Assembly (NCBI GenBank): GCA_013001975.1
Contig: JABDKX010000162.1
Location: 1-64,000, forward strand
Reading direction: 5' to 3'
Source of the DNA: Saprospiraceae bacterium
Lineage (GTDB): Bacteria > Bacteroidota > Bacteroidia > Chitinophagales > Saprospiraceae
DNA length: 64,000 nt
The notes beneath the pieces were generated by a model. The model was not told the DNA's origin. It made no database searches and saw only the letters and a list, made by a program, of their open reading frames with translations. A program made the position numbers and the translations under genes. Below, in pieces: positions 1 through 64,000 of this stretch (position 1 is the stretch's first letter; the number at the start of each line of letters is the position of its first letter).

Positions 1-167
1 AGTGCTTCGTATTTTTGAACCAATTCTTGGACACGATTTTCTCCAAAGATCAATTGACCTTGATTATATAAGTTTAAGATATCTGAAGTGGGTTTGGTTT
101 TAGATACCGCAACCAATTTTACATCTTTTTCAGAAAGCTCAGATTTTAATTGACTAAAGTTACTCAA
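1..167 (-). CDS. YggS/PROSC-family PLP-binding protein, N-terminal part (runs off the window start)
   Basis: Reverse-strand translation (L/M)[55 protein letters not shown] has the YggS signatures VAVSKTKP and FGENRVQE. No in-frame ATG follows the upstream stop, so TTG at 167 is the likely start. Confidence 0.8.
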   Translation of the reverse strand, partial: [55 protein letters not shown]

Positions 168-188
168 AGGTATTTTTAATATTTAACC

Positions 189-836
189 CTAAAACAGACC
201 AAAAAGTTTTGCATCTATTTGTTCAATGATGTTTCCAAAATCTTCTTTACTCTGTTTAAAATCAGTATTGTCAGCATCGATGATTAAAAGATTTCCTTCA
301 GAATAATTATCTATCCAATTGTTATATTTTTCATTCAATCTTTTCAAGTAGTCCAAACTTATAGATCCTTCATAATCTCTTCCTCTTTTTTGAATATGTT
401 CGACTAATTTAGGAATGCTGGCTTTGAGGTAGATCAATAAATCTGGTGGTTCAACTTGTGAAGTCATAACATCAAACAAGGTAGAATAATTATCAAAATC
501 ACGTTTTGACATTAATCCCATTTCATGAAGGTTTGGCGCAAATATATTTGCATCTTCATAGATCGTACGATCTTGAATCACAACTTTATCTCCGTTGCGA
601 ATATCTAATAATTGTTGGAAACGCGAATTTAAAAAATAGACCTGAAGATTGAATGACCAACGTTGCATATCTTCATAAAAATCACTTAGGTAAGGATTGG
701 TATTTGCATCTTCATATTCGACCTCCCATTTATAATGCTTGCCCAGCATCTCTGATAGTGTGGTTTTCCCTGCTCCAATATTTCCGGAGACAGCAATATG
801 CTTTAACTTCCTCGATGTTGCTCCAAGTTCTGCCAT
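189..836 (-). CDS. deoxynucleoside kinase family protein
   Basis: P-loop GNIGAGKTT, QDRTIYEDANIF motif and the overall dNK/dGK-dCK layout. Confidence 0.9.
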   Translation of the reverse strand: MAELGATSRKLKHIAVSGNIGAGKTTLSEMLGKHYKWEVEYEDANTNPYLSDFYEDMQRWSFNLQVYFLNSRFQQLLDIRNGDKVVIQDRTIYEDANIFAPNLHEMGLMSKRDFDNYSTLFDVMTSQVEPPDLLIYLKASIPKLVEHIQKRGRDYEGSISLDYLKRLNEKYNNWIDNYSEGNLLIIDADNTDFKQSKEDFGNIIEQIDAKLFGLF

Positions 837-1026
837 ATGTAATTTCCTCTAAGTTGGTTTCGTTGCCGAAATTAGTCATTTAGACGGAGATAGATATCTG
901 AACATCTAAATAATTATTGAGATTTTTTAAAAATTCTTAATCTTAATCAAATACAAAAGATAAATTTGAACATTAAACTGTATTCTACTATTATTTTTAA
1001 TAAAAAAACATAAAAGTTGCGAATTC

Positions 1027-1317
1027 ATGAATATTGATGATGAATTAATTTTAAGGTTAGAGAATCTGTCGATGCTAAATCTGACAGAAGAGGAAAGACA
1101 ACAAATTAAAGTTGATTTATCTAAGATGATAGATATGGTCAGTACCTTATCTAAAATCGATACAGAAAATGTCACTCCTCTAAAACATGTTAATAATCAT
1201 GAACAAGTTTTGAGGGAAGATATCGTCGATAATATGTTACCAAATGAAAAAGTATTTTTGAATTCAGCAGATAATATTAATCGTTATTTTACAGTTCCTA
1301 AAGTAATAAAACAATAA
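1027..1317 (+). CDS. gatC: Asp-tRNA(Asn)/Glu-tRNA(Gln) amidotransferase subunit GatC
   Basis: 96 aa; [44 protein letters not shown]...LREDIV is typical GatC. Confidence 0.92.
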
Positions 1318-1319
1318 GA

Positions 1320-2054
1320 ATGAACAACAAAGTTATTTCTATCCATGACATGAAAAAAATATATATCATGGGTGTTGAAAAAGTCTTCGCCCTGAACGGT
1401 GTCAGCATTGATATAAATACAAATGAGTATGTAGCGCTAATGGGTCCATCAGGGTCAGGAAAATCCACATTGATGAATTTACTTGGGTTATTAGATACGC
1501 CAACATCAGGAACATATTTATTTAATGACAACTTGGTTAGTAGTATGTCTGATTCTGAACTGGCAAATCTCAGAAATAAAGAAATTGGTTTTGTTTTTCA
1601 AACTTTCAATTTACTGCCAAGATTAACAGCGTTAGAGAATGTAGCTTTACCCTTGGTATATTCAGGAATTGGTAAAAAGAGACGATTAGAAAAAGCATTC
1701 GAAGTATTAGATAGCGTTGGACTTGGAGATCGTGTTGACCATAAACCAAATGAATTATCAGGAGGTCAAAGACAACGCGTTGCCATAGCCCGTGCGCTTG
1801 TAAATGATCCAAGTATAATTTTAGCCGATGAGCCTACAGGAAATTTAGATACCAAAACTTCGATTGAAATTATGGCCATCTTTGAAGAAATTCAAAAAAA
1901 AGGAAATACTGTTATTCTTGTCACACATGAACCAGATATAGCAGAACATGCACACCGCATTATCAGACTCAGAGATGGCTTATTAGAGTCAGATGAAAAA
2001 AATGAAAATATTATAATGGCCAGCGATCCTGAACACCACTATAATCAGAATTAA
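1320..2054 (+). CDS. ABC transporter ATP-binding protein, LolD/MacB type
   Basis: Walker [10 protein letters not shown], signature [15 protein letters not shown], Walker [12 protein letters not shown]. Confidence 0.92.
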
Positions 2055-2061
2055 TGCTTAT

Positions 2062-2604
2062 ATGAAGGTTTATACTAAAACAGGAGACAAAGGAATGACA
2101 GCGCTTTTTGGCGGAAAAAGAGTAGCTAAGGACAATCTTCAAATTGAAGCTTATGGGACAGTTGATGAATTAAATGCCTTTCTAGGGTCACTTATCAGTT
2201 ATATTGATGAAGTTGAAATCTTAAAAGAATTAAAACCAATTCAATCAACCTTATTTGATATAGGGGCTCACTTAGCTTCCGACGGAAAAGCGACTGACTA
2301 TCTTCCAGAAATAAAAGAGGATTTAATTCAAAAACTTGAAGCAAGCATGGATAATATGACCAAATCTTTACCTGAACTAAAAAACTTCATTATGCCAGGT
2401 GGAAATCAAAGAATCTCTGCAGCACATATATGTAGGACAGTCTGTAGGAGAACAGAGAGAAGAGTCGTTGCTTTGCAGCAAGAATTGCCAATTCCACAAA
2501 TAATTATAGTCTATCTCAACCGCCTATCAGATTACTTTTTCGTGCTTTCAAGGTATTTATGTGTCCTAGATAATATCGATGAGGTTAAATGGAATCCAAA
2601 ATAA
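2062..2604 (+). CDS. cob(I)alamin adenosyltransferase, PduO type
   Basis: MKVYTKTGDKGMTALFGGKRVAKD...EAYGTVDELNAFLG and the C-terminal CRTVCRRTERRVVAL motif. Confidence 0.93.
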   Translation: MKVYTKTGDKGMTALFGGKRVAKDNLQIEAYGTVDELNAFLGSLISYIDEVEILKELKPIQSTLFDIGAHLASDGKATDYLPEIKEDLIQKLEASMDNMTKSLPELKNFIMPGGNQRISAAHICRTVCRRTERRVVALQQELPIPQIIIVYLNRLSDYFFVLSRYLCVLDNIDEVKWNPK

Positions 2605-2632
2605 AGTTATTTTTGGCTTGTTAATCTAACTT

Positions 2633-4264
2633 ATGGAAGCCAACAGCAATAATTACAAGTTGAATATCAAGGATTTACCAAAATTTTTGGTGGTTATAAC
2701 GGCTGTAACTATAATTTGTCTCTTATTTCCAAGACACGACAACACCATTAAGTTTGATTATGCCATGGGAACTAATTGGCAATATGATGATTTATATGCA
2801 GATCAAGACTTTTCTGCAATTATCAAAAACCCAGTAAGTTTCGGAAGCGATTCGTTGATAGATTCTAACGTCAGATACACCAGCGGCCATCTGATTTTAT
2901 ATAAAGGTCAATACATAAGTGATTCTATAAAACAGACATTAGATCAGTATTTAGAATTAAAGAGAAATAAAAGCTTCCTAAGTTTTTCAAACAGTATCTT
3001 TTATTTCATAGGTTATTTTATTCTAACCGCTTTGATATTAGGTGCGCTTATATTTTACGCACTGAAGTTTTTTGAAAAAGATTTCAATAGTGTAAAAGGC
3101 ATTAGTTTCTTAGTTTTCTGGCCTGTCATATTTAGTATCATAGCTTATTTTATTTCTCATTCAAGTAACTTGAGTCCTTACTTAATTCCTTTTTGTATCA
3201 CTCCAATTGTTATTCTTAATTTTTACCATGGAAAATTGGCTTTAATCATTCATATCGTTGTTGTAATGATCGTCAGTTTTATAAGCAGCCTAGGTTATGA
3301 ATTTACTGTACTTCAAATTTTAGCAGGTATTGTTACAGTTCTTATTGTAAATGAGACCAGGTATTGGAATAAGTTTTTCATTTCAATAGCTGTAATATTA
3401 GGAACATACTTACTTGGCCATTTGGGACTTGCTTTAATAAATTCAGGTTCATTAATATCTGATGAATACTCTATTTTTGGGTGGCTAACTATTAATGCAT
3501 TGTTATTATTACTGGCTTATCCTTTTATACCATTAGTAGAAAAAATATTTGGCTTCACTTCTAATATTTCTTTAGCAGAATTAGCAGATATGAACAAACC
3601 GTTATTAAAACAACTTTCAATAAAAGCACCCGGAACCTTACAACACTCTATGCAGGTTGCCAACTTAAGTGAATCAGCTGCGGAAAGTATTGGAGCAAAC
3701 AGTTTGCTTGTAAAAACGGCTGCATTGTATCACGACATTGGCAAAATGACAAATGCGCAATATTTTATTGAAAATGCTGGGGGTGCAAATTTACATGAAA
3801 ACATCAGTAACTTCGAAAGTGCTAAAATAATCATTGATCATGTAAATGATGGTGTAACAATGGCTAAAAAGGCTAAATTACCACAAGTAATAATTGACTT
3901 TATTACGACGCATCATGGAACGACTAGGGTAGAGTATTTTTATAGAAATCAAAAATCGATGGAACCTGGTAGAGAATTTGATGAATCTCTTTTTGTTTAT
4001 CCTGGACCAAAACCTAAAAGTAAAGAACAAACTATTCTGATGTTAGCTGATTCAATTGAAGCTGCATGTAAAAGTTTGAAAAGTCCTACTGGCTTTGATT
4101 TAGATGAAAGAATTGATTCTATAGTAAAACAAAAATTGGCTAAAAACCAATTCACTGATTCAGAACTCACATTTAATGAATTAGAAAAATGTGTAAATGT
4201 TTTCAAGTCGATGCTGAGAAGTATTCATCATGTGAGAATTGAATATCCTACAGAAGAAGAATAA
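2633..4264 (+). CDS. 7TM-HD (PgpH-like) HDIG domain membrane phosphohydrolase
   Basis: N-terminal TM, short extracytoplasmic segment, multi-TM region, then APGTLQHSMQVANL...ALYHDIGKM...TTHHGT HD motifs. Confidence 0.9.
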   Translation: MEANSNNYKLNIKDLPKFLVVITAVTIICLLFPRHDNTIKFDYAMGTNWQYDDLYADQDFSAIIKNPVSFGSDSLIDSNVRYTSGHLILYKGQYISDSIKQTLDQYLELKRNKSFLSFSNSIFYFIGYFILTALILGALIFYALKFFEKDFNSVKGISFLVFWPVIFSIIAYFISHSSNLSPYLIPFCITPIVILNFYHGKLALIIHIVVVMIVSFISSLGYEFTVLQILAGIVTVLIVNETRYWNKFFISIAVILGTYLLGHLGLALINSGSLISDEYSIFGWLTINALLLLLAYPFIPLVEKIFGFTSNISLAELADMNKPLLKQLSIKAPGTLQHSMQVANLSESAAESIGANSLLVKTAALYHDIGKMTNAQYFIENAGGANLHENISNFESAKIIIDHVNDGVTMAKKAKLPQVIIDFITTHHGTTRVEYFYRNQKSMEPGREFDESLFVYPGPKPKSKEQTILMLADSIEAACKSLKSPTGFDLDERIDSIVKQKLAKNQFTDSELTFNELEKCVNVFKSMLRSIHHVRIEYPTEEE

Positions 4265-4266
4265 CG

Positions 4267-4821
4267 TTAAGCTTCTACACTTTCCGGAACATTCCTAAAG
4301 ACACCTTCTATAGATACTACAAATATTGATGTAAATAAAAAGTTACTCAATAATGTTTTACTAAAAAATGGAACGCCAGCTCCTAAACAAGTGAGTAAGC
4401 CTCCAAAATTTTTCGGGTACAAACCAGAACCTAGCCAAGCTCCGAAATTTGTTATTAAGAAAAACATGACAGAAGCAAATAGTCCTCCACCGATAATTTT
4501 GGCCGTCATTGATTTTTTAGAAAGATAAAATCCCAATAAGACAGTCAACCCCATTGCTAAATAAGTATAAGTCATGAAATCAGCCCAAACAATAAACCCA
4601 GTTTCATCAAAAAATACCTTATTAATCGTATTATTCAGAACCAAATCACTGATAAATAAGGAAACTAATGGAATAGCAAATGCCAAATATTTTGAACCAA
4701 TATACAAACCACCAACTAAAGCCATAGCACCGATGGGTGTAAAGTTATGCGGATGAGGGATCAATCTAAAAATAGCACCTAAACAAATGAGGATTCCTGC
4801 TAAAGCTACTCTCTTATTCAT
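4267..4821 (-). CDS. DUF6580-family putative transport/membrane protein
   Basis: RLIPHPHNFTPIGAMALVGGLYIGSKYLAFAIPL N-terminus typical of this family; multiple TM segments. Confidence 0.75.
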   Translation of the reverse strand: MNKRVALAGILICLGAIFRLIPHPHNFTPIGAMALVGGLYIGSKYLAFAIPLVSLFISDLVLNNTINKVFFDETGFIVWADFMTYTYLAMGLTVLLGFYLSKKSMTAKIIGGGLFASVMFFLITNFGAWLGSGLYPKNFGGLLTCLGAGVPFFSKTLLSNFLFTSIFVVSIEGVFRNVPESVEA

Positions 4822-5012
4822 ATTAACGTCTTATCTAACAAAGATGATAAAAATAATCTAATATTCAAGACACCAAAATAGCCTTAAAAGCATGAAAAAA
4901 CTGCTTCATCAGCGAATATGGTGGCTGGATACGATTAATAATTTTATAAATAAGCTATTAATACATAATTAAAGGGCGGAATTTTTAAATTTGGGCTTAA
5001 TATCAAACAAAT

Positions 5013-6182
5013 ATGTTTTTTAGAAAAGCGTTCAATGGCTATAATCATTGGTGGAGATACATTTTGGTGTTAGTAGCTGTTTTTTTTGGTTATGGTGTAG
5101 GTCAAATCCCTTTGACATTAGCTATTAATAGGTCTTTTCATGCTGATGATAGCCTGACTAATAAAGCTTTAGAAAGTTTTACAGAAAATCCGAACTTTGA
5201 ATTATTTGGTATCAACAGCAACATGGGGTTTGCTTTACTTCTCATGTTGTTTGTAGGCGCATTTACAGCCTTTTTCTTCATTTTTAAGCCAATACACCAA
5301 AGAGAGTTTAAAACACTTATTACGCCTTCTTCAAGGATAAAATGGGATAAGATTCTTTTTGGGTTCTTCCTTTGGCTTGGTTTAGCCATGTTAATGGAAC
5401 TGATCGCCTATTTTTTGTATCAAGGTCAATATACAATTCAATTCAAACTAAATACTTTTATCCCTTTGTTACTGCTTTCTATTTTGTTGTTACCTGTGCA
5501 AACAAGTTTGGAAGAATTGGTATTCAGAGGATATCTGCTTCAAGGTGTAGGAACTAAAAAATTAAAAGAACTATTAGCACTTATAATTGCAATTTTAGCA
5601 ACTATTGGACTTACACCAATATTAAAAGACGCTTTTACTTCAGTAATCAATGATCCTGAAAGCTTCTCCATAACTGGAATGCTTGCGTTGGTCTGTGCTA
5701 TCATCCTAATCTTCTTAATTTACAATTTAGTCACATTATTAATCAGAAAAACACCGCTTAATGATAATGCATTTTTAAATTCTAACTTTAAAGTTGTGCC
5801 TTTAATCATTACTTCAATCCTATTTGGGATGATGCATATGTCAAACCCAGAGATTGCTGAATTCGGAACAGGTATCATGCAAGTGTATTATATCTCTGCC
5901 GGACTAGCGCTAGGTATAATGACAATTATGGATGATGGACTCGAACTTGCATTAGGTGTACATGCTGCAACTAATTTTGTAGGCGCTGTTTTCGTTGGTT
6001 ACGACGGAGCCGCAATTCAGACTGATTCAATTTTAAAAACTTCTGATTTGAATCCAAGTCTTATGGCCTATGGGTTTATAGCCATTTCTATAATTTTCCT
6101 ACTCATTGTAAAACAAAAATACAAGTGGGAATCGTTTAATAAGTTGTTTGCAAAAATTGACCAATCCCAAAATGTAGTCTAA
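5013..6182 (+). CDS. CPBP family intramembrane metalloprotease
   Basis: EELVFRGYLLQG, FGMMHM and HAATNF motifs in a polytopic protein. Confidence 0.9.
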   Translation: MFFRKAFNGYNHWWRYILVLVAVFFGYGVGQIPLTLAINRSFHADDSLTNKALESFTENPNFELFGINSNMGFALLLMLFVGAFTAFFFIFKPIHQREFKTLITPSSRIKWDKILFGFFLWLGLAMLMELIAYFLYQGQYTIQFKLNTFIPLLLLSILLLPVQTSLEELVFRGYLLQGVGTKKLKELLALIIAILATIGLTPILKDAFTSVINDPESFSITGMLALVCAIILIFLIYNLVTLLIRKTPLNDNAFLNSNFKVVPLIITSILFGMMHMSNPEIAEFGTGIMQVYYISAGLALGIMTIMDDGLELALGVHAATNFVGAVFVGYDGAAIQTDSILKTSDLNPSLMAYGFIAISIIFLLIVKQKYKWESFNKLFAKIDQSQNVV

Positions 6183-6209
6183 CTTTTTTTTGAATTTAAA
6201 TGCTATCTG

Positions 6210-8060
6210 ATGAAATTCATTTTTACATCTATATTTTTTATACTTTTTTTAACTACAAACCTTGATGGACAACGTTGGCAACAACGCGCTGAATATGATA
6301 TGGAGATTGATTTCGACGTCAACACCAATCAATTTGAAGGAAAACAAAAAATAAAGTATTTCAATAACTCTCCTGATACACTTTACAACGTCTTCTATCA
6401 TTTATACTTTAATGCTTTTCAGCCTGGAAGTATGATGGATGTGAGGTCTAGAACAATCCCTGATCCAGATAGGAGGGTAGCAGATCGAATTTTAAATCTG
6501 CAACCAGATGAAATTGGATATCATAAAATAAATTCTCTCAAACAAGACGGAGAAAACACAAAATTTGAAGTTGTAGGAACAATTCTAGAAGTTAAACTTC
6601 ACAAGCCAATTCTTCCTGGCAAGACTACCAAATTGGAAATGACTTTTGAATCACAAGTACCTTTACAAGTCAGAAGAAGTGGAAGGGATAACAGAGAAGG
6701 GATCAGACTTTCAATGTCTCAATGGTATCCAAAATTGTCAGAATACGATTACCAAGGATGGCATGCTAACCCATATATTGGAAGAGAATTCCACGGCGTT
6801 TGGGGTGACTTTAATGTTAAAATTAAAATTGATAGAACATATACTGTTGCAGCATCTGGAAAGGTGAAAAACCCATCAAAAATGGGACATGGTTATTCAG
6901 ATAAGGACACTAAAAAGAAAAAATTCTTAGGCAAGAAAAAATTAACCTGGGAATTTTTAGCAGAAGATGTTCATGATTTTGTTTGGGCAGCAGATCCCGA
7001 TTATACACATGCCATTAAAACAACTGACCAAGGCACTGAGTTACATTACTTCTATCAAGAAAATGAGCGTACAAAAGAAAATTGGGAACAGTTACACAGA
7101 GCTATGAATGCGGCTGAGAAATTTATGAACAGCAAGTATGGTGTTTATCCGTATCCTGTTTATTCTTTCATTCAAGGTGGAGATGGTGGCATGGAATATC
7201 CAATGGCAACACTTATAACCGGAGAAAGAAGTTACCCAAGTTTGGTTGGTGTAAGTATTCATGAATGGATGCACAGCTGGTACCAAATGGTCTTAGGAAC
7301 TAATGAAAGTTTGTACGCTTGGATGGATGAAGGATTCACCAGTTATGCTTCTGCAGAAGTTATGAATCATCTCAGAGAATTGGGAATTTTACCGGGTGAC
7401 GCTGTAGAAAATCCTCATGCAAATACATTATCTGGTTTTGCACGATTTTCTCAATCTGGATTAGAAGAACCTTTGTCAACGCATGCTGATCATTTTCAAA
7501 CCAATCAAGCATATGGTGTGGCAGCTTATACAAAAGGCAGTGTTTTCTTAAAACAGTTGAGCTACATTATTGGTGAAGATGCGTTTCAAAAAGGAATGCT
7601 GAGATATTTTGATGAATGGAAATTCAGACACCCTAATCCAAATGATTTTATCAGAGTCATGGAAAAAACTTCGGGATTAGAATTAGATTGGTACAGAGAA
7701 TATTGGGTTAATACAACGCATCAAATAGATTATGCTGTAGAATCTGTAAATGAAGGCGAAGGGGGTAAAAGTCAAATTGTTTTGAAGAAATTAGGTTATA
7801 TGCCAATGCCTGTTGATTTGGTTGTTGAACTTAATGATGGCAGAGAATTCTATTATACTATTCCTTTAAGAATAATGAGAGGTGAAAAATCTGATAAAAG
7901 TTTTGTTTCTAAAACATTAAAAGACTGGCCTTGGACTAACAGCACTTACATCATCGAAGATTTGCATGATGCTACTGATATAAAAATGATTAAAATTGAT
8001 CCACAACTTAGGACTGCTGATATCGATTCTAAAAATAATGTCTGGCCAAGACCAGAATAA
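6210..8060 (+). CDS. M1 family metallopeptidase, secreted
   Basis: Signal peptide; GGMEYPMATL and zinc-binding HEWMHSWYQ...MDEGFTSY. Confidence 0.92.
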   Translation: MKFIFTSIFFILFLTTNLDGQRWQQRAEYDMEIDFDVNTNQFEGKQKIKYFNNSPDTLYNVFYHLYFNAFQPGSMMDVRSRTIPDPDRRVADRILNLQPDEIGYHKINSLKQDGENTKFEVVGTILEVKLHKPILPGKTTKLEMTFESQVPLQVRRSGRDNREGIRLSMSQWYPKLSEYDYQGWHANPYIGREFHGVWGDFNVKIKIDRTYTVAASGKVKNPSKMGHGYSDKDTKKKKFLGKKKLTWEFLAEDVHDFVWAADPDYTHAIKTTDQGTELHYFYQENERTKENWEQLHRAMNAAEKFMNSKYGVYPYPVYSFIQGGDGGMEYPMATLITGERSYPSLVGVSIHEWMHSWYQMVLGTNESLYAWMDEGFTSYASAEVMNHLRELGILPGDAVENPHANTLSGFARFSQSGLEEPLSTHADHFQTNQAYGVAAYTKGSVFLKQLSYIIGEDAFQKGMLRYFDEWKFRHPNPNDFIRVMEKTSGLELDWYREYWVNTTHQIDYAVESVNEGEGGKSQIVLKKLGYMPMPVDLVVELNDGREFYYTIPLRIMRGEKSDKSFVSKTLKDWPWTNSTYIIEDLHDATDIKMIKIDPQLRTADIDSKNNVWPRPE

Positions 8061-8061
8061 A

Positions 8062-8097
8062 AAAAAGGGTTAACCAATAATTTGGTTAACCCTTTTT
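8062..8097. terminator. bidirectional intrinsic terminator
   Basis: Perfect 16-bp inverted repeat aaaaagggttaaccaa/ttggttaaccctttt(t) with a 4-nt loop, between convergent genes; T-tract in both directions. Confidence 0.9.
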
Positions 8098-8114
8098 CAT
8101 TTATTTTAACTCGC

Positions 8115-9779
8115 TTACGCTTTAGAGTTTCCTTTTTTAATCTTTTTCTTTCCTTTGGTTTGCTTTGCTAAATTGACTGCTTTTTCCACATTTACAACAC
8201 CACCAGAAACACTTAATGTACTGAATGGTACTTTGTCAGTTTGACTTCCTGGAACATAAACTTCAACCATTTGTTTTGTCACAGATTGCATCAAAATATT
8301 TTTAACTTGAACAGCAGTCAAGGTTGGAAAATATGATCTCAAAACAGCAGCTACACCTGCAACGACTGGTGCCGCCATACTTGTACCTTGTAATGGTTCA
8401 TATTCATCATTTGGTACAGTAGAATAGATTTCCATTCCTGGTGCAAATAAATCAACATTTGCTTGTCCGTAGTTCGAAAATGGAGCAGCTAACTTTTCTC
8501 CGTTTTCATAACTGAGCGCGCCAACTTCAAGCCAGTTTTTGTATTGCTTTGTCTTTCCTTTAAAAAATAAAAAGCCTTTTCCTTTATACGTATCGTTTGG
8601 AAAATTATCAGTCGTATCGTTATTCTGACTTGAGTTACCAGCAGCATGCACAAGTAATACATCATTTTTCTCTGCATACTTTATGGCCTCTTCAACAACT
8701 TTCTCATTCCAAGAATATCCTTTACCAAAAGACATATTGATTATTGAGGCACCGTTATCAACAGCATATCGAATAGCATTAGCCACATCTTTATCTCTTT
8801 CATCTCCATTAGGCACTGTTCTCACAGACATAATTCTTACATTATCAGCAACACCATCCATTCCTATTTCATTACCTCTTACTGCACCGATAATTCCAGC
8901 TACGTGAGTACCGTGTCTTGCATCTGGTCCTTCTACATCATTGTTACCATAATATTTTTCATAAGGATCATCATAGTTATCACCTATAACATCCCTTGAA
9001 TCAAAATCAGGATTGTAAGCATACTTTACTTGATCTGTATAATAATCTTTTGCTCCAGACATTTGTTCTTTTACACCATCAATTATTTCATCTATATTAT
9101 CAATTTCATTACCTCTCGCTATTTGATCTAAAAGTATGTTTTTACCTACAGCTAAGGCAGCATCATCACCTGCATCAACTCCCTGTAAAACTTCTAATGT
9201 AATCGTTGTATCACCAACCAATTCTTTAACTGCAGACAATCCAGTAATATATCTGTCTTCAGCTGCTTTAATGTTATTTAAACTTGATTCTGCTGAATTG
9301 TACTTACTTTCTACTTCTTTTTTGTACTTTAAAAACAATTCATACTCTTCTTTATCCTTTTTAGACAGTTTTGCAACATCCGCATTTTCATATTTGTATT
9401 TTAATTTTCCATACAATCTTGTGACTTCATAAGTATCGGCATCTACATTTCCATTGGGTCCTCCAATAAAATTCCATCCGTATACATCATCCACATATCC
9501 ATTATTATCATCATCAACATTATTATCTGGAATTTCATCTACATTAATCCAAATATTATCTGCAAGGTCTTCATGCTCAACATCGACTCCAGAATCAATT
9601 ACTGCAACAACAACAGTAGATGATGCTCTACCTTTTAAAAGATCAGAATATAAGCTTTGAGCACTAATCCCAATTGAAGAATTCTCATCAGCAGCTTGAA
9701 GTTGCCATCCAATTTCTTGAGCTTCAATGTTGAAAAATGAAGCTATAAATAGCATAATGAGGATTGACTTTATTTTCAT
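8115..9779 (-). CDS. S8 subtilisin-like serine peptidase with a large Asp-His insertion
   Basis: Signal peptide; VAVIDSGVDVEHEDL (Asp), HGTHVAGI (His), GTSMAAPVVAGVAA (Ser). Confidence 0.93.
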   Translation of the reverse strand: MKIKSILIMLFIASFFNIEAQEIGWQLQAADENSSIGISAQSLYSDLLKGRASSTVVVAVIDSGVDVEHEDLADNIWINVDEIPDNNVDDDNNGYVDDVYGWNFIGGPNGNVDADTYEVTRLYGKLKYKYENADVAKLSKKDKEEYELFLKYKKEVESKYNSAESSLNNIKAAEDRYITGLSAVKELVGDTTITLEVLQGVDAGDDAALAVGKNILLDQIARGNEIDNIDEIIDGVKEQMSGAKDYYTDQVKYAYNPDFDSRDVIGDNYDDPYEKYYGNNDVEGPDARHGTHVAGIIGAVRGNEIGMDGVADNVRIMSVRTVPNGDERDKDVANAIRYAVDNGASIINMSFGKGYSWNEKVVEEAIKYAEKNDVLLVHAAGNSSQNNDTTDNFPNDTYKGKGFLFFKGKTKQYKNWLEVGALSYENGEKLAAPFSNYGQANVDLFAPGMEIYSTVPNDEYEPLQGTSMAAPVVAGVAAVLRSYFPTLTAVQVKNILMQSVTKQMVEVYVPGSQTDKVPFSTLSVSGGVVNVEKAVNLAKQTKGKKKIKKGNSKA

Positions 9780-10025
9780 TCTTATTTTTATTTAGTGAAA
9801 AATTTAAAACGATTGCGAATATAATGTGATTTTGAGATAAATGATACGTTCTATTTGACTCATATATCTCTTTTTGAAGCATTCTAGTCGAATTACCAGT
9901 CATTTTAGAGGAATATGACCAAATTCTAACTTGATTTTAACATTTTCGATGACTTAAATTGATTGAGTCAATACTTAATGATAATGATTTATGTTTCTTT
10001 GTTACGCTAAAGTGAAAAGATTTTA

Positions 10026-11939
10026 ATGACATATATTGATAGTCAAATATCAACTCTTTTAAAAAATCATTGGGGCTTTGATAAATTCAGACCGCTTCAA
10101 CAGGATATAATTAAATCGATCATCGAAGGACATGATACATTAGCCATTTTACCTACTGGTGGTGGCAAATCTCTGTGTTATCAAATTCCTGGTATCTATC
10201 TTGATGGACTTACCATTGTAGTCAGCCCTTTAATTGCCTTAATGAATGATCAAATTGAGGGATTGAAGAAAAAAGGAATCCAAGCTATTGGCATTATGAG
10301 TGGTCAAAGTAGAAGAGAGCAAGATATTTTATTCGATAATGCTGCATATGGAAATGCAAAATTTTTATTCCTATCTCCCGAAAGACTTAAGTCCAGATTG
10401 TTTCTAGATAGAATTGAAAAACTCAACATTAAACTGATTGTTGTTGATGAAGCGCATTGTATATCAGAATGGGGTCATGACTTCAGGCCGGAATACAGAC
10501 AAATTTCATCTCTCAGAGATCGCATTCCTGATGTAACTTTAGCTGCATTAACCGCAACAGCAACACCACATGTTCAATCAGATATTATCCAAAATCTTAA
10601 ATTACAATCTCCTAAGATTTACACTCAAAACCCTTACCGGAAAAACCTATCTTATAATGTCAGATACTCAGAAAATAAAAACCAAGACATCAAAATATTT
10701 ATAAATGACAATCAATCACAAAATGGTTGTTCTATTGTTTATGTACAAAAACGTAAAACAGCAAAGGAATTAGAGTTGTTTTTTAAAGAAAGGGGTCAAT
10801 ATTCAAAGGCTTTTCACGGAGGTCTGTCTGTCAAACATAGAGCAGAAATTATTAAAGAGTGGAATGAAAACAAATTGAAATTAATTATAGCAACCAAAGC
10901 TTTTGGGATGGGCATGGATAAATCGAATGTACGTAATGTCATTCATTTTCAACCGTCCGATGCATTAGAAGCCTATGTTCAAGAGGCTGGCAGAGCAGGC
11001 AGAGATGGAGAATTTGCTAATGTGTTATTATTATGGAATAAGTATGATTTGAAAACCTTATATGATAATATAGATCTTTATTATCCCAGCATTAATTTTA
11101 TACGGTCAGTGTATCAGTCATTAATTAAATATTTTCAACTGGGAACGGGTATCAATCCGGATAATTGGTTGGATTTTGATATCAGTGATTTTTCGAAAAA
11201 AAACAAGTACAAAAAAACGGATACATTCTATGCGTTAAATTTATTACACAAATCAAACGTACTAAGCTTGTCTGCGTCATTCTTACATCCTTCAAAACTT
11301 TTATTGTTTGAAGGACGGATTAAAAGAATGCTTCAAAGTGACAAAGTATCCGAAAAAATGAAATCGTTTACTAAGGTTATTTTGCGAACATATGATGGTA
11401 TATTCCTTGAGGAACGAAAAATTGATGAGAAACTTTTAGCAAAAAAAGCTGATATCAAGGAAAGTAAGGTCAGAGATGCCCTTAATTGGCTTCAAACCAG
11501 AGAAGTGCTCAAATATAAACCCACTTTTGATGGTCATAAGATCACATTTAAGGGTTTTATTCAAAATCCTTCTGCTTTACATCTAGAAGATGCCATTTAT
11601 AAACACCAAAAAGAACGTTTACTTAAGAGTATATCATCAATCAAAGAGTACATCTACGAAAAGGAATGTAGGCAAATTCATATCTCAAAATTCTTTGGAT
11701 TTAATAATAATAAGCCTTGTAATCAATGTGATCTATGCCAGCAAAAAACAACAATCTCAAAAGACTTAAAATTGTATAAAAAAGACATCATTAAGTATAT
11801 TCCATTGGTTAACAATGACTTAAATGATATTTATAAATGTTTTAGTTTTAAAGAAAAGACTCAAGTAAACAAGGCTTTAGAAGATTTAGTGGCGGAAGAA
11901 ATCATAGAGCTGATTGGAAATAAAATATACGTAAAGTGA
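10026..11939 (+). CDS. recQ: ATP-dependent DNA helicase RecQ
   Basis: FRPLQQDIIKSIIEGHDTLAILPTGGGKSLCYQIP, DEAHCISEWGHDFRPEY, QEAGRAGRDG, Zn-binding CNQCDLC. Confidence 0.93.
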   Translation: MTYIDSQISTLLKNHWGFDKFRPLQQDIIKSIIEGHDTLAILPTGGGKSLCYQIPGIYLDGLTIVVSPLIALMNDQIEGLKKKGIQAIGIMSGQSRREQDILFDNAAYGNAKFLFLSPERLKSRLFLDRIEKLNIKLIVVDEAHCISEWGHDFRPEYRQISSLRDRIPDVTLAALTATATPHVQSDIIQNLKLQSPKIYTQNPYRKNLSYNVRYSENKNQDIKIFINDNQSQNGCSIVYVQKRKTAKELELFFKERGQYSKAFHGGLSVKHRAEIIKEWNENKLKLIIATKAFGMGMDKSNVRNVIHFQPSDALEAYVQEAGRAGRDGEFANVLLLWNKYDLKTLYDNIDLYYPSINFIRSVYQSLIKYFQLGTGINPDNWLDFDISDFSKKNKYKKTDTFYALNLLHKSNVLSLSASFLHPSKLLLFEGRIKRMLQSDKVSEKMKSFTKVILRTYDGIFLEERKIDEKLLAKKADIKESKVRDALNWLQTREVLKYKPTFDGHKITFKGFIQNPSALHLEDAIYKHQKERLLKSISSIKEYIYEKECRQIHISKFFGFNNNKPCNQCDLCQQKTTISKDLKLYKKDIIKYIPLVNNDLNDIYKCFSFKEKTQVNKALEDLVAEEIIELIGNKIYVK

Positions 11940-13027
11940 GTAAAACACCTATAAAACATATAGATTTTTGCTCAACTTCATTTTTTGAATACGATAGGAG
12001 ACTTCAAAGAATAACCAAGGAATTATCCAATAATGGTTTTATAATCTATTGGTTTTCTAGGTCTTATGAGACGAACTCTGATTCTTTACATTACCTTTCT
12101 AATCGAAAAATTAAGACTTTTTTTAAAAGAGGTATCTTATTTTACCTAGAATTTAACATCAGATTATTCATTTCTCTCCTTAGGTCATCATCTGATGGTA
12201 TATCTGCAGCAGATATTGATACATTGCCTGCAGCATACTTGGCATCTAAAATTAAACGTAAAACCCTATTTTTTGATGCTCATGAGATATTTCATGAAGT
12301 TCCAGAGTTATTAGGAAAGCCCCTTAAAAAGAAGATATGGTTTATGCTTTCAAATTTCTTATTTAAAAGAGTCTCAAGAAAATATACCGTTAACCATTCC
12401 TTGCGACTAAAATTTAAGCAAGATTTTAACACCAATTTTGATGTTATAATGAATGTGCCAAGCCTCAAAACCACAAACAACAATCCACAAAAAGACTTTA
12501 ATAAATTGATTTACTTAGGTGTTGTTAATAAAGGAAGGGGAGTCGAAATTGCAATATCGGCTCTTCAAACATTGACAGATTTCTCATTACAAATAATAGG
12601 AGAAGGAGACTTAATTGAAGAAATGAAAGCACTCTCGAAACAAAAAGGAGTAGATAAGAGAGTCACCTTTTCTGGATACGTTAGTCCTAGTGAACTGTCC
12701 TCTCATTTAGAAAATGGCAGTGTTGGTTTAAACTTATTAATTCCTGAAAGTGAAAACTATAAATTATCATTAGCGAACAAGCATTTCGACTATATCCATG
12801 CAAAGCTTCCATCAATTTGTATGCGATTTCCAGAATATGAAATAATCAATGAAAAACATGCTGTGAGTATCTTGGTTGATGAGTATAGTGAAACAGCTTT
12901 AATCGAAGGAATTAATACACTATACAAGGGAAACACATATTCACAATTACAAGAGAATTGCACGTTGGCTGCAACAAACTACAATTGGGAAAAAGAATCC
13001 CAAAAACTTTTATCTGTTTACACTTAA
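11936..13027 (+). CDS. group 1 family glycosyltransferase
   Basis: GT-B layout with GVVNKGRGVEIAISAL and GEGDLIEEM...VTFSGYVSPSEL; GTG start overlaps the recQ stop (GTGA). Confidence 0.82.
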   Translation: MSKTPIKHIDFCSTSFFEYDRRLQRITKELSNNGFIIYWFSRSYETNSDSLHYLSNRKIKTFFKRGILFYLEFNIRLFISLLRSSSDGISAADIDTLPAAYLASKIKRKTLFFDAHEIFHEVPELLGKPLKKKIWFMLSNFLFKRVSRKYTVNHSLRLKFKQDFNTNFDVIMNVPSLKTTNNNPQKDFNKLIYLGVVNKGRGVEIAISALQTLTDFSLQIIGEGDLIEEMKALSKQKGVDKRVTFSGYVSPSELSSHLENGSVGLNLLIPESENYKLSLANKHFDYIHAKLPSICMRFPEYEIINEKHAVSILVDEYSETALIEGINTLYKGNTYSQLQENCTLAATNYNWEKESQKLLSVYT

Positions 13028-13029
13028 TC

Positions 13030-15234
13030 TTATTGTTTAAAATCCGTTTCAGCTTTTCCTGCGAGATCCAAAAGAAATGCGTACTCCAAAGCCGTTTCTT
13101 CATATCGAGCGAATCTTCCAGATTTACCACCATGACCAGCGCCCATATTGGTATGTAATAGCAAAGGATTATCGTCGGTTTTATAGTCTCTCAATTTTGC
13201 AACCCACTTGGCTGGTTCCCAATATTGAACCTGACTATCATGATATCCAGTTGTTACCAGCATTGAAGGATAATCTTTCTTTTCGACATTATCATAAGGA
13301 GAATAGGATTTGATATAATTGTAATATTTTTCATCTTTTGGATTGCCCCATTCATCAAATTCACCTGTTGTCAGAGGTATTGATTCATCTAGCATGGTAG
13401 TGACAACATCTACAAAAGGCACTGCAGCAATGGCACCTTTCCATAACGATGGTTCCATATTTATGACCGCACCAATTAACAAACCACCGGCACTGCCTCC
13501 CATACAATAAAGATTATCTGAATTCGTGTATTTCTTTTCAACTAAGTCCTTACCAACATCAATGAAATCCGTGAATGTATTTTTCTTATTCAACAGTTTT
13601 CCATCATCGTACCATTGACGACCCATTTCTTGACCTCCACGAATATGAGCGATAGCAAAAGCAAATCCTCTGTCAAGCAATGATAATCTTACCGAACTAA
13701 AATATGGATCCATGCTGCTCCCATAAGAACCATAAGCATATAGTAATAATGGTTCTGTTCCATCTTTTTTAAACCCTTTTTTGTAAACCAAACTGACAGG
13801 GACTGAAGCACCATCGCGCGCTTTAACCATAAACCTTTCAGAAGTATAGTCATCTGGATTAAAATCGCCTACAACTTCTTGTCTTTTCATCAACTCTAAT
13901 GACTTTGAATTCATATCGTAATCATAAGTTGTCCCAGGAGTCGTTAATGATGAAAAATATATTCTCACAACGTCTGTGTCATATTCGACATTTGTTGAAG
14001 TAAATGCCATATAAGCATCTTCACCAAAATCTACATAATGATGGTTATCGAGGTCTTTCCAAGGCATTATCTTCACCTTAGTAATACCATCAGAGCGTTC
14101 ATTGATAACTAAGTAGTTTTTAAAGATTTCAAGATTCGAAATAAGAACCTTTTTATTGTGTTCAATAAAAGGCTTCCAGTTTTCAGAAGTCGTTTTTGCT
14201 TCTGAAGTCTTCATAACTTTAAAGTTTTTTGCTCCATCTTTATTTGTAACGATGTACCAATTATCTTCAAAATGAGAAATGCTGAATTCGTGATCTCTTT
14301 TTCTTGGTTCAAAAACTAGAAACGCATCATCTGGCGTATTTGCATTCACAATGCGATATTCATTCGAAACAGTTGCGTAGGACCCAATAACTATATATTT
14401 CTCAGACTTCGTTTTATAGACATAAGTGGAGAATGTTTCATCAGCTTCATGATAAACTTCTTCATCTTCACTACTTGGTGTACCCAATTTATGTTTAAAT
14501 ATCTTAAAGGCTCTTAATGCTGCATCTTTTCGGGTATAGAACACTGTTTTATTATCATTTGCCCAAACTACAGAACCTGTCGTATTTTCAATAATATCAT
14601 CTAAATAAGTACCATCTTTGAGAGACTTAAACTTTATTGTATAGATTCTTCTTGATAGTGTATCTTCACCATAAGCCAATATTTCATTATTTGGGGAAAC
14701 AGATAGACCTCTAGCAGAAAAGTATTCATATTCTTTAGCTAATTCGTTTACATCCAATAACAAATTAGGATCAGCCTCCAAATTGTCTTTCATTCTAGTA
14801 TAAATAGGGTATTCTTGACCTTCTTCATATTGTGATTGATAATAATATCCATTTTTGAAATAAGGAACCGACATGTCAGTTTGCTTGATTCTCCCGACGA
14901 TTTCATCGAATAATTTCTCTTTAAATCCATTGAGATGCTCAGTCATCTTATCAGAGTAATTATTCTCAGCATTTAAGTAATCGAGCACTTTTTGGGTCTG
15001 AGTATCGGGATTAGCTGCATTTTTTTGTTCATCAGACAATTTCATCCAGTAATAGTCATCTACTCGGGTATCGTTATGCGTAATTATTTTATGCGGCTTT
15101 TTATCCGCAATAGGGTATTTAACATCTTTTTGTAGCATCATAGTAGAAATCTTATTAACAGACTCATTATCAGCGCATTGAACAAGCATCAATGTGGATA
15201 AAATGAAGAGTAATAAACACTTAGGTTGTAACAT
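13030..15234 (-). CDS. S9A oligopeptidase B/prolyl oligopeptidase, probable lipoprotein
   Basis: YAYGSYGSSMDPYFSS, catalytic GGSAGGLL, YHDSQVQYWEPAKW; starting at MLQPKCLLLFILSTLMLVQC gives a lipobox-like signal, so the ORF start at 15267 is probably too long. Confidence 0.9.
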   Translation of the reverse strand: MLQPKCLLLFILSTLMLVQCADNESVNKISTMMLQKDVKYPIADKKPHKIITHNDTRVDDYYWMKLSDEQKNAANPDTQTQKVLDYLNAENNYSDKMTEHLNGFKEKLFDEIVGRIKQTDMSVPYFKNGYYYQSQYEEGQEYPIYTRMKDNLEADPNLLLDVNELAKEYEYFSARGLSVSPNNEILAYGEDTLSRRIYTIKFKSLKDGTYLDDIIENTTGSVVWANDNKTVFYTRKDAALRAFKIFKHKLGTPSSEDEEVYHEADETFSTYVYKTKSEKYIVIGSYATVSNEYRIVNANTPDDAFLVFEPRKRDHEFSISHFEDNWYIVTNKDGAKNFKVMKTSEAKTTSENWKPFIEHNKKVLISNLEIFKNYLVINERSDGITKVKIMPWKDLDNHHYVDFGEDAYMAFTSTNVEYDTDVVRIYFSSLTTPGTTYDYDMNSKSLELMKRQEVVGDFNPDDYTSERFMVKARDGASVPVSLVYKKGFKKDGTEPLLLYAYGSYGSSMDPYFSSVRLSLLDRGFAFAIAHIRGGQEMGRQWYDDGKLLNKKNTFTDFIDVGKDLVEKKYTNSDNLYCMGGSAGGLLIGAVINMEPSLWKGAIAAVPFVDVVTTMLDESIPLTTGEFDEWGNPKDEKYYNYIKSYSPYDNVEKKDYPSMLVTTGYHDSQVQYWEPAKWVAKLRDYKTDDNPLLLHTNMGAGHGGKSGRFARYEETALEYAFLLDLAGKAETDFKQ

Positions 15235-15282
15235 GTTAGTAAATTGTACATAAATATATGAATTCATTTAACATATATGATA

Positions 15283-15311
15283 TTGTCATTTTGCCGAAAG
15301 ATTTATATTTG
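15283..15311 (+). promoter_or_regulatory. putative Bacteroidota-type promoter upstream of smc
   Basis: TTG (15283-15285), 18-nt spacer, TATATTTG (15304-15311), matching the TTTG...TAnnTTTG type. Confidence 0.45.
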
Positions 15312-15317
15312 CCGTCC

Positions 15318-18300
15318 GTGAAATTACAGAGCTTACAAATAAAGGGATTTAAGAGTTTCGCAAATGAGACCACCATTCATTTCAATGATGAAATAACTGG
15401 TATTATTGGCCCCAATGGGTCAGGTAAATCAAATATAGTCGATGCCATACGTTGGGTACTAGGGGAGCAAAAGAGCAAGGATTTGCGGCTGGATAAAATG
15501 GTGGATGTTATCTTCAACGGTACAAAGTCTAAAAGGAAAGCAAGCATGGCTCAAGTAACCATGACATTTGAGAATTCCAAGAAATTGATCCCTTTAGAAT
15601 ATGATAGTGTTCAAGTCTCAAGAATTCTATACGCCAATAATGACAGTGAATATCGATTAAATGATGTTCCTTGCCGATTGAAAGATATTAGAAACTTATT
15701 TCTCGATACTGGAATTGGATCAAACTCATATGCTATTATAGAATTAGGGATGGTAGATGATATCCTTATGGATAAAGATAACGCCAGACGACGAATGTTT
15801 GAACAAGCAGCGGGTATTTCAAAATATAAGGTTAGAAAAAAGGAAACGCTCAATAAATTAAAAAACACACAAACAGATCTTGATAGGATAGAGGATATCC
15901 TTTTTGAATTGCAAGTGAATATTAAGTCATTAGAAAAACAGGCTAAAAGAACGAAGAAGTATTACGAACTTAAAGAAGAGTACAAAGAGCTGAGTATTCG
16001 TAAAACAGCAATCAATCAAAAAGAAGCCCTAGGACAAGAGAAAAGACTTAAAGCGCAGATTCTTGAAGCTAACGAAAGCTACAATGAATCATCTAAAAGT
16101 ATTCATGAGTTAGAAGCTGAGATCGAGAAAATAAAAAAAGCAAATTTAGATAAAGAACAATTGCTTAGTGCAAAGCAAAAAGACTTCAATGATGTCATTG
16201 ACACAATTAGAAAGTCTGAAAATTTGATGGAAATAAAAAAACAAAATCAAATTTTTATACAACAGAATATTAAAAGAGCAAGCAATAATATCGAGGAATT
16301 TGAAAACTCAATAAAGGACATTAAAACTGTACTCGAACAGAAACAAGCAGAACTTAAATCCAAAGAATCAAATACTGCTTTGTTAAAAAGTGATTTTGAA
16401 GAATGGAAAGAAAAATTCGCAGAAATAGAAGTTGAAAGGCAAAGAATACAAGGTGAGAGTTCTTCAGAATTAGAGGAATTAAAAAACTTGGAAAACAAAA
16501 GATTTGAACTTGAAAAAACACTCATTGAATTAAAAAGTCAATCTGCTAATGCAGAACAAAACGAGAAAAGAACAAATGAAGAAATTGCAACAATTCAGGC
16601 TTCACAAGCAACTTTAATAAAAGACTTAGAATCAATTAACTCAGACATCAGTGCCGTTCAAGAAGATATCAAACAACTGAATTTTAAACTTGAAAATCTA
16701 GAAGAAGAAAAACAAAGAATAAACAATTTATTACAAACTGAAAAAGAAAATTTAATCGTTTCTAATAGAAAGTTAGATGCTTTTAATAATGAATACAATT
16801 TACTAAAAGACATGATAGACAATTTAGAGGGCTTTCCTGAGTCAGCTAAATTTTTATCAAAAAATTGGTCTAAAACCAAACCACTTTTATCTGACATAAT
16901 TGAATGTCAAGAGGAATATAGAAGCGCAATAGAATCTTATTTAGATCCATATCTTTCTTATTTCGTTCTTGATTCAGTTGACGAAGCAAGAGAATCTATT
17001 GATCTCCTTAAGAAAGCTCAAAAAGGTAAATCACAATTTTTCATTCTTTCAAGTTTCGATAATTATGATTCAAACCAAATCAACCTTTCCCAATACGGTA
17101 AGGCCGCAATAAATGTTGTTAAAGCAGATTCTAAATATGATTCTCTTTTACACCATTTACTTTATAATGTTGTAATTGTAGATGATAACGAATTATTGAA
17201 TGAAACCTTACCAGATGATAATCTGACTTATCTTTCAACATCAGGAAGCGCCAATAGGACAAAACACGCAATATCTGGTGGATCAGTTGGGTTGTTCGAT
17301 GGCAAAAGAATTGGAAGACAAAAGGAGGTAGAAAAATTAAAATCTCGAATTGAAACAACAAAACAAGATATTTCAAATATTGAACTTCAGATAGCAGATT
17401 ATAATTCTAAAATTGAAAACCTTGTCACTGATCAATTAAAAACTGAACTGCAAAAGAAAGAAGCATCTTTAAGACATTACGAAATAAGAAAAGCTGAAGT
17501 AGATACTAAAATCAATAACTCTAATAATATTGTTGACAGTTTAAAACTGAGAATCAATCAATACAACAGTATTGTTAATGAGAACTTGAGCCTAATCAAG
17601 AATATAACTGCAGATGTAGAAGAATCAATCACTCAGATTCATAATAAAAAAGCAGTTGTTGATAATCAATCTGGTATGATTGAACACATTTCGAAAAATT
17701 ACGGCGAGATTAACAGCAAATTTAATACGGCTCAATTAGAATGGGTTAAACATAACAATGAGATCCAAAGTATTCAAAATGAAGTTCAATTTAGGAATCA
17801 ACAGATTTCTGAATTAATGACCAAAATTGATTCTTCAAAAAATGAAACATTAGAACTTGACATCTCAATTATTGAGAATCAAAAGATTATTGAAAACGTC
17901 AACAAAAAACTGTTTGAGGAATATAAAATTAGAGATACTAAGAAAGCTGAGTTAAATGAGACTGAGCAGTTATTCTTTTCTACAAGGAATGTTATTTCTG
18001 AAAAAGAAGACAGCTTGCGTTCACTTAATCGCAAATTGCAAAATCAACAACTCACCATTAATGAATTAAAAGATAAATTAACAGGTGTTGAATTTGAATT
18101 AAGGTCAGCGCTAGAAAGATTAAAAATCGAATTCAATATTGATTTAAAATCTTTTGAAGTTGACATTACTGAAGAAGATGAACAAAATATTGAGCAGCTT
18201 ACTGAAAGATATTTTAAAATTAAAAAACGATTAGATAATTACGGAGAAATAAATCCAATGGCTGTTGAAGCTTATGATGAAATTGTCCAACGTTTTGAAA

Positions 18301-18878
18301 ACATGGAATCTCAAAGAGATGATATCATTGATGCCCGCACATCCCTAGAAGCAACTATAGCAGAAATAGATGGCGAAGCAACAAATATGTTTTTAGAATC
18401 TTTCCATAAAGTCAAAGACAATTTTAAAGAAGTATTTAGAAGCTTGTTTTCTTCTGAGGATGATTGTGACTTGGTCCTATTCAATCCAGAAAATCCATTA
18501 GAATCAAATATTGAAATTGTTGCAAAACCAAAAGGTAAAAGACCTAAGGTGTTGTCTCAACTTTCAGGCGGTGAAAAGACATTGACAGCTACTGCATTGT
18601 TGTTTTCATTATATCTGCTAAAGCCTGCTCCATTTTGTATTTTCGATGAGGTAGATGCACCACTTGATGATGTCAATACGCTTAAGTTTAGTAAACTAAT
18701 CAGAAGATTCGCAGACGACTCTCAGTTTATTATTATTACACATAATAAGTCTACAATGGCAGCAATGGATATACTATATGGAGTTTATATGCAAGAGCAG
18801 GGGATATCTGGAATCACGAAAGTTGACTTCAGAGAATATGAACACAATGAAGTATTTCAACAAGCCAACATCTCATAA
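15318..18878 (+). CDS. smc: chromosome segregation protein SMC
   Basis: VKLQSLQIKGFKSFANET, GPNGSGKSNIVDAIRWVLGEQ, coiled coils, hinge, LSGGEKTLTATALLFSLYLLKPAPFCIFDEVDAPLDD. GTG at 15318 fits the family N-terminus better than ATG at 15258. Confidence 0.93.
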   Translation: MKLQSLQIKGFKSFANETTIHFNDEITGIIGPNGSGKSNIVDAIRWVLGEQKSKDLRLDKMVDVIFNGTKSKRKASMAQVTMTFENSKKLIPLEYDSVQVSRILYANNDSEYRLNDVPCRLKDIRNLFLDTGIGSNSYAIIELGMVDDILMDKDNARRRMFEQAAGISKYKVRKKETLNKLKNTQTDLDRIEDILFELQVNIKSLEKQAKRTKKYYELKEEYKELSIRKTAINQKEALGQEKRLKAQILEANESYNESSKSIHELEAEIEKIKKANLDKEQLLSAKQKDFNDVIDTIRKSENLMEIKKQNQIFIQQNIKRASNNIEEFENSIKDIKTVLEQKQAELKSKESNTALLKSDFEEWKEKFAEIEVERQRIQGESSSELEELKNLENKRFELEKTLIELKSQSANAEQNEKRTNEEIATIQASQATLIKDLESINSDISAVQEDIKQLNFKLENLEEEKQRINNLLQTEKENLIVSNRKLDAFNNEYNLLKDMIDNLEGFPESAKFLSKNWSKTKPLLSDIIECQEEYRSAIESYLDPYLSYFVLDSVDEARESIDLLKKAQKGKSQFFILSSFDNYDSNQINLSQYGKAAINVVKADSKYDSLLHHLLYNVVIVDDNELLNETLPDDNLTYLSTSGSANRTKHAISGGSVGLFDGKRIGRQKEVEKLKSRIETTKQDISNIELQIADYNSKIENLVTDQLKTELQKKEASLRHYEIRKAEVDTKINNSNNIVDSLKLRINQYNSIVNENLSLIKNITADVEESITQIHNKKAVVDNQSGMIEHISKNYGEINSKFNTAQLEWVKHNNEIQSIQNEVQFRNQQISELMTKIDSSKNETLELDISIIENQKIIENVNKKLFEEYKIRDTKKAELNETEQLFFSTRNVISEKEDSLRSLNRKLQNQQLTINELKDKLTGVEFELRSALERLKIEFNIDLKSFEVDITEEDEQNIEQLTERYFKIKKRLDNYGEINPMAVEAYDEIVQRFENMESQRDDIIDARTSLEATIAEIDGEATNMFLESFHKVKDNFKEVFRSLFSSEDDCDLVLFNPENPLESNIEIVAKPKGKRPKVLSQLSGGEKTLTATALLFSLYLLKPAPFCIFDEVDAPLDDVNTLKFSKLIRRFADDSQFIIITHNKSTMAAMDILYGVYMQEQGISGITKVDFREYEHNEVFQQANIS

Positions 18879-18911
18879 AAAAAGAGGCTCTATTTTTAAA
18901 TAAAGCCTCTT
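18876..18911 (-). terminator. intrinsic terminator for the minus-strand gene 18982-19611
   Basis: aagaggct...agcctctt inverted repeat; a T7 tract follows when read on the minus strand. Confidence 0.75.
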
Positions 18912-18981
18912 CGGTGGTTTTAACAGTTGTAGTATCTAACTAACAAATAAGTTAACCTATATATTTCAAAGACTATGCCAA

Positions 18982-19611
18982 TTAAAAAATTGGAATACCA
19001 ATATTGAAAATTAACCTGCTAGGATTATCATCAAATGAAAAAGATTGTCCACCAATATTTATATGATCTCCAAATTCAGAAAAGTTACCTTCATATTCCA
19101 AACCAAGCTCTACATTACCCAAACCAATACAGAATCCTAATCTAAATCCATAGGTAGCTGTTTTAAATCTTTCATCGTAGCCTGAAATATCAAATAAATC
19201 AGAAGTCGAATTTAAGTTTAAATGTGCAACAGGTCCTATAAGGGCATTGACCATCAAGACATTAAACCCAAATAAGACTGGAATATCAAGATTTGTGAAT
19301 GATTCTTCTTTGATATTGTCAAAAATGCCTCCGTTATCACCATTAAAAGTATATTTAACACTTGTCGTATTCAACATAAGACGAGGTTCTAAAGACACTG
19401 CTCCGAGCTTAAATTTAGCATAAATACCACCTTGAAAACCTAATTCAGCTTCAGTAAATTTAATCGACTCATCATTAGGAAGAATAATGTCTTTAGGATT
19501 TGATAAATCAAATGAATGGACACCCATTTTAACCCCAAAATCAATTTGAGAGATTAATGCGTTAGAAGAAGCAAACATTATGATTATTAAATATGCTATA
19601 GATTTTTTCAT
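18982..19611 (-). CDS. outer membrane beta-barrel protein
   Basis: Signal peptide; alternating amphipathic strands, glycine/aromatic rich (IDFGVKMGVH...YGFRLGFCIGLGNVELGLEYEG). Confidence 0.75.
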   Translation of the reverse strand: MKKSIAYLIIIMFASSNALISQIDFGVKMGVHSFDLSNPKDIILPNDESIKFTEAELGFQGGIYAKFKLGAVSLEPRLMLNTTSVKYTFNGDNGGIFDNIKEESFTNLDIPVLFGFNVLMVNALIGPVAHLNLNSTSDLFDISGYDERFKTATYGFRLGFCIGLGNVELGLEYEGNFSEFGDHINIGGQSFSFDDNPSRLIFNIGIPIF

Positions 19612-19823
19612 AATAGTAGATTTAATTCAACTAATAATTATAGTTTGTATATAGAAGTTATTGTATAAAACGAAAAATTGTGCCCAAAATGTTACTTACT
19701 AACTTTCTTTTATGAATTTATTACTTATAAACTAAAATAAATGTTAACATTTAGATGGTCTTAAACGCTATAATTATTGAGAAATAGAGATTCTATGACT
19801 AATATTGCAATTGAGAAAAGATA

Positions 19824-20417
19824 ATGATAATAAAAGATATCGAATTTGTTGGCAGCTTTGAACATGAGCACCAATGTCCGAAAGACGGTCTTCCTGAATA
19901 TGCATTTATCGGCAGATCAAATGTGGGTAAATCGTCGCTAATCAATGCACTATCTGGAAGAAAAGCCATAGCTAAAATTTCTTCTACGCCCGGTAAGACA
20001 CAAACCATCAACTATTTCAGAGTTAATAATGCTTGGTACCTTGTTGATCTTCCAGGTTATGGATATGCTAAAATTTCCAAAACTCAACGTAAAAAATGGA
20101 AAGCAATGATTGAAAGGTATCTTCAAATTAGAGAAACACTTTTTTGTGTTTTTTCATTAATCGATAGTCGTCATGATTTACAAGCAATTGATTTAGAGTT
20201 TTTAAATTGGTTAGGTGACGCAAGAATTCCATTTGTCATTGGATTTACAAAAATTGATAAAGTTAAAAAGTCACAACAGCCAAAAAATATAAATTTACTG
20301 TTAAATTCACTTTCTGAATATTGGGATCCACTGCCTACTCATTTTGTTACAAGTGCAGAAGAGAATAGAGGGACAACTGAGATTTTAGATTTTATTGAAG
20401 AAATAAACAATAAGTAA
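19824..20417 (+). CDS. engB: ribosome biogenesis GTP-binding protein YihA/YsxC (EngB)
   Basis: YAFIGRSNVGKSSLINAL, SSTPGKTQTINYF, LVDLPGYGYA, GFTKIDK. Confidence 0.95.
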   Translation: MIIKDIEFVGSFEHEHQCPKDGLPEYAFIGRSNVGKSSLINALSGRKAIAKISSTPGKTQTINYFRVNNAWYLVDLPGYGYAKISKTQRKKWKAMIERYLQIRETLFCVFSLIDSRHDLQAIDLEFLNWLGDARIPFVIGFTKIDKVKKSQQPKNINLLLNSLSEYWDPLPTHFVTSAEENRGTTEILDFIEEINNK

Positions 20418-20418
20418 G

Positions 20419-22083
20419 TTGGAAAGAAGTAAGCAAAAAACGCAAATCTTAGATCATATAATTCCAGAAATTGAAGACTGGCCCATTACGCGATTTAGTG
20501 ATGACAGAGATGCATTTATTGAAAGACTTATTGACTTTACTTATGATAGATTATCCAAATCAGGACATTCACATTTAGACCTCTTAAACAAAACAGTTTA
20601 CCTTGAAAGACAACGTGTTAAAAACATGCCTTGGAAGGTAGATCCACCAGACGAAAAACCTTACTGGAATTCTGTAACTAAAGAAGTAGATGCAACCAAA
20701 AATTCTGAAGAACCAGAACTCGAGCAAAAGAAAATACTGCGTCGGATTATTTTTAGGTATTCAGAAGAAATCGTAGGCTTTTTCATACCCAAAACTTTTA
20801 AATTTTCTAGGAAATTTTTGACTGCTTTTTATAAGCGATTGTTCAACAACGGGTGGGGTCGAGGTCATAAAGGCATTTGGGGCTCAAAAGAAGAAGTACA
20901 AAATAAGGTTAAAATTGATGGTTACTTAAAAGAAATAAGAAGCCTTTTCAAAAAAGGTACTGTCGTAATCGTACCAACACATTATAGTAATTTGGATTCA
21001 ATAATGTTAGGATATGCTATTGATTCAAATATTGGAATTCCAGCCTTTGCTTATGGTGCTGGATTAAATCTTTTAGATTATGAAGTGATGGCATATTTTA
21101 TAAATAGGCTTGGTGCTTACAGAGTTGATAGAAGAAAGAAAAATCCAATTTATTTAGAGACACTGAAAAGCATGGCGAGCTTATCGTTAATTGAAGGTAT
21201 TAATCATATATTTTTCCCTGGTGGGACAAGATCAAGGTCTGGTGCAATTGAGGACAAGTTAAAATTAGGTTTGTTGAACTCTGTAATCGATGCTCAGAGG
21301 TATTGCATTTTAAACAACAAGCCACAAAAAATATTCGTCATTCCAGTTACACTAGGCTATCATTTCGTCCTTGAAGCAAGTAGCTTAATAGATCAACATC
21401 TAAGAGCGACTGGCCGAGAAAAATATATTAGAAAAACTAAAAAAGACTCCATTATAAAAACCATATGGAATTTTTTAATCTCACTCAGAAGAAATGATTC
21501 TGAAGTCTATGTTACAGTAGGACAACCAATGGACGTACTTGGTAATTACGTAAATGAAGAAGGGGAGAGCTATGATGACAGAGGAAATCCAATTGACTTG
21601 ACAAAATACTTTTCAAAAGAAGATGTCCCAAATGCAGATACACAAAGAGAATCTGTCTACACCAAAATTTTAGCAACCAAAATTGTAGACAGCTTTAAGA
21701 AGGAAAATATGATTCTTTCTAGTCACATGTGCGCATACGCTGCTTTCAAATTAATAGAATCAAAGAATCCGGAATTAGATTTGTTTGATATTCTTAAAAT
21801 CCCTCTTAAGGAAGTCAAAATTAAAAAAGAAGAATTAGCCGAAAAAATCAATTCAATTTTAATAAGCTTAAAAGGCAAACCCAATGTCAAGTTAGCGAGT
21901 ATCTTTGACGAGGATATTCCTAATATAATAAATGACGGTGTATACCATTTAGGCATATATCATAAAAAGAAAGTACTTGTAGATCAAAACAATGGTTATA
22001 TTAGCGTGAGCGATTTAAAACTTTTATACTTCTACCATAATAAAATGATTCATTATAATTACCTGCTAAACAATGGTGAGTAA
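20419..22083 (+). CDS. PlsB-like/1-acylglycerol-3-phosphate acyltransferase family protein
   Basis: VPTHYSNLDSIMLGYAID (HX4D-like), FFPGGTRSRSGAIEDKLKLGLL; TTG start. Confidence 0.8.
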   Translation: MERSKQKTQILDHIIPEIEDWPITRFSDDRDAFIERLIDFTYDRLSKSGHSHLDLLNKTVYLERQRVKNMPWKVDPPDEKPYWNSVTKEVDATKNSEEPELEQKKILRRIIFRYSEEIVGFFIPKTFKFSRKFLTAFYKRLFNNGWGRGHKGIWGSKEEVQNKVKIDGYLKEIRSLFKKGTVVIVPTHYSNLDSIMLGYAIDSNIGIPAFAYGAGLNLLDYEVMAYFINRLGAYRVDRRKKNPIYLETLKSMASLSLIEGINHIFFPGGTRSRSGAIEDKLKLGLLNSVIDAQRYCILNNKPQKIFVIPVTLGYHFVLEASSLIDQHLRATGREKYIRKTKKDSIIKTIWNFLISLRRNDSEVYVTVGQPMDVLGNYVNEEGESYDDRGNPIDLTKYFSKEDVPNADTQRESVYTKILATKIVDSFKKENMILSSHMCAYAAFKLIESKNPELDLFDILKIPLKEVKIKKEELAEKINSILISLKGKPNVKLASIFDEDIPNIINDGVYHLGIYHKKKVLVDQNNGYISVSDLKLLYFYHNKMIHYNYLLNNGE

Positions 22084-22107
22084 CCTTCATTAATCTAATT
22101 TCCACAA

Positions 22108-22659
22108 TTGCCAGTTAACTATATTATATACGATTTAGAAGCTACATGTTGGTTAGGTAGACCTCCAAAAGGTTTTAATGAAATTATAGAAATTGGTGCT
22201 GTTCGTATCAATGAATATGGTGAAATATTAGGCACTTTTGAAAGATTTGTTAAACCAACTTTAAATCCAAAGCTTTCCGGATTTTGTAAAAAGCTTACCT
22301 CTATAAAACAAAATCAAATTGACATAGCTAGGACATTTCCAAAAGTTATCAGTGACTTTAAAGAATGGTCTGGGATGTATGAAAATGACTTTCACATTTG
22401 CTCTTGGGGTAATAATGATAGAAAGTTATTTTTAGATGAATGTTCAATTCATAAATTAGATTCGGAATGGGTAGACCATTGTTATAACCTGAAAAACCAA
22501 TATGATAATTTAAATGGTGGAATCGTAAAAGGTAACCTAAAGAAGATTGTTATCAAAGAAGGATTTGAATTTACTGGTATTCAACATAGAGCAATTTCAG
22601 ATGCAGAAAATTTAGCTAAGATTTTTCTGAAATATTTTGACGAATGGACTTTCATATAA
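22108..22659 (+). CDS. DEDDh 3'-5' exonuclease (KapD/ERI1-like)
   Basis: YIIYDLEATCW...NEIIEIGAVRIN, SWGNNDRKL, HRAISDAENLAKIF; TTG start. Confidence 0.87.
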   Translation: MPVNYIIYDLEATCWLGRPPKGFNEIIEIGAVRINEYGEILGTFERFVKPTLNPKLSGFCKKLTSIKQNQIDIARTFPKVISDFKEWSGMYENDFHICSWGNNDRKLFLDECSIHKLDSEWVDHCYNLKNQYDNLNGGIVKGNLKKIVIKEGFEFTGIQHRAISDAENLAKIFLKYFDEWTFI

Positions 22660-22689
22660 AAAAGGCTTAAATAATTTTAAGCCTTTTTT
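22658..22689. terminator. bidirectional intrinsic terminator
   Basis: aaaaaaggctta...taagcctttttt inverted repeat between convergent genes. Confidence 0.88.
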
Positions 22690-22713
22690 ATTAAGTATTA
22701 TTTGGATTATTAT

Positions 22714-23427
22714 TTAAAATCCCATTCCACCTCCAAATGCGCCCATTTGCTCTTGGAATTCTTGGAATGTCATTTTTTGATACCCAGATGTATTAATTTC
22801 AAATACGCTTGCATCAATTTCAGTTTTAAGTTCAGTTGCAGTATATGTCATTGACATTTGCTCCATTTCCATTATGTATTCAAGTGGAAAACCATCTAAA
22901 TCGATACCTTGTAAACCTTGAATTAACTCATTGCTGGCTTTAATATCTCTAGACACATACATTGAAAAATCCATAGGAAATTCTTCATCGCCTGAGATCG
23001 TTGCTTTAATACATTTATAACCTAAGATTTCTTTAGTATCATCTTCATCATAAGAAATATCTAGACTTTCAACCAATTCTTTTTGGTCTGCTTCCATCGC
23101 TGCTCTTTCTTCTTTGGTGCTTTCAACCATCATTTTTTGGCCCATCGCATCAAATAAAAAAGTCAGATGTTCATCAGCATTGTTTACTAATGACTTTATT
23201 TTAATCATTCCGCCCATCATATTTGCGGTAACCAATGACTTCTCTTTACTAAAAGTATAAACAGTTTCAGTCCCTTTCATCATTTCCAATTGTGCAGCCA
23301 CTTGCTCATTGTCTGAAGATACCTCAGATATTTCCATTTTAATTAAGCCTTCAGAAAGTTCTTGTGCTGTAATCTGGAATGACATTAAAAACAGTGCAGA
23401 ATATAATACGTACGTGAATTTTTTCAT
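22714..23427 (-). CDS. secreted DUF4412-like hypothetical protein
   Basis: Signal peptide MKKFTYVLYSALFLMSFQITAQ; TKEILGYKCIKATIS and YVSRDIK resemble DUF4412-type proteins. Confidence 0.6.
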   Translation of the reverse strand: MKKFTYVLYSALFLMSFQITAQELSEGLIKMEISEVSSDNEQVAAQLEMMKGTETVYTFSKEKSLVTANMMGGMIKIKSLVNNADEHLTFLFDAMGQKMMVESTKEERAAMEADQKELVESLDISYDEDDTKEILGYKCIKATISGDEEFPMDFSMYVSRDIKASNELIQGLQGIDLDGFPLEYIMEMEQMSMTYTATELKTEIDASVFEINTSGYQKMTFQEFQEQMGAFGGGMGF

Positions 23428-23633
23428 TTAAAATTGATTTAATTATTAATAGCTCACAAATGTATAATGAATATTAGACAGATGTGGTTCTAAATAGCAT
23501 GATTTTTAGATCAAATTAATATTTATAACGTTTAAATGTTAAAGTTACACTATTAAAAAAAGCCCCAAGATTAAAGCTAAGTTTTGAATTTACTTTGATA
23601 TTTTTTAAATATCTGCTTATTAATAGAAAAGGC

Positions 23634-24725
23634 TTATAATGTGTGAACTCTCTCGTCAAAATCAGCAATAACGCTATTCCAATCATACTTCTTTAGAATA
23701 TTTCGAATTTTTTCATGATTTAGCGTTGTTTTGGAATTTATCCTATCAATTGTTAATTGTAAAAGCTCGGCTTCATCATTATAATATGAGAACCCACAGT
23801 CTTTATAAATTTCTTCGTAGACCATATTTGAAGGCAAAATAGGGTAGACACCACAATAAACAGCCTCCATCAAACTTAAACCAAAAAAATCGTGGTTTGA
23901 AGTCATTGGAATTAAATCACAATCTGATATTTCCTTTATATATTCTGAATAAGAATCAAGTTTCCCATTGAAAACAATTTCATTATTAAATTCTTTATTT
24001 ATCGTTTGATATATTTTAGATTCTGATTCAACATTTGTTAGCTTAAGCTTGAAATCAACTTTTTCCGCTTTTAAGTTTCTTAATAACTTTAGAAAGCCTT
24101 GAGGGTTTTTGTCTGCTTTCCATCTGTGATTCCAAAGAAGAGTAGGCATCGGATTTTTTATGTAAGGTTTCTTTAAAAGTATACTGTTTATAAAATTCAT
24201 ATCAATGCCCAGATACAAGACATCTGATTTTGATTCAATTATATCAACGGACGCCAGATGGTTATAATCTGGCATTTTGCTTAATAATTCCTTAGCTGCA
24301 TTTAGAAAAACAGATTTATGAAAATGAGAATTAAATAAAATAAAATCAGCAACCAAACAAGATTTAAAATTGAGATACCCATAGCTTAAATCGAATTCTT
24401 TTTCTTTGTCTAACATTGATTTGGGATAAGTCAATTGATTTTCATGCATATAGAAAAGTATCTTAACACGACTATATTTTTCTGGTAAAAGAGATTTGAA
24501 AAATGAGAGATCTATTAAATCACTGACAATAAATAAATCTGGAACAGGAATATTAGATTTTATGATTTGCGAATTAATCTCCAATGCAGAACCTTGCATT
24601 CTCCATTTCCAATGTTTTGCCGATAAGGTGAAAACTGTAAAATTATGTTTTGACCATTTCACTAAATTGTCTGCCCAATATTTATGGGAGCCACCATAGA
24701 AAGGTTCTATTAAACAAATATTCAT
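23634..24725 (-). CDS. glycosyltransferase, DUF3524/GTDC1-like (tRNA-queuosine alpha-mannosyltransferase family)
   Basis: N-terminus MNICLIEPFYGGSHKYWADNLVKWS...FTLSAKHWKWRMQGSAL and KILFYMHENQLTYP, CLVADFILFNSHFHK closely follow animal GTDC1 (recalled). Confidence 0.85.
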   Translation of the reverse strand: MNICLIEPFYGGSHKYWADNLVKWSKHNFTVFTLSAKHWKWRMQGSALEINSQIIKSNIPVPDLFIVSDLIDLSFFKSLLPEKYSRVKILFYMHENQLTYPKSMLDKEKEFDLSYGYLNFKSCLVADFILFNSHFHKSVFLNAAKELLSKMPDYNHLASVDIIESKSDVLYLGIDMNFINSILLKKPYIKNPMPTLLWNHRWKADKNPQGFLKLLRNLKAEKVDFKLKLTNVESESKIYQTINKEFNNEIVFNGKLDSYSEYIKEISDCDLIPMTSNHDFFGLSLMEAVYCGVYPILPSNMVYEEIYKDCGFSYYNDEAELLQLTIDRINSKTTLNHEKIRNILKKYDWNSVIADFDERVHTL

Positions 24726-24843
24726 ATAGGTAGGGCTGTATTAAGGAGAATCCTATTTAACATAATATAAATTATAGGCAAAAAGAATCATTAAGCTCCA
24801 TTAATAATCGTTGTTACTTTGCAGTCACCTCAAATATCAGTTA

Positions 24844-25185
24844 CTAACGTCTGATAAATTTACCAGAACAACCTAATACAGAAGTTGTAATTTCATTACC
24901 CTCTAATTGTGCCTCTCCAGAAATTCCAAAGAATGGATCAGTAAAAGTAAGATTGCAACCAGTAACTTCAACCTCGACACCATCAAAATCAATTGTGTTA
25001 GTTGATGTACCTGTAGAAATTGTAATACTTGAATTAAGTGATAGATCTGGATCCGAACAATCTTCAGAATTAGGATCTAAATCATATACACCAATCCAAT
25101 CTGCGACAATACAATCATCATCACTCCCACAAGACATTATTACTGTAACTGAAATTAAAAGCAAAAAGAATTTCAACATTTTCAT
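24844..25185 (-). CDS. small hypothetical lipoprotein
   Basis: Starting at MKMLKFFLLLISVTVIMSCGSDDDC gives a lipobox signal; paired cysteines downstream. Confidence 0.65.
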   Translation of the reverse strand: MKMLKFFLLLISVTVIMSCGSDDDCIVADWIGVYDLDPNSEDCSDPDLSLNSSITISTGTSTNTIDFDGVEVEVTGCNLTFTDPFFGISGEAQLEGNEITTSVLGCSGKFIRR

Positions 25186-25218
25186 TATTACTATTTTATT
25201 GGAACTATGAATAGGCAC

Positions 25219-25255
25219 AAAAAAAACTAGTGCCGGTAGAGATACCTGACACTAG
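25219..25255 (-). terminator. intrinsic terminator downstream of the coiled-coil gene pair
   Basis: On the minus strand, CTAGTGTCAGGTATCTCTACCGGCACTAG followed by TTTTTTTT. Confidence 0.8.
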
Positions 25256-25319
25256 CCAATCATTATAGAACAACTTCCATTAGTCTCTCAAATATAATAA
25301 CTTTTAAATAAAAGAAAAA

Positions 25320-26075
25320 CTAAAATTCAAAATATTTTGAAAGCTCAGTCTTTTTTATAGACTTTTTGTTGCTAATCAAGCTGTTTTGTTTAGTAAGTAA
25401 AGCTAATGTCTGGCGAATTCTCTTAACTGTATAATAATGAAGCTTAATAATATCAGGTTGTTTAGATTTTGAAAACTTCGTTATTGACCGTTTAAGTAAG
25501 ACATTTAGAAATAAAGAATACTTCTTTTCGGCTTCTTCAACGCCTTCTTCTAGAATTGAAATTAAATAATAGTTACAGTTAATTGTTTTCTGGTCTTCAA
25601 ATACATCTTCAATATCATCGTTGATTTCTGTCACTAGGTCGTATATCCTCCAATCTGATAGTTTTATAACATTATCATCGTTTTTATACTTGTCATAGAT
25701 GATTTCACGTAATAACCTGACATCGCAAGATTTATAGTAATAAAAGTATTCTAAGCTTATCCTTGTGGGTAATTTATACGACCTTAATTGTGACTCATGC
25801 AACTCATATCTTTTGATGTGGCTTGTCATTTTCTCTATCTGATCATGATCATAACCAAGCTTTGCAATGCTGTTATTTATTGCCTTCCAATACTTACTTA
25901 ATTTCTTAGGCTTTAGTTTCCAATTTTGCTCTAAATAGCCATCCAAATTGTATATTTTTTCTTGAATTTTAACAAGTTTGGGCATGAGCGATTTCCTTTC
26001 TTTTTTTCCCAGAAAGCTTAATAAAAAGGGCAGTTTCCTATATTCAAACAGGTCATTTATCTTATTCTCCATCAA
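25320..26075 (-). CDS. hypothetical protein, helical, no recognised domain
   Basis: 251-aa ORF; ATGA overlap with the upstream gene supports coding; no motif recognised. Confidence 0.75.
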   Translation of the reverse strand: MMENKINDLFEYRKLPFLLSFLGKKERKSLMPKLVKIQEKIYNLDGYLEQNWKLKPKKLSKYWKAINNSIAKLGYDHDQIEKMTSHIKRYELHESQLRSYKLPTRISLEYFYYYKSCDVRLLREIIYDKYKNDDNVIKLSDWRIYDLVTEINDDIEDVFEDQKTINCNYYLISILEEGVEEAEKKYSLFLNVLLKRSITKFSKSKQPDIIKLHYYTVKRIRQTLALLTKQNSLISNKKSIKKTELSKYFEF

Positions 26076-27019
26076 TCAGTTAGAATTTTATTTTTTTGCT
26101 TAATTAGTTGTTCAATATTATTTGTATTCTTTTCATCCTCCCCTTTCAACCCCAGTAGAATTCGTTGAATTTTATCTACAACGGATTCAACATTAGCCAT
26201 CGTACTTTTAATTTTTTGCTGAATAATCCAATCAGAGATCAGATTATCAAAAAAGAAATCAGTAAACTGGCCAAATTGAGCGCGAGACAAATCAAATTTT
26301 ATGTAATTATCGCCAAGATCAGCCAGTTCTTTTGAAAACATGTCTAGTCGGACTTGAGCGGCTGTTAAATTTTTAATGGCATAATCAATGGCATTATTTT
26401 TTACATATCCGCGTCTTCTTGAATGATTTGTATTTTGCCATTTGCCCCAATCTCTAGCCTTTCTGAGATATGAGATCACAACATTTAAAAGTTTTAAGCT
26501 ATTTTCTCCTTCAATAACAGCTTCGGAGATTTCTTTTCTTATGGTGTATGATCTTTGAATCTGATTTAAGATGTTCTCCAAGTTTGCTTTTACAGCTATA
26601 TTATCAGATCTGAGGATCTCGCTTTTACGCATATCCATAAGTTGTTTTAACTCAGTTTTGACTTCATCTATATTCTTAGCTTTTTTAGATAATAAGTCTC
26701 TTTCGAATTCTAACAGCTCTACCCTTTTACAATATTCTTTGTATTTTAATGAAACCTCTAAATACTCTTGTCTCTCCTTTTCTAACTGCTCATACTTACT
26801 GCCTAACACCTTGTGAAACAAAGACTTAACACTTGTTCCTTCTAATTTTTCTATGTCCTTTAATTCTTTCTCTAAGTTCTTTTCATACACCCTAATTTTG
26901 GAATTCATTTCACTAATTTTGTCTTCAATATCCACTAGGTGAGCATTTACCTTTTCCAACTTGGTAAATTCATTCAGTTTCTCCTGAATTTGTTCTTGTA
27001 AATGCGTGATATTTTCCAA
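26072..27019 (-). CDS. hypothetical coiled-coil protein
   Basis: 315-aa ORF with extended heptad-like E/K/L-rich regions; translationally coupled (ATGA) to 25320-26075. Confidence 0.78.
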   Translation of the reverse strand: MENITHLQEQIQEKLNEFTKLEKVNAHLVDIEDKISEMNSKIRVYEKNLEKELKDIEKLEGTSVKSLFHKVLGSKYEQLEKERQEYLEVSLKYKEYCKRVELLEFERDLLSKKAKNIDEVKTELKQLMDMRKSEILRSDNIAVKANLENILNQIQRSYTIRKEISEAVIEGENSLKLLNVVISYLRKARDWGKWQNTNHSRRRGYVKNNAIDYAIKNLTAAQVRLDMFSKELADLGDNYIKFDLSRAQFGQFTDFFFDNLISDWIIQQKIKSTMANVESVVDKIQRILLGLKGEDEKNTNNIEQLIKQKNKILTD

Positions 27020-27138
27020 AACAATTATCTTTAAATTGATAAAAATATATTAATTATTAATCAAGTTTAAATTATATAGTATCTAAAAAGAAATCTATCA
27101 AATCTTGTCGTATATTTAAAAAGAATAAAAAAAATTAA

Positions 27139-28050
27139 ATGGGAATTATAAGTGATTTAAAAAAACTATTTTTTGGAGCTTCATCGGTTGCAAAATCAGC
27201 CAGTTCAAATGCTGGAGAATTCATTAAGGAAGAAGGAAGTGAGCTGTTATCTAAAGCCAAGGATTTAGGTGAAAAATCTGGAGAAGCAATAGCACAAAAA
27301 ACATCTGGTTTAAAAGATTCAATTTTAGAAAATTCTAAAGAGCTTGTTGAAAAAGCTAAAGAAAAAGTCTCAGAAATAGGAGATAGTCCTGTCATTGAAA
27401 AAATAGGAGATATCGGAGAAGAAGTTGGAAATAAAATTTTTGATACTGGGGAAGAATTATTTCAAAAAGCAAAAGAAAAAGTTTCTGAATTAACAGATAG
27501 TCCAGCTGTAGAAAAAATGGGCGACATTAGTGAAAATGTTGGAGGCAAGGTATTAGATAAAGGAGAACAATTGGTTGAGAAGGCTAAAGAAGTTTCTGAA
27601 AATGTAGGTGGAAAAGTCCTCGATCAAGGTGAAAAGTTTATGGATAAATCTAAGGACTTAAGCCAAGATGTAGGAGAAAAACTTTTAGAAGTTAAAGATG
27701 ATATTGTTGAAAAAGCATCTGAATTGGCATCAAAAGCTAAAGACAAATTAGATGAGACAATGGATAAAGCAGATGCATGGGCCGAAGCAGAGAAAGCTAA
27801 ACCTAAAAAAGAATTTGCAGATGAAACACTAACAACCGGTGATTCCTTGTTAAAGGATACAGATGATTTCTTTTCGAAAGCTGATAAATTCGCTTCCGGT
27901 GAATATGATTCGTTTTCTGAAGGAAAAATAACTATTGAAGACAAAAAGGCTGATCTTCCTCCCAAAGAGATTGATAAAGCCACAAATTTTGATGATCTTG
28001 ATGGAGATGGCAATGAAATTATAGATGATGCCATTATTGATCCTGAATAA
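27139..28050 (+). CDS. LEA-like/amphipathic-helix repeat protein
   Basis: Repeats of about 38 aa, KAKEKVSExxDSPxxEKxGDIxExVGxKxxDxGExLxx; acidic tail LDGDGNEIIDD. Confidence 0.78.
   Translation: MGIISDLKKLFFGASSVAKSASSNAGEFIKEEGSELLSKAKDLGEKSGEAIAQKTSGLKDSILENSKELVEKAKEKVSEIGDSPVIEKIGDIGEEVGNKIFDTGEELFQKAKEKVSELTDSPAVEKMGDISENVGGKVLDKGEQLVEKAKEVSENVGGKVLDQGEKFMDKSKDLSQDVGEKLLEVKDDIVEKASELASKAKDKLDETMDKADAWAEAEKAKPKKEFADETLTTGDSLLKDTDDFFSKADKFASGEYDSFSEGKITIEDKKADLPPKEIDKATNFDDLDGDGNEIIDDAIIDPE
27352..27579 (+). repeat. two tandem 38-aa (114-bp) repeats, with a third degenerate copy following
   Basis: KAKEKVSEIGDSPVIEKIGDIGEEVGNKIFDTGEELFQ / KAKEKVSELTDSPAVEKMGDISENVGGKVLDKGEQLVE. Confidence 0.85.
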
Positions 28051-28109
28051 TTTTATTTATCAGGCAGCATATTGACAATGAATAGTATCTTAAAAATATA
28101 GAGACCATA

Positions 28110-28670
28110 ATGTCGCCCTTAAATTTGAATGCACATACCGAAAAGGAGCTTGTAAGCCTTTGTTTGAAAGGTAATAGAACTGCATGCCAACAGGTCTTTA
28201 GCTTGTATTCAAAAAAAATGATGGCATTATGTTACAGATTTGCAAGGGACAAAAGTGAAGCGGAAGACATGCTTCAAGAAGGTTTTGTAAGAGTTTTTGA
28301 TAAGTTGGATTTGTTTAGTGGAGAAGGGTCATTAGAATCTTGGATGAGAAGAGTCATGATAAATAATGCCCTTAAATACAAACAAAAATATGTTACACGG
28401 TTTAATTATTCTGAGATTGAAAACTATCATGTACATGATCCAAGTCCTTCGATAATAGATGAATTATCTGAAGGGGAGATTTTGGATGTGATCACTACCC
28501 TCCCAGATGGATATAGAACCGTTTTTAACCTTTATGTTATCGAAGGATATAGTCACAAAGAAATTGCAGATTTATTAAATATTGGAGAAAGTACTTCTCG
28601 TTCACAGTTAGTTAAAGCCAGAACATTGTTGAGAGATAAATTAACTAAAATAATCAGATTAGCAGGTTGA
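28110..28670 (+). CDS. ECF-type RNA polymerase sigma factor
   Basis: Region 2 RFARDKSEAEDMLQEGFVRVFDKLDLF and region 4 LPDGYRTVFNLYVIEGYSHKEIADLLNIGESTSRSQLVKART. Confidence 0.93.
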   Translation: MSPLNLNAHTEKELVSLCLKGNRTACQQVFSLYSKKMMALCYRFARDKSEAEDMLQEGFVRVFDKLDLFSGEGSLESWMRRVMINNALKYKQKYVTRFNYSEIENYHVHDPSPSIIDELSEGEILDVITTLPDGYRTVFNLYVIEGYSHKEIADLLNIGESTSRSQLVKARTLLRDKLTKIIRLAG

Positions 28671-29962
28671 AAAATTTTGATGAAAATATAAGAGATAAGG
28701 TTTTTAATTCTGAAATGGATGTTTCTGATCACATTTGGGATTATATAGATTCTCAAATAAGTACAAAAAATGAAAGATCAAGATATTGGCTCTTTTTCTT
28801 TGGCAGTATCATTCTACTTCCCATTTTATTTATTGGTACTTATTATGTTAATAACAATAACCTTTCAAATTCAGAATCAATTGTGGTCGCCAAGGATGTG
28901 AGCCAAGACAATATTTTACCTCATGCCGAAATCGCCTTAGACGGCTTGGAATCTTTAATCGAAGAGCGATTAACTGATGACCTCTCCCCTATTGCCAAAT
29001 CGAACAAAATTAGTCCACTGGTAAGTCAAAGCAGGAAGTCATTAAACCTTGGATTTCAGATTGCCAGTTTTAGAAAACAAAAGAAAGAAAATAACAATCT
29101 TCAAGTCATTAAGAATAATCCAACGAAGAAGTTTAATGCATTCTATTCACCATATATTGCTGAAAGATCTGCTAGCCCTCTGGATTTATTTGCCGCTAAG
29201 ACACAATGTCCAACTTTTCAAGCGCAAGGTAATTTTTCATCTATGTATACTTATGTAAATACCTCAGGCTATTATCCAATCATGATATTAAGTAGTGCTG
29301 GCGATGATGTTGGAGATTTTATAGCTAAACGTAAAAATTCTGAATCTTCATTGGTTTCATTTTCATTTGATGCAGGACTAGGTTTTGACTATCATGAAAA
29401 TTGGTTTGTTGAAACCGGATTGTCATACAATCAAACAAATGTCAAATTTTACAACAGAAAAGAAGACGTGATAAAGAACACTTTGAGGATTGTAGAGACA
29501 ACCTTAATCGACAATATCAGTGGTGATGAATATACTCAGATTGACACCTTTATTGATCAAGAAATTGGAGTGACAGAAACTGCTTCACTTAACACATTCA
29601 AACAAATTGATATTCCACTGCATATCGGATATAGGCTACCAGTTAGCAGAGTATTTGACCTGGCTGTTTCAGCTGGTGTCGTTGTAAACTTAAAAACTTT
29701 TAGCAAAGGATATATTGTTGATTCAAGTGGCGTTCCATATGAATTTACGAATCAAGCAAATACTGACAATTTGTTTAAAACTCAAGTCGGGCTGAGTTAT
29801 ACAGGACGATTTAATTTAGAAACAGAAATTTACCCCGATTTATATTTAAATGGTGGATTGAATTTAAGATATACTGGTGGCAATTTCAACAGTGTATCCA
29901 ATACAGTTAACCAAAGATTTTTCAATGTTGGCTTAGGTGTCGGCATGCGTTATAAAATTTAA
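28667..29962 (+). CDS. predicted single-TM plus outer membrane beta-barrel protein, putative anti-sigma/barrel fusion
   Basis: Short N-terminal cytoplasmic segment, TM helix YWLFFFGSIILLPILFIGTYYV, linker, C-terminal barrel-like strands; TTG start overlaps the sigma factor stop (TTGA). Confidence 0.75.
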   Translation: MKNFDENIRDKVFNSEMDVSDHIWDYIDSQISTKNERSRYWLFFFGSIILLPILFIGTYYVNNNNLSNSESIVVAKDVSQDNILPHAEIALDGLESLIEERLTDDLSPIAKSNKISPLVSQSRKSLNLGFQIASFRKQKKENNNLQVIKNNPTKKFNAFYSPYIAERSASPLDLFAAKTQCPTFQAQGNFSSMYTYVNTSGYYPIMILSSAGDDVGDFIAKRKNSESSLVSFSFDAGLGFDYHENWFVETGLSYNQTNVKFYNRKEDVIKNTLRIVETTLIDNISGDEYTQIDTFIDQEIGVTETASLNTFKQIDIPLHIGYRLPVSRVFDLAVSAGVVVNLKTFSKGYIVDSSGVPYEFTNQANTDNLFKTQVGLSYTGRFNLETEIYPDLYLNGGLNLRYTGGNFNSVSNTVNQRFFNVGLGVGMRYKI

Positions 29963-29988
29963 GAATACCGATTAAATTAAATATATTA

Positions 29989-30936
29989 ATGAGAAAATAC
30001 ATTTTCATATTAGTTGCAACATGTCTGATTTCTTGTGTTAAAGAAAGGGATCAATTCATTCCCAATAATGAAGACTACCCTACTAATGCATTGAAATCAC
30101 TTATTCCTTCAAAATCACTTCAAGTTAACTTGAAACATAATAAGGCTTACGAACTCACTACTGCTAATAATTCGTATCTAGAAATTGATAATGGCGTTTT
30201 CGCAGCATCTCTAGAAAACAATTCAAGCTATGATCTGAAGGTTATCGAATTAACAAGCTATGTTGATTACATATTGCAAAACGTAGACCATGAATCAAAC
30301 ATTGGGATCACCAACACTTTGTATTCATTCTATATTTCAGCTGAACAAGATGGAAACCCGCTTGATGTCCAAGAAGGCAAGTCTATGAAAATCAGATTTA
30401 CAAGTGAAAATATGGGAAGTAACTTGGCTTTAGGATATGGTCAATTAAAAGACAATATTTTAAAATGGGATTATTACTCAAGTAATTTAAATTCTAGAGT
30501 ATCATATATTGCATGGGAAACCATTGATGAAAATGGACAAATGAAAACAGAGTATGGTTACGAAATAATTGTAAATAGCCAAGGATGGTACTCACTAGTC
30601 ACTAAGGAAGGCGTTTCAAATGCTGGAAGCTCTATTTGCTTGAACTACAATCCAATTTATACCAACGAAAATACAGCGTCGTATTTATTGATGAATGATA
30701 AAAACTACATCTCGAAATTAAAAATGATCAATGATAACAGTTCATCATTTTGCCTTTGGGATTTACCTGCAACTGATGAAGATCCATATACCATTATCAG
30801 TATCTCCAAGACCGAAGATGGCCAATACCATTACTTCAAAACAGACGTCGAAATGGATGGCAGTGCTGATGAAATAAATGTTTTTCCATCTGAACTTAAT
30901 TTTGATGAATTAAGAACAGAATTAGAAAAATTATAA
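29989..30936 (+). CDS. hypothetical lipoprotein
   Basis: Lipobox MRKYIFILVATCLISC; follows the sigma/barrel genes by 26 bp. Confidence 0.75.
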   Translation: MRKYIFILVATCLISCVKERDQFIPNNEDYPTNALKSLIPSKSLQVNLKHNKAYELTTANNSYLEIDNGVFAASLENNSSYDLKVIELTSYVDYILQNVDHESNIGITNTLYSFYISAEQDGNPLDVQEGKSMKIRFTSENMGSNLALGYGQLKDNILKWDYYSSNLNSRVSYIAWETIDENGQMKTEYGYEIIVNSQGWYSLVTKEGVSNAGSSICLNYNPIYTNENTASYLLMNDKNYISKLKMINDNSSSFCLWDLPATDEDPYTIISISKTEDGQYHYFKTDVEMDGSADEINVFPSELNFDELRTELEKL

Positions 30937-30939
30937 ACT

Positions 30940-31416
30940 TTACAAGAACTGAGTTAAGTTAGCTTCACTGTAATTTATTGATTTCAATACCTTGTTATCG
31001 CTTGTGCGGTACACTAAAAACTCATCTCCTTTAGCAACAATATGAGAAGCCGTACCGTCTTTGTTAAAATAATGTTCTTGAGTTGCCTGAGCTTCTTCAA
31101 TTGACTTACAAGTTTTACTCATGTTCGATCTTTGAACTTCTTCAAACATGTCTTTAAACTTTTCACCAAACCCAAATTCAAGTATAGCACCTGACAAGAC
31201 ATATTGTATATCACAGAATGCATCGATCACTTCAACCAAATCATTTGAATTAATAGCTTCCTTCAATTCATCAAGTTCTTCCTCTAATAAATTTATCCTC
31301 AATTCACATCTTTCTTTTGATGGAATTGTAGGTGTATCTAATACGGGTAAATTAAATGTATCATGAAATTCAGACACATCATTTAAGGGGTTTGGTTCTT
31401 TAAATTTCTTTATCAC
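30940..31416 (-). CDS. MazG/PRA-PH-like nucleoside triphosphate pyrophosphohydrolase family protein
   Basis: LLEEELDELKEAINSNDLVEVIDAFCDIQYVLSGAILEFG matches the EExxE...ExxD motif of this superfamily. Confidence 0.83.
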   Translation of the reverse strand: MIKKFKEPNPLNDVSEFHDTFNLPVLDTPTIPSKERCELRINLLEEELDELKEAINSNDLVEVIDAFCDIQYVLSGAILEFGFGEKFKDMFEEVQRSNMSKTCKSIEEAQATQEHYFNKDGTASHIVAKGDEFLVYRTSDNKVLKSINYSEANLTQFL

Positions 31417-31451
31417 TGATTAATTTTTAATATATAAAGTTTTTATAATAC

Positions 31452-32657
31452 TTATTTGTTCAAAAATGAATTAAAAGCTTCTATATTTTTTTCAGCCAAC
31501 TTTTTAAATTCAAAATTATTAAGAATAAAATTCTTAGCTTTTTCTGAAACTTCAATTAATTTATTTGGATCTTGTAATAAGGATTTTATTTGCTTTTCAA
31601 ATTCTTCAAATGATTCAAAAATAAATCCTTCTACTCCATTTGAAATACTAATGCCTTCAAAGCCTTTTTTAGTTGATAATACAACTTTTCCCATTGCCAT
31701 ACTCTCTAAAATCTTAATTCTTATCCCACTTCCTGATAGTAATGGCACGACAATTATATCCAGATTTTCTAAAAAGTTTTTTGCACTGCTCACTTCACCA
31801 TGATACACCACATTCTTATATTGTATTTCTTTAAGACTTGGGTCTGGATTTCGACCAGCCAGATGAAATTCTAGATTCTCAAAAGTATCTGCTAATGGCT
31901 TCCAAATAGTATTAAAAAACCATTTTAATCCTTCAATATTTGGCTTCCAATCTAATGAGCCAATATATCCCAATTTGATACTTGGATTTAGCTTAGATAA
32001 CGAGACTTCGTATTTGGCTATATCGATTCCTACAGGAGATAACAAGATGTCCCCGTGATAACCAATGTCAATATATTTTGAATAATCGGTATGGCTAATT
32101 GGCAGAAGTAAATCGTATTTATCGAACTGATTTAGTTCATAATTATAAAGCCTTTTGCTACACAGGTTGTAATACCATTTCAGAAGTGGATTCGTATTTG
32201 ATTCAGAAAGATTTTTCCAAATTTCATATTCATGATTATGAGACCTCATCACAATTATGGGCTCAGATTTTGTTCTCAAAATATCAATATATGGCGCCAT
32301 ATATAGCGATTCCAATTGAATGACGTCAAACTTATTTTCGCTAAGTAATTTTATCAGTTTTTGTCGAAAGGCATCATCATCAAATCTTTCTATGTTGTAT
32401 GAAGTCTTTTTAAACAGGTTAAAAAACGCTTTAACTGGACTGATACTATTATCTAGAAATGAGGTGATAACATTTTTATAATGAGAAATACCTTCAGGAA
32501 ATAAGGAGACATCCGCAAAATGCTTTTTCGTATTCATCGAAAGCAAAGTCACTTCACAACCAAGTTCTGCGTAGCCACGACTGCTTGAAAGGACAGCAAT
32601 TGACTCACCATCTTTAGGCGGATTTGGAAACTTTTTAACCAATTGCAGTATTTTCAT
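31452..32657 (-). CDS. group 1/GT4 glycosyltransferase
   Basis: MKILQLVKKFPNPPKDGESIAVLSSSRGYAELG, GYIGSLDWKPNIEGLKWF, PLLSGSGIRIKILESMAMGKVVLSTKKGFEGI. Confidence 0.87.
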   Translation of the reverse strand: MKILQLVKKFPNPPKDGESIAVLSSSRGYAELGCEVTLLSMNTKKHFADVSLFPEGISHYKNVITSFLDNSISPVKAFFNLFKKTSYNIERFDDDAFRQKLIKLLSENKFDVIQLESLYMAPYIDILRTKSEPIIVMRSHNHEYEIWKNLSESNTNPLLKWYYNLCSKRLYNYELNQFDKYDLLLPISHTDYSKYIDIGYHGDILLSPVGIDIAKYEVSLSKLNPSIKLGYIGSLDWKPNIEGLKWFFNTIWKPLADTFENLEFHLAGRNPDPSLKEIQYKNVVYHGEVSSAKNFLENLDIIVVPLLSGSGIRIKILESMAMGKVVLSTKKGFEGISISNGVEGFIFESFEEFEKQIKSLLQDPNKLIEVSEKAKNFILNNFEFKKLAEKNIEAFNSFLNK

Positions 32658-32711
32658 TTAATCTTTACTTCAAAGCGAATGTATTAAAATTAATTTTAAT
32701 AGTTTAGTCCT

Positions 32712-33368
32712 ATGTTAATAGCAAAAAACATCCATAAGGCTTATAACGATTTAGAGGTCTTAAAAGGAGTCGATTTAAGCATTCCAGAAGCCTCAATTAC
32801 AAGTATAGTTGGTAAATCTGGAACAGGAAAAAGTACATTATTACATATTTTAGGGTCTCTTGACCGACCAGATAATGGAAAAGTTGAAATTGATGGCATA
32901 GATATATATAAATTAAATGCTAAAAAACTTTCTAAATTCAGAAACGAGAAGATTGGTTTTATATTTCAATTTCACCATCTTATACCTGAATTTACCGCTC
33001 TTGAAAATGTAGCCATTCCAGCATTAATTAACAATACAGGCAAGAGAGAAGCTATGAAAATGGCTAATGAACTTTTAGATTACTTAGGTCTATCTGATCG
33101 AATTTCTCATAAGCCAAACGAATTATCAGGTGGTGAACAACAACGCGTGGCTGTAGCAAGGGCATTGATTAATAAGCCGAAAATCATTTTTGCAGATGAG
33201 CCTACAGGTAATTTAGACACCCAAACTTCAATAGAATTGCATGATTTGATTGTCAGATTAAAAAATGAATTTGCTCATACTTTCGTCATTGTTACCCACA
33301 ATTTAGATTTGGCAAAGATGAGTGACCGCAGCATAGAAATGAAAGATGGATTCATCTTAAAGCAATAA
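32712..33368 (+). CDS. ABC transporter ATP-binding protein, LolD-like
   Basis: [49 protein letters not shown]. Confidence 0.92.
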   Translation: MLIAKNIHKAYNDLEVLKGVDLSIPEASITSIVGKSGTGKSTLLHILGSLDRPDNGKVEIDGIDIYKLNAKKLSKFRNEKIGFIFQFHHLIPEFTALENVAIPALINNTGKREAMKMANELLDYLGLSDRISHKPNELSGGEQQRVAVARALINKPKIIFADEPTGNLDTQTSIELHDLIVRLKNEFAHTFVIVTHNLDLAKMSDRSIEMKDGFILKQ

Positions 33369-33374
33369 CCAACC

Positions 33375-34592
33375 TTGAATTTTAATTTAAAATATTTTCC
33401 ACTTTTTCGATCTCTCATTTCGATGATGGCATGGCTGCCTATATTTTTCATGTACTTCAGTCAGGTCATTCCGCTTAATCAGGTATTAATTCTTGAAGCA
33501 CTATATTATATCAGTGTTGTTGTTTTAGAGATTCCTTCAGGATATTTTTCCGATGTTATTGGAAGAAGAACAACACTAATAATTTCATCTCTTAGCTTTA
33601 CAATCTCTTACATCATTTTTGGTTTTATAGATCCAACGTTCATATCTCTACTTGTCGCGCAAATTTTTCTTGCCTGTGGAATGTCTTTTTTATCTGGTAC
33701 TGACACCAGTTTTTACTACGAAACACTTAAAGAATTAAATCTAACAGATCAATATGTTAATTATGCTGCGAAGGTTGAAAGTCAAAAACAAATTGCGAGT
33801 GCTGTAGCTGTTTTGTCTGGAGGATTGGCTGGATATTTTCATTTAAATTGGGCCTATATTTTATCTTTCATATTTGTAATACCTACACTTTTTCTCACTT
33901 TTAAATTTAAAGAACCTTTAGCTTCAGATAAAGCGAACCAAAAGCTTCAATTTTTCAGTCAAATAAAAGCTTTAGGAAATGAGCTCAAACAGCGGGAATT
34001 AAGATGGTTATTAATGTTTTCATTATTTCTATTCATTCTAGCGCATATACCTTATGAATTTTACCAGCCATATTTACAATTATTGGAAACGAATGACTTG
34101 AGTTTTGGATTTAATGCTGCCATATTTTCAGGAATTATATTTGCGATTACAAGATTGATTGGAGGCTATGCTGCACACAAAAGTCCAGCTTGGTTAAATC
34201 GATATGGTCTTAAAAAATTGTGCTTTATTGCGTTAGGTTTACAACTGATCATTATAAGTTTAATGGGATTTATACTTCATATTGGCATTGTACTTATTGT
34301 GCTGTTACGAAGTTTTTCAATGTCTTTAGTTGCTGCTCCTATAAATGCTGAAATAGCCCCTAGAGTAAAAGAAAGTAACAGAGCAAGTTATTTTTCTTTC
34401 CAGAGCCTACTTTCCAGGCTTTCCTATTCATTAACTTTAGTATTTCTCTCATTTATAGCAGGATCAAACACCAATAATTGGTCAAGCCTATCTACTATAC
34501 TCATTGTGACTTCGATAATAGGAGTTTTGTTTTTTGTCCCATTGATCATGATCAAAGCAGGAAACTTGTTTAATACTAATTCCAGGTTTTAA
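33375..34592 (+). CDS. MFS transporter
   Basis: About 12 TM segments; EIPSGYFSDVIGRRTTLI motif; TTG start. Confidence 0.87.
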   Translation: MNFNLKYFPLFRSLISMMAWLPIFFMYFSQVIPLNQVLILEALYYISVVVLEIPSGYFSDVIGRRTTLIISSLSFTISYIIFGFIDPTFISLLVAQIFLACGMSFLSGTDTSFYYETLKELNLTDQYVNYAAKVESQKQIASAVAVLSGGLAGYFHLNWAYILSFIFVIPTLFLTFKFKEPLASDKANQKLQFFSQIKALGNELKQRELRWLLMFSLFLFILAHIPYEFYQPYLQLLETNDLSFGFNAAIFSGIIFAITRLIGGYAAHKSPAWLNRYGLKKLCFIALGLQLIIISLMGFILHIGIVLIVLLRSFSMSLVAAPINAEIAPRVKESNRASYFSFQSLLSRLSYSLTLVFLSFIAGSNTNNWSSLSTILIVTSIIGVLFFVPLIMIKAGNLFNTNSRF

Positions 34593-35976
34593 TGTGAATG
34601 CAAGGTTGGATATAATTATGTTCTAAAACCAATTTTTTATCTTCATCCAGATATGGATTAAAAATCAACTCTAGAGGCGCTTCAGCCAATTCAGGAATCC
34701 AATGTCTAATGTATTTCGCTTCAGGGTCATAACGTTGTGCTTGAGTCGCAATATTAAAGTACCTGTTTTCACGTGGATCATTACCTATGCCAGCGAGATA
34801 ATTCCAATTGCCATAATTACTACATGGATCATAATCCAAAAGTAAACTTTCAAAATGATCAGCACCTAATTGCCAGTTTATTTTTAAATCCTTAATTAGA
34901 AAAGACGCTACATTTTGTCTTCCTCTATTTGACATAAATCCGGTTGCTTTTAACTCACGCATATTCGCATCTATAAATGGTATTCCGGTATTTCCATTTT
35001 TCCACTTTTCCAATAACTCAGACTTATCATAACTTTTTAATTCTTTACCTCCTTTAAGTCCATTCTTTTTAAAGATGGCATTTCCATGCTTTTTAGCCAT
35101 AAAGCGAAAGAAATCTCTCCACAGTAATTCAAAAATCAACCAATAAGTGGATTTATTCTTTACACGCTCATTTTCGTATTTCTTTACTTCATTAAATATC
35201 TTTTTAGGAGATAGGCATCCAGCAGATAAGTAGGCTGAAAACTTACTTGAAAAATCCCTGCCAAGCAGCTGATTCCTCGTTTCCTTATAAGTAGCGATTA
35301 GATCCGTTTCCCATAGATAATAATTCAAAGATTTTAGTGCCTCTGTTTCACCACCTCTATAAACTGGAATATAATCTACATCAAATCCAAAATCTTTCAA
35401 TGATGGAATATCACCATATTCAACTTCTGAAACTGAATGTGGAATTTTTTCAGTTGGGGGATCAAATGGTTCCCTAATAGGTACATATTTCTCGACTTCT
35501 TTTCTAAAATTAGAGAATATGTCAGGACAATGAGAAATTGGAAATGGCAAATCTGCAGTATAGTATAACATCTTTCCTCTGTAATACCGCATCTCCTGTC
35601 CTATAAGCCAGAGATTTTTTTCTAGTTCATCCTGAACGTCTAATTCCTCTTGTGTTCTTTCACGGTTGCAATAGACATAACTGGTTTTTAATTGACTAGC
35701 TATTTCAGGAATGATCTCTTCTGGTTTACCGATACGAACATAAAGGTTGCTAGACAAATTTTTAAACTTTTCTCTTAGGTCTTTTACACTATCAATAATA
35801 AATTGACATCTCTGATAAGATGTTTTTCTAGATCCGAACCTACTTTTCCCTAAGAATATCCGCTCATCAAAAATAAAGATTGGTATAATCTCGTCATTAT
35901 GGCCCAATGCATCAACCAAAGCTTCATTATCATGAAGTCTCAAATCATTGCGAAACCATATTATTGACTTTTTCAT
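34576..35976 (-). CDS. DASH-type cryptochrome/photolyase
   Basis: MKKSIIWFRNDLRLHDNEAL, YLSAGCLSPKKIF, LLWRDFFRF, GNTGIPFIDANMRELKATGFMSNRGRQNVASFL, WQLGADHFESLLLDYDPCSNYGNWNYLAGIGNDPRENRYFN. Confidence 0.92.
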   Translation of the reverse strand: MKKSIIWFRNDLRLHDNEALVDALGHNDEIIPIFIFDERIFLGKSRFGSRKTSYQRCQFIIDSVKDLREKFKNLSSNLYVRIGKPEEIIPEIASQLKTSYVYCNRERTQEELDVQDELEKNLWLIGQEMRYYRGKMLYYTADLPFPISHCPDIFSNFRKEVEKYVPIREPFDPPTEKIPHSVSEVEYGDIPSLKDFGFDVDYIPVYRGGETEALKSLNYYLWETDLIATYKETRNQLLGRDFSSKFSAYLSAGCLSPKKIFNEVKKYENERVKNKSTYWLIFELLWRDFFRFMAKKHGNAIFKKNGLKGGKELKSYDKSELLEKWKNGNTGIPFIDANMRELKATGFMSNRGRQNVASFLIKDLKINWQLGADHFESLLLDYDPCSNYGNWNYLAGIGNDPRENRYFNIATQAQRYDPEAKYIRHWIPELAEAPLELIFNPYLDEDKKLVLEHNYIQPCIHIKTWN

Positions 35977-36079
35977 ATTTAGAAACGAAATAAATAATAA
36001 AGCATTACTTATGATAGTTTTTTGCTTGTAAATTTGAAACAAAATTTAATCTAGAAAGTTTTAAATATAACAACTTGTT

Positions 36080-36496
36080 ATGCAAATAAATATTAAAAAT
36101 ACAGCATTACTATTCTTTATAATGTTATTGGGTATTCTTTGCAAACCTGATTTAAGCAATCCGAAAGTTGAAGCACTTTACACTGAGGTGATTGCAATTC
36201 ATGATGAGGTAATGCCCAAAATGAGTACCATCCACAAGCTCAAAAAGAAACTGAAAAAAATTGAAAACGGAGTCGTAACTAAAGTTTTGATTGATAACTT
36301 AGATAAAGCTGACGAAGGCATGATGCAATGGATGGAGGACTTTGCTGTTTTTAAAAAAATGGATGATAAATCAGATGAAGAAAAAATAAAATTCCTTGAA
36401 GAAGAAAAGGAAAAGATTACCAAGGTAAGTGTCAATATGAAATCATCAATATCGATAGCTGAAGCTTATTTAAATAACCAACAAGATTCAAAATGA
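36080..36496 (+). CDS. small helical lipoprotein, hypothetical
   Basis: Lipobox LLGILC followed by a charged helical region; overlaps the SCO gene start. Confidence 0.7.
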   Translation: MQINIKNTALLFFIMLLGILCKPDLSNPKVEALYTEVIAIHDEVMPKMSTIHKLKKKLKKIENGVVTKVLIDNLDKADEGMMQWMEDFAVFKKMDDKSDEEKIKFLEEEKEKITKVSVNMKSSISIAEAYLNNQQDSK

Positions 36497-37107
36497 AATT
36501 AAGCACTTTTACTTCATTAATATGCGCGCTTATATATCTAATCTCCTGTTCTGTTGATCAACAGAAATTACCTATTCTAGGGAGAATGAATATTGAAGGC
36601 ACAGATACAATTCTACATAAAATTCCGAAATTCAATTTCATAAACCAAGACTCAAATTACGTTACCAATCAAGATTTAGAGCCATACATTTATGTTTCAG
36701 ATTTCTTCTTCATTTCTTGTCCTTCAATTTGTCCACTAGTGAAAAAACAAATGTTGAGGGTTTATGAAAAGTATAAGGACAATCCAAAAATTAAAATGGT
36801 GAGCCACACCATCGATCCTAAACGAGACACACCAAAGAAATTATCTAAATATGCTGAAAAATTAAAAATTGATACAGACAAATGGATGTTTTTAACTGGA
36901 GACAAGGGTGAAATATTGGATATTGCAGATGACTATTTTGTAGCCGCTTTTGAAGATGCAGATGCACCTGGTGGATTTGATCATTCTGGAAAAATAATAT
37001 TGACTGATACCAAAGGTCACATCAGAGCATTCGCTGAAGGCACAGATTCTGATGACGTTACTGATTTTTTAAAAGACATCGATTTGTTATTGAAGGAATA
37101 TGAATAA
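36493..37107 (+). CDS. SCO1/SenC family protein
   Basis: FFISCPSICPLVKKQML (CxxxC), SHTIDPKRDTP, FDHSGKIILTD. Confidence 0.92.
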   Translation: MKLSTFTSLICALIYLISCSVDQQKLPILGRMNIEGTDTILHKIPKFNFINQDSNYVTNQDLEPYIYVSDFFFISCPSICPLVKKQMLRVYEKYKDNPKIKMVSHTIDPKRDTPKKLSKYAEKLKIDTDKWMFLTGDKGEILDIADDYFVAAFEDADAPGGFDHSGKIILTDTKGHIRAFAEGTDSDDVTDFLKDIDLLLKEYE

Positions 37108-37474
37108 GATCCTTTCATTTATAATAGTATTGAGCCTTTTGAATTCCTGTAATTATGTCAATTATCAACAAGGACAAGATCTATATAAAACAAATTGTGC
37201 CACCTGTCATATGCCTGATGGATCTGGTGTAAATGAGCTTTACCCTTCACTTAATAACCTTGACCAAAACTCATTTAACTTGTCAGAAATGCCATGTATT
37301 ATTAGAAATGGTTTAGGTAACGAATTAAGCTTGATTCAAATGTCTGGCTTAGAGCATTTATCAGAAGTTGAAATAAACAACATTGTTAATTATGTTTTAA
37401 ATGACATGAACAATCTATCTTTGGAATTTACTATTCAACAAACTGAGGAAACATTAAAGGACTGCAGTGAATGA
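37100..37474 (+). CDS. c-type cytochrome, lipoprotein
   Basis: Lipobox LLNSC; haem motif CATCH with MPDGSGVNELYPSL. Confidence 0.9.
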   Translation: MNKILSFIIVLSLLNSCNYVNYQQGQDLYKTNCATCHMPDGSGVNELYPSLNNLDQNSFNLSEMPCIIRNGLGNELSLIQMSGLEHLSEVEINNIVNYVLNDMNNLSLEFTIQQTEETLKDCSE

Positions 37475-37917
37475 AAAGATCGATAACATCACAAGTAAGA
37501 ATACGACGATCACCAAAAGATATTATTGATGCGTTAGTCAATTTAGATAAACTAAAAGAATGGTGGGGAGTAGATTCTGGATTAATTCAAAAAAAAGATG
37601 GTGGATTATATACTTTAACTTGGATGCGAAATGAAGACGGCATTAAATTCATATCTTCAGGACAAATTAATTTATACAATTTCAGATCTCACCTATATTT
37701 AGAAAAGGTCGTTTATTTAAACTATCAAAAACCGATATTAGGTCCTTTTACGATAAAGTATGATGTTACAGAAAAAGACACCTATTCTCTTTTAACAGTA
37801 GTCCAAGGAGGATTTGAAAAAGGAGGTGTTTGGGATTGGTATTTTGACGCGACATCTGAAGGATGGGGCCAAGCTTTAAGTATGTTGAAAATGTATCTAG
37901 AAAAAGAAATAAATTAG
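37471..37917 (+). CDS. SRPBCC/AHSA1-like domain protein
   Basis: RIRRSPKDIIDALVNLDKLKEWWGVDSGLI ... GWGQALSMLKMYLE. Confidence 0.82.
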   Translation: MKRSITSQVRIRRSPKDIIDALVNLDKLKEWWGVDSGLIQKKDGGLYTLTWMRNEDGIKFISSGQINLYNFRSHLYLEKVVYLNYQKPILGPFTIKYDVTEKDTYSLLTVVQGGFEKGGVWDWYFDATSEGWGQALSMLKMYLEKEIN

Positions 37918-39611
37918 GCAGCAAATTTCTTTTTCCTAATATAGTTGAATGCTAATCCACCGAGCACCACAATCATTAATGGAAGTATGATATTGATCAA
38001 TTGCCACTTTAGCTTATTCTCTCGAATTTCAACATTATCCAGTAATCTCACTTTTAAGTTTTTACTTCTTGAATCAACTAAACCATAATCATCTATTAGG
38101 TAGTCAATCGCGTTAATTATAAAATCTTGGTTTCCTTCATATACATAGCCTTCCCATTTATTAAATCCTAGCGGACTGATCCTGTTTGATTTGGCATCAT
38201 ATAAGTTTTTAATAATGTCAGAATCTGTAACAAATATCTGTGATGTTGGTTTGCTTTTTTCGACAAACGATGCATCAATATTTTTGAGCGTTTCGGACAT
38301 TGCAGAAGAAACTCTGTTCTTAAAAAACGATTCAAATTCACCTTCAACTATAACAGCTGTCGGAAGGTATGATTTATTATAGGCTTCTATCTTTTGTTCG
38401 ATTCGCATTATTTCAAACGAGATATTAATTGAAGGATAAACCTGATATCGGCTGTATCTTGAACTTGTCAAGAGTGGTGTACTCATTAAATTGCCTCTTG
38501 TATCTAAAAGCTCAATAGTAGAGGGAAAAGTCGACGCTACCCTATCGATGTTTTTGACTATTGGGTTTTCAGGATTGGGCACTAATAAAGGATGATAGAC
38601 CCAAGAAAAAAGTTGTTGTTGAGGTTTGCCTCCAGAATAACCATAAACTTGAGGTAGTTTGGTATTTTCTAAATCCAAAACCACATTCTTATTTAATCTG
38701 ACACCATATTTAAAAAACAGGTCGTCTAAACCATGGTTAATCGGTTTGGGCAAATAATTTTTGTTTACAGAAATACTGTCAAGGTCGATATAAAATTGAT
38801 CTATAAACCAAATTACTTTACCGCCATTCATGATGTACTGATCTATTATAAATCTATTGCGTAAACTAATTTCTTGTGTAGGTCGGGCAACTATCAAAAC
38901 ATCAACATTTTGACTTATTTGAAAAGTGCTGTCAAGATTAATTCGGTTGGTTGCCATTGTTTTAGAAAGCATTGTTTCTAACATAGCTGTTTGCTCCTCA
39001 ATAAGTTCACCATTACCCTTTGTGAAAACGATATTAGGAACTCTTTTTGAAATCAGCTTTTGAATATTACTCGCAAACTTATATTCTAATAAAACAACAG
39101 ATCTGTTAATTGCCATCGTTTCATCTTCGCCTCTTTGAATACCTTCTAATAGATTGACAGGAATCCTTCTGTTTCCCAGGTTGATAATGGCATAAGGATA
39201 GATTAACTTTTCTACTCTTTGATCTTTTTCCTGAATGAAAATGGTACGAGGAATAATACCATCTTTTCTAAGGTTTTCTTTTACTGAATTTGCTTCTTTT
39301 ACAGTGCCATCAGAAGGATTAGAAATAATAAAATCAATATTTGAATTGATAGATTTAAATTGTTTGAGTAATTCTAAAACGCGATTTTGCAACATAACAA
39401 ATTGCGCGTCTAAATCACCAGACAGTAAAACTTCAATCAGAACTTTTTCATCAACATCTTCTAAAAGTTGTTCGGTTGATTCTTCAAGTGTAAATATTTT
39501 ATCTTCTGTAAGGTCAGCGTAAATATTAAATTTACCACTCAGCAAGTTGATAACTAATAAAATAGCCAACACGACGAGTACCTGGATAATATTTTGAAAA
39601 TTCATTTTCAT
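37914..39611 (-). CDS. gldG: gliding motility-associated ABC transporter auxiliary protein GldG
   Basis: N-terminal TM, ADLTEDKIFTLEESTEQLL, LRNRFIIDQYIMNGGKVIWFID, C-terminal TM; adjacent to the permease and ATPase genes. Confidence 0.88.
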   Translation of the reverse strand: MKMNFQNIIQVLVVLAILLVINLLSGKFNIYADLTEDKIFTLEESTEQLLEDVDEKVLIEVLLSGDLDAQFVMLQNRVLELLKQFKSINSNIDFIISNPSDGTVKEANSVKENLRKDGIIPRTIFIQEKDQRVEKLIYPYAIINLGNRRIPVNLLEGIQRGEDETMAINRSVVLLEYKFASNIQKLISKRVPNIVFTKGNGELIEEQTAMLETMLSKTMATNRINLDSTFQISQNVDVLIVARPTQEISLRNRFIIDQYIMNGGKVIWFIDQFYIDLDSISVNKNYLPKPINHGLDDLFFKYGVRLNKNVVLDLENTKLPQVYGYSGGKPQQQLFSWVYHPLLVPNPENPIVKNIDRVASTFPSTIELLDTRGNLMSTPLLTSSRYSRYQVYPSINISFEIMRIEQKIEAYNKSYLPTAVIVEGEFESFFKNRVSSAMSETLKNIDASFVEKSKPTSQIFVTDSDIIKNLYDAKSNRISPLGFNKWEGYVYEGNQDFIINAIDYLIDDYGLVDSRSKNLKVRLLDNVEIRENKLKWQLINIILPLMIVVLGGLAFNYIRKKKFAA

Positions 39612-40346
39612 TTAAACTTTATTTCTTCTTCCAAGTGACAATGAGGTGAGATAAAGAAAAAATATAATCAAAGAGAAAAAATAGATAACATCTTTTGAGT
39701 CGATTCTTCCTTTACTGATATTATCATAATGAAAAGCTATGCCTAAACTTTTAATGATGCTGTCAGTCTTTCCATAAAATGCAGACAGATTACTGATAAA
39801 GTCAAATGCCCAAAAGAAGCAAAAACATAAAAAGGTCGAAACAATGAAGGAAACAATTTGATTAGAAGTTAAACTTGAAACAAAAATGCCAATAGAAACA
39901 AATACAGCACCTAATAAAAACAATCCAATATACGATCCGATGACGCCTCCATTATCTATATTGCCAATTGGCGAACCTAATTGGTAAACGCTATAATAGT
40001 AAATTAAGGTTGGTAACAAGGCAAACAAAACCAATGTCACAGAAGCTAAGTACTTGCCTAGGATTATTTCAATATCAGTAATTGGTTTTGTCATCAAAAA
40101 TTCAAGCGTTTGTTTTTGTTTTTCTTCTGCAAAACTTTGCATTGTAATTGCAGGAATTAAAAACATAAACACAATTGGTCCAATGGAAAACAATTGGCCT
40201 AAACTGGCATAGTTGTAACTTAAAATGCTGGTCTCAGAAAAAACCCACATAAACAAACTTGTGAGCAGCAAAAATATAATCAGGACAAAGTAACCTGTCA
40301 GATTACTAAAAAAGCTAGATATTTCTTTGAGATAGATGCTTTTCAA
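39612..40346 (-). CDS. gldF: ABC transporter permease GldF
   Basis: KEISSFFSNLTGYFVLIIFLLLTSLFMWVF, FAEEKQKQTLEFLMTKPITDIEIILGKYLAS; six TM segments. Confidence 0.9.
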   Translation of the reverse strand: MKSIYLKEISSFFSNLTGYFVLIIFLLLTSLFMWVFSETSILSYNYASLGQLFSIGPIVFMFLIPAITMQSFAEEKQKQTLEFLMTKPITDIEIILGKYLASVTLVLFALLPTLIYYYSVYQLGSPIGNIDNGGVIGSYIGLFLLGAVFVSIGIFVSSLTSNQIVSFIVSTFLCFCFFWAFDFISNLSAFYGKTDSIIKSLGIAFHYDNISKGRIDSKDVIYFFSLIIFFLYLTSLSLGRRNKV

Positions 40347-40347
40347 A

Positions 40348-41259
40348 TTAATTTTTTTTAGTTACTTCTTTAAATACATCTTCAAGTGAAGATCCTTTAC
40401 TTTTCATTTCAAGAATTTTATTTTCTTGCTTTACAGCTAAATCAAATATCAGTGAACGGATATCATTTTCACCGTTATAACTAATTTCAAACAATCGTTT
40501 ATTTTCTTGTTTTATCCTCACATTATCCAAGTGGTTATGCAAAACTTCTTCAGAAATATTATTCAGAAATTCAACAAGTACTTTTTGGCTTTGTACTGTA
40601 TTTTCTGTTATATTTTCAATCAGATTATCCTGGACAACTTGTCCATTGTTTAGAATCATAATTCTATCGCAAATAGATTCCACTTCTTGCAAGATATGAG
40701 AAGAAAAAATGATTGTTTTATTTTTTTTCAAAGAGTTGATTAAGGACCTAATTTCTATCAATTGATTAGGGTCAAGGCCTGATATTGGTTCGTCCAAAAT
40801 TAAAACTTTCGGATCATGAATAATGGCTTGAGCTAAACCAACTCTTTGACGGTATCCTTTTGATAATTCAGAAATACGTTTGTTTTTTTCTTTTGACAAA
40901 CCAGTTTCTTCAATGACGCGATCAACATGTTTACTTTTATTGTCCAGCTTATGAATAGCCGCAACAAAAGTCAAATACTCTTTGGTATACATTGATCCAT
41001 ACAGAGGATTGTGTTCAGGAAGATAGCCCATGATTTTTTTTATATCTAAATCATTCTTTCTGGTATCAAAACCACAAACAGATACATCTCCAGAACTTTG
41101 AGGCATAAAGCAAGTAAGAATTTTCATAGTGGTCGTCTTCCCTGCTCCATTGGGACCCAATAGTCCCAAAATCTCACCTTCATTGGCTTGAAAAGAAATA
41201 TTGTCAATGGCCTTTTGTTGGCCATAAAATTTAGTCAAATTGTTAACTTGTATGCTCAC
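40348..41259 (-). CDS. gldA: ABC transporter ATP-binding protein GldA
   Basis: GPNGAGKTTTMKILTCFMPQSSG, LSKGYRQRVGLAQAIIHDPKVLILDEPISGLDPNQ; next to gldF-gldG. Confidence 0.9.
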   Translation of the reverse strand: MSIQVNNLTKFYGQQKAIDNISFQANEGEILGLLGPNGAGKTTTMKILTCFMPQSSGDVSVCGFDTRKNDLDIKKIMGYLPEHNPLYGSMYTKEYLTFVAAIHKLDNKSKHVDRVIEETGLSKEKNKRISELSKGYRQRVGLAQAIIHDPKVLILDEPISGLDPNQLIEIRSLINSLKKNKTIIFSSHILQEVESICDRIMILNNGQVVQDNLIENITENTVQSQKVLVEFLNNISEEVLHNHLDNVRIKQENKRLFEISYNGENDIRSLIFDLAVKQENKILEMKSKGSSLEDVFKEVTKKN

Positions 41260-41974
41260 ACAGATCTATTTTATCACAAAATGCATCTATAGATAACGCT
41301 CTATTCACAGAATAATTTGATATTTCTGTTCTTCTTAATTCGTAAAGATAAGATGTAGTTTTTAATTCTTGACCAAGATCTCTAGCAAAAGCACGTATAT
41401 ATGTCCCCTTGCCACATAAAACATCAAAATTTACAAAAGGCAGATTGACATCTTGAATATCAATTTCTAAAAATTCCACTTCCTTTGACTTGACCTTAAA
41501 CTCCTTTCCTTGTCTCGCAAGTTTATACATAGCTACCCCATTGATTTTCGTTGCTGAATATATTGGAATCTCTTGGATTGATTTACCTAGAAAGGACTTT
41601 GCTTTTTCTATTACCATTTCCTTTGTCAAATGATCTGTAGGTGAAGCGTCACATTCATCCGTTTCTCTGTCTAAGCTAGGCGTAGTTACACCCATCTTAA
41701 TCCTACCTGTATATCTTTTATTATGATTTTCTTCATTAGGAATAAGCTTTGTGTATTTTCCAACAAAAATCATTAAAAGTCCTGTTGCTAATGGGTCAAG
41801 TGTTCCATTATGGCCAACCTTAAACTTTTTGAGACCATACATTTTACGTAATTTATACCTTATCTTATTGACGACATCAAAAGAAGTCCACTCAAGCGGT
41901 TTATCAATTAGGATCATCGCGCCTGCTTTGAAGTCAATGTTACCGAGGTCTGTGTCTTTATCGACTACTATCAT
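41243..41974 (-). CDS. truB: tRNA pseudouridine(55) synthase TruB
   Basis: LIDKPLEWTSFDVVNKIR, KVGHNGTLDPLATGLL, GKGTYIRAFARDLG. Confidence 0.94.
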   Translation of the reverse strand: MIVVDKDTDLGNIDFKAGAMILIDKPLEWTSFDVVNKIRYKLRKMYGLKKFKVGHNGTLDPLATGLLMIFVGKYTKLIPNEENHNKRYTGRIKMGVTTPSLDRETDECDASPTDHLTKEMVIEKAKSFLGKSIQEIPIYSATKINGVAMYKLARQGKEFKVKSKEVEFLEIDIQDVNLPFVNFDVLCGKGTYIRAFARDLGQELKTTSYLYELRRTEISNYSVNRALSIDAFCDKIDLCEHTS

Positions 41975-41998
41975 TTAAATTAAATAAGGAATTAAATA

Positions 41999-42790
41999 CT
42001 ACATACCAACAAAGATGGCCGTAACTCCTGCAAAGATGCAATAAATTGCGAACCAACTTAATTTTGAAGCATTGACAATTTTGACCATAAATTTACAAGC
42101 CCAGATGCCCGTAAAAAAAGCAGCACTAAATCCAAGAATAAGATAAGCAACTGAAGGCATATGTGCCATAAAATCGCCTGAAAGAAGATCTTTTGCGATT
42201 TTACCAAAAATTAAAGGGATGACCATTAAAAATGAAAACCTTGCAGCTTCTTCTTTCTTAATACCAAGCATGAGTGATGTAGCAATAGTGGACCCAGATC
42301 TCGATACGCCAGGCAATATGCCCACTGCTTGACTGATCCCAATTATTGTAGCTCTGAATACATTCAATTCCTTTTCTTGTGTTTTTATTTTTTCAGAAAT
42401 CCAAAGTAGAAATCCTGTAAAGATCAAACAACTACCAACAAGAACAAGTTGTTGATAAAAAAACTGTTCAATGATATCATCAAAGAAAAAACCGACCAAT
42501 GCAGCAGGTATCATACTTATTACAATAAATAAAACATACTTTTTAGATTCCTGGTCAGAAGGATTAAAAAACCCTCTTATAAGTTTTAAAACCTCATTAC
42601 GAAATACAAAGATTGTTGCCAAAGCTGTAGCAAAATGAAGAAAAACAGTGGTCAGCATACTTTCTTCAGCTAGGCTTTTATCACCTAAAATAAATTTAAA
42701 AATTTCTAAATGACCTGACGAACTCACAGGCAAAAACTCTGTAATGCCTTGTACTAAGCCAAGGATTATTGCTTCAATAAGTTCTGACAT
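41999..42790 (-). CDS. uppP: undecaprenyl-diphosphatase
   Basis: GLVQGITEFLPVSSSGHLEIF, GISQAVGILPGVSRSGSTI. Confidence 0.95.
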   Translation of the reverse strand: MSELIEAIILGLVQGITEFLPVSSSGHLEIFKFILGDKSLAEESMLTTVFLHFATALATIFVFRNEVLKLIRGFFNPSDQESKKYVLFIVISMIPAALVGFFFDDIIEQFFYQQLVLVGSCLIFTGFLLWISEKIKTQEKELNVFRATIIGISQAVGILPGVSRSGSTIATSLMLGIKKEEAARFSFLMVIPLIFGKIAKDLLSGDFMAHMPSVAYLILGFSAAFFTGIWACKFMVKIVNASKLSWFAIYCIFAGVTAIFVGM

Positions 42791-42800
42791 TTATAATTGC

Positions 42801-43091
42801 TTATTTAAATAAAGCGTAAATGTTTACAACCAATCCTGAAAGGATAACGATGGGAGCAAGAACAGTGCGCTGAAATCCATATATCTTGGATTCATCCCAA
42901 ATATTTGGATTTTCATTAAAGCCACCAATCATAAGCAGCATGCCTACAACTATTAAAGCAATACCAATGCCGAGCCATTTGAAGTTTTCTTTGCCAAATG
43001 TCATTTCCTTTGGTGGAGACATGGCTTGACTTCTCTTTTTAGCAGGTGTTGTAGAAGTTGTAACAATGACTTTCTTTTTTTTCTTAGACAT
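42801..43091 (-). CDS. DUF3098 domain-containing protein
   Basis: Lysine-rich N-terminus, FGKENFKWLGIGIALIVVGMLLMIGG, NIWDESKIYGFQRTVLAPIVILSG; between uppP and ftsX-like genes. Confidence 0.87.
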   Translation of the reverse strand: MSKKKKKVIVTTSTTPAKKRSQAMSPPKEMTFGKENFKWLGIGIALIVVGMLLMIGGFNENPNIWDESKIYGFQRTVLAPIVILSGLVVNIYALFK

Positions 43092-43092
43092 A

Positions 43093-43929
43093 TTAAATAC
43101 TCTTTAAGAATCGACTCACTTTAAATTTTGTAATAAGATACAAACCGATTGCTATGATTAATATTGATGTAAATATAGGTTTTAGATATATATAAACGCT
43201 AAGTTCTGAAAAGTTTAGCTTAAGAAAATGACAAATTAGATAAAACGTCGAAATATATAGAATTATGGCTATAACTATAGATTTTGAAAAATATTCAAAA
43301 GATTGCTTGTACATCCCGCTATAAAGAACTTTGGGATCCATGCCTGCTAGAATTGATCTTTTGACCTCTAACTGATTGAGACTTAGGTCACTTTTTATTG
43401 TACCTGCAATAATAATTGAGCAAAATCCAAGGCAAATGATTAAGAATGGCAAAGATATAATTGCATAGTTAAATTGGATCGTTTTGCTTGAAGACATGTT
43501 TTCATGTAGACTAATACCAGATATATGTTTGCCTAATTTCGAAGCCACCATTGAAACTGACTGTTTTTGTTGAACAGTCAGTTTATTGAAGAAGGTCCCT
43601 TTTAAAATGTTCTTAAAAGCATTTTGATTCAAGAGGACTTTTTGTATCTCTTTATTAAAAAAAGAAGGGGCGTTTTTACTGTCAATAAATTCAATCTCAA
43701 TCTTATCTATCCCTTCAATTTGGGTTAATTCACTTTCAATTATTTCTGTAATGTTTGAAGGATGTTGATTTTCAAGTTCCACAAGAATTACCGTTTCAAT
43801 ATTGTTTCCAACGTCGGAGGTGTCTTTTAAAAACACGAAAGTCAGAAAAAACATCACCAAAAAGAGTGCGATCCCTAATGATAATATTGTATACTTTCCA
43901 GAACCCTTATTTATAATTAAATTTGACAT
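43093..43929 (-). CDS. FtsX-like cell division permease
   Basis: Four TM layout with extracytoplasmic domain after TM1; conserved context ftsX-DUF3098-uppP-truB. Confidence 0.82.
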   Translation of the reverse strand: MSNLIINKGSGKYTILSLGIALFLVMFFLTFVFLKDTSDVGNNIETVILVELENQHPSNITEIIESELTQIEGIDKIEIEFIDSKNAPSFFNKEIQKVLLNQNAFKNILKGTFFNKLTVQQKQSVSMVASKLGKHISGISLHENMSSSKTIQFNYAIISLPFLIICLGFCSIIIAGTIKSDLSLNQLEVKRSILAGMDPKVLYSGMYKQSFEYFSKSIVIAIILYISTFYLICHFLKLNFSELSVYIYLKPIFTSILIIAIGLYLITKFKVSRFLKSI

Positions 43930-43943
43930 GAGAATGTAAACAT

Positions 43944-44531
43944 ATGAACAAAATTTTTAATCTATTTATTCTTACGGTTATTTTCTTTTTTAATATTTCA
44001 AGTTTATCGTGTCAAATATTAATTACAAATAGATCATTTGAAGGGCAAATTGCTGATGCAACGATGCCATCTGGGTGGTTTTCTCAAAGTGAAGGGACTA
44101 CGCCAGATATACTTCCAGGCTATTGGGGTGTATATCTAGAACCCGAAGATGGTGATAGTTATGTCGGCTTAATTACAAGAGGAGACGGTTCTTTTGAAAG
44201 CATTGGACAAAGGTTGTCACATCCACTTTCTAATGAACATTGTTATCAATTCTCTATAGATCTTTCATTCTCAGATAATTATTCTGGGTACAACAATCCT
44301 TTATTTCTAAAAATTTGGATATCAAACAAAAGAGGACATCGTCAGCAATTAATCTACAAATCACCAAAGATTGATCATTTAGAATGGAAGACCTATAATG
44401 TTGAATTTATACCTGCCGAAATATCCCAATATATAATAATAGAAGCCTTTATAAGTGACGAACGAATTCCGTATAAAGGAAATATATTACTTGACAACAT
44501 GAGTCATATTTCAAACTGTAACCGAGCATAA
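43944..44531 (+). CDS. secreted hypothetical protein with a carbohydrate-binding-like beta fold
   Basis: Signal peptide; TNRSFEGQIADATMPSGWF...YVGLITRGDGSFESIGQRLSHPL...YQFSIDLSFS...LLDNMSH resembles jelly-roll/CBM-like domains. Confidence 0.65.
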   Translation: MNKIFNLFILTVIFFFNISSLSCQILITNRSFEGQIADATMPSGWFSQSEGTTPDILPGYWGVYLEPEDGDSYVGLITRGDGSFESIGQRLSHPLSNEHCYQFSIDLSFSDNYSGYNNPLFLKIWISNKRGHRQQLIYKSPKIDHLEWKTYNVEFIPAEISQYIIIEAFISDERIPYKGNILLDNMSHISNCNRA

Positions 44532-44538
44532 AATAAAA

Positions 44539-45369
44539 ATGATAAAAATGAATTCCTTAGACATTCAAGGCCATCGAGGTTGTAGAGGTCTGTATCCAGA
44601 AAATACAATTGATGCTTTTGTACATGCTGCCAAACTAGGTGTAAATACTTTAGAATTTGATGTCGTCATTTCTAAAGACCATAAGGTTATTGTGTCACAT
44701 GAACCATTTATGTCGCATACAATTTGCACTGCTCCAGATAATAAAGAAATTACCGAAGAAACAGAATTAGACCACAATATATATGATCTTGATTATGCAG
44801 AAATAAAAACTTATGATAGTGGATCAAAATATTTTGATCGTTTTCCATTTCAGAAAAAAATAAAAACTTTTAAGCCAAGTCTGGCTGATGTTATTCAGGA
44901 AGTATCAAAACTGTCTCGTGATATATTTTTCAATATTGAAATTAAAAACAGACCTGAATGGGACACAAAATTTCATCCTCCTTATCGACAATTTGCGGAT
45001 TTAGTCATTTCAGAAATCACAAATCTTGGAATTTTTGAACGGACAACTGTTCAATGTTTTCAGATTCCTACATTACAATACATCAATCAAAATTATCCTC
45101 AAACCAAATTGGTTTATCTCATTGATAACTTAGATACCCCTATAGAAAATCTGAACAAGCTTGGGTTTACACCACATGTATACAGCCCATTTTACAAATT
45201 AGTAAACAAAAGTCTTATAGCGTTTGCAGAAGCCAATAAAATGCAAGTTATACCCTGGACAGTGAATGATACAATTGCCATGAAAGATCTTATCGAATTG
45301 GGGGTAACGGGTATAATTTCTGACTATCCAGACAAATTGATCAATTTACATAAGGAATTAACTTCTTAG
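44539..45369 (+). CDS. glycerophosphodiester phosphodiesterase
   Basis: DIQGHRGCRGLYPENTIDAFVHAAKLGVNTLEFDVVISKDHKVIVSHE; C-terminal VIPWTVNDTIAMKDLIELGVTGIISDYPD. Confidence 0.93.
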   Translation: MIKMNSLDIQGHRGCRGLYPENTIDAFVHAAKLGVNTLEFDVVISKDHKVIVSHEPFMSHTICTAPDNKEITEETELDHNIYDLDYAEIKTYDSGSKYFDRFPFQKKIKTFKPSLADVIQEVSKLSRDIFFNIEIKNRPEWDTKFHPPYRQFADLVISEITNLGIFERTTVQCFQIPTLQYINQNYPQTKLVYLIDNLDTPIENLNKLGFTPHVYSPFYKLVNKSLIAFAEANKMQVIPWTVNDTIAMKDLIELGVTGIISDYPDKLINLHKELTS

Positions 45370-45417
45370 ATCCCAAATTTATTATTCATTTCTTTTGTAA
45401 TTAATGGCCTGTAATCC

Positions 45418-45446
45418 TTGAAATTGTAATAGTGGCAGTATATTCG
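45418..45446 (+). promoter_or_regulatory. candidate Bacteroidota-type promoter upstream of 45464
   Basis: TTG, 18-nt spacer, TATATTCG (one mismatch to TAnnTTTG). Confidence 0.3.
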
Positions 45447-45463
45447 CAGACTAATTTCAAACA

Positions 45464-46111
45464 ATGAAAAACCTGGTTTTTTTAGCACTTGTTTTACTCT
45501 TTGCTTGTTCACCTGAAGCGAAGGTCAATGTCATTGAGACCGTTGAAAGATTTAAGGTTAATCAATTTGAAGATTCATTAGCTATAAGCAAATTAGAATT
45601 TAAAGAATCTAAGATTTTTAATAACAAAGATCAATTAATCGAACGACACAGTTTTGATGTCAATGGTCGACTAAAGGGTTTTGAAAAGCTGACATATAAT
45701 AACGGCAATGCTGATTCTAAATATTTTACATCAGACTCAATGATGTTATCATATTATGAATATCATTTCGAACATGATATCCTTTTAGAAAAAAAGGCTT
45801 ATGATGCAAGTGATTCGACTTTGGTAAGAACAGAAGAATATAATTATGATGAAGCAGGAAACTTGATTGAAAAGATCATAGTTAATTCAGACGGCATGAT
45901 CGCTCAAGTTTATAAATTTGCATACGATAAATTTGGAAATGAATTAGGCTTTTCTGTATTTGATAGTTCAGGTAAAATGATATTAATAGAGTCTCATAGG
46001 ATAGTAGAACTTGATCAAAAAAATAGATGGACTAAAAAATATTCAGAACGAAAAGGAATCGTAAGGAGTTATTACACAAGAAAATTTAGTAAAATTAATA
46101 TAGGAGAATAA
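45464..46111 (+). CDS. lipoprotein with YD/RHS-like short repeats
   Basis: Lipobox FLALVLLFAC; ERHSFDVNGRLKGFEKLTYNNG, EEYNYDEAGNLIEKIIVNSDG, KFAYDKFGNELGFSVFDSSG. Confidence 0.72.
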   Translation: MKNLVFLALVLLFACSPEAKVNVIETVERFKVNQFEDSLAISKLEFKESKIFNNKDQLIERHSFDVNGRLKGFEKLTYNNGNADSKYFTSDSMMLSYYEYHFEHDILLEKKAYDASDSTLVRTEEYNYDEAGNLIEKIIVNSDGMIAQVYKFAYDKFGNELGFSVFDSSGKMILIESHRIVELDQKNRWTKKYSERKGIVRSYYTRKFSKINIGE

Positions 46112-48952
46112 ATGGAATACGTATTTAGTGAGATAGAAAAAAAATGGAGAAATCAGTGGGAAAAAAGCCAACTTTATAAAGTTGAAATTGATACTGATAA
46201 ACCAAAATATTATGTTTTGGATATGTTTCCTTATCCTTCTGGTGCAGGTCTGCATGTTGGCCATCCTCTAGGGTATATTGCATCTGATATTTTTAGCCGA
46301 TATAAAAGGCTCAATGGTTTTAATGTGTTACATCCTATGGGTTTTGATGCTTTTGGTTTACCTGCGGAAGAATATGCTATCGCAACAGGAGTACATCCTG
46401 AAAAATCAACTAAAGAAAATATTCAACGCTACAAAAAACAGTTAGACAACATTGGTTTTAGTTTTGATTGGAGTCGAGAGGTCATTACCTGTGATTCTCA
46501 ATATTATAAATGGACACAATGGATCTTTTCGTTACTTTTTGAACATTATTTTGATCTCAGTACGAATAGTGCCAAGCCAATAAGTTCATTAACTGAAGCA
46601 TTTAGCAAAGAAGGCGCTCATTCAGTTCAAGCATTCAGTAGTGATGAGTTATCTTTTAGTGCAGAGGAGTGGAATGCCTATTCTGCTTTAGAACAAAGTG
46701 ACATACTTACATCTTACAGATTAGCTTATCGAAAAATAGGTTATGTTAATTGGTGCGAAAATTTAGGGACTGTTTTGGCTAACGACCAAATAAAAGATGG
46801 ACTCTCTGAAAGAGGTGGTCATCCGGTTGAACGAAAAGCTATGACTCAATGGTACTTAAGAACAACTGCATATGCTGAAAGATTATTGAATGATTTAGAA
46901 AATATTGATTGGTCTTCATCTCTTAAAGCAATTCAAAGAAATTGGATTGGCAAATCCAAAGGTGCAAAATTGTTTTTTGAAATAGCAGACTATGAAAATA
47001 AATTAGAAATTTTCACGACAAGACCTGATACTATTTTCGGAGCAACTTATATGGTTCTGGCTCCTGAACATCCATTCATAGTTGACATTACCACAAATGA
47101 TCAAAAGGATGAAATTGAATCATATTTAAAGTATGTAAAAACAAGATCAGAAAGAGACAGAATGTCTGACGTCAAGGAAGTGACTGGCGCTTTTACAGGA
47201 GCATATGCTATCAATCCGTTTAACAATAAAAAGATTCCAGTATGGGTAGGTGAATATGTTTTAATGGATTATGGTACGGGTGCGATCATGGCTGTCCCTT
47301 CTGACGACGAAAGGGATTTTGCTTTTGCTCAAAAGTTTGGATTGGAAGTTATTGAAGTTATCGACAGATCCGAACATGAAGGCGCTAAAAAAGAAGACAA
47401 AGTTGGCAAACTAATAAATTCCGATTTTTTAAATGGCCTTCCAATTTTAGAAGCCATTGCGACAACATGCAATAAAATTGAAGAGATGGGAATTGGTGAA
47501 GTCAAAATAAACTATAAAATTAGAGATGCTAACTTTAGCAGACAAAGATATTGGGGTGAACCTTTCCCTATTGTTTATAATTCTGACGGCATACCACAAC
47601 TGGATCCTAATCTGCCAGTTGAACTTCCAAAAACTGATGACTTTAAGCCAACGAAAGATGGACAGTCACCGCTCTCCAGAATATCTTCTTGGGTTGAGAC
47701 ACCTCTAGGAAGAAGAGAAACAGATACGATGCCAGCTGTTGCAGGTTCTTCATGGTATTACCTCAGATATATGGATCCCAAAAATGATGATGCGTTTGCA
47801 TCAAAAGAATCATTAGAATATTGGGATTCAGTTGATTTGTATGTAGGAGGATCAGAACATGCAGTAGCCCATTTGCTCTATGCCAGATTTTGGCATAAGT
47901 TTCTTTATGATCTTGGCTATCTTCCGAGCACTGAACCTTTCAAAAAGCTTATTAATCAGGGAATGATTCAAGGTGTCATTGAATATATTGCCCTAGTAAA
48001 ATCTGAAAACGGAGACAATATATTTTACAGCGAAGATGCCCTAACAAAAAATGGAATTTCAGATTATTCAAGGATTCCTGTATATATAGATTTTGTCAGT
48101 CAATATGGATTGCCAGAATCTCATTTAAATGTCGACGGTATAAAGCAATTTGTTGATTGGAGGCCTGAATACAAAGAGGCCACTTTTGTTAATTCCGACA
48201 CATCGGTAACCCTTTCTAATTTAGGGCATAATTCAGATTTCAAACTACAAACGATTTCTGAAGTTGGGAAGATGTCGAAAAGATATTACAATGTTGTCAA
48301 CCCAGATGATGTCGTTGAGAAATATGGTGCAGATACATTCAGATTATATGAAATGTTTCTTGGACCAATTGAACAATCCAAACCTTGGGATACCAATAGC
48401 ATAGAAGGCGTATCAAAGTTTGTAAGAAAATTTTGGGGTCTGTTTTTTAAGGAAGATACTTTTGACATTTCAGATAATGAACCCAATAAAGGAGAATTAA
48501 AAATACTTCACCAAGCTATTCAAAAGGTGGCTGATGATATAGAAAAATTTTCTTTCAACACCGCAATCAGTGCAATGATGATTTGCGTCAATGAACTGAG
48601 AAAATTAAAATGTAATAAGCGAAATATTCTCAGTGAATTGGTTATTGTTATCTCACCTTTTGCCCCATTTATGGCAGAAGAATTATGGCGTCTTCTTGGA
48701 AATAATGAGTCGGTACATAAACAAAAATACCCTGCCTTTAATCCTGATTATTTGGTCGAAGATGAAGTATCTTATCCCATTTGTGTAAATGGTAAAAAAA
48801 GAATGCTTAAATCATTCCCAACAGATACTGCCAAAGATGTTATGGAAAAAATGGTATTGGAGATGCCTGAATTGAGTAAATGGACAGAAGGAAAGAATAT
48901 TTTAAAGGTAATTGTCGTACCAAACCGTATGATAAACATAGTTGTAAAATAA
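46112..48952 (+). CDS. leuS: leucyl-tRNA synthetase
   Basis: MFPYPSGAGLHVGHPLGY (HIGH-like), VGKMSKRYYNVVNPDD (KMSKR), editing domain TTRPDTIFGATY. Confidence 0.96.
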   Translation: MEYVFSEIEKKWRNQWEKSQLYKVEIDTDKPKYYVLDMFPYPSGAGLHVGHPLGYIASDIFSRYKRLNGFNVLHPMGFDAFGLPAEEYAIATGVHPEKSTKENIQRYKKQLDNIGFSFDWSREVITCDSQYYKWTQWIFSLLFEHYFDLSTNSAKPISSLTEAFSKEGAHSVQAFSSDELSFSAEEWNAYSALEQSDILTSYRLAYRKIGYVNWCENLGTVLANDQIKDGLSERGGHPVERKAMTQWYLRTTAYAERLLNDLENIDWSSSLKAIQRNWIGKSKGAKLFFEIADYENKLEIFTTRPDTIFGATYMVLAPEHPFIVDITTNDQKDEIESYLKYVKTRSERDRMSDVKEVTGAFTGAYAINPFNNKKIPVWVGEYVLMDYGTGAIMAVPSDDERDFAFAQKFGLEVIEVIDRSEHEGAKKEDKVGKLINSDFLNGLPILEAIATTCNKIEEMGIGEVKINYKIRDANFSRQRYWGEPFPIVYNSDGIPQLDPNLPVELPKTDDFKPTKDGQSPLSRISSWVETPLGRRETDTMPAVAGSSWYYLRYMDPKNDDAFASKESLEYWDSVDLYVGGSEHAVAHLLYARFWHKFLYDLGYLPSTEPFKKLINQGMIQGVIEYIALVKSENGDNIFYSEDALTKNGISDYSRIPVYIDFVSQYGLPESHLNVDGIKQFVDWRPEYKEATFVNSDTSVTLSNLGHNSDFKLQTISEVGKMSKRYYNVVNPDDVVEKYGADTFRLYEMFLGPIEQSKPWDTNSIEGVSKFVRKFWGLFFKEDTFDISDNEPNKGELKILHQAIQKVADDIEKFSFNTAISAMMICVNELRKLKCNKRNILSELVIVISPFAPFMAEELWRLLGNNESVHKQKYPAFNPDYLVEDEVSYPICVNGKKRMLKSFPTDTAKDVMEKMVLEMPELSKWTEGKNILKVIVVPNRMINIVVK

Positions 48953-49007
48953 CTAATCATAGATTGTATTCGTTATGTTGTAAGAATAGTTATATTTATT
49001 TATAGTT

Positions 49008-52000
49008 ATGCTCAAGCACCTATTACGTATATGGTTTTTTATATTCAGTATTTTTTGCTTAACAACATGTTTATTAAGTCAAAACTGCAATCTCCCAGTA
49101 TTATCTAATATTTCTAAGCCTAGTACATCAGGTTTTTCAATATCCTGGATAGATTTTAATGTAGAATCCGAATATTTTGAAATTGAATACGGTGAAAAGG
49201 GGTTCACACGAACTCAAGAAGCTAATATCAGTGACATACTCAATTCTAGCTATGATTTTACTGGTTTACAATCAGGAACAACATACGAGATCTATATAAG
49301 AACAGTTTGCAGTCTTGATGATAAAAGCGCATGGAATGGTCCGTACTTTTACAATACAGTTATTGACAATACGAATAGTTGTCCAATATCATTAAGCATC
49401 ACAGATAATAATTGTCCTGTGAATGATTTGTATTTATTGGAAATAAGTGATTATCCTAATAAAATTTTAGGCACAAATATAAATTTGGAGAATGTACTTA
49501 TTTCGATTGCGCATTCTTGGCCTCCTGATTTAAAATTAACACTTATATCACCTTCAGGTAAATCAGCTTTGCTGTCAGCTCATAACGGGAACGGAATTGA
49601 CAATTATGGAAGTGCAACTGACCCGTGCATCAGTACTGCTAACTTTAATGACAAAGCTTGTGTAAGTATAGATAATTTTCCTCCCCCATTTATTGGTAGC
49701 TTTAATGCAGAGGAAGAACTTTCCGTAGCTTTTGAGGGTGAAACTGTCAATGGTATTTGGCAGCTCGCCATATGCGATAGAGCAGATGGCGATGTTGGCA
49801 GATTAAACAATTTCCAACTTAATTTTTCAGAAGAGACTTGTCAAATTCCACAGGATTTTATTTTATATGACATCGATGGCACAACCGTGACTTTTATATG
49901 GAAACACTTTGATAATTGCAATAATTTAACTTTGACATACAACGAAATTAATGCACCACCAGAGGAAGTTTTTATTGATGTCATTGAATGTACAAAAGAA
50001 ATATTTATAGCAAAAAATCTTAAACCCTCAACTGAGTACATTCTATCAATAAGCACAGAATGTTTTGGTGCTATAGAATCGGCTTCTTTGTGTGATATTT
50101 TATTTACAACTTCATGTAGCGATAATTCAGCATTTGAATATTTTGATGAAGCCCAAGTTTGTTTTTCTAATTGCGACTCAATCTGTATAATAGATGGTAT
50201 TTGGAAAAATGAATCAAATGATAACAGACAATGGGCATTAACAAATCAAAGCAGCAATTCTGAATTTACTGGTCCGAAGGGAGACAAGAATAATTATGGC
50301 AATTATGTTTTCGTTGAATCATCTTTAAACTGTCAAATATCTGAGAATGCAAGTTTGATCAGTGATTGCCTTTCTATTGAAAGTACATCTGACTGTTCTG
50401 TTTCATTTTATTATAACATGTTTGGGCTGGAAGTAGCTAGTTTAAAATTACAACTAAGTCAAGATGAAAAAAATTGGAATACTATTTGGGAACAAGTGGG
50501 GAATCAAGGAGATACATGGCTGTTTGAGACTGTTTCAATACAAAACAAATTAGATTTTGCCCAATTAAGATTTGTCGCTGAAATATTACCTGGATCAACT
50601 GCTGGAGATATTGCTTTAGATCATATTAAATTATACAATGCCAAGCCGATTGCACTTAATGCATATTATTTCGATAACGATTTAGATGGATTTGGCACTA
50701 AAGATTCCGTGGCTTTCTTTTGTTCAGACTTGGACATAGCCGGCTATTCTAGCAATGATTTAGATTGTGATGACAATAATAATATGATACATCCAAATGC
50801 GCAAGAAGTAGCTTGCAATCTGATAGATGAAAATTGTAACGGTGCCATAGACGATTTTCAATCTGAAGATATTTTTTATCAAATTATAAATATACAAGAC
50901 GAAATTTGTAAAGGACAGAAAAATGGAGAAGCTGAAATTGTAGCGACTAATGGAAATGGTCCTTTTACCTATTTATGGTCAGAAGGTACAAGCAATTCGT
51001 TATTACAAAATGTTGAATCAGGAATATATTATTGCACCATAACCGCCAGCGATGGATGCCAGATTACCACCGAACCGATTATAATCGGATTTGAAGATAT
51101 CTTAGTTTATAATGTCAGCAGTTTGGAAAGCAGCAGTTGCAAAGGAGCAGATGATGGCGCCATTTCTATAAATATAGCTGGAGGTGTTCCCCCATATGAA
51201 GTCATTTGGTCTAATGGAGATGTTGGAGAGCAAGTTGAAGCATTAGGTATAGGCGAATACCGAGCAACAATTACTGGATCCAATGGATGTCAAGTTGTGA
51301 CAAACCCTATTGAAGTGACGGGTGCACAAATATTGACAACAGGCGTCGTAACAAAAAATGACATAGACTGTTTCGGAGAACGTACTGGGTCAATACAATT
51401 AGGCATTCTGGGAGGACAAAGTCCTTATAAAATAGCTTGGAATACTGGAGATGCAAATAGTTTTATTTCCAATCTGACAGCTGGCAACTATAGTGTAACC
51501 ATAACAGATAAAAATAATTGCTCAAGATCCATTGAGAATATCGAAATCAGCGAACCTGAAATATTAAGTGCATTTGTGAATAATTTAGATAATGTGACTT
51601 GCTATGGCGGCACAAATGGATTAATTGATATCAATATTAATGGTGGTACTCCACCCTATTCATATATTTGGTCTCACGGTGCATTTTCTCAAGATATCTT
51701 TAACCTAAAAGCTGGACAATACAATGTGACAATCAGTGATTTCAATGCTTGTAATACCGTTATTGATAATATTGAAATTACCGAACCTGAAATGTTCAGT
51801 ATTACATTAGACAGTATCAAAGGCGTCAAATGTATTGGAAATAATACAGGTTATATTGGCATAAAAACTGAAGGAGGTACACAACCTTATATTTATAATT
51901 GGAGTAATTCTGATGGTACAAATAGCAGTAGTCCCAAGATTCAAGATTTACTACCTGGTCAATATTTTGTCACAATTGTTGATGCATTTGGTTGTAAATC

Positions 52001-53009
52001 ATTGCCAGAAAAATTTGAAGTGGTCAATGAAAATATTCCTATAAACATGAGTCTTATTTTAGATAAGGAGTTAGCGTGTTTTAATGATTCAACAGCTTCA
52101 ATAATTGTTTTGAGTGAAAGCAATGACTTCCCCTTAGATTATAATTGGAGTGCTGGAGCTAAACATGTTAAAAACACAATATCTGATACCTTATTTAATC
52201 TTATCTCCGGAAATTATAATGTGACTATTACAGACAACAGTGGTTGTGTTGGTATTTCTGATTCTTTAACAATTAATAATCCTGAAGAAATAACTTACGA
52301 TTTAAACGAGATTACCCAAATTCAATGTTTTGGAGAAGGAAATGGAGCCATAGATCTGAATATTCAAGGAGGCACAGGTGACTTAATGGTATTATGGAGC
52401 AATTCGGAATCTACAGAAGATATAGATATGCTTTCAGAAGGAAATTATTCATGTCTTATAAATGACGAAAATGGATGTTCAATTAAAACTGAAGAATTTA
52501 CCATTTCAAATCCTCCCGAATTGATTTTAGATGCTGAAATTGAGCATGTGAATGAAAATGAGAACGGGAGTATCATTTTAAATATTGAAGGCGGTGTAAC
52601 ACCTTATAACATTTTATGGGCACCTCCTTTCGAAAACAATAATGCACCAGAAATTTCAGATTTAGCCATTGGAAATTATCATGTTACAATTACAGATTTT
52701 AATGGCTGCGAAGTTGATACATTCTTAACGGTCACATTTATAAGTTCCAATAATAGTTTGGGAAAACAACACATAACTATCTTTCCAAATCCTATAAATC
52801 AAAATGTAATTTATTTCAACACAGATGGTATTTCTGATTATAAAGTGAATCTTAAAGTTTATAATTTAAGTGGACAGGTTATGCTAGAGAAAGTTCATTT
52901 ATTAAAAGACAAATTAAACCTACCGTTGGATTTATCAAATGGCATATATATTCTTGATCTGGAAAATGCATCTTTTCGAAAGCAATTAAAATTTGCCTTC
53001 TTCAATTAA
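49008..53009 (+). CDS. very large T9SS-exported protein: FN3-like, P-domain-like, MopE-type metal-binding motif, SprB repeats, type A sorting domain
   Basis: Signal peptide; FN3-like STSGFSISWIDF; DLDGFGTKDS...DLDCDDNNNMIHPNAQEVACNLIDENCNGAIDD; eight SprB-like repeats; C-terminal ITIFPNPINQNVI...NLSGQVMLEKVHL...LSNGIYILDLENASFRKQLKF. Confidence 0.9.
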   Translation: MLKHLLRIWFFIFSIFCLTTCLLSQNCNLPVLSNISKPSTSGFSISWIDFNVESEYFEIEYGEKGFTRTQEANISDILNSSYDFTGLQSGTTYEIYIRTVCSLDDKSAWNGPYFYNTVIDNTNSCPISLSITDNNCPVNDLYLLEISDYPNKILGTNINLENVLISIAHSWPPDLKLTLISPSGKSALLSAHNGNGIDNYGSATDPCISTANFNDKACVSIDNFPPPFIGSFNAEEELSVAFEGETVNGIWQLAICDRADGDVGRLNNFQLNFSEETCQIPQDFILYDIDGTTVTFIWKHFDNCNNLTLTYNEINAPPEEVFIDVIECTKEIFIAKNLKPSTEYILSISTECFGAIESASLCDILFTTSCSDNSAFEYFDEAQVCFSNCDSICIIDGIWKNESNDNRQWALTNQSSNSEFTGPKGDKNNYGNYVFVESSLNCQISENASLISDCLSIESTSDCSVSFYYNMFGLEVASLKLQLSQDEKNWNTIWEQVGNQGDTWLFETVSIQNKLDFAQLRFVAEILPGSTAGDIALDHIKLYNAKPIALNAYYFDNDLDGFGTKDSVAFFCSDLDIAGYSSNDLDCDDNNNMIHPNAQEVACNLIDENCNGAIDDFQSEDIFYQIINIQDEICKGQKNGEAEIVATNGNGPFTYLWSEGTSNSLLQNVESGIYYCTITASDGCQITTEPIIIGFEDILVYNVSSLESSSCKGADDGAISINIAGGVPPYEVIWSNGDVGEQVEALGIGEYRATITGSNGCQVVTNPIEVTGAQILTTGVVTKNDIDCFGERTGSIQLGILGGQSPYKIAWNTGDANSFISNLTAGNYSVTITDKNNCSRSIENIEISEPEILSAFVNNLDNVTCYGGTNGLIDININGGTPPYSYIWSHGAFSQDIFNLKAGQYNVTISDFNACNTVIDNIEITEPEMFSITLDSIKGVKCIGNNTGYIGIKTEGGTQPYIYNWSNSDGTNSSSPKIQDLLPGQYFVTIVDAFGCKSLPEKFEVVNENIPINMSLILDKELACFNDSTASIIVLSESNDFPLDYNWSAGAKHVKNTISDTLFNLISGNYNVTITDNSGCVGISDSLTINNPEEITYDLNEITQIQCFGEGNGAIDLNIQGGTGDLMVLWSNSESTEDIDMLSEGNYSCLINDENGCSIKTEEFTISNPPELILDAEIEHVNENENGSIILNIEGGVTPYNILWAPPFENNNAPEISDLAIGNYHVTITDFNGCEVDTFLTVTFISSNNSLGKQHITIFPNPINQNVIYFNTDGISDYKVNLKVYNLSGQVMLEKVHLLKDKLNLPLDLSNGIYILDLENASFRKQLKFAFFN
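50865..52745 (+). repeat. eight tandem SprB-like protein repeats of about 75-85 aa
   Basis: Recurring C[KFY]G..xG.I...I.GG..PY...WS.G...........L..G.Y.VTI.D..GC pattern. Confidence 0.85.
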
Positions 53010-53723
53010 TTTGACGCTCGTAATCGTTCCTGAAATAGTAGCCAATGCGGGTGCTAAAATGGCGCCTAATATTGGTATTAAAAAAAGAAATAGAAAGACA
53101 AAACCATTTGCCATGGCGAAACCTTTATGCCTTCGTATAAAATTACGTGATTGTCTAATCGAGAATCTTCTTTCCATAAAGAAATCAATATTCCCAAAAC
53201 CTGCATAATAAGATTGAACCATAAAAGTTAGAACGATTGTAAAGATGGCTAAGCCTGGAATAAAACTGAAAACGAAGAGAATGGTCAAGAGAAATATTTC
53301 TCTGACCAGATTAGATAATGATAATCGCAAACCTCTTACCAAGCTGTATAACTGACCTGGTTGAGGATCTTTATAGCCATCCCGTAATTTTTCTTCTAAC
53401 CTTTCTGAAAGCAAACTCATAAAAGGTGCAGTGACAATTAAGATTATGTATTTTAATACTAAGAATAGAAGTATCCATAATACCAACTGGGAAGCAATAC
53501 TTACAATAGAAGATAACCATTCAGGCGGCCCATCTTCAAAAAAGAAATTTAGTATAAATTCTCCTGAATTTCCACCAAAGAAATATAAACAACAAGCCAA
53601 TAAGGAAAAGCAAATTAAACTTACCAAACCAGAAACAAGAAGTAAACGCAAAACCCATGGATAAAACAAATAAGGAATTGCTTTTAAATATCCTTGAATA
53701 CCATCAATGAATCCTCTAATCAT
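52986..53723 (-). CDS. EI24/CysZ-like membrane protein
   Basis: MIRGFIDGIQGYLKAIPYLFYPWVLRLLL...FGNIDFFMERRFSIRQSRNFIRRHKGFAMANGFVFLFLFLIPILGAILAPALATI. Confidence 0.82.
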   Translation of the reverse strand: MIRGFIDGIQGYLKAIPYLFYPWVLRLLLVSGLVSLICFSLLACCLYFFGGNSGEFILNFFFEDGPPEWLSSIVSIASQLVLWILLFLVLKYIILIVTAPFMSLLSERLEEKLRDGYKDPQPGQLYSLVRGLRLSLSNLVREIFLLTILFVFSFIPGLAIFTIVLTFMVQSYYAGFGNIDFFMERRFSIRQSRNFIRRHKGFAMANGFVFLFLFLIPILGAILAPALATISGTITSVKLIEEGKF

Positions 53724-53812
53724 GAAGTGCTGTTGATTACCTGAAATTAAGGACCAATCAAATATAAGTGTTGAAAAAATATATCAACAGAATTCGTTTC
53801 TAGACGAACCGA

Positions 53813-55195
53813 TTATGCTTTCGGTTTTCTTTTAGTTTTAAACACTTCTACTATTTGCTTCTCAGTCATGAAACCATAATCTATAAATGTAGACTTGACA
53901 AACTTTTTAAGTTCTTGGTATTCTTTACTTCTCTTGTCGGTATGAGCTTTCAAGAATCGCTTCACGAATTTCATACTCAAATCTTTCAAATCCTGATTGA
54001 ATTTCTGGTTACTGAATATATCCATGTAAGCAGAGAACGTCTTATTAATCTCAAAGTATTCGGTATAATCTGATACCTCAAGGTTGTTTAGAAACTGACT
54101 TAATTTTGAAAGTATAGATTTTCTGATTGCCTCATTTTCTAGTGAAAGGCCTTCGTTTTTATAGTAAAATTCTCTCGCAGCTAAAATAGCGTCATCATGA
54201 ATATAGCCTACATTGTTTACTTTATCAATCATATTGAAATAAGCGGTAATGTTATCATCTAATGATCTGCTTATTGCATCCGAAATTCTTTTCTCTGATT
54301 CAATAGAAATTCCTTTTTGTGTGACAGAAAACTCATTGTAAAAGTTAAAAAACTTTTCATTTGCGTTTTCAAGGTTATTTCGCATAGCCGTCAATCCAGC
54401 AAGTAATGATGCTTTACCTTCTTTATCCAAATCATAGTATAGTGCAGTAATAATATTCAATTCAAAATATGCATCATGCTTTTGGAAATCTTTTTGATCC
54501 AACATTTTCTTAATTGCTGGCGTCATACTTTCATTATTATATTCTGACTTTGCTCTATATATTAGAAAGTCCTTGATAGAGTCTGCTTCAAGTTGTAATT
54601 CAGATACTGTCTCAGGGAAGCTTGCTGTTTGGAAATTCAAACTTTGAAATTGCTTTCGATACTTAACGAGAGCAGTATTTCTGAGTTTAATGTCTAAGTA
54701 CTTATGCAGCTTCTGACTTTGCAAAAACGTTTTTACTCTTTTATTAGTCACATTTTCAATAATATTAGTGATCCAAATATCACTACTCAATGAAAATCCT
54801 ATTTGAATAGATTGACCAACACGTTGCTTTATTTGTTCAAAGTTTGAAGAGTTAATTATAAACTCTAAAACGTCAGAAAAGTGTTGTTGAGGTCTATAGT
54901 ATTTTATATTGCTGTTGACACGGCCTCTTAAAACAGAATAACCTAAAACTTTAGGAAGATAAAGACCTTCAAACTGATCATCTAATAAGTAATTTTCAAG
55001 CGCTATTAATTGTAAAGGACTTTCATTTGCTACTTGCTCATAAACTTCATGGATTGCATGTTCAAACTTAGCAACTAGGGCTTTATATTCTTCATCTCCT
55101 TCTTCATCTAAATATAATTTTAATTCTTCAGAGAGTTGAATGCTCGATTTGATATTATCAAGCACTGTCATGTATTTTTTATTTAAATCAACCAT
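53813..55195 (-). CDS. hypothetical helical protein
   Basis: 460-aa intact ORF following rpsP on the same strand; no domain recognised. Confidence 0.75.
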   Translation of the reverse strand: MVDLNKKYMTVLDNIKSSIQLSEELKLYLDEEGDEEYKALVAKFEHAIHEVYEQVANESPLQLIALENYLLDDQFEGLYLPKVLGYSVLRGRVNSNIKYYRPQQHFSDVLEFIINSSNFEQIKQRVGQSIQIGFSLSSDIWITNIIENVTNKRVKTFLQSQKLHKYLDIKLRNTALVKYRKQFQSLNFQTASFPETVSELQLEADSIKDFLIYRAKSEYNNESMTPAIKKMLDQKDFQKHDAYFELNIITALYYDLDKEGKASLLAGLTAMRNNLENANEKFFNFYNEFSVTQKGISIESEKRISDAISRSLDDNITAYFNMIDKVNNVGYIHDDAILAAREFYYKNEGLSLENEAIRKSILSKLSQFLNNLEVSDYTEYFEINKTFSAYMDIFSNQKFNQDLKDLSMKFVKRFLKAHTDKRSKEYQELKKFVKSTFIDYGFMTEKQIVEVFKTKRKPKA

Positions 55196-55226
55196 TTTAT
55201 ATTAATATCTATAGATTTAATAAATG

Positions 55227-55260
55227 AAAACCTAGTAAAACATCAGTTTTACTAGGTTTT
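55227..55260. terminator. hairpin terminator in the rpsP-53813 intergenic gap
   Basis: Perfect 15-bp inverted repeat aaaacctagtaaaac/gttttactaggtttt with a 4-nt loop. Confidence 0.75.
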
Positions 55261-55323
55261 TTTTTTCTCGTAAATGTTAAATCAGCTATATCGGTGTCGC
55301 TAATATAGTGATTCTTTATCAGA

Positions 55324-56313
55324 TTAAGATACTTCTTTTCCTCCGTCTAATTCGTCTTGCCATTTTTTCAATGCATCCCAATCTCCTTTTGCAGCCATTT
55401 CTGCTTGTTTCGGCCAAGTTGTAGGCTCATGACCACCAAAGTTACCTTCAGCAGCATCTAAGATTGCTTTAACATCTTCAGGCGTTTTACCTGCTAAGTC
55501 AGCAAAAGATCCTATGCCGTTGCTGTTTAAAGCTTTAGCAATAGCAGGTCCTATGCCTTCTATTTTTGTCAAATCATCTGAATCAGCAGCTGCTTCTTCT
55601 TTTGCTGGAGCAGCTTCTTCCTTCACTTCTTCTTTGGCTGGTGCTTCTTCAGCTACTGCAGGTGTTTCTTCTGCAGCTGGAGCTTCTGCTTCTGTAGGTG
55701 TTTCTTCTGATGCTGGAGCTTCTGCTTCTGTAGGTGTTTCTTCTGATGCTGGAGCTTCTGCTTCTGTAGGTGTTTCTTCTGCTGCTGGAGCTTCTGCTTC
55801 TGCGGGTGTTTCTTCCGTAGCTGGAGCATCTTCTCCTGTAGCTTCTTCGCCACCTTCCCTAAATGCATCTCCTGCTTCTTTATCTACAATTTTCTTCTTC
55901 GGCTTGATTTCGCCAGATACCATTTTCCAGAATTCCTCTCTTTCTTTTTTCGTTTGCTCTACTCTATCTGCAATCTTAGCTTCTTTGAGTTCTATCCACT
56001 CATTGTACATTTCCATTGCTTTTTCCTCAGTCAATGCACCTTTTGCAACACCTCTCATCAAGTGTTTTCTGTAGTAAACGCCTTTGAATTTAAGCAATGC
56101 TCTTACTGTATCAGTAGGTTGAGCACCCTTGTTAATCCAAGTAAAGGCTTTATCTCTGTCTAATTCTATTGTTGCGGGAACGGTCATAGGATTGTAGCTT
56201 CCTATGTTTTCAATAAATTTACCATCTCTTGGAGCTCTTGCATCTGCAATTACAATATGGTAAAAAGGTCTTTTCTTACGACCACGTCTTGCGAGTCTAA
56301 TTTTTACTGGCAT
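55324..56313 (-). CDS. rpsP: 30S ribosomal protein S16 with repeat linker and C-terminal HhH-like domain
   Basis: N-terminal [43 protein letters not shown] is S16; Glu/Pro/Ala repeats; C-terminal [43 protein letters not shown]. Confidence 0.94.
55676..55819 (-). repeat. four tandem 36-bp units encoding (A/S)EETP(T/A)EAEAPA within rpsP
   Basis: Units at 55676, 55712, 55748 and 55784, nearly identical at the DNA level. Confidence 0.95.
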
Positions 56314-56330
56314 TTTGTTAATATTTTATG

Positions 56331-56378
56331 GTTAAGCCAACCCTGATTAACCCGCTTATCGAGCATCAGGTTTTAACG
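56331..56378 (-). promoter_or_regulatory. structured 5' leader hairpin of rpsP
   Basis: Nested complementarity GTTAA...CCTGAT...GCT-tatcg-AGC-ATCAGG...TTAAC directly after the predicted transcription start. Confidence 0.5.
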
Positions 56379-56382
56379 GCGC

Positions 56383-56414
56383 AAATATATGATAAAGTTT
56401 TCCAATTATTCAAG
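56383..56414 (-). promoter_or_regulatory. putative Bacteroidota-type promoter of rpsP
   Basis: On the minus strand: TTG, 21-nt spacer, TATATTTG. Confidence 0.5.
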
Positions 56415-56626
56415 GGGATTTTTAAGAATTTTAAATAAAGAAAAAGTCCTTATAGTTCTATATAATCATATTGGGTTCTAAAAGATGATAAATTATTAAA
56501 ATATGGCTTTGCATATTCAGCAAAAGGTAATAATTCAGTAGCTTCGTTGTTTCAATAAATAGACGAATTATCGCAAAATCAGTAAAAGCCAAAACTTCAA
56601 AAAAGGTTAAGAAAGTAACGCCTCTT

Positions 56627-59212
56627 ATGAAGCAATACTTCGAGATCAAGCAAAAGCATCCAGATGCAATATTGCTATTTCGAGTTGGTGACTTTTATGA
56701 AACTTTTGGAGAGGATGCTGTCAAGGCATCTCAAATTCTAGGAATTGTTCTCACAGCTAGAAATAATGGTGGTTCAGATATCGAATTAGCCGGTTTTCCT
56801 TATCACTCTGTTAATTTATATTTACCCAAATTAGTAAAAGCAGGATATCGAGTGGCCATTTGTGAACAGATGGAAAAACCATCAAAGGAGAAAAAGATTG
56901 TAAGAAGGGATGTTACTGAAGTTGTAACGCCTGGTGTTACAACGAATGAAAACCTTTTAGAATCAGATCAGAATAATTTTTTGGCATCCATTTTTAAGGA
57001 AAATAATAGATATGGCGTTGCATTTCTTGATATATCTACAGGTGAATTTATTGTCCATGAAGGCACTAAACAATCTTTAGGAAAGTTACTCCAAAGTTTT
57101 TCACCACATGAGGCTATTTTTTCAAAAAGTCAAAAAAATGAATTCTCTGATATACTAGGCAAAGAAGTCTATACTCATGCATTAGACGAATGGTATTTTG
57201 AATATGACTATAACAGAGAATTAATTTTAAAGCATTTCAATGTACTTTCTCTCAAGGGGTTCGGATTAGAAGGTCATAGGTTAAGTCAAATTGCTGCGGG
57301 TACCATCTTACATTATTTGACCACTATCCATCAGAAAAATATATCTCATATCCATAAAGTAGTTAGAGTTGAATCAGATCGCTACATGTGGCTGGATAGA
57401 TTTACCATAAGAAATTTAGAATTGGTCAGAAGTAATCACCCATCAGGAATAAGTTTACTAGACATTCTAGATAAGACTAAAACACCAATGGGTGCTCGGA
57501 TGCTCAACAAATGGGTCGTCCTTCCTCTCAAAGAAATTGAAGAAATCAACAAAAGACTCAATCGTGTAGAATCTTTGGTAAAAGAAGAAAATGTTCGTGA
57601 AGATGTATTTGAAATCTTAAAAACTATTGGAGATCTGGAACGGGTTACTTCTAAAATTCCTCTAAAAAAAATAAATCCAAAAGAACTCATTTCAATAAGA
57701 ACCACTCTTTTAAAACTGCGAGATATTAAAGGCATTTTTGAAAAAAAGAATTTGGCATCCTTTATTGAAATTACTGATAAAATAAATCCATGTGATGCAT
57801 TGGATAAGGTCATTTTTGACACTTTAAATGAAGACGCTCCATTTTCCTTATCCAAAGGTGATGTTATTAAAAGCGGTTGGAATGAAGCATTAGATCAATG
57901 GAAGACTATTTCTTCAAACTCAAAAGAAATCCTACTTCAATTACAGCATAAGCAGATTGAAGCTACTGGCATTAAAACCCTAAAAGTCGGTTTCAATAAT
58001 GTCTTTGGATACTATTTTGAGGTCACCAATAAATTTAAAAACGAAGATCTCATTCCTGATGATTGGGTGAGGAAGCAAACTTTAAAAGGAGCTGAAAGGT
58101 ACATCAATTCTGAGTTAAAGGAAATTGAAACTAAAATTTTACAAGCTCATGAAAAAATAGTTGAACTTGAAGAGCAATTGTATAATGAATTGGTTTCAGT
58201 AGCTGAAACATATGTTACTACCCTACTAACTAATGCATCATTATTAGCAGAAATTGATTGCTATGCATCGCTTGCTGACCTCGCTATTAAAAACAATTAT
58301 TGTAAGCCAGTTGTAGATGATAGTTATGTATTAGATATCAAACAAGGTCGGCATCCAGTCATCGAAACGCAACTCAGTGTTAATGATCCATATGTTCCAA
58401 ATGATGTTTATTTGGATTTAGATACGCAACAAATAATAATGATTACTGGTCCAAACATGTCCGGTAAATCTGCAGTGTTACGTCAATCAGCACTCATTAC
58501 ATTATTGGCACACATGGGTTCTTTTGTACCAGCAGAATCTGCAACCATAGGCATCGTTGATAAAATTTTTACACGAGTCGGAGCGTCCGATAACATTTCA
58601 AGCGGTGAATCAACGTTTATGGTAGAAATGAATGAGACGGCTTCCATATTAAACAATCTCTCTCAAAGAAGTTTAATAATCTTAGATGAGATTGGAAGAG
58701 GGACAAGTACTTTTGATGGCATATCAATTGCATGGGCCATTGCTGAATATTTACATGACCAGGGGGATTACTCTCCAAAAACATTGTTTGCTACCCATTA
58801 TCACGAACTGAATGAACTGGAAGAATCATTTGAGAGAATTAAAAATTACAACGTAGCAACCAAAGAAATTCAAGATAAAGTAATATTTCTCCGAAAGCTA
58901 GTCAAAGGCGCTTCCCAAGCAAGCTTTGGCATTCATGTAGCTCAGTTGGCCGGTATGCCAAACTCTATTGTTCTGAGGGCTTCGCAATTATTAATTGAAC
59001 TAGAGTCAAAATCCGTTAACAAGAAAAAAGAAGTGAAAGAAACTTTGAGTTCAAATCAAGCGCGTGCTAATTTGCAAATGAATCTTTTTGATGAAGGGTC
59101 AATGAAATTTAAGCAAATTAGTGAAGTATTAGAAAACATAGATATCCAATCTATGACTCCTATTGAATGCATGTTAAAATTAAATGAAATTAAAGATAAG
59201 CTGAAAGATTAG
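56627..59212 (+). CDS. mutS: DNA mismatch repair protein MutS (true start probably upstream, near 56570)
   Basis: FRVGDFYETFGEDAVKASQILGIVLTAR, TGPNMSGKSAVLRQ, DEIGRGTSTFDGISIAWAI, FATHYHELNELE. Confidence 0.95.
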   Translation: MKQYFEIKQKHPDAILLFRVGDFYETFGEDAVKASQILGIVLTARNNGGSDIELAGFPYHSVNLYLPKLVKAGYRVAICEQMEKPSKEKKIVRRDVTEVVTPGVTTNENLLESDQNNFLASIFKENNRYGVAFLDISTGEFIVHEGTKQSLGKLLQSFSPHEAIFSKSQKNEFSDILGKEVYTHALDEWYFEYDYNRELILKHFNVLSLKGFGLEGHRLSQIAAGTILHYLTTIHQKNISHIHKVVRVESDRYMWLDRFTIRNLELVRSNHPSGISLLDILDKTKTPMGARMLNKWVVLPLKEIEEINKRLNRVESLVKEENVREDVFEILKTIGDLERVTSKIPLKKINPKELISIRTTLLKLRDIKGIFEKKNLASFIEITDKINPCDALDKVIFDTLNEDAPFSLSKGDVIKSGWNEALDQWKTISSNSKEILLQLQHKQIEATGIKTLKVGFNNVFGYYFEVTNKFKNEDLIPDDWVRKQTLKGAERYINSELKEIETKILQAHEKIVELEEQLYNELVSVAETYVTTLLTNASLLAEIDCYASLADLAIKNNYCKPVVDDSYVLDIKQGRHPVIETQLSVNDPYVPNDVYLDLDTQQIIMITGPNMSGKSAVLRQSALITLLAHMGSFVPAESATIGIVDKIFTRVGASDNISSGESTFMVEMNETASILNNLSQRSLIILDEIGRGTSTFDGISIAWAIAEYLHDQGDYSPKTLFATHYHELNELEESFERIKNYNVATKEIQDKVIFLRKLVKGASQASFGIHVAQLAGMPNSIVLRASQLLIELESKSVNKKKEVKETLSSNQARANLQMNLFDEGSMKFKQISEVLENIDIQSMTPIECMLKLNEIKDKLKD

Positions 59213-59214
59213 AT

Positions 59215-59682
59215 ATGTTTCTCTTTAAAAAAACCAATGCATCAGATCCAGACTTTATCACCCTTGTAAAACTGTTAGATTCCAATTTAAAAATAACCGA
59301 TGGTGATGACCATTCCTTTTATAATCAATTTAATTCAATAGATGACATTAAACATGTCATCACTGTTTATGACAATGATGTACCGATTGCCTGCGGTGCA
59401 CTAAAACATTATGACCAACAAACTATGGAAGTTAAGCGTATGTACACAATAGGTTCAAAGAGAGGTAAAGGTATAGCCACAGAATTATTAAAACAATTAG
59501 AGGATTGGGCATTTGCCTTAGGATACTCAAGATGTATCTTAGAAACAGGAAGCAGACAAGTTAGTGCTATTGCACTCTACAAAAAAAGCAATTATCAAAT
59601 CATTGAAAACTACGCTCAATATAAAAATGTTGAAAACAGCATTTGTTTTGAAAAGCAACTAAATAAAAAAGGCGATAATTAA
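59215..59682 (+). CDS. GNAT family N-acetyltransferase
   Basis: EVKRMYTIGSKRGKGIATELLKQLEDWAFALGYSRCILETG. Confidence 0.9.
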   Translation: MFLFKKTNASDPDFITLVKLLDSNLKITDGDDHSFYNQFNSIDDIKHVITVYDNDVPIACGALKHYDQQTMEVKRMYTIGSKRGKGIATELLKQLEDWAFALGYSRCILETGSRQVSAIALYKKSNYQIIENYAQYKNVENSICFEKQLNKKGDN

Positions 59683-59696
59683 TTACCGCCTTTTTT
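59665..59696. terminator. bidirectional intrinsic terminator
   Basis: aaaaaaggcgataatt/aattaccgcctttttt inverted repeat with one mismatch, between convergent genes. Confidence 0.82.
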
Positions 59697-59716
59697 AATT
59701 TTATTTGTCAGATTAA

Positions 59717-62700
59717 TTATTTCGCAACAACCACTTTCTTAATATTAACTTTGTCTTGAGATCTGACTTCAACTAAGTAAATTCCATTTGCAATAGTACT
59801 CAAATCAATAGTTTGAGATACCGTTTTAGAATTTGTGTTATAAGACTTCAATAATTTCCCATCTAAAGAAACCATGCTGATCTTCAATTGTGCTTTAACT
59901 TTTAAATCAACATTTACATTTAGATAATCCACTGCTGGATTAGGTGAAACGTTGAATGAATTAATTATAGAAATTTCATTCACATTTGTTGTTCCTGTCA
60001 CAGTGTATAATTCTTCAACAGTACATCCATTACCATCAACAATTGTTGCTAAGTAATCACCTTGAGGTAAACCAGTCAGATCAGTTCCAGTGCTGCCATT
60101 ATCCCATGTTACTTCATATGTACCAGTACCTCCAACTATACTTAAGTTGATACTGCCTTCACTAACACTAGCTTGACTATTGACAACTGTTGCATTTACT
60201 TCTATTGCATCAGGCTCAGTTATGACAACTTCGTTTGTCACCGTTTCGCCTGCTGCATCTGTAATCATTATTTGATAAGCTCCTGGACCTAAATTAGATA
60301 AGTTTGTACCAGTATAATTTGCACCTCCTGGTCCTTGCCAGTCGTATTCATACCCTGGAACACCGCCGCCAACACCAACTTGAATACTTGCATCATTGGC
60401 ACCAAAACAAGAAACATCAGTTGATGCTGTTGTTACTTGTATAGGTGTAGTAGCCAATACTTCTTCTTCATGTGTTGTCGTTCCACAATCATTTGTACTT
60501 GCTAGATTTACTTTATAGAATCCAGGGTTTGCATAAGTATGAACCGGATTGGCTTCTGTTGATGTATTTCCATCGCCAAAGTCCCATAATCTTGATTTAA
60601 CATCACCTTCAGTCATGTCATTGAATGTGAAAGTATACTCAGCTGTCATGTATGCGTAATCAGCAATTGGTAATTCATCCAAATTCGCTTCTACAGTCAC
60701 AGATTCCATAACAGTACATCCGAAGATATTGGTCGCAACTGCTGTATATTCTCCTGGCTGATCAACAACTAATTCAGTATTGATTCCAAGTACTTCACCA
60801 TTTTCATTTACCCATTCAACAGATATACTCATATCAGTTGAATAAGTTAATGTGCTCGTTTCATTTGTACAATCCAAAATTGTAGGATTATCAATAAGGT
60901 CTATTGAAGGAAGCTCTACCATTTGAGTTACAAATGAATCAGAACTCTGACATCCTGTTGTATTATTTGTGATCATTACAGTTATGTCTGAAGATGTATT
61001 TAAATCAACACATTCACCAGAAAATGTAACACCATCAATTTCCCAAGATATATTATGGTTGCTTGAATTATCTAAGCAAATAGTTGTCATATTGCCAGCG
61101 CAAAACATTAAATCTCCAGACACATCAACTTGAGGCGCTTCAAATGCAGTTGTTTGAACAACATCAGAAACTTCACATCCAGTTATATCATTTGTCAAGT
61201 AAACTTCAACTTCTGCAGATTCCATGATTTCAATTGAAAAGTCATTACTCACTGTAACACCATTTACAACCCATGTTGGTGTTTCATCAGGGTTTTGTGT
61301 TACAGTCAACGTAGTGGAAGAACCATCACAGAAATCAGTATCTCCAGATAATTCTAATTCTGGAAGATCTTCAGATTCAATCATAATTGAAGCTGACTCA
61401 CTACAACCACTGTACATATTGTCTATTGTTAACGTATACATACCTGCAGCACTTACTTCAATGTCAGGAGAGTTTATCGGAGATTCAATCACGCCATCTG
61501 CTGTCGTCCAAGTATAAACCGTTGAAGAATCAGCAGTTGATCCTTGAGAAGAAATCATACTTGTCACATTGTTACAATCAATATTGCCAGATGAACTAAC
61601 AACAGCTGTAGGCACACTGAAATCTTCAGTAACCATCACAGAAGACATTGTTTCACATCCAGTTGTTGCGTCATATACAGACAGTGTATACAAACCTGCA
61701 GAATCAACCTGAACTTGAGAACCAGAACCAACAAAGACATCAGTCGGATCATACCAGTTATAGGTAATATTCGGCCCTGAAGAAGAATTGCTTGCGTCTA
61801 CATATACAGTATCCACGACACAACTAAATGAGCCTATTGCTTGTGACATTGCTGTAGGAGAATTAGTCTCCGCTATTTCAAATCTTGGCACATATGCTTC
61901 GCAACCATTTGCATCTATAATAGTCGGTTCATATTCACCTGGTTCAAGTGTTACATATTCGTCAAATGATTCAAAATCATCAAACTGATATAACATCGGC
62001 CAAGTACCGCCTTCAACAAAAAATTCTACTGATCCTAATGCTTGATCTTCACAATCAGGATTAAAAACTTCATATTCGAATTCCAATTCTTCAGGTTCTT
62101 CTAATTCAAATTCTAATTCATACTCACATCCCGTGCCTATGTCAGTAACAACGACTTCATAATCACCAGCAGGAACATTCATTAACATTGGGGTATCGTC
62201 ACCAGTTGACCATTCATATTCGAAATCTTCTGATCCACCACTTGCATCAACTTCAATCATACCATCTGATCCATTAGCACATGAAACATTAGCTAAATCA
62301 ACCAGCTCAACATCAGCACCATTATTATATTCAATTTCAATAGGACCTTTTACTACTTCGTAGTTGTTGTCATCGGTCATTGTAACTGAATAGAAACCAG
62401 GTTCTATGTTATAAAGGTTTTGTGTCGTTGCGCCATTAGACCATTCGTATTCAACTGTTCCTTCTCCACCAGCTTGGTTGGTTTGAATAAATGAAGTTGT
62501 ACAATCTTCTTCATTGACATCAAATGTTGTATTGTGCATTTGAAAGGAGTGTGCAGTCCAAGATTCCCACTCATTAAAACTGGCTTGACCAATCTCATAG
62601 ATTTCTCCATTTGGAGCTACACCGTATAAAGTTGGATAATAATTAATTTGGAAATCGCCATTTACTGTCGCTGCATCACCAGCTTCAGGATTTAAAATTG

Positions 62701-63070
62701 GATAATCAACACCAGCTGTCCAGTCTCCAATTGATCCTCCAGAACATCCAGATGGCCCATAAATACAAGGTTGGGTCGTACCTGGATCAGCTTCAATCAT
62801 GAAAACCATGACCTTATCTTCTCCTCCGGGACCAAAATCTCCGTAAATATTTTCTAAAATTCCGGTTTGATGATAATTCCAACATGGACCACACCATGTA
62901 GCTGAAAAGTCAAGTATTACTGAGTATCCATCGTCTAGATAGTCATATAATTGGTGGTCTTCTCCGTTTATATCTTCTAAATTGAAATCTGGAGCTATTT
63001 GACCATCGGGAATTTGGGAAAAAAGGTTTAAGGAACAAAAAAGGGTAAAGAATAAAAGTATTTTTCGCAT
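59717..63070 (-). CDS. T9SS-exported protein with N-terminal thioredoxin-like domain, SprB-like/Ig-like repeats, PKD domain and type A sorting domain
   Basis: Signal peptide; APDFNLEDINGEDHQLYDYLDDGYSVILDFSATWCGPCWNYH; PKD WDFGDGNTSTEANPVHTYANPGFYKVNL; C-terminal FNVSPNPAVDYLNV...LSTIANGIYLVEVRSQDKVNIKKVVVAK. Confidence 0.9.
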   Translation of the reverse strand: MRKILLFFTLFCSLNLFSQIPDGQIAPDFNLEDINGEDHQLYDYLDDGYSVILDFSATWCGPCWNYHQTGILENIYGDFGPGGEDKVMVFMIEADPGTTQPCIYGPSGCSGGSIGDWTAGVDYPILNPEAGDAATVNGDFQINYYPTLYGVAPNGEIYEIGQASFNEWESWTAHSFQMHNTTFDVNEEDCTTSFIQTNQAGGEGTVEYEWSNGATTQNLYNIEPGFYSVTMTDDNNYEVVKGPIEIEYNNGADVELVDLANVSCANGSDGMIEVDASGGSEDFEYEWSTGDDTPMLMNVPAGDYEVVVTDIGTGCEYELEFELEEPEELEFEYEVFNPDCEDQALGSVEFFVEGGTWPMLYQFDDFESFDEYVTLEPGEYEPTIIDANGCEAYVPRFEIAETNSPTAMSQAIGSFSCVVDTVYVDASNSSSGPNITYNWYDPTDVFVGSGSQVQVDSAGLYTLSVYDATTGCETMSSVMVTEDFSVPTAVVSSSGNIDCNNVTSMISSQGSTADSSTVYTWTTADGVIESPINSPDIEVSAAGMYTLTIDNMYSGCSESASIMIESEDLPELELSGDTDFCDGSSTTLTVTQNPDETPTWVVNGVTVSNDFSIEIMESAEVEVYLTNDITGCEVSDVVQTTAFEAPQVDVSGDLMFCAGNMTTICLDNSSNHNISWEIDGVTFSGECVDLNTSSDITVMITNNTTGCQSSDSFVTQMVELPSIDLIDNPTILDCTNETSTLTYSTDMSISVEWVNENGEVLGINTELVVDQPGEYTAVATNIFGCTVMESVTVEANLDELPIADYAYMTAEYTFTFNDMTEGDVKSRLWDFGDGNTSTEANPVHTYANPGFYKVNLASTNDCGTTTHEEEVLATTPIQVTTASTDVSCFGANDASIQVGVGGGVPGYEYDWQGPGGANYTGTNLSNLGPGAYQIMITDAAGETVTNEVVITEPDAIEVNATVVNSQASVSEGSINLSIVGGTGTYEVTWDNGSTGTDLTGLPQGDYLATIVDGNGCTVEELYTVTGTTNVNEISIINSFNVSPNPAVDYLNVNVDLKVKAQLKISMVSLDGKLLKSYNTNSKTVSQTIDLSTIANGIYLVEVRSQDKVNIKKVVVAK

Positions 63071-63103
63071 TGGATTGATTTTATTCTCCGAAAATAGTAA
63101 AAA

Positions 63104-64000
63104 TCAATTTAATCCACGGAAATTTTTCATTCCTCCCATCATTTGTTGCATTCCTTTTCCTTTTGACATCATGTGCATCATCTTTCGCATTTGGTCAAAT
63201 TGCTTGATAAACATGTTAATTTCATGGATATTTTTTCCCGAACCTTTAGCAATTCTTTTCTTCCTGCTCATGTTTAAAAGCTCCGGATTTGAACGTTCTT
63301 GAGGTGTCATTGACAATATTATGGCCTCAACTTTTGAAAAAGCATTATCATCGATATCAAGATTTTTAAGTTTTCCCATACCTGGAATCATGCCAAGCAA
63401 AGATTTGATATCACCCATTTTACGAATTTGATTTAATTGACCAAGAAAGTCATTAAAGTCAAATTTGTTTTTCTTGATCTTTTTCTCTAATCGTTTGGCT
63501 TCTTTCTCATCAAATTGATCTTGGGCTTTTTCAACAAATGAAACGATGTCACCCATTCCAAGAATTCTTTGAGCCATTCTATCGGGATGAAATACGTCCA
63601 ATGCTTCCATTGTTTCTCCAGTTGAAACAAATTTGATCGGTTTACCTACAGTATATTTAACTGACAAAGCAGCTCCACCTCTTGTATCGCCGTCTAACTT
63701 GGTTAATACGACTCCATCATAATCGATCTTTTCATTGAAGGCAGCTGCTGTATTGACAGCATCTTGACCTGTCATTGAATCAACAACAAAAAGCGTTTCT
63801 GTTGGTGTAATTGCATTTTTAATACCCTCAATCTCGTTCATCATCGCCTCATCAACTGATAAACGACCTGCTGTATCGACAATAACGACGTTAAATTGAT
63901 TTTGCTTAGCATAGACAACTGCGTTTTCAGCAATCTCTATTGGGTTTTTATTTTCAGGTTCTTTATAAATTTCAACACCAACTTGCTCAGATAATACTGT
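63104..64000 (-). CDS. ffh: signal recognition particle protein Ffh (N-terminus beyond window end)
   Basis: VVIVDTAGRLSVDEAMMNEI, TLFVVDSMTGQDAVNTA, VLTKLDGDTRGGAALSVK, C-terminal M domain MIPGMGKLK...MSRKKRIAKGSG; frame stays open to 64000. Confidence 0.95.
   Translation of the reverse strand, partial: TVLSEQVGVEIYKEPENKNPIEIAENAVVYAKQNQFNVVIVDTAGRLSVDEAMMNEIEGIKNAITPTETLFVVDSMTGQDAVNTAAAFNEKIDYDGVVLTKLDGDTRGGAALSVKYTVGKPIKFVSTGETMEALDVFHPDRMAQRILGMGDIVSFVEKAQDQFDEKEAKRLEKKIKKNKFDFNDFLGQLNQIRKMGDIKSLLGMIPGMGKLKNLDIDDNAFSKVEAIILSMTPQERSNPELLNMSRKKRIAKGSGKNIHEINMFIKQFDQMRKMMHMMSKGKGMQQMMGGMKNFRGLN

Follow-up and report, generated by a model that had tools for sequence, protein, structure and literature searches.

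A conserved, probable sigma/anti-sigma locus of the Dma/Reo class in Saprospiraceae, with a predicted promoter and candidate regulon

The locus at 28110-30936 of the window, the 64-kb stretch of Saprospiraceae DNA that was analysed, is a real and conserved representative, in a new lineage, of a kind of system that has already been described. Taken as a whole, it very probably operates as an autoregulated switch that responds to envelope stress and belongs to the Dma/Reo class, with its own operon, a secreted protein and a small RNA (sRNA) as predicted targets.

Locus layout and architecture of the 431-aa protein

The first gene of the operon (28110-28670, +) encodes an ECF sigma factor of 186 aa, recognized by NCBIfam, by family alignment and by Pfam matches to Sigma70_r2 (E=5e-12) and Sigma70_r4_2 (E=3e-14). 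It shares 4 bp (TTGA, with a TTG start) with the ORF of 431 aa that follows (28667-29962, +), and a lipoprotein gene (29989-30936, +) starts 26 bp past the stop of that ORF. Upstream, the gene of a 303-aa amphipathic-helix (YtxH/apolipoprotein-like) protein (27139-28050, +), assigned by alignment and by its conserved neighbourhood, ends 59 bp before the sigma ATG. The original prediction had given these ORFs with their coordinates, strand, overlap and 26-bp spacing, all of which were borne out by an ORF check, and its identification of the ECF sigma factor agrees with the two Pfam matches.

The structure of the 431-aa protein was modelled by AlphaFold2 (AF2) from an input alignment of 35 sequences only, giving helices at residues 4-14, 21-32 and 36-64, disorder at residues 65-188 and strands over residues 192-430, mostly with pLDDT 90-98. 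Residues 1-35 (28667-28771, +) form a predicted cytoplasmic sigma-binding element of two short helices, based on alignment, AF2 and a profile match, and carry the consensus FDxxxxxKLxxxExxVxxxxWxxI in the family alignment; no curated anti-sigma family of Pfam matched this segment, and profile searches with the anti-sigma family against solved structures returned nothing credible. The helix at residues 36-64 (28772-28858, +) is the predicted single inner-membrane transmembrane (TM) helix, with a hydropathy peak of 2.02 at residue 40. The residues STKNERSR preceding it are net basic, so that by the positive-inside rule the N-terminus would be cytoplasmic. A predicted periplasmic linker of 124 residues (65-188; 28859-29230, +), disordered in the AF2 model and evident in the alignments, leads to an OmpA-like outer-membrane beta-barrel at residues 192-430 (29240-29956, +), which was assigned by AF2, Foldseek and hhalign. 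Using the model as a Foldseek query, OmpA (9fzc) was retrieved with E=2e-7 and a TM-score of 0.68 by target, and NspA in the PDB was also similar. The window protein alone remained below the Pfam threshold (OMP_b-brl, PF13505, E=8e-6, 26.5 vs a cut-off of 28.7 bits), and PF13568 was matched by 18 of the 32 family members at E<=0.01. The elements of the original prediction thus reappear in the model: the single TM helix, the N-terminal helices, now two short ones in a segment homologous to that of Bacteroidales members, and a confident barrel, not the barrel-less model that it had named as contrary. Its long linker is likewise present, and the estimate of about 150 aa was close to the length modelled.

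Between the TM helix and the first strand of the barrel lie 127-240 residues in one family alignment and 119-229 in the other, giving a minimum of 119 residues over the two. Taking about 0.35 nm for each residue, the shortest linker still has a contour length of about 40 nm, which exceeds the width of a periplasm. This length is consistent with the need of a chain spanning the periplasm and is no proof of spanning. Going by the model, one chain apparently runs from the cytoplasm across both membranes and would hold the ECF sigma factor off. Its sole cysteine, Cys181 (29207-29209, +), lies just before the first strand and is conserved in 31 of 32 near relatives, whereas the four Bacteroidales members compared have no cysteine before the barrel. 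A redox function of Cys181 is no more than an idea; according to PMC9308784, which cites the original work, EcfO was first described in B. fragilis for protection against oxidative stress.

The lipoprotein of 315 aa, defined by family alignment and without a Pfam name, has the lipobox LISC followed by VKERD. The lipobox cysteine is invariant in the family, and K-D/E-rich residues come next in most members; as K-(D/E)2 is the surface-export signal of Bacteroidetes (PMC5080379), the protein may by analogy be surface-exposed. An identity as NigD was rejected on the grounds that the 16-member family gave no NigD match and an hhalign probability of 2.7%; PF22221 had no match in the own genome, where the controls were silent too. 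A solved-structure profile search with the lipoprotein family yielded nothing credible, and Foldseek of the lipoprotein model gave weak matches only, mostly to immunoglobulin-like structures. Members of the lipoprotein family come after the anti-sigma gene at many loci, but behind that gene in four genomes (G001, G005, G007 and G011) the lipoprotein is absent, and it is therefore not obligatory. The amphipathic-helix gene, whose product matches Pfam YtxH below threshold (E=1e-6), lies directly 5′ of sigma in nine genomes of the genus, in four further genera of the family and at one additional locus (L075). In ten of these loci, with one genome counted twice, it is flanked divergently by a coiled-coil gene (26072-27019, −). 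Two genomes (G014 and G033; L176, L179) carry the amphipathic-helix gene away from sigma, where it is instead paired divergently with the lipoprotein gene, an arrangement that suggests a link in function between these two genes.

Conservation of the pairing and relation to Dma and Reo

An ECF sigma gene was found directly upstream of 57 of 58 homologous barrel ORFs (58 of 59 including the window copy), counted over 60 fetched loci with barrel ORFs that lack upstream sequence left out; the same 4-bp overlap recurs in many of these pairs. Such a pairing is not due to chance, and the consistently adjacent sigma gene is what the original prediction expected of a survey of Bacteroidota. The exception (L053, G036:C91, 5273-6667) is a second anti-sigma-like barrel ORF without a sigma gene of its own; it follows, within the same array, an ORF for a lipoprotein-like product of 592 aa. 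Matches were present in 55 of 101 genomes, comprising the own genome and relatives, and a profile of 35 members matched 133 of 297 Bacteroidota genomes, where weaker matches may cover only part of the model. A contig search with the window anti-sigma protein alone gave no match; the sigma alignment did retrieve loci, which came from Saprospiraceae, Chitinophagaceae, Flavobacteriales, Cytophagales and Bacteroidales records, and some sigma factors of the same clade were followed instead by shorter ORFs. In the own genome (G000), further matches to the Dma profile lie at C194:5274-6851, C251:3-1193, C204:26767-27387, C115:32453-33244 and C80:10698-11156; those on C194, C115 and C80 adjoin an ECF sigma gene, and for the matches on C251 and C204 the sequence covered did not include the upstream part.

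To the extent that sequence can show it, the 431-aa protein belongs to the already published Dma/Reo class. Using hhalign, the barrel of the window family was matched to the Bacteroidales barrel at 99.2% (E=6e-20) and its first 38 residues to the Bacteroidales N-termini at 97.6% (E=4e-12), with a score of 48.7 against 16.4 for the best of 60 column-shuffles, the homology being measured against Tannerellaceae, Parabacteroides and Dysgonomonas proteins rather than the Dma1/2 or Reo type sequences. Supportively, the order of sigma gene, TM-plus-barrel protein and NigD_N-like lipoprotein in Tannerellaceae and Parabacteroides loci (L096, L098 and L116) resembles that of the published Dma/NigD and Reo/NigD systems and so points to the same class. 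The Dma architecture is described in PMC13088901, citing Pardue 2024 PNAS (doi 10.1073/pnas.2321910121), and that of Reo from B. fragilis and Phocaeicola in PMC9308784 and PMC13114119; the novelty that the original prediction implied for a one-chain architecture therefore does not hold. Its reading of one polypeptide as anti-sigma factor and barrel is itself strengthened by the confident barrel, the homologous N-terminus and the adjacent sigma gene, with sigma binding and topology as putative parts.

The likeness to Dma1 and Dma2 of B. thetaiotaomicron extends to the adjoining sigma gene and to a single chain from cytosolic domains to a C-terminal outer-membrane part, which is predicted likewise for the window protein; Das1 repression is relieved on loss of Dma1 (PMC13088901). 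A lipoprotein is found among the operon or regulon genes of Dma systems and also in the window operon, but here it is not NigD. The Das sigma factors that partner Dma belong to group ECF21, whereas the window sigma is placed as ECF by Pfam and NCBIfam only, and a vesiculation phenotype is recorded on the Dma side, whereas the window locus is known from sequence alone. In EcfO-Reo of Bacteroides fragilis and Phocaeicola vulgatus, the anti-sigma chain combines an inner TM helix with a C-terminal outer-membrane barrel, as is predicted for the window protein; an envelope-spanning chain is the prediction for Reo too, and the EcfO-Reo system is described as responding to envelope stress (PMC9308784, PMC13114119). 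Lipoprotein targets are shared with the predictions for the window system, but the targets described for EcfO-Reo comprise, among others, three NigD proteins and a gene for LPS glycan, whereas the predicted ones here are a lipoprotein of another family, a secreted protein and a candidate sRNA. FecI/FecR/FecA offers a more general likeness, in that an outer-membrane barrel signals via an inner-membrane anti-sigma factor to an ECF sigma; that system uses three proteins, including a TonB-dependent transducer, whereas one chain would do both jobs here, and neither a FecR domain nor one of a TonB receptor was found by Pfam in the proteins of the operon.

The predicted promoter and its candidate targets

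The motif GGCARC-N16-GTATCW was read from the short gaps between upstream gene and sigma gene compared across relatives, and its shape is that of ECF promoters. Its sole match in the 64 kb, where 0.07 were expected, is GGCAGC-N16-GTATCT at 28063-28090 (+), a predicted ECF promoter whose first base lies 47 bp 5′ of the sigma ATG. With a spacer of 16 the motif is present upstream of sigma in 28 of 139 sigma-Dma loci, window included, and because it was derived from some of the counted loci, the independent part of this result is the sharp spacer together with the loci outside the genus. Spacers of 15 and 17 occurred at one locus each, and all other lengths between 10 and 22 were absent from the 139 loci, for which 0.05 matches were expected in shuffles and 0 were found on the reverse strand. 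The motif is missing at the remaining 111 loci, suggesting that other clades use other promoters, and it is absent before the two further sigma/anti-sigma pairs from the same genome that were included in the comparison (L157, L158). The same motif stands upstream of a lipoprotein homologue located away from sigma (L179). The sigma operon is accordingly predicted from these conserved sites to be autoregulated via 28063-28090; the amphipathic-helix gene lies 5′ of this promoter and so is not obviously driven by it.

Genome-wide, the own genome has 8 exact matches vs 2 for the reversed control, several of them intragenic, and the many other matches inside genes were set aside as chance. One match, seen in one genome only (L246; G000:C100:19653, +), lies 34 bp 5′ of a glycosyltransferase family 4 gene (PF00953). 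Another (L346; G010:C230, about 13772-13640, −) is followed within ~100 nt by a terminator-like hairpin, with no same-strand ORF, and is possibly a second small RNA. In G000, G004, G008 and G013, the motif lies ~92 bp upstream of a gene for a secreted protein of 184-187 aa without a Pfam family (L248, G000:C155 from about 5959, +; L341, L343 and L345), which from this recurrence is likely a regulon member.

A candidate sRNA of ~105 nt was located in the upstream region of bshC (G000:C167, about 44803-44934, −; L263, L309; homologues L264-L275) from motif, terminator and conservation. Of the 13 genus genomes with a recovered locus, 11 have the strict motif 5′ of bshC and the remaining two have a near-match of unchanged spacer length, where the genome rate would give 0.0004 per locus; none of the 17 loci examined outside the genus has it. 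Over the 13 genomes, identity is 89% in the −35 element, 87% in the −10 element and 39% in the spacer, and a core of ~28 nt is invariant except for one base in a T-run, between flanks of 30-47% identity. The intrinsic terminator shows compensatory changes at two stem pairs, the five segments tested fold better than shuffles (z −3.3 to −4.5), and the segment from motif to bshC has stops in all frames. An RNA model built from these 13 genomes had strong matches in the same 13 only (E<=3e-13; next 5e-3), Rfam 15 gave no match above gathering score, and 11-mers complementary to the RNA core revealed no gene common to the genomes. Since a conserved, terminator-ended RNA intervenes between the promoter and bshC, the RNA is the likelier product, and bshC (bacillithiol synthesis) was dropped as a direct target. 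The simplest reading is a previously undescribed sRNA that depends on the sigma factor, with a bshC leader as a possible alternative. Enterobacterial sigma-E drives the sRNAs MicA and RybB, and in the window genome a predicted ECF-type promoter likewise precedes the candidate sRNA. The same holds for the RNA Rfp11 of Flavobacterium psychrophilum, with its ECF-type SM6 promoter (PMC9723704).

Alternative readings, proposed mechanism and meaning

A reading of the 431-aa ORF as nothing more than a small barrel of the outer membrane, with an unusually long N-terminal region and a signal segment, which would be a target gene of the sigma factor without binding it, appears highly improbable. The barrel is indeed the best-modelled part and residues 1-35 match no curated anti-sigma family, but the first 38 residues are conserved across orders as an element of their own, the sigma gene precedes all but one of the homologues, and published Bacteroidales proteins of the same architecture repress their own sigma factors (PMC13088901, PMC9308784). 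It is also improbable that a Dma-class protein does not span the envelope at rest, its linker being cut after insertion so that the halves act as separate receptor and anti-sigma factor. The linker is long, disordered and poorly conserved, as expected of a protease-sensitive segment, and regulated proteolysis is a common route of release for ECF factors. Against this, a linker of at least 119 residues in both alignments is consistent with the need to span the periplasm, and a continuous spanning chain is the published model for Reo and Dma (PMC13114119, PMC13088901).

Assigning GGCARC-N16-GTATCW to another ECF factor, with the window sigma reading something else, would accommodate the 16-22 sigma-like matches per same-genus genome and deserves some weight, though we regard it as unlikely. 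It bears on G003, G009 and G010 (82-89% complete), in which the RNA is present with no close sigma orthologue (best 38-44% identity), so that the promoter there may be served by a different ECF factor. In two of these genomes the promoters are degraded, which fits our model; G009 keeps the strict sRNA promoter, which does not fit. This reading has against it that ECF/anti-sigma operons are usually autoregulated, and that the motif stands before this operon in many genomes but not before the two other pairs of the same genome.

In the Dma/Reo-class switch that we favour, the two N-terminal helices would keep the ECF sigma factor at the inner membrane at rest, an anti-sigma function suggested by the published homologues, while the same chain would cross the periplasm via its disordered linker and be anchored in the outer membrane by the OmpA-like barrel. 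A disturbance of barrel, linker or outer membrane would be passed along the chain, and the signal would probably end in proteolysis or conformational release, freeing sigma. Free sigma would then transcribe the operon of sigma, anti-sigma and lipoprotein from GGCARC-N16-GTATCW, as predicted from the conserved sites, with the secreted protein and the candidate sRNA as further predicted targets. A bolder version, in which a spanning anti-sigma system reports the status of the outer membrane, possibly that of the Cys181 thiol, directly, and controls a trans-acting sRNA, the secreted protein and its own operon as a Bacteroidota counterpart of sigma-E and its sRNAs, is conceivable but somewhat doubtful.

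Collectively, these results take the Dma/Reo class beyond the gut Bacteroidales in which it has so far been studied and into environmental Saprospiraceae and Chitinophagales-type bacteria. New in this analysis, all as predictions, are the promoter, the non-NigD lipoprotein family, the upstream amphipathic-helix gene, the lone cysteine, and the candidate sRNA and secreted protein. The lower limit on linker length and the junction cysteine provide handles on what spanning chains sense and how sigma is released. A compact conserved module with a readable promoter makes the regulon searchable, which has so far yielded the candidate sRNA and the secreted protein, and the conserved module, the predicted promoter and the candidate sRNA merit follow-up.
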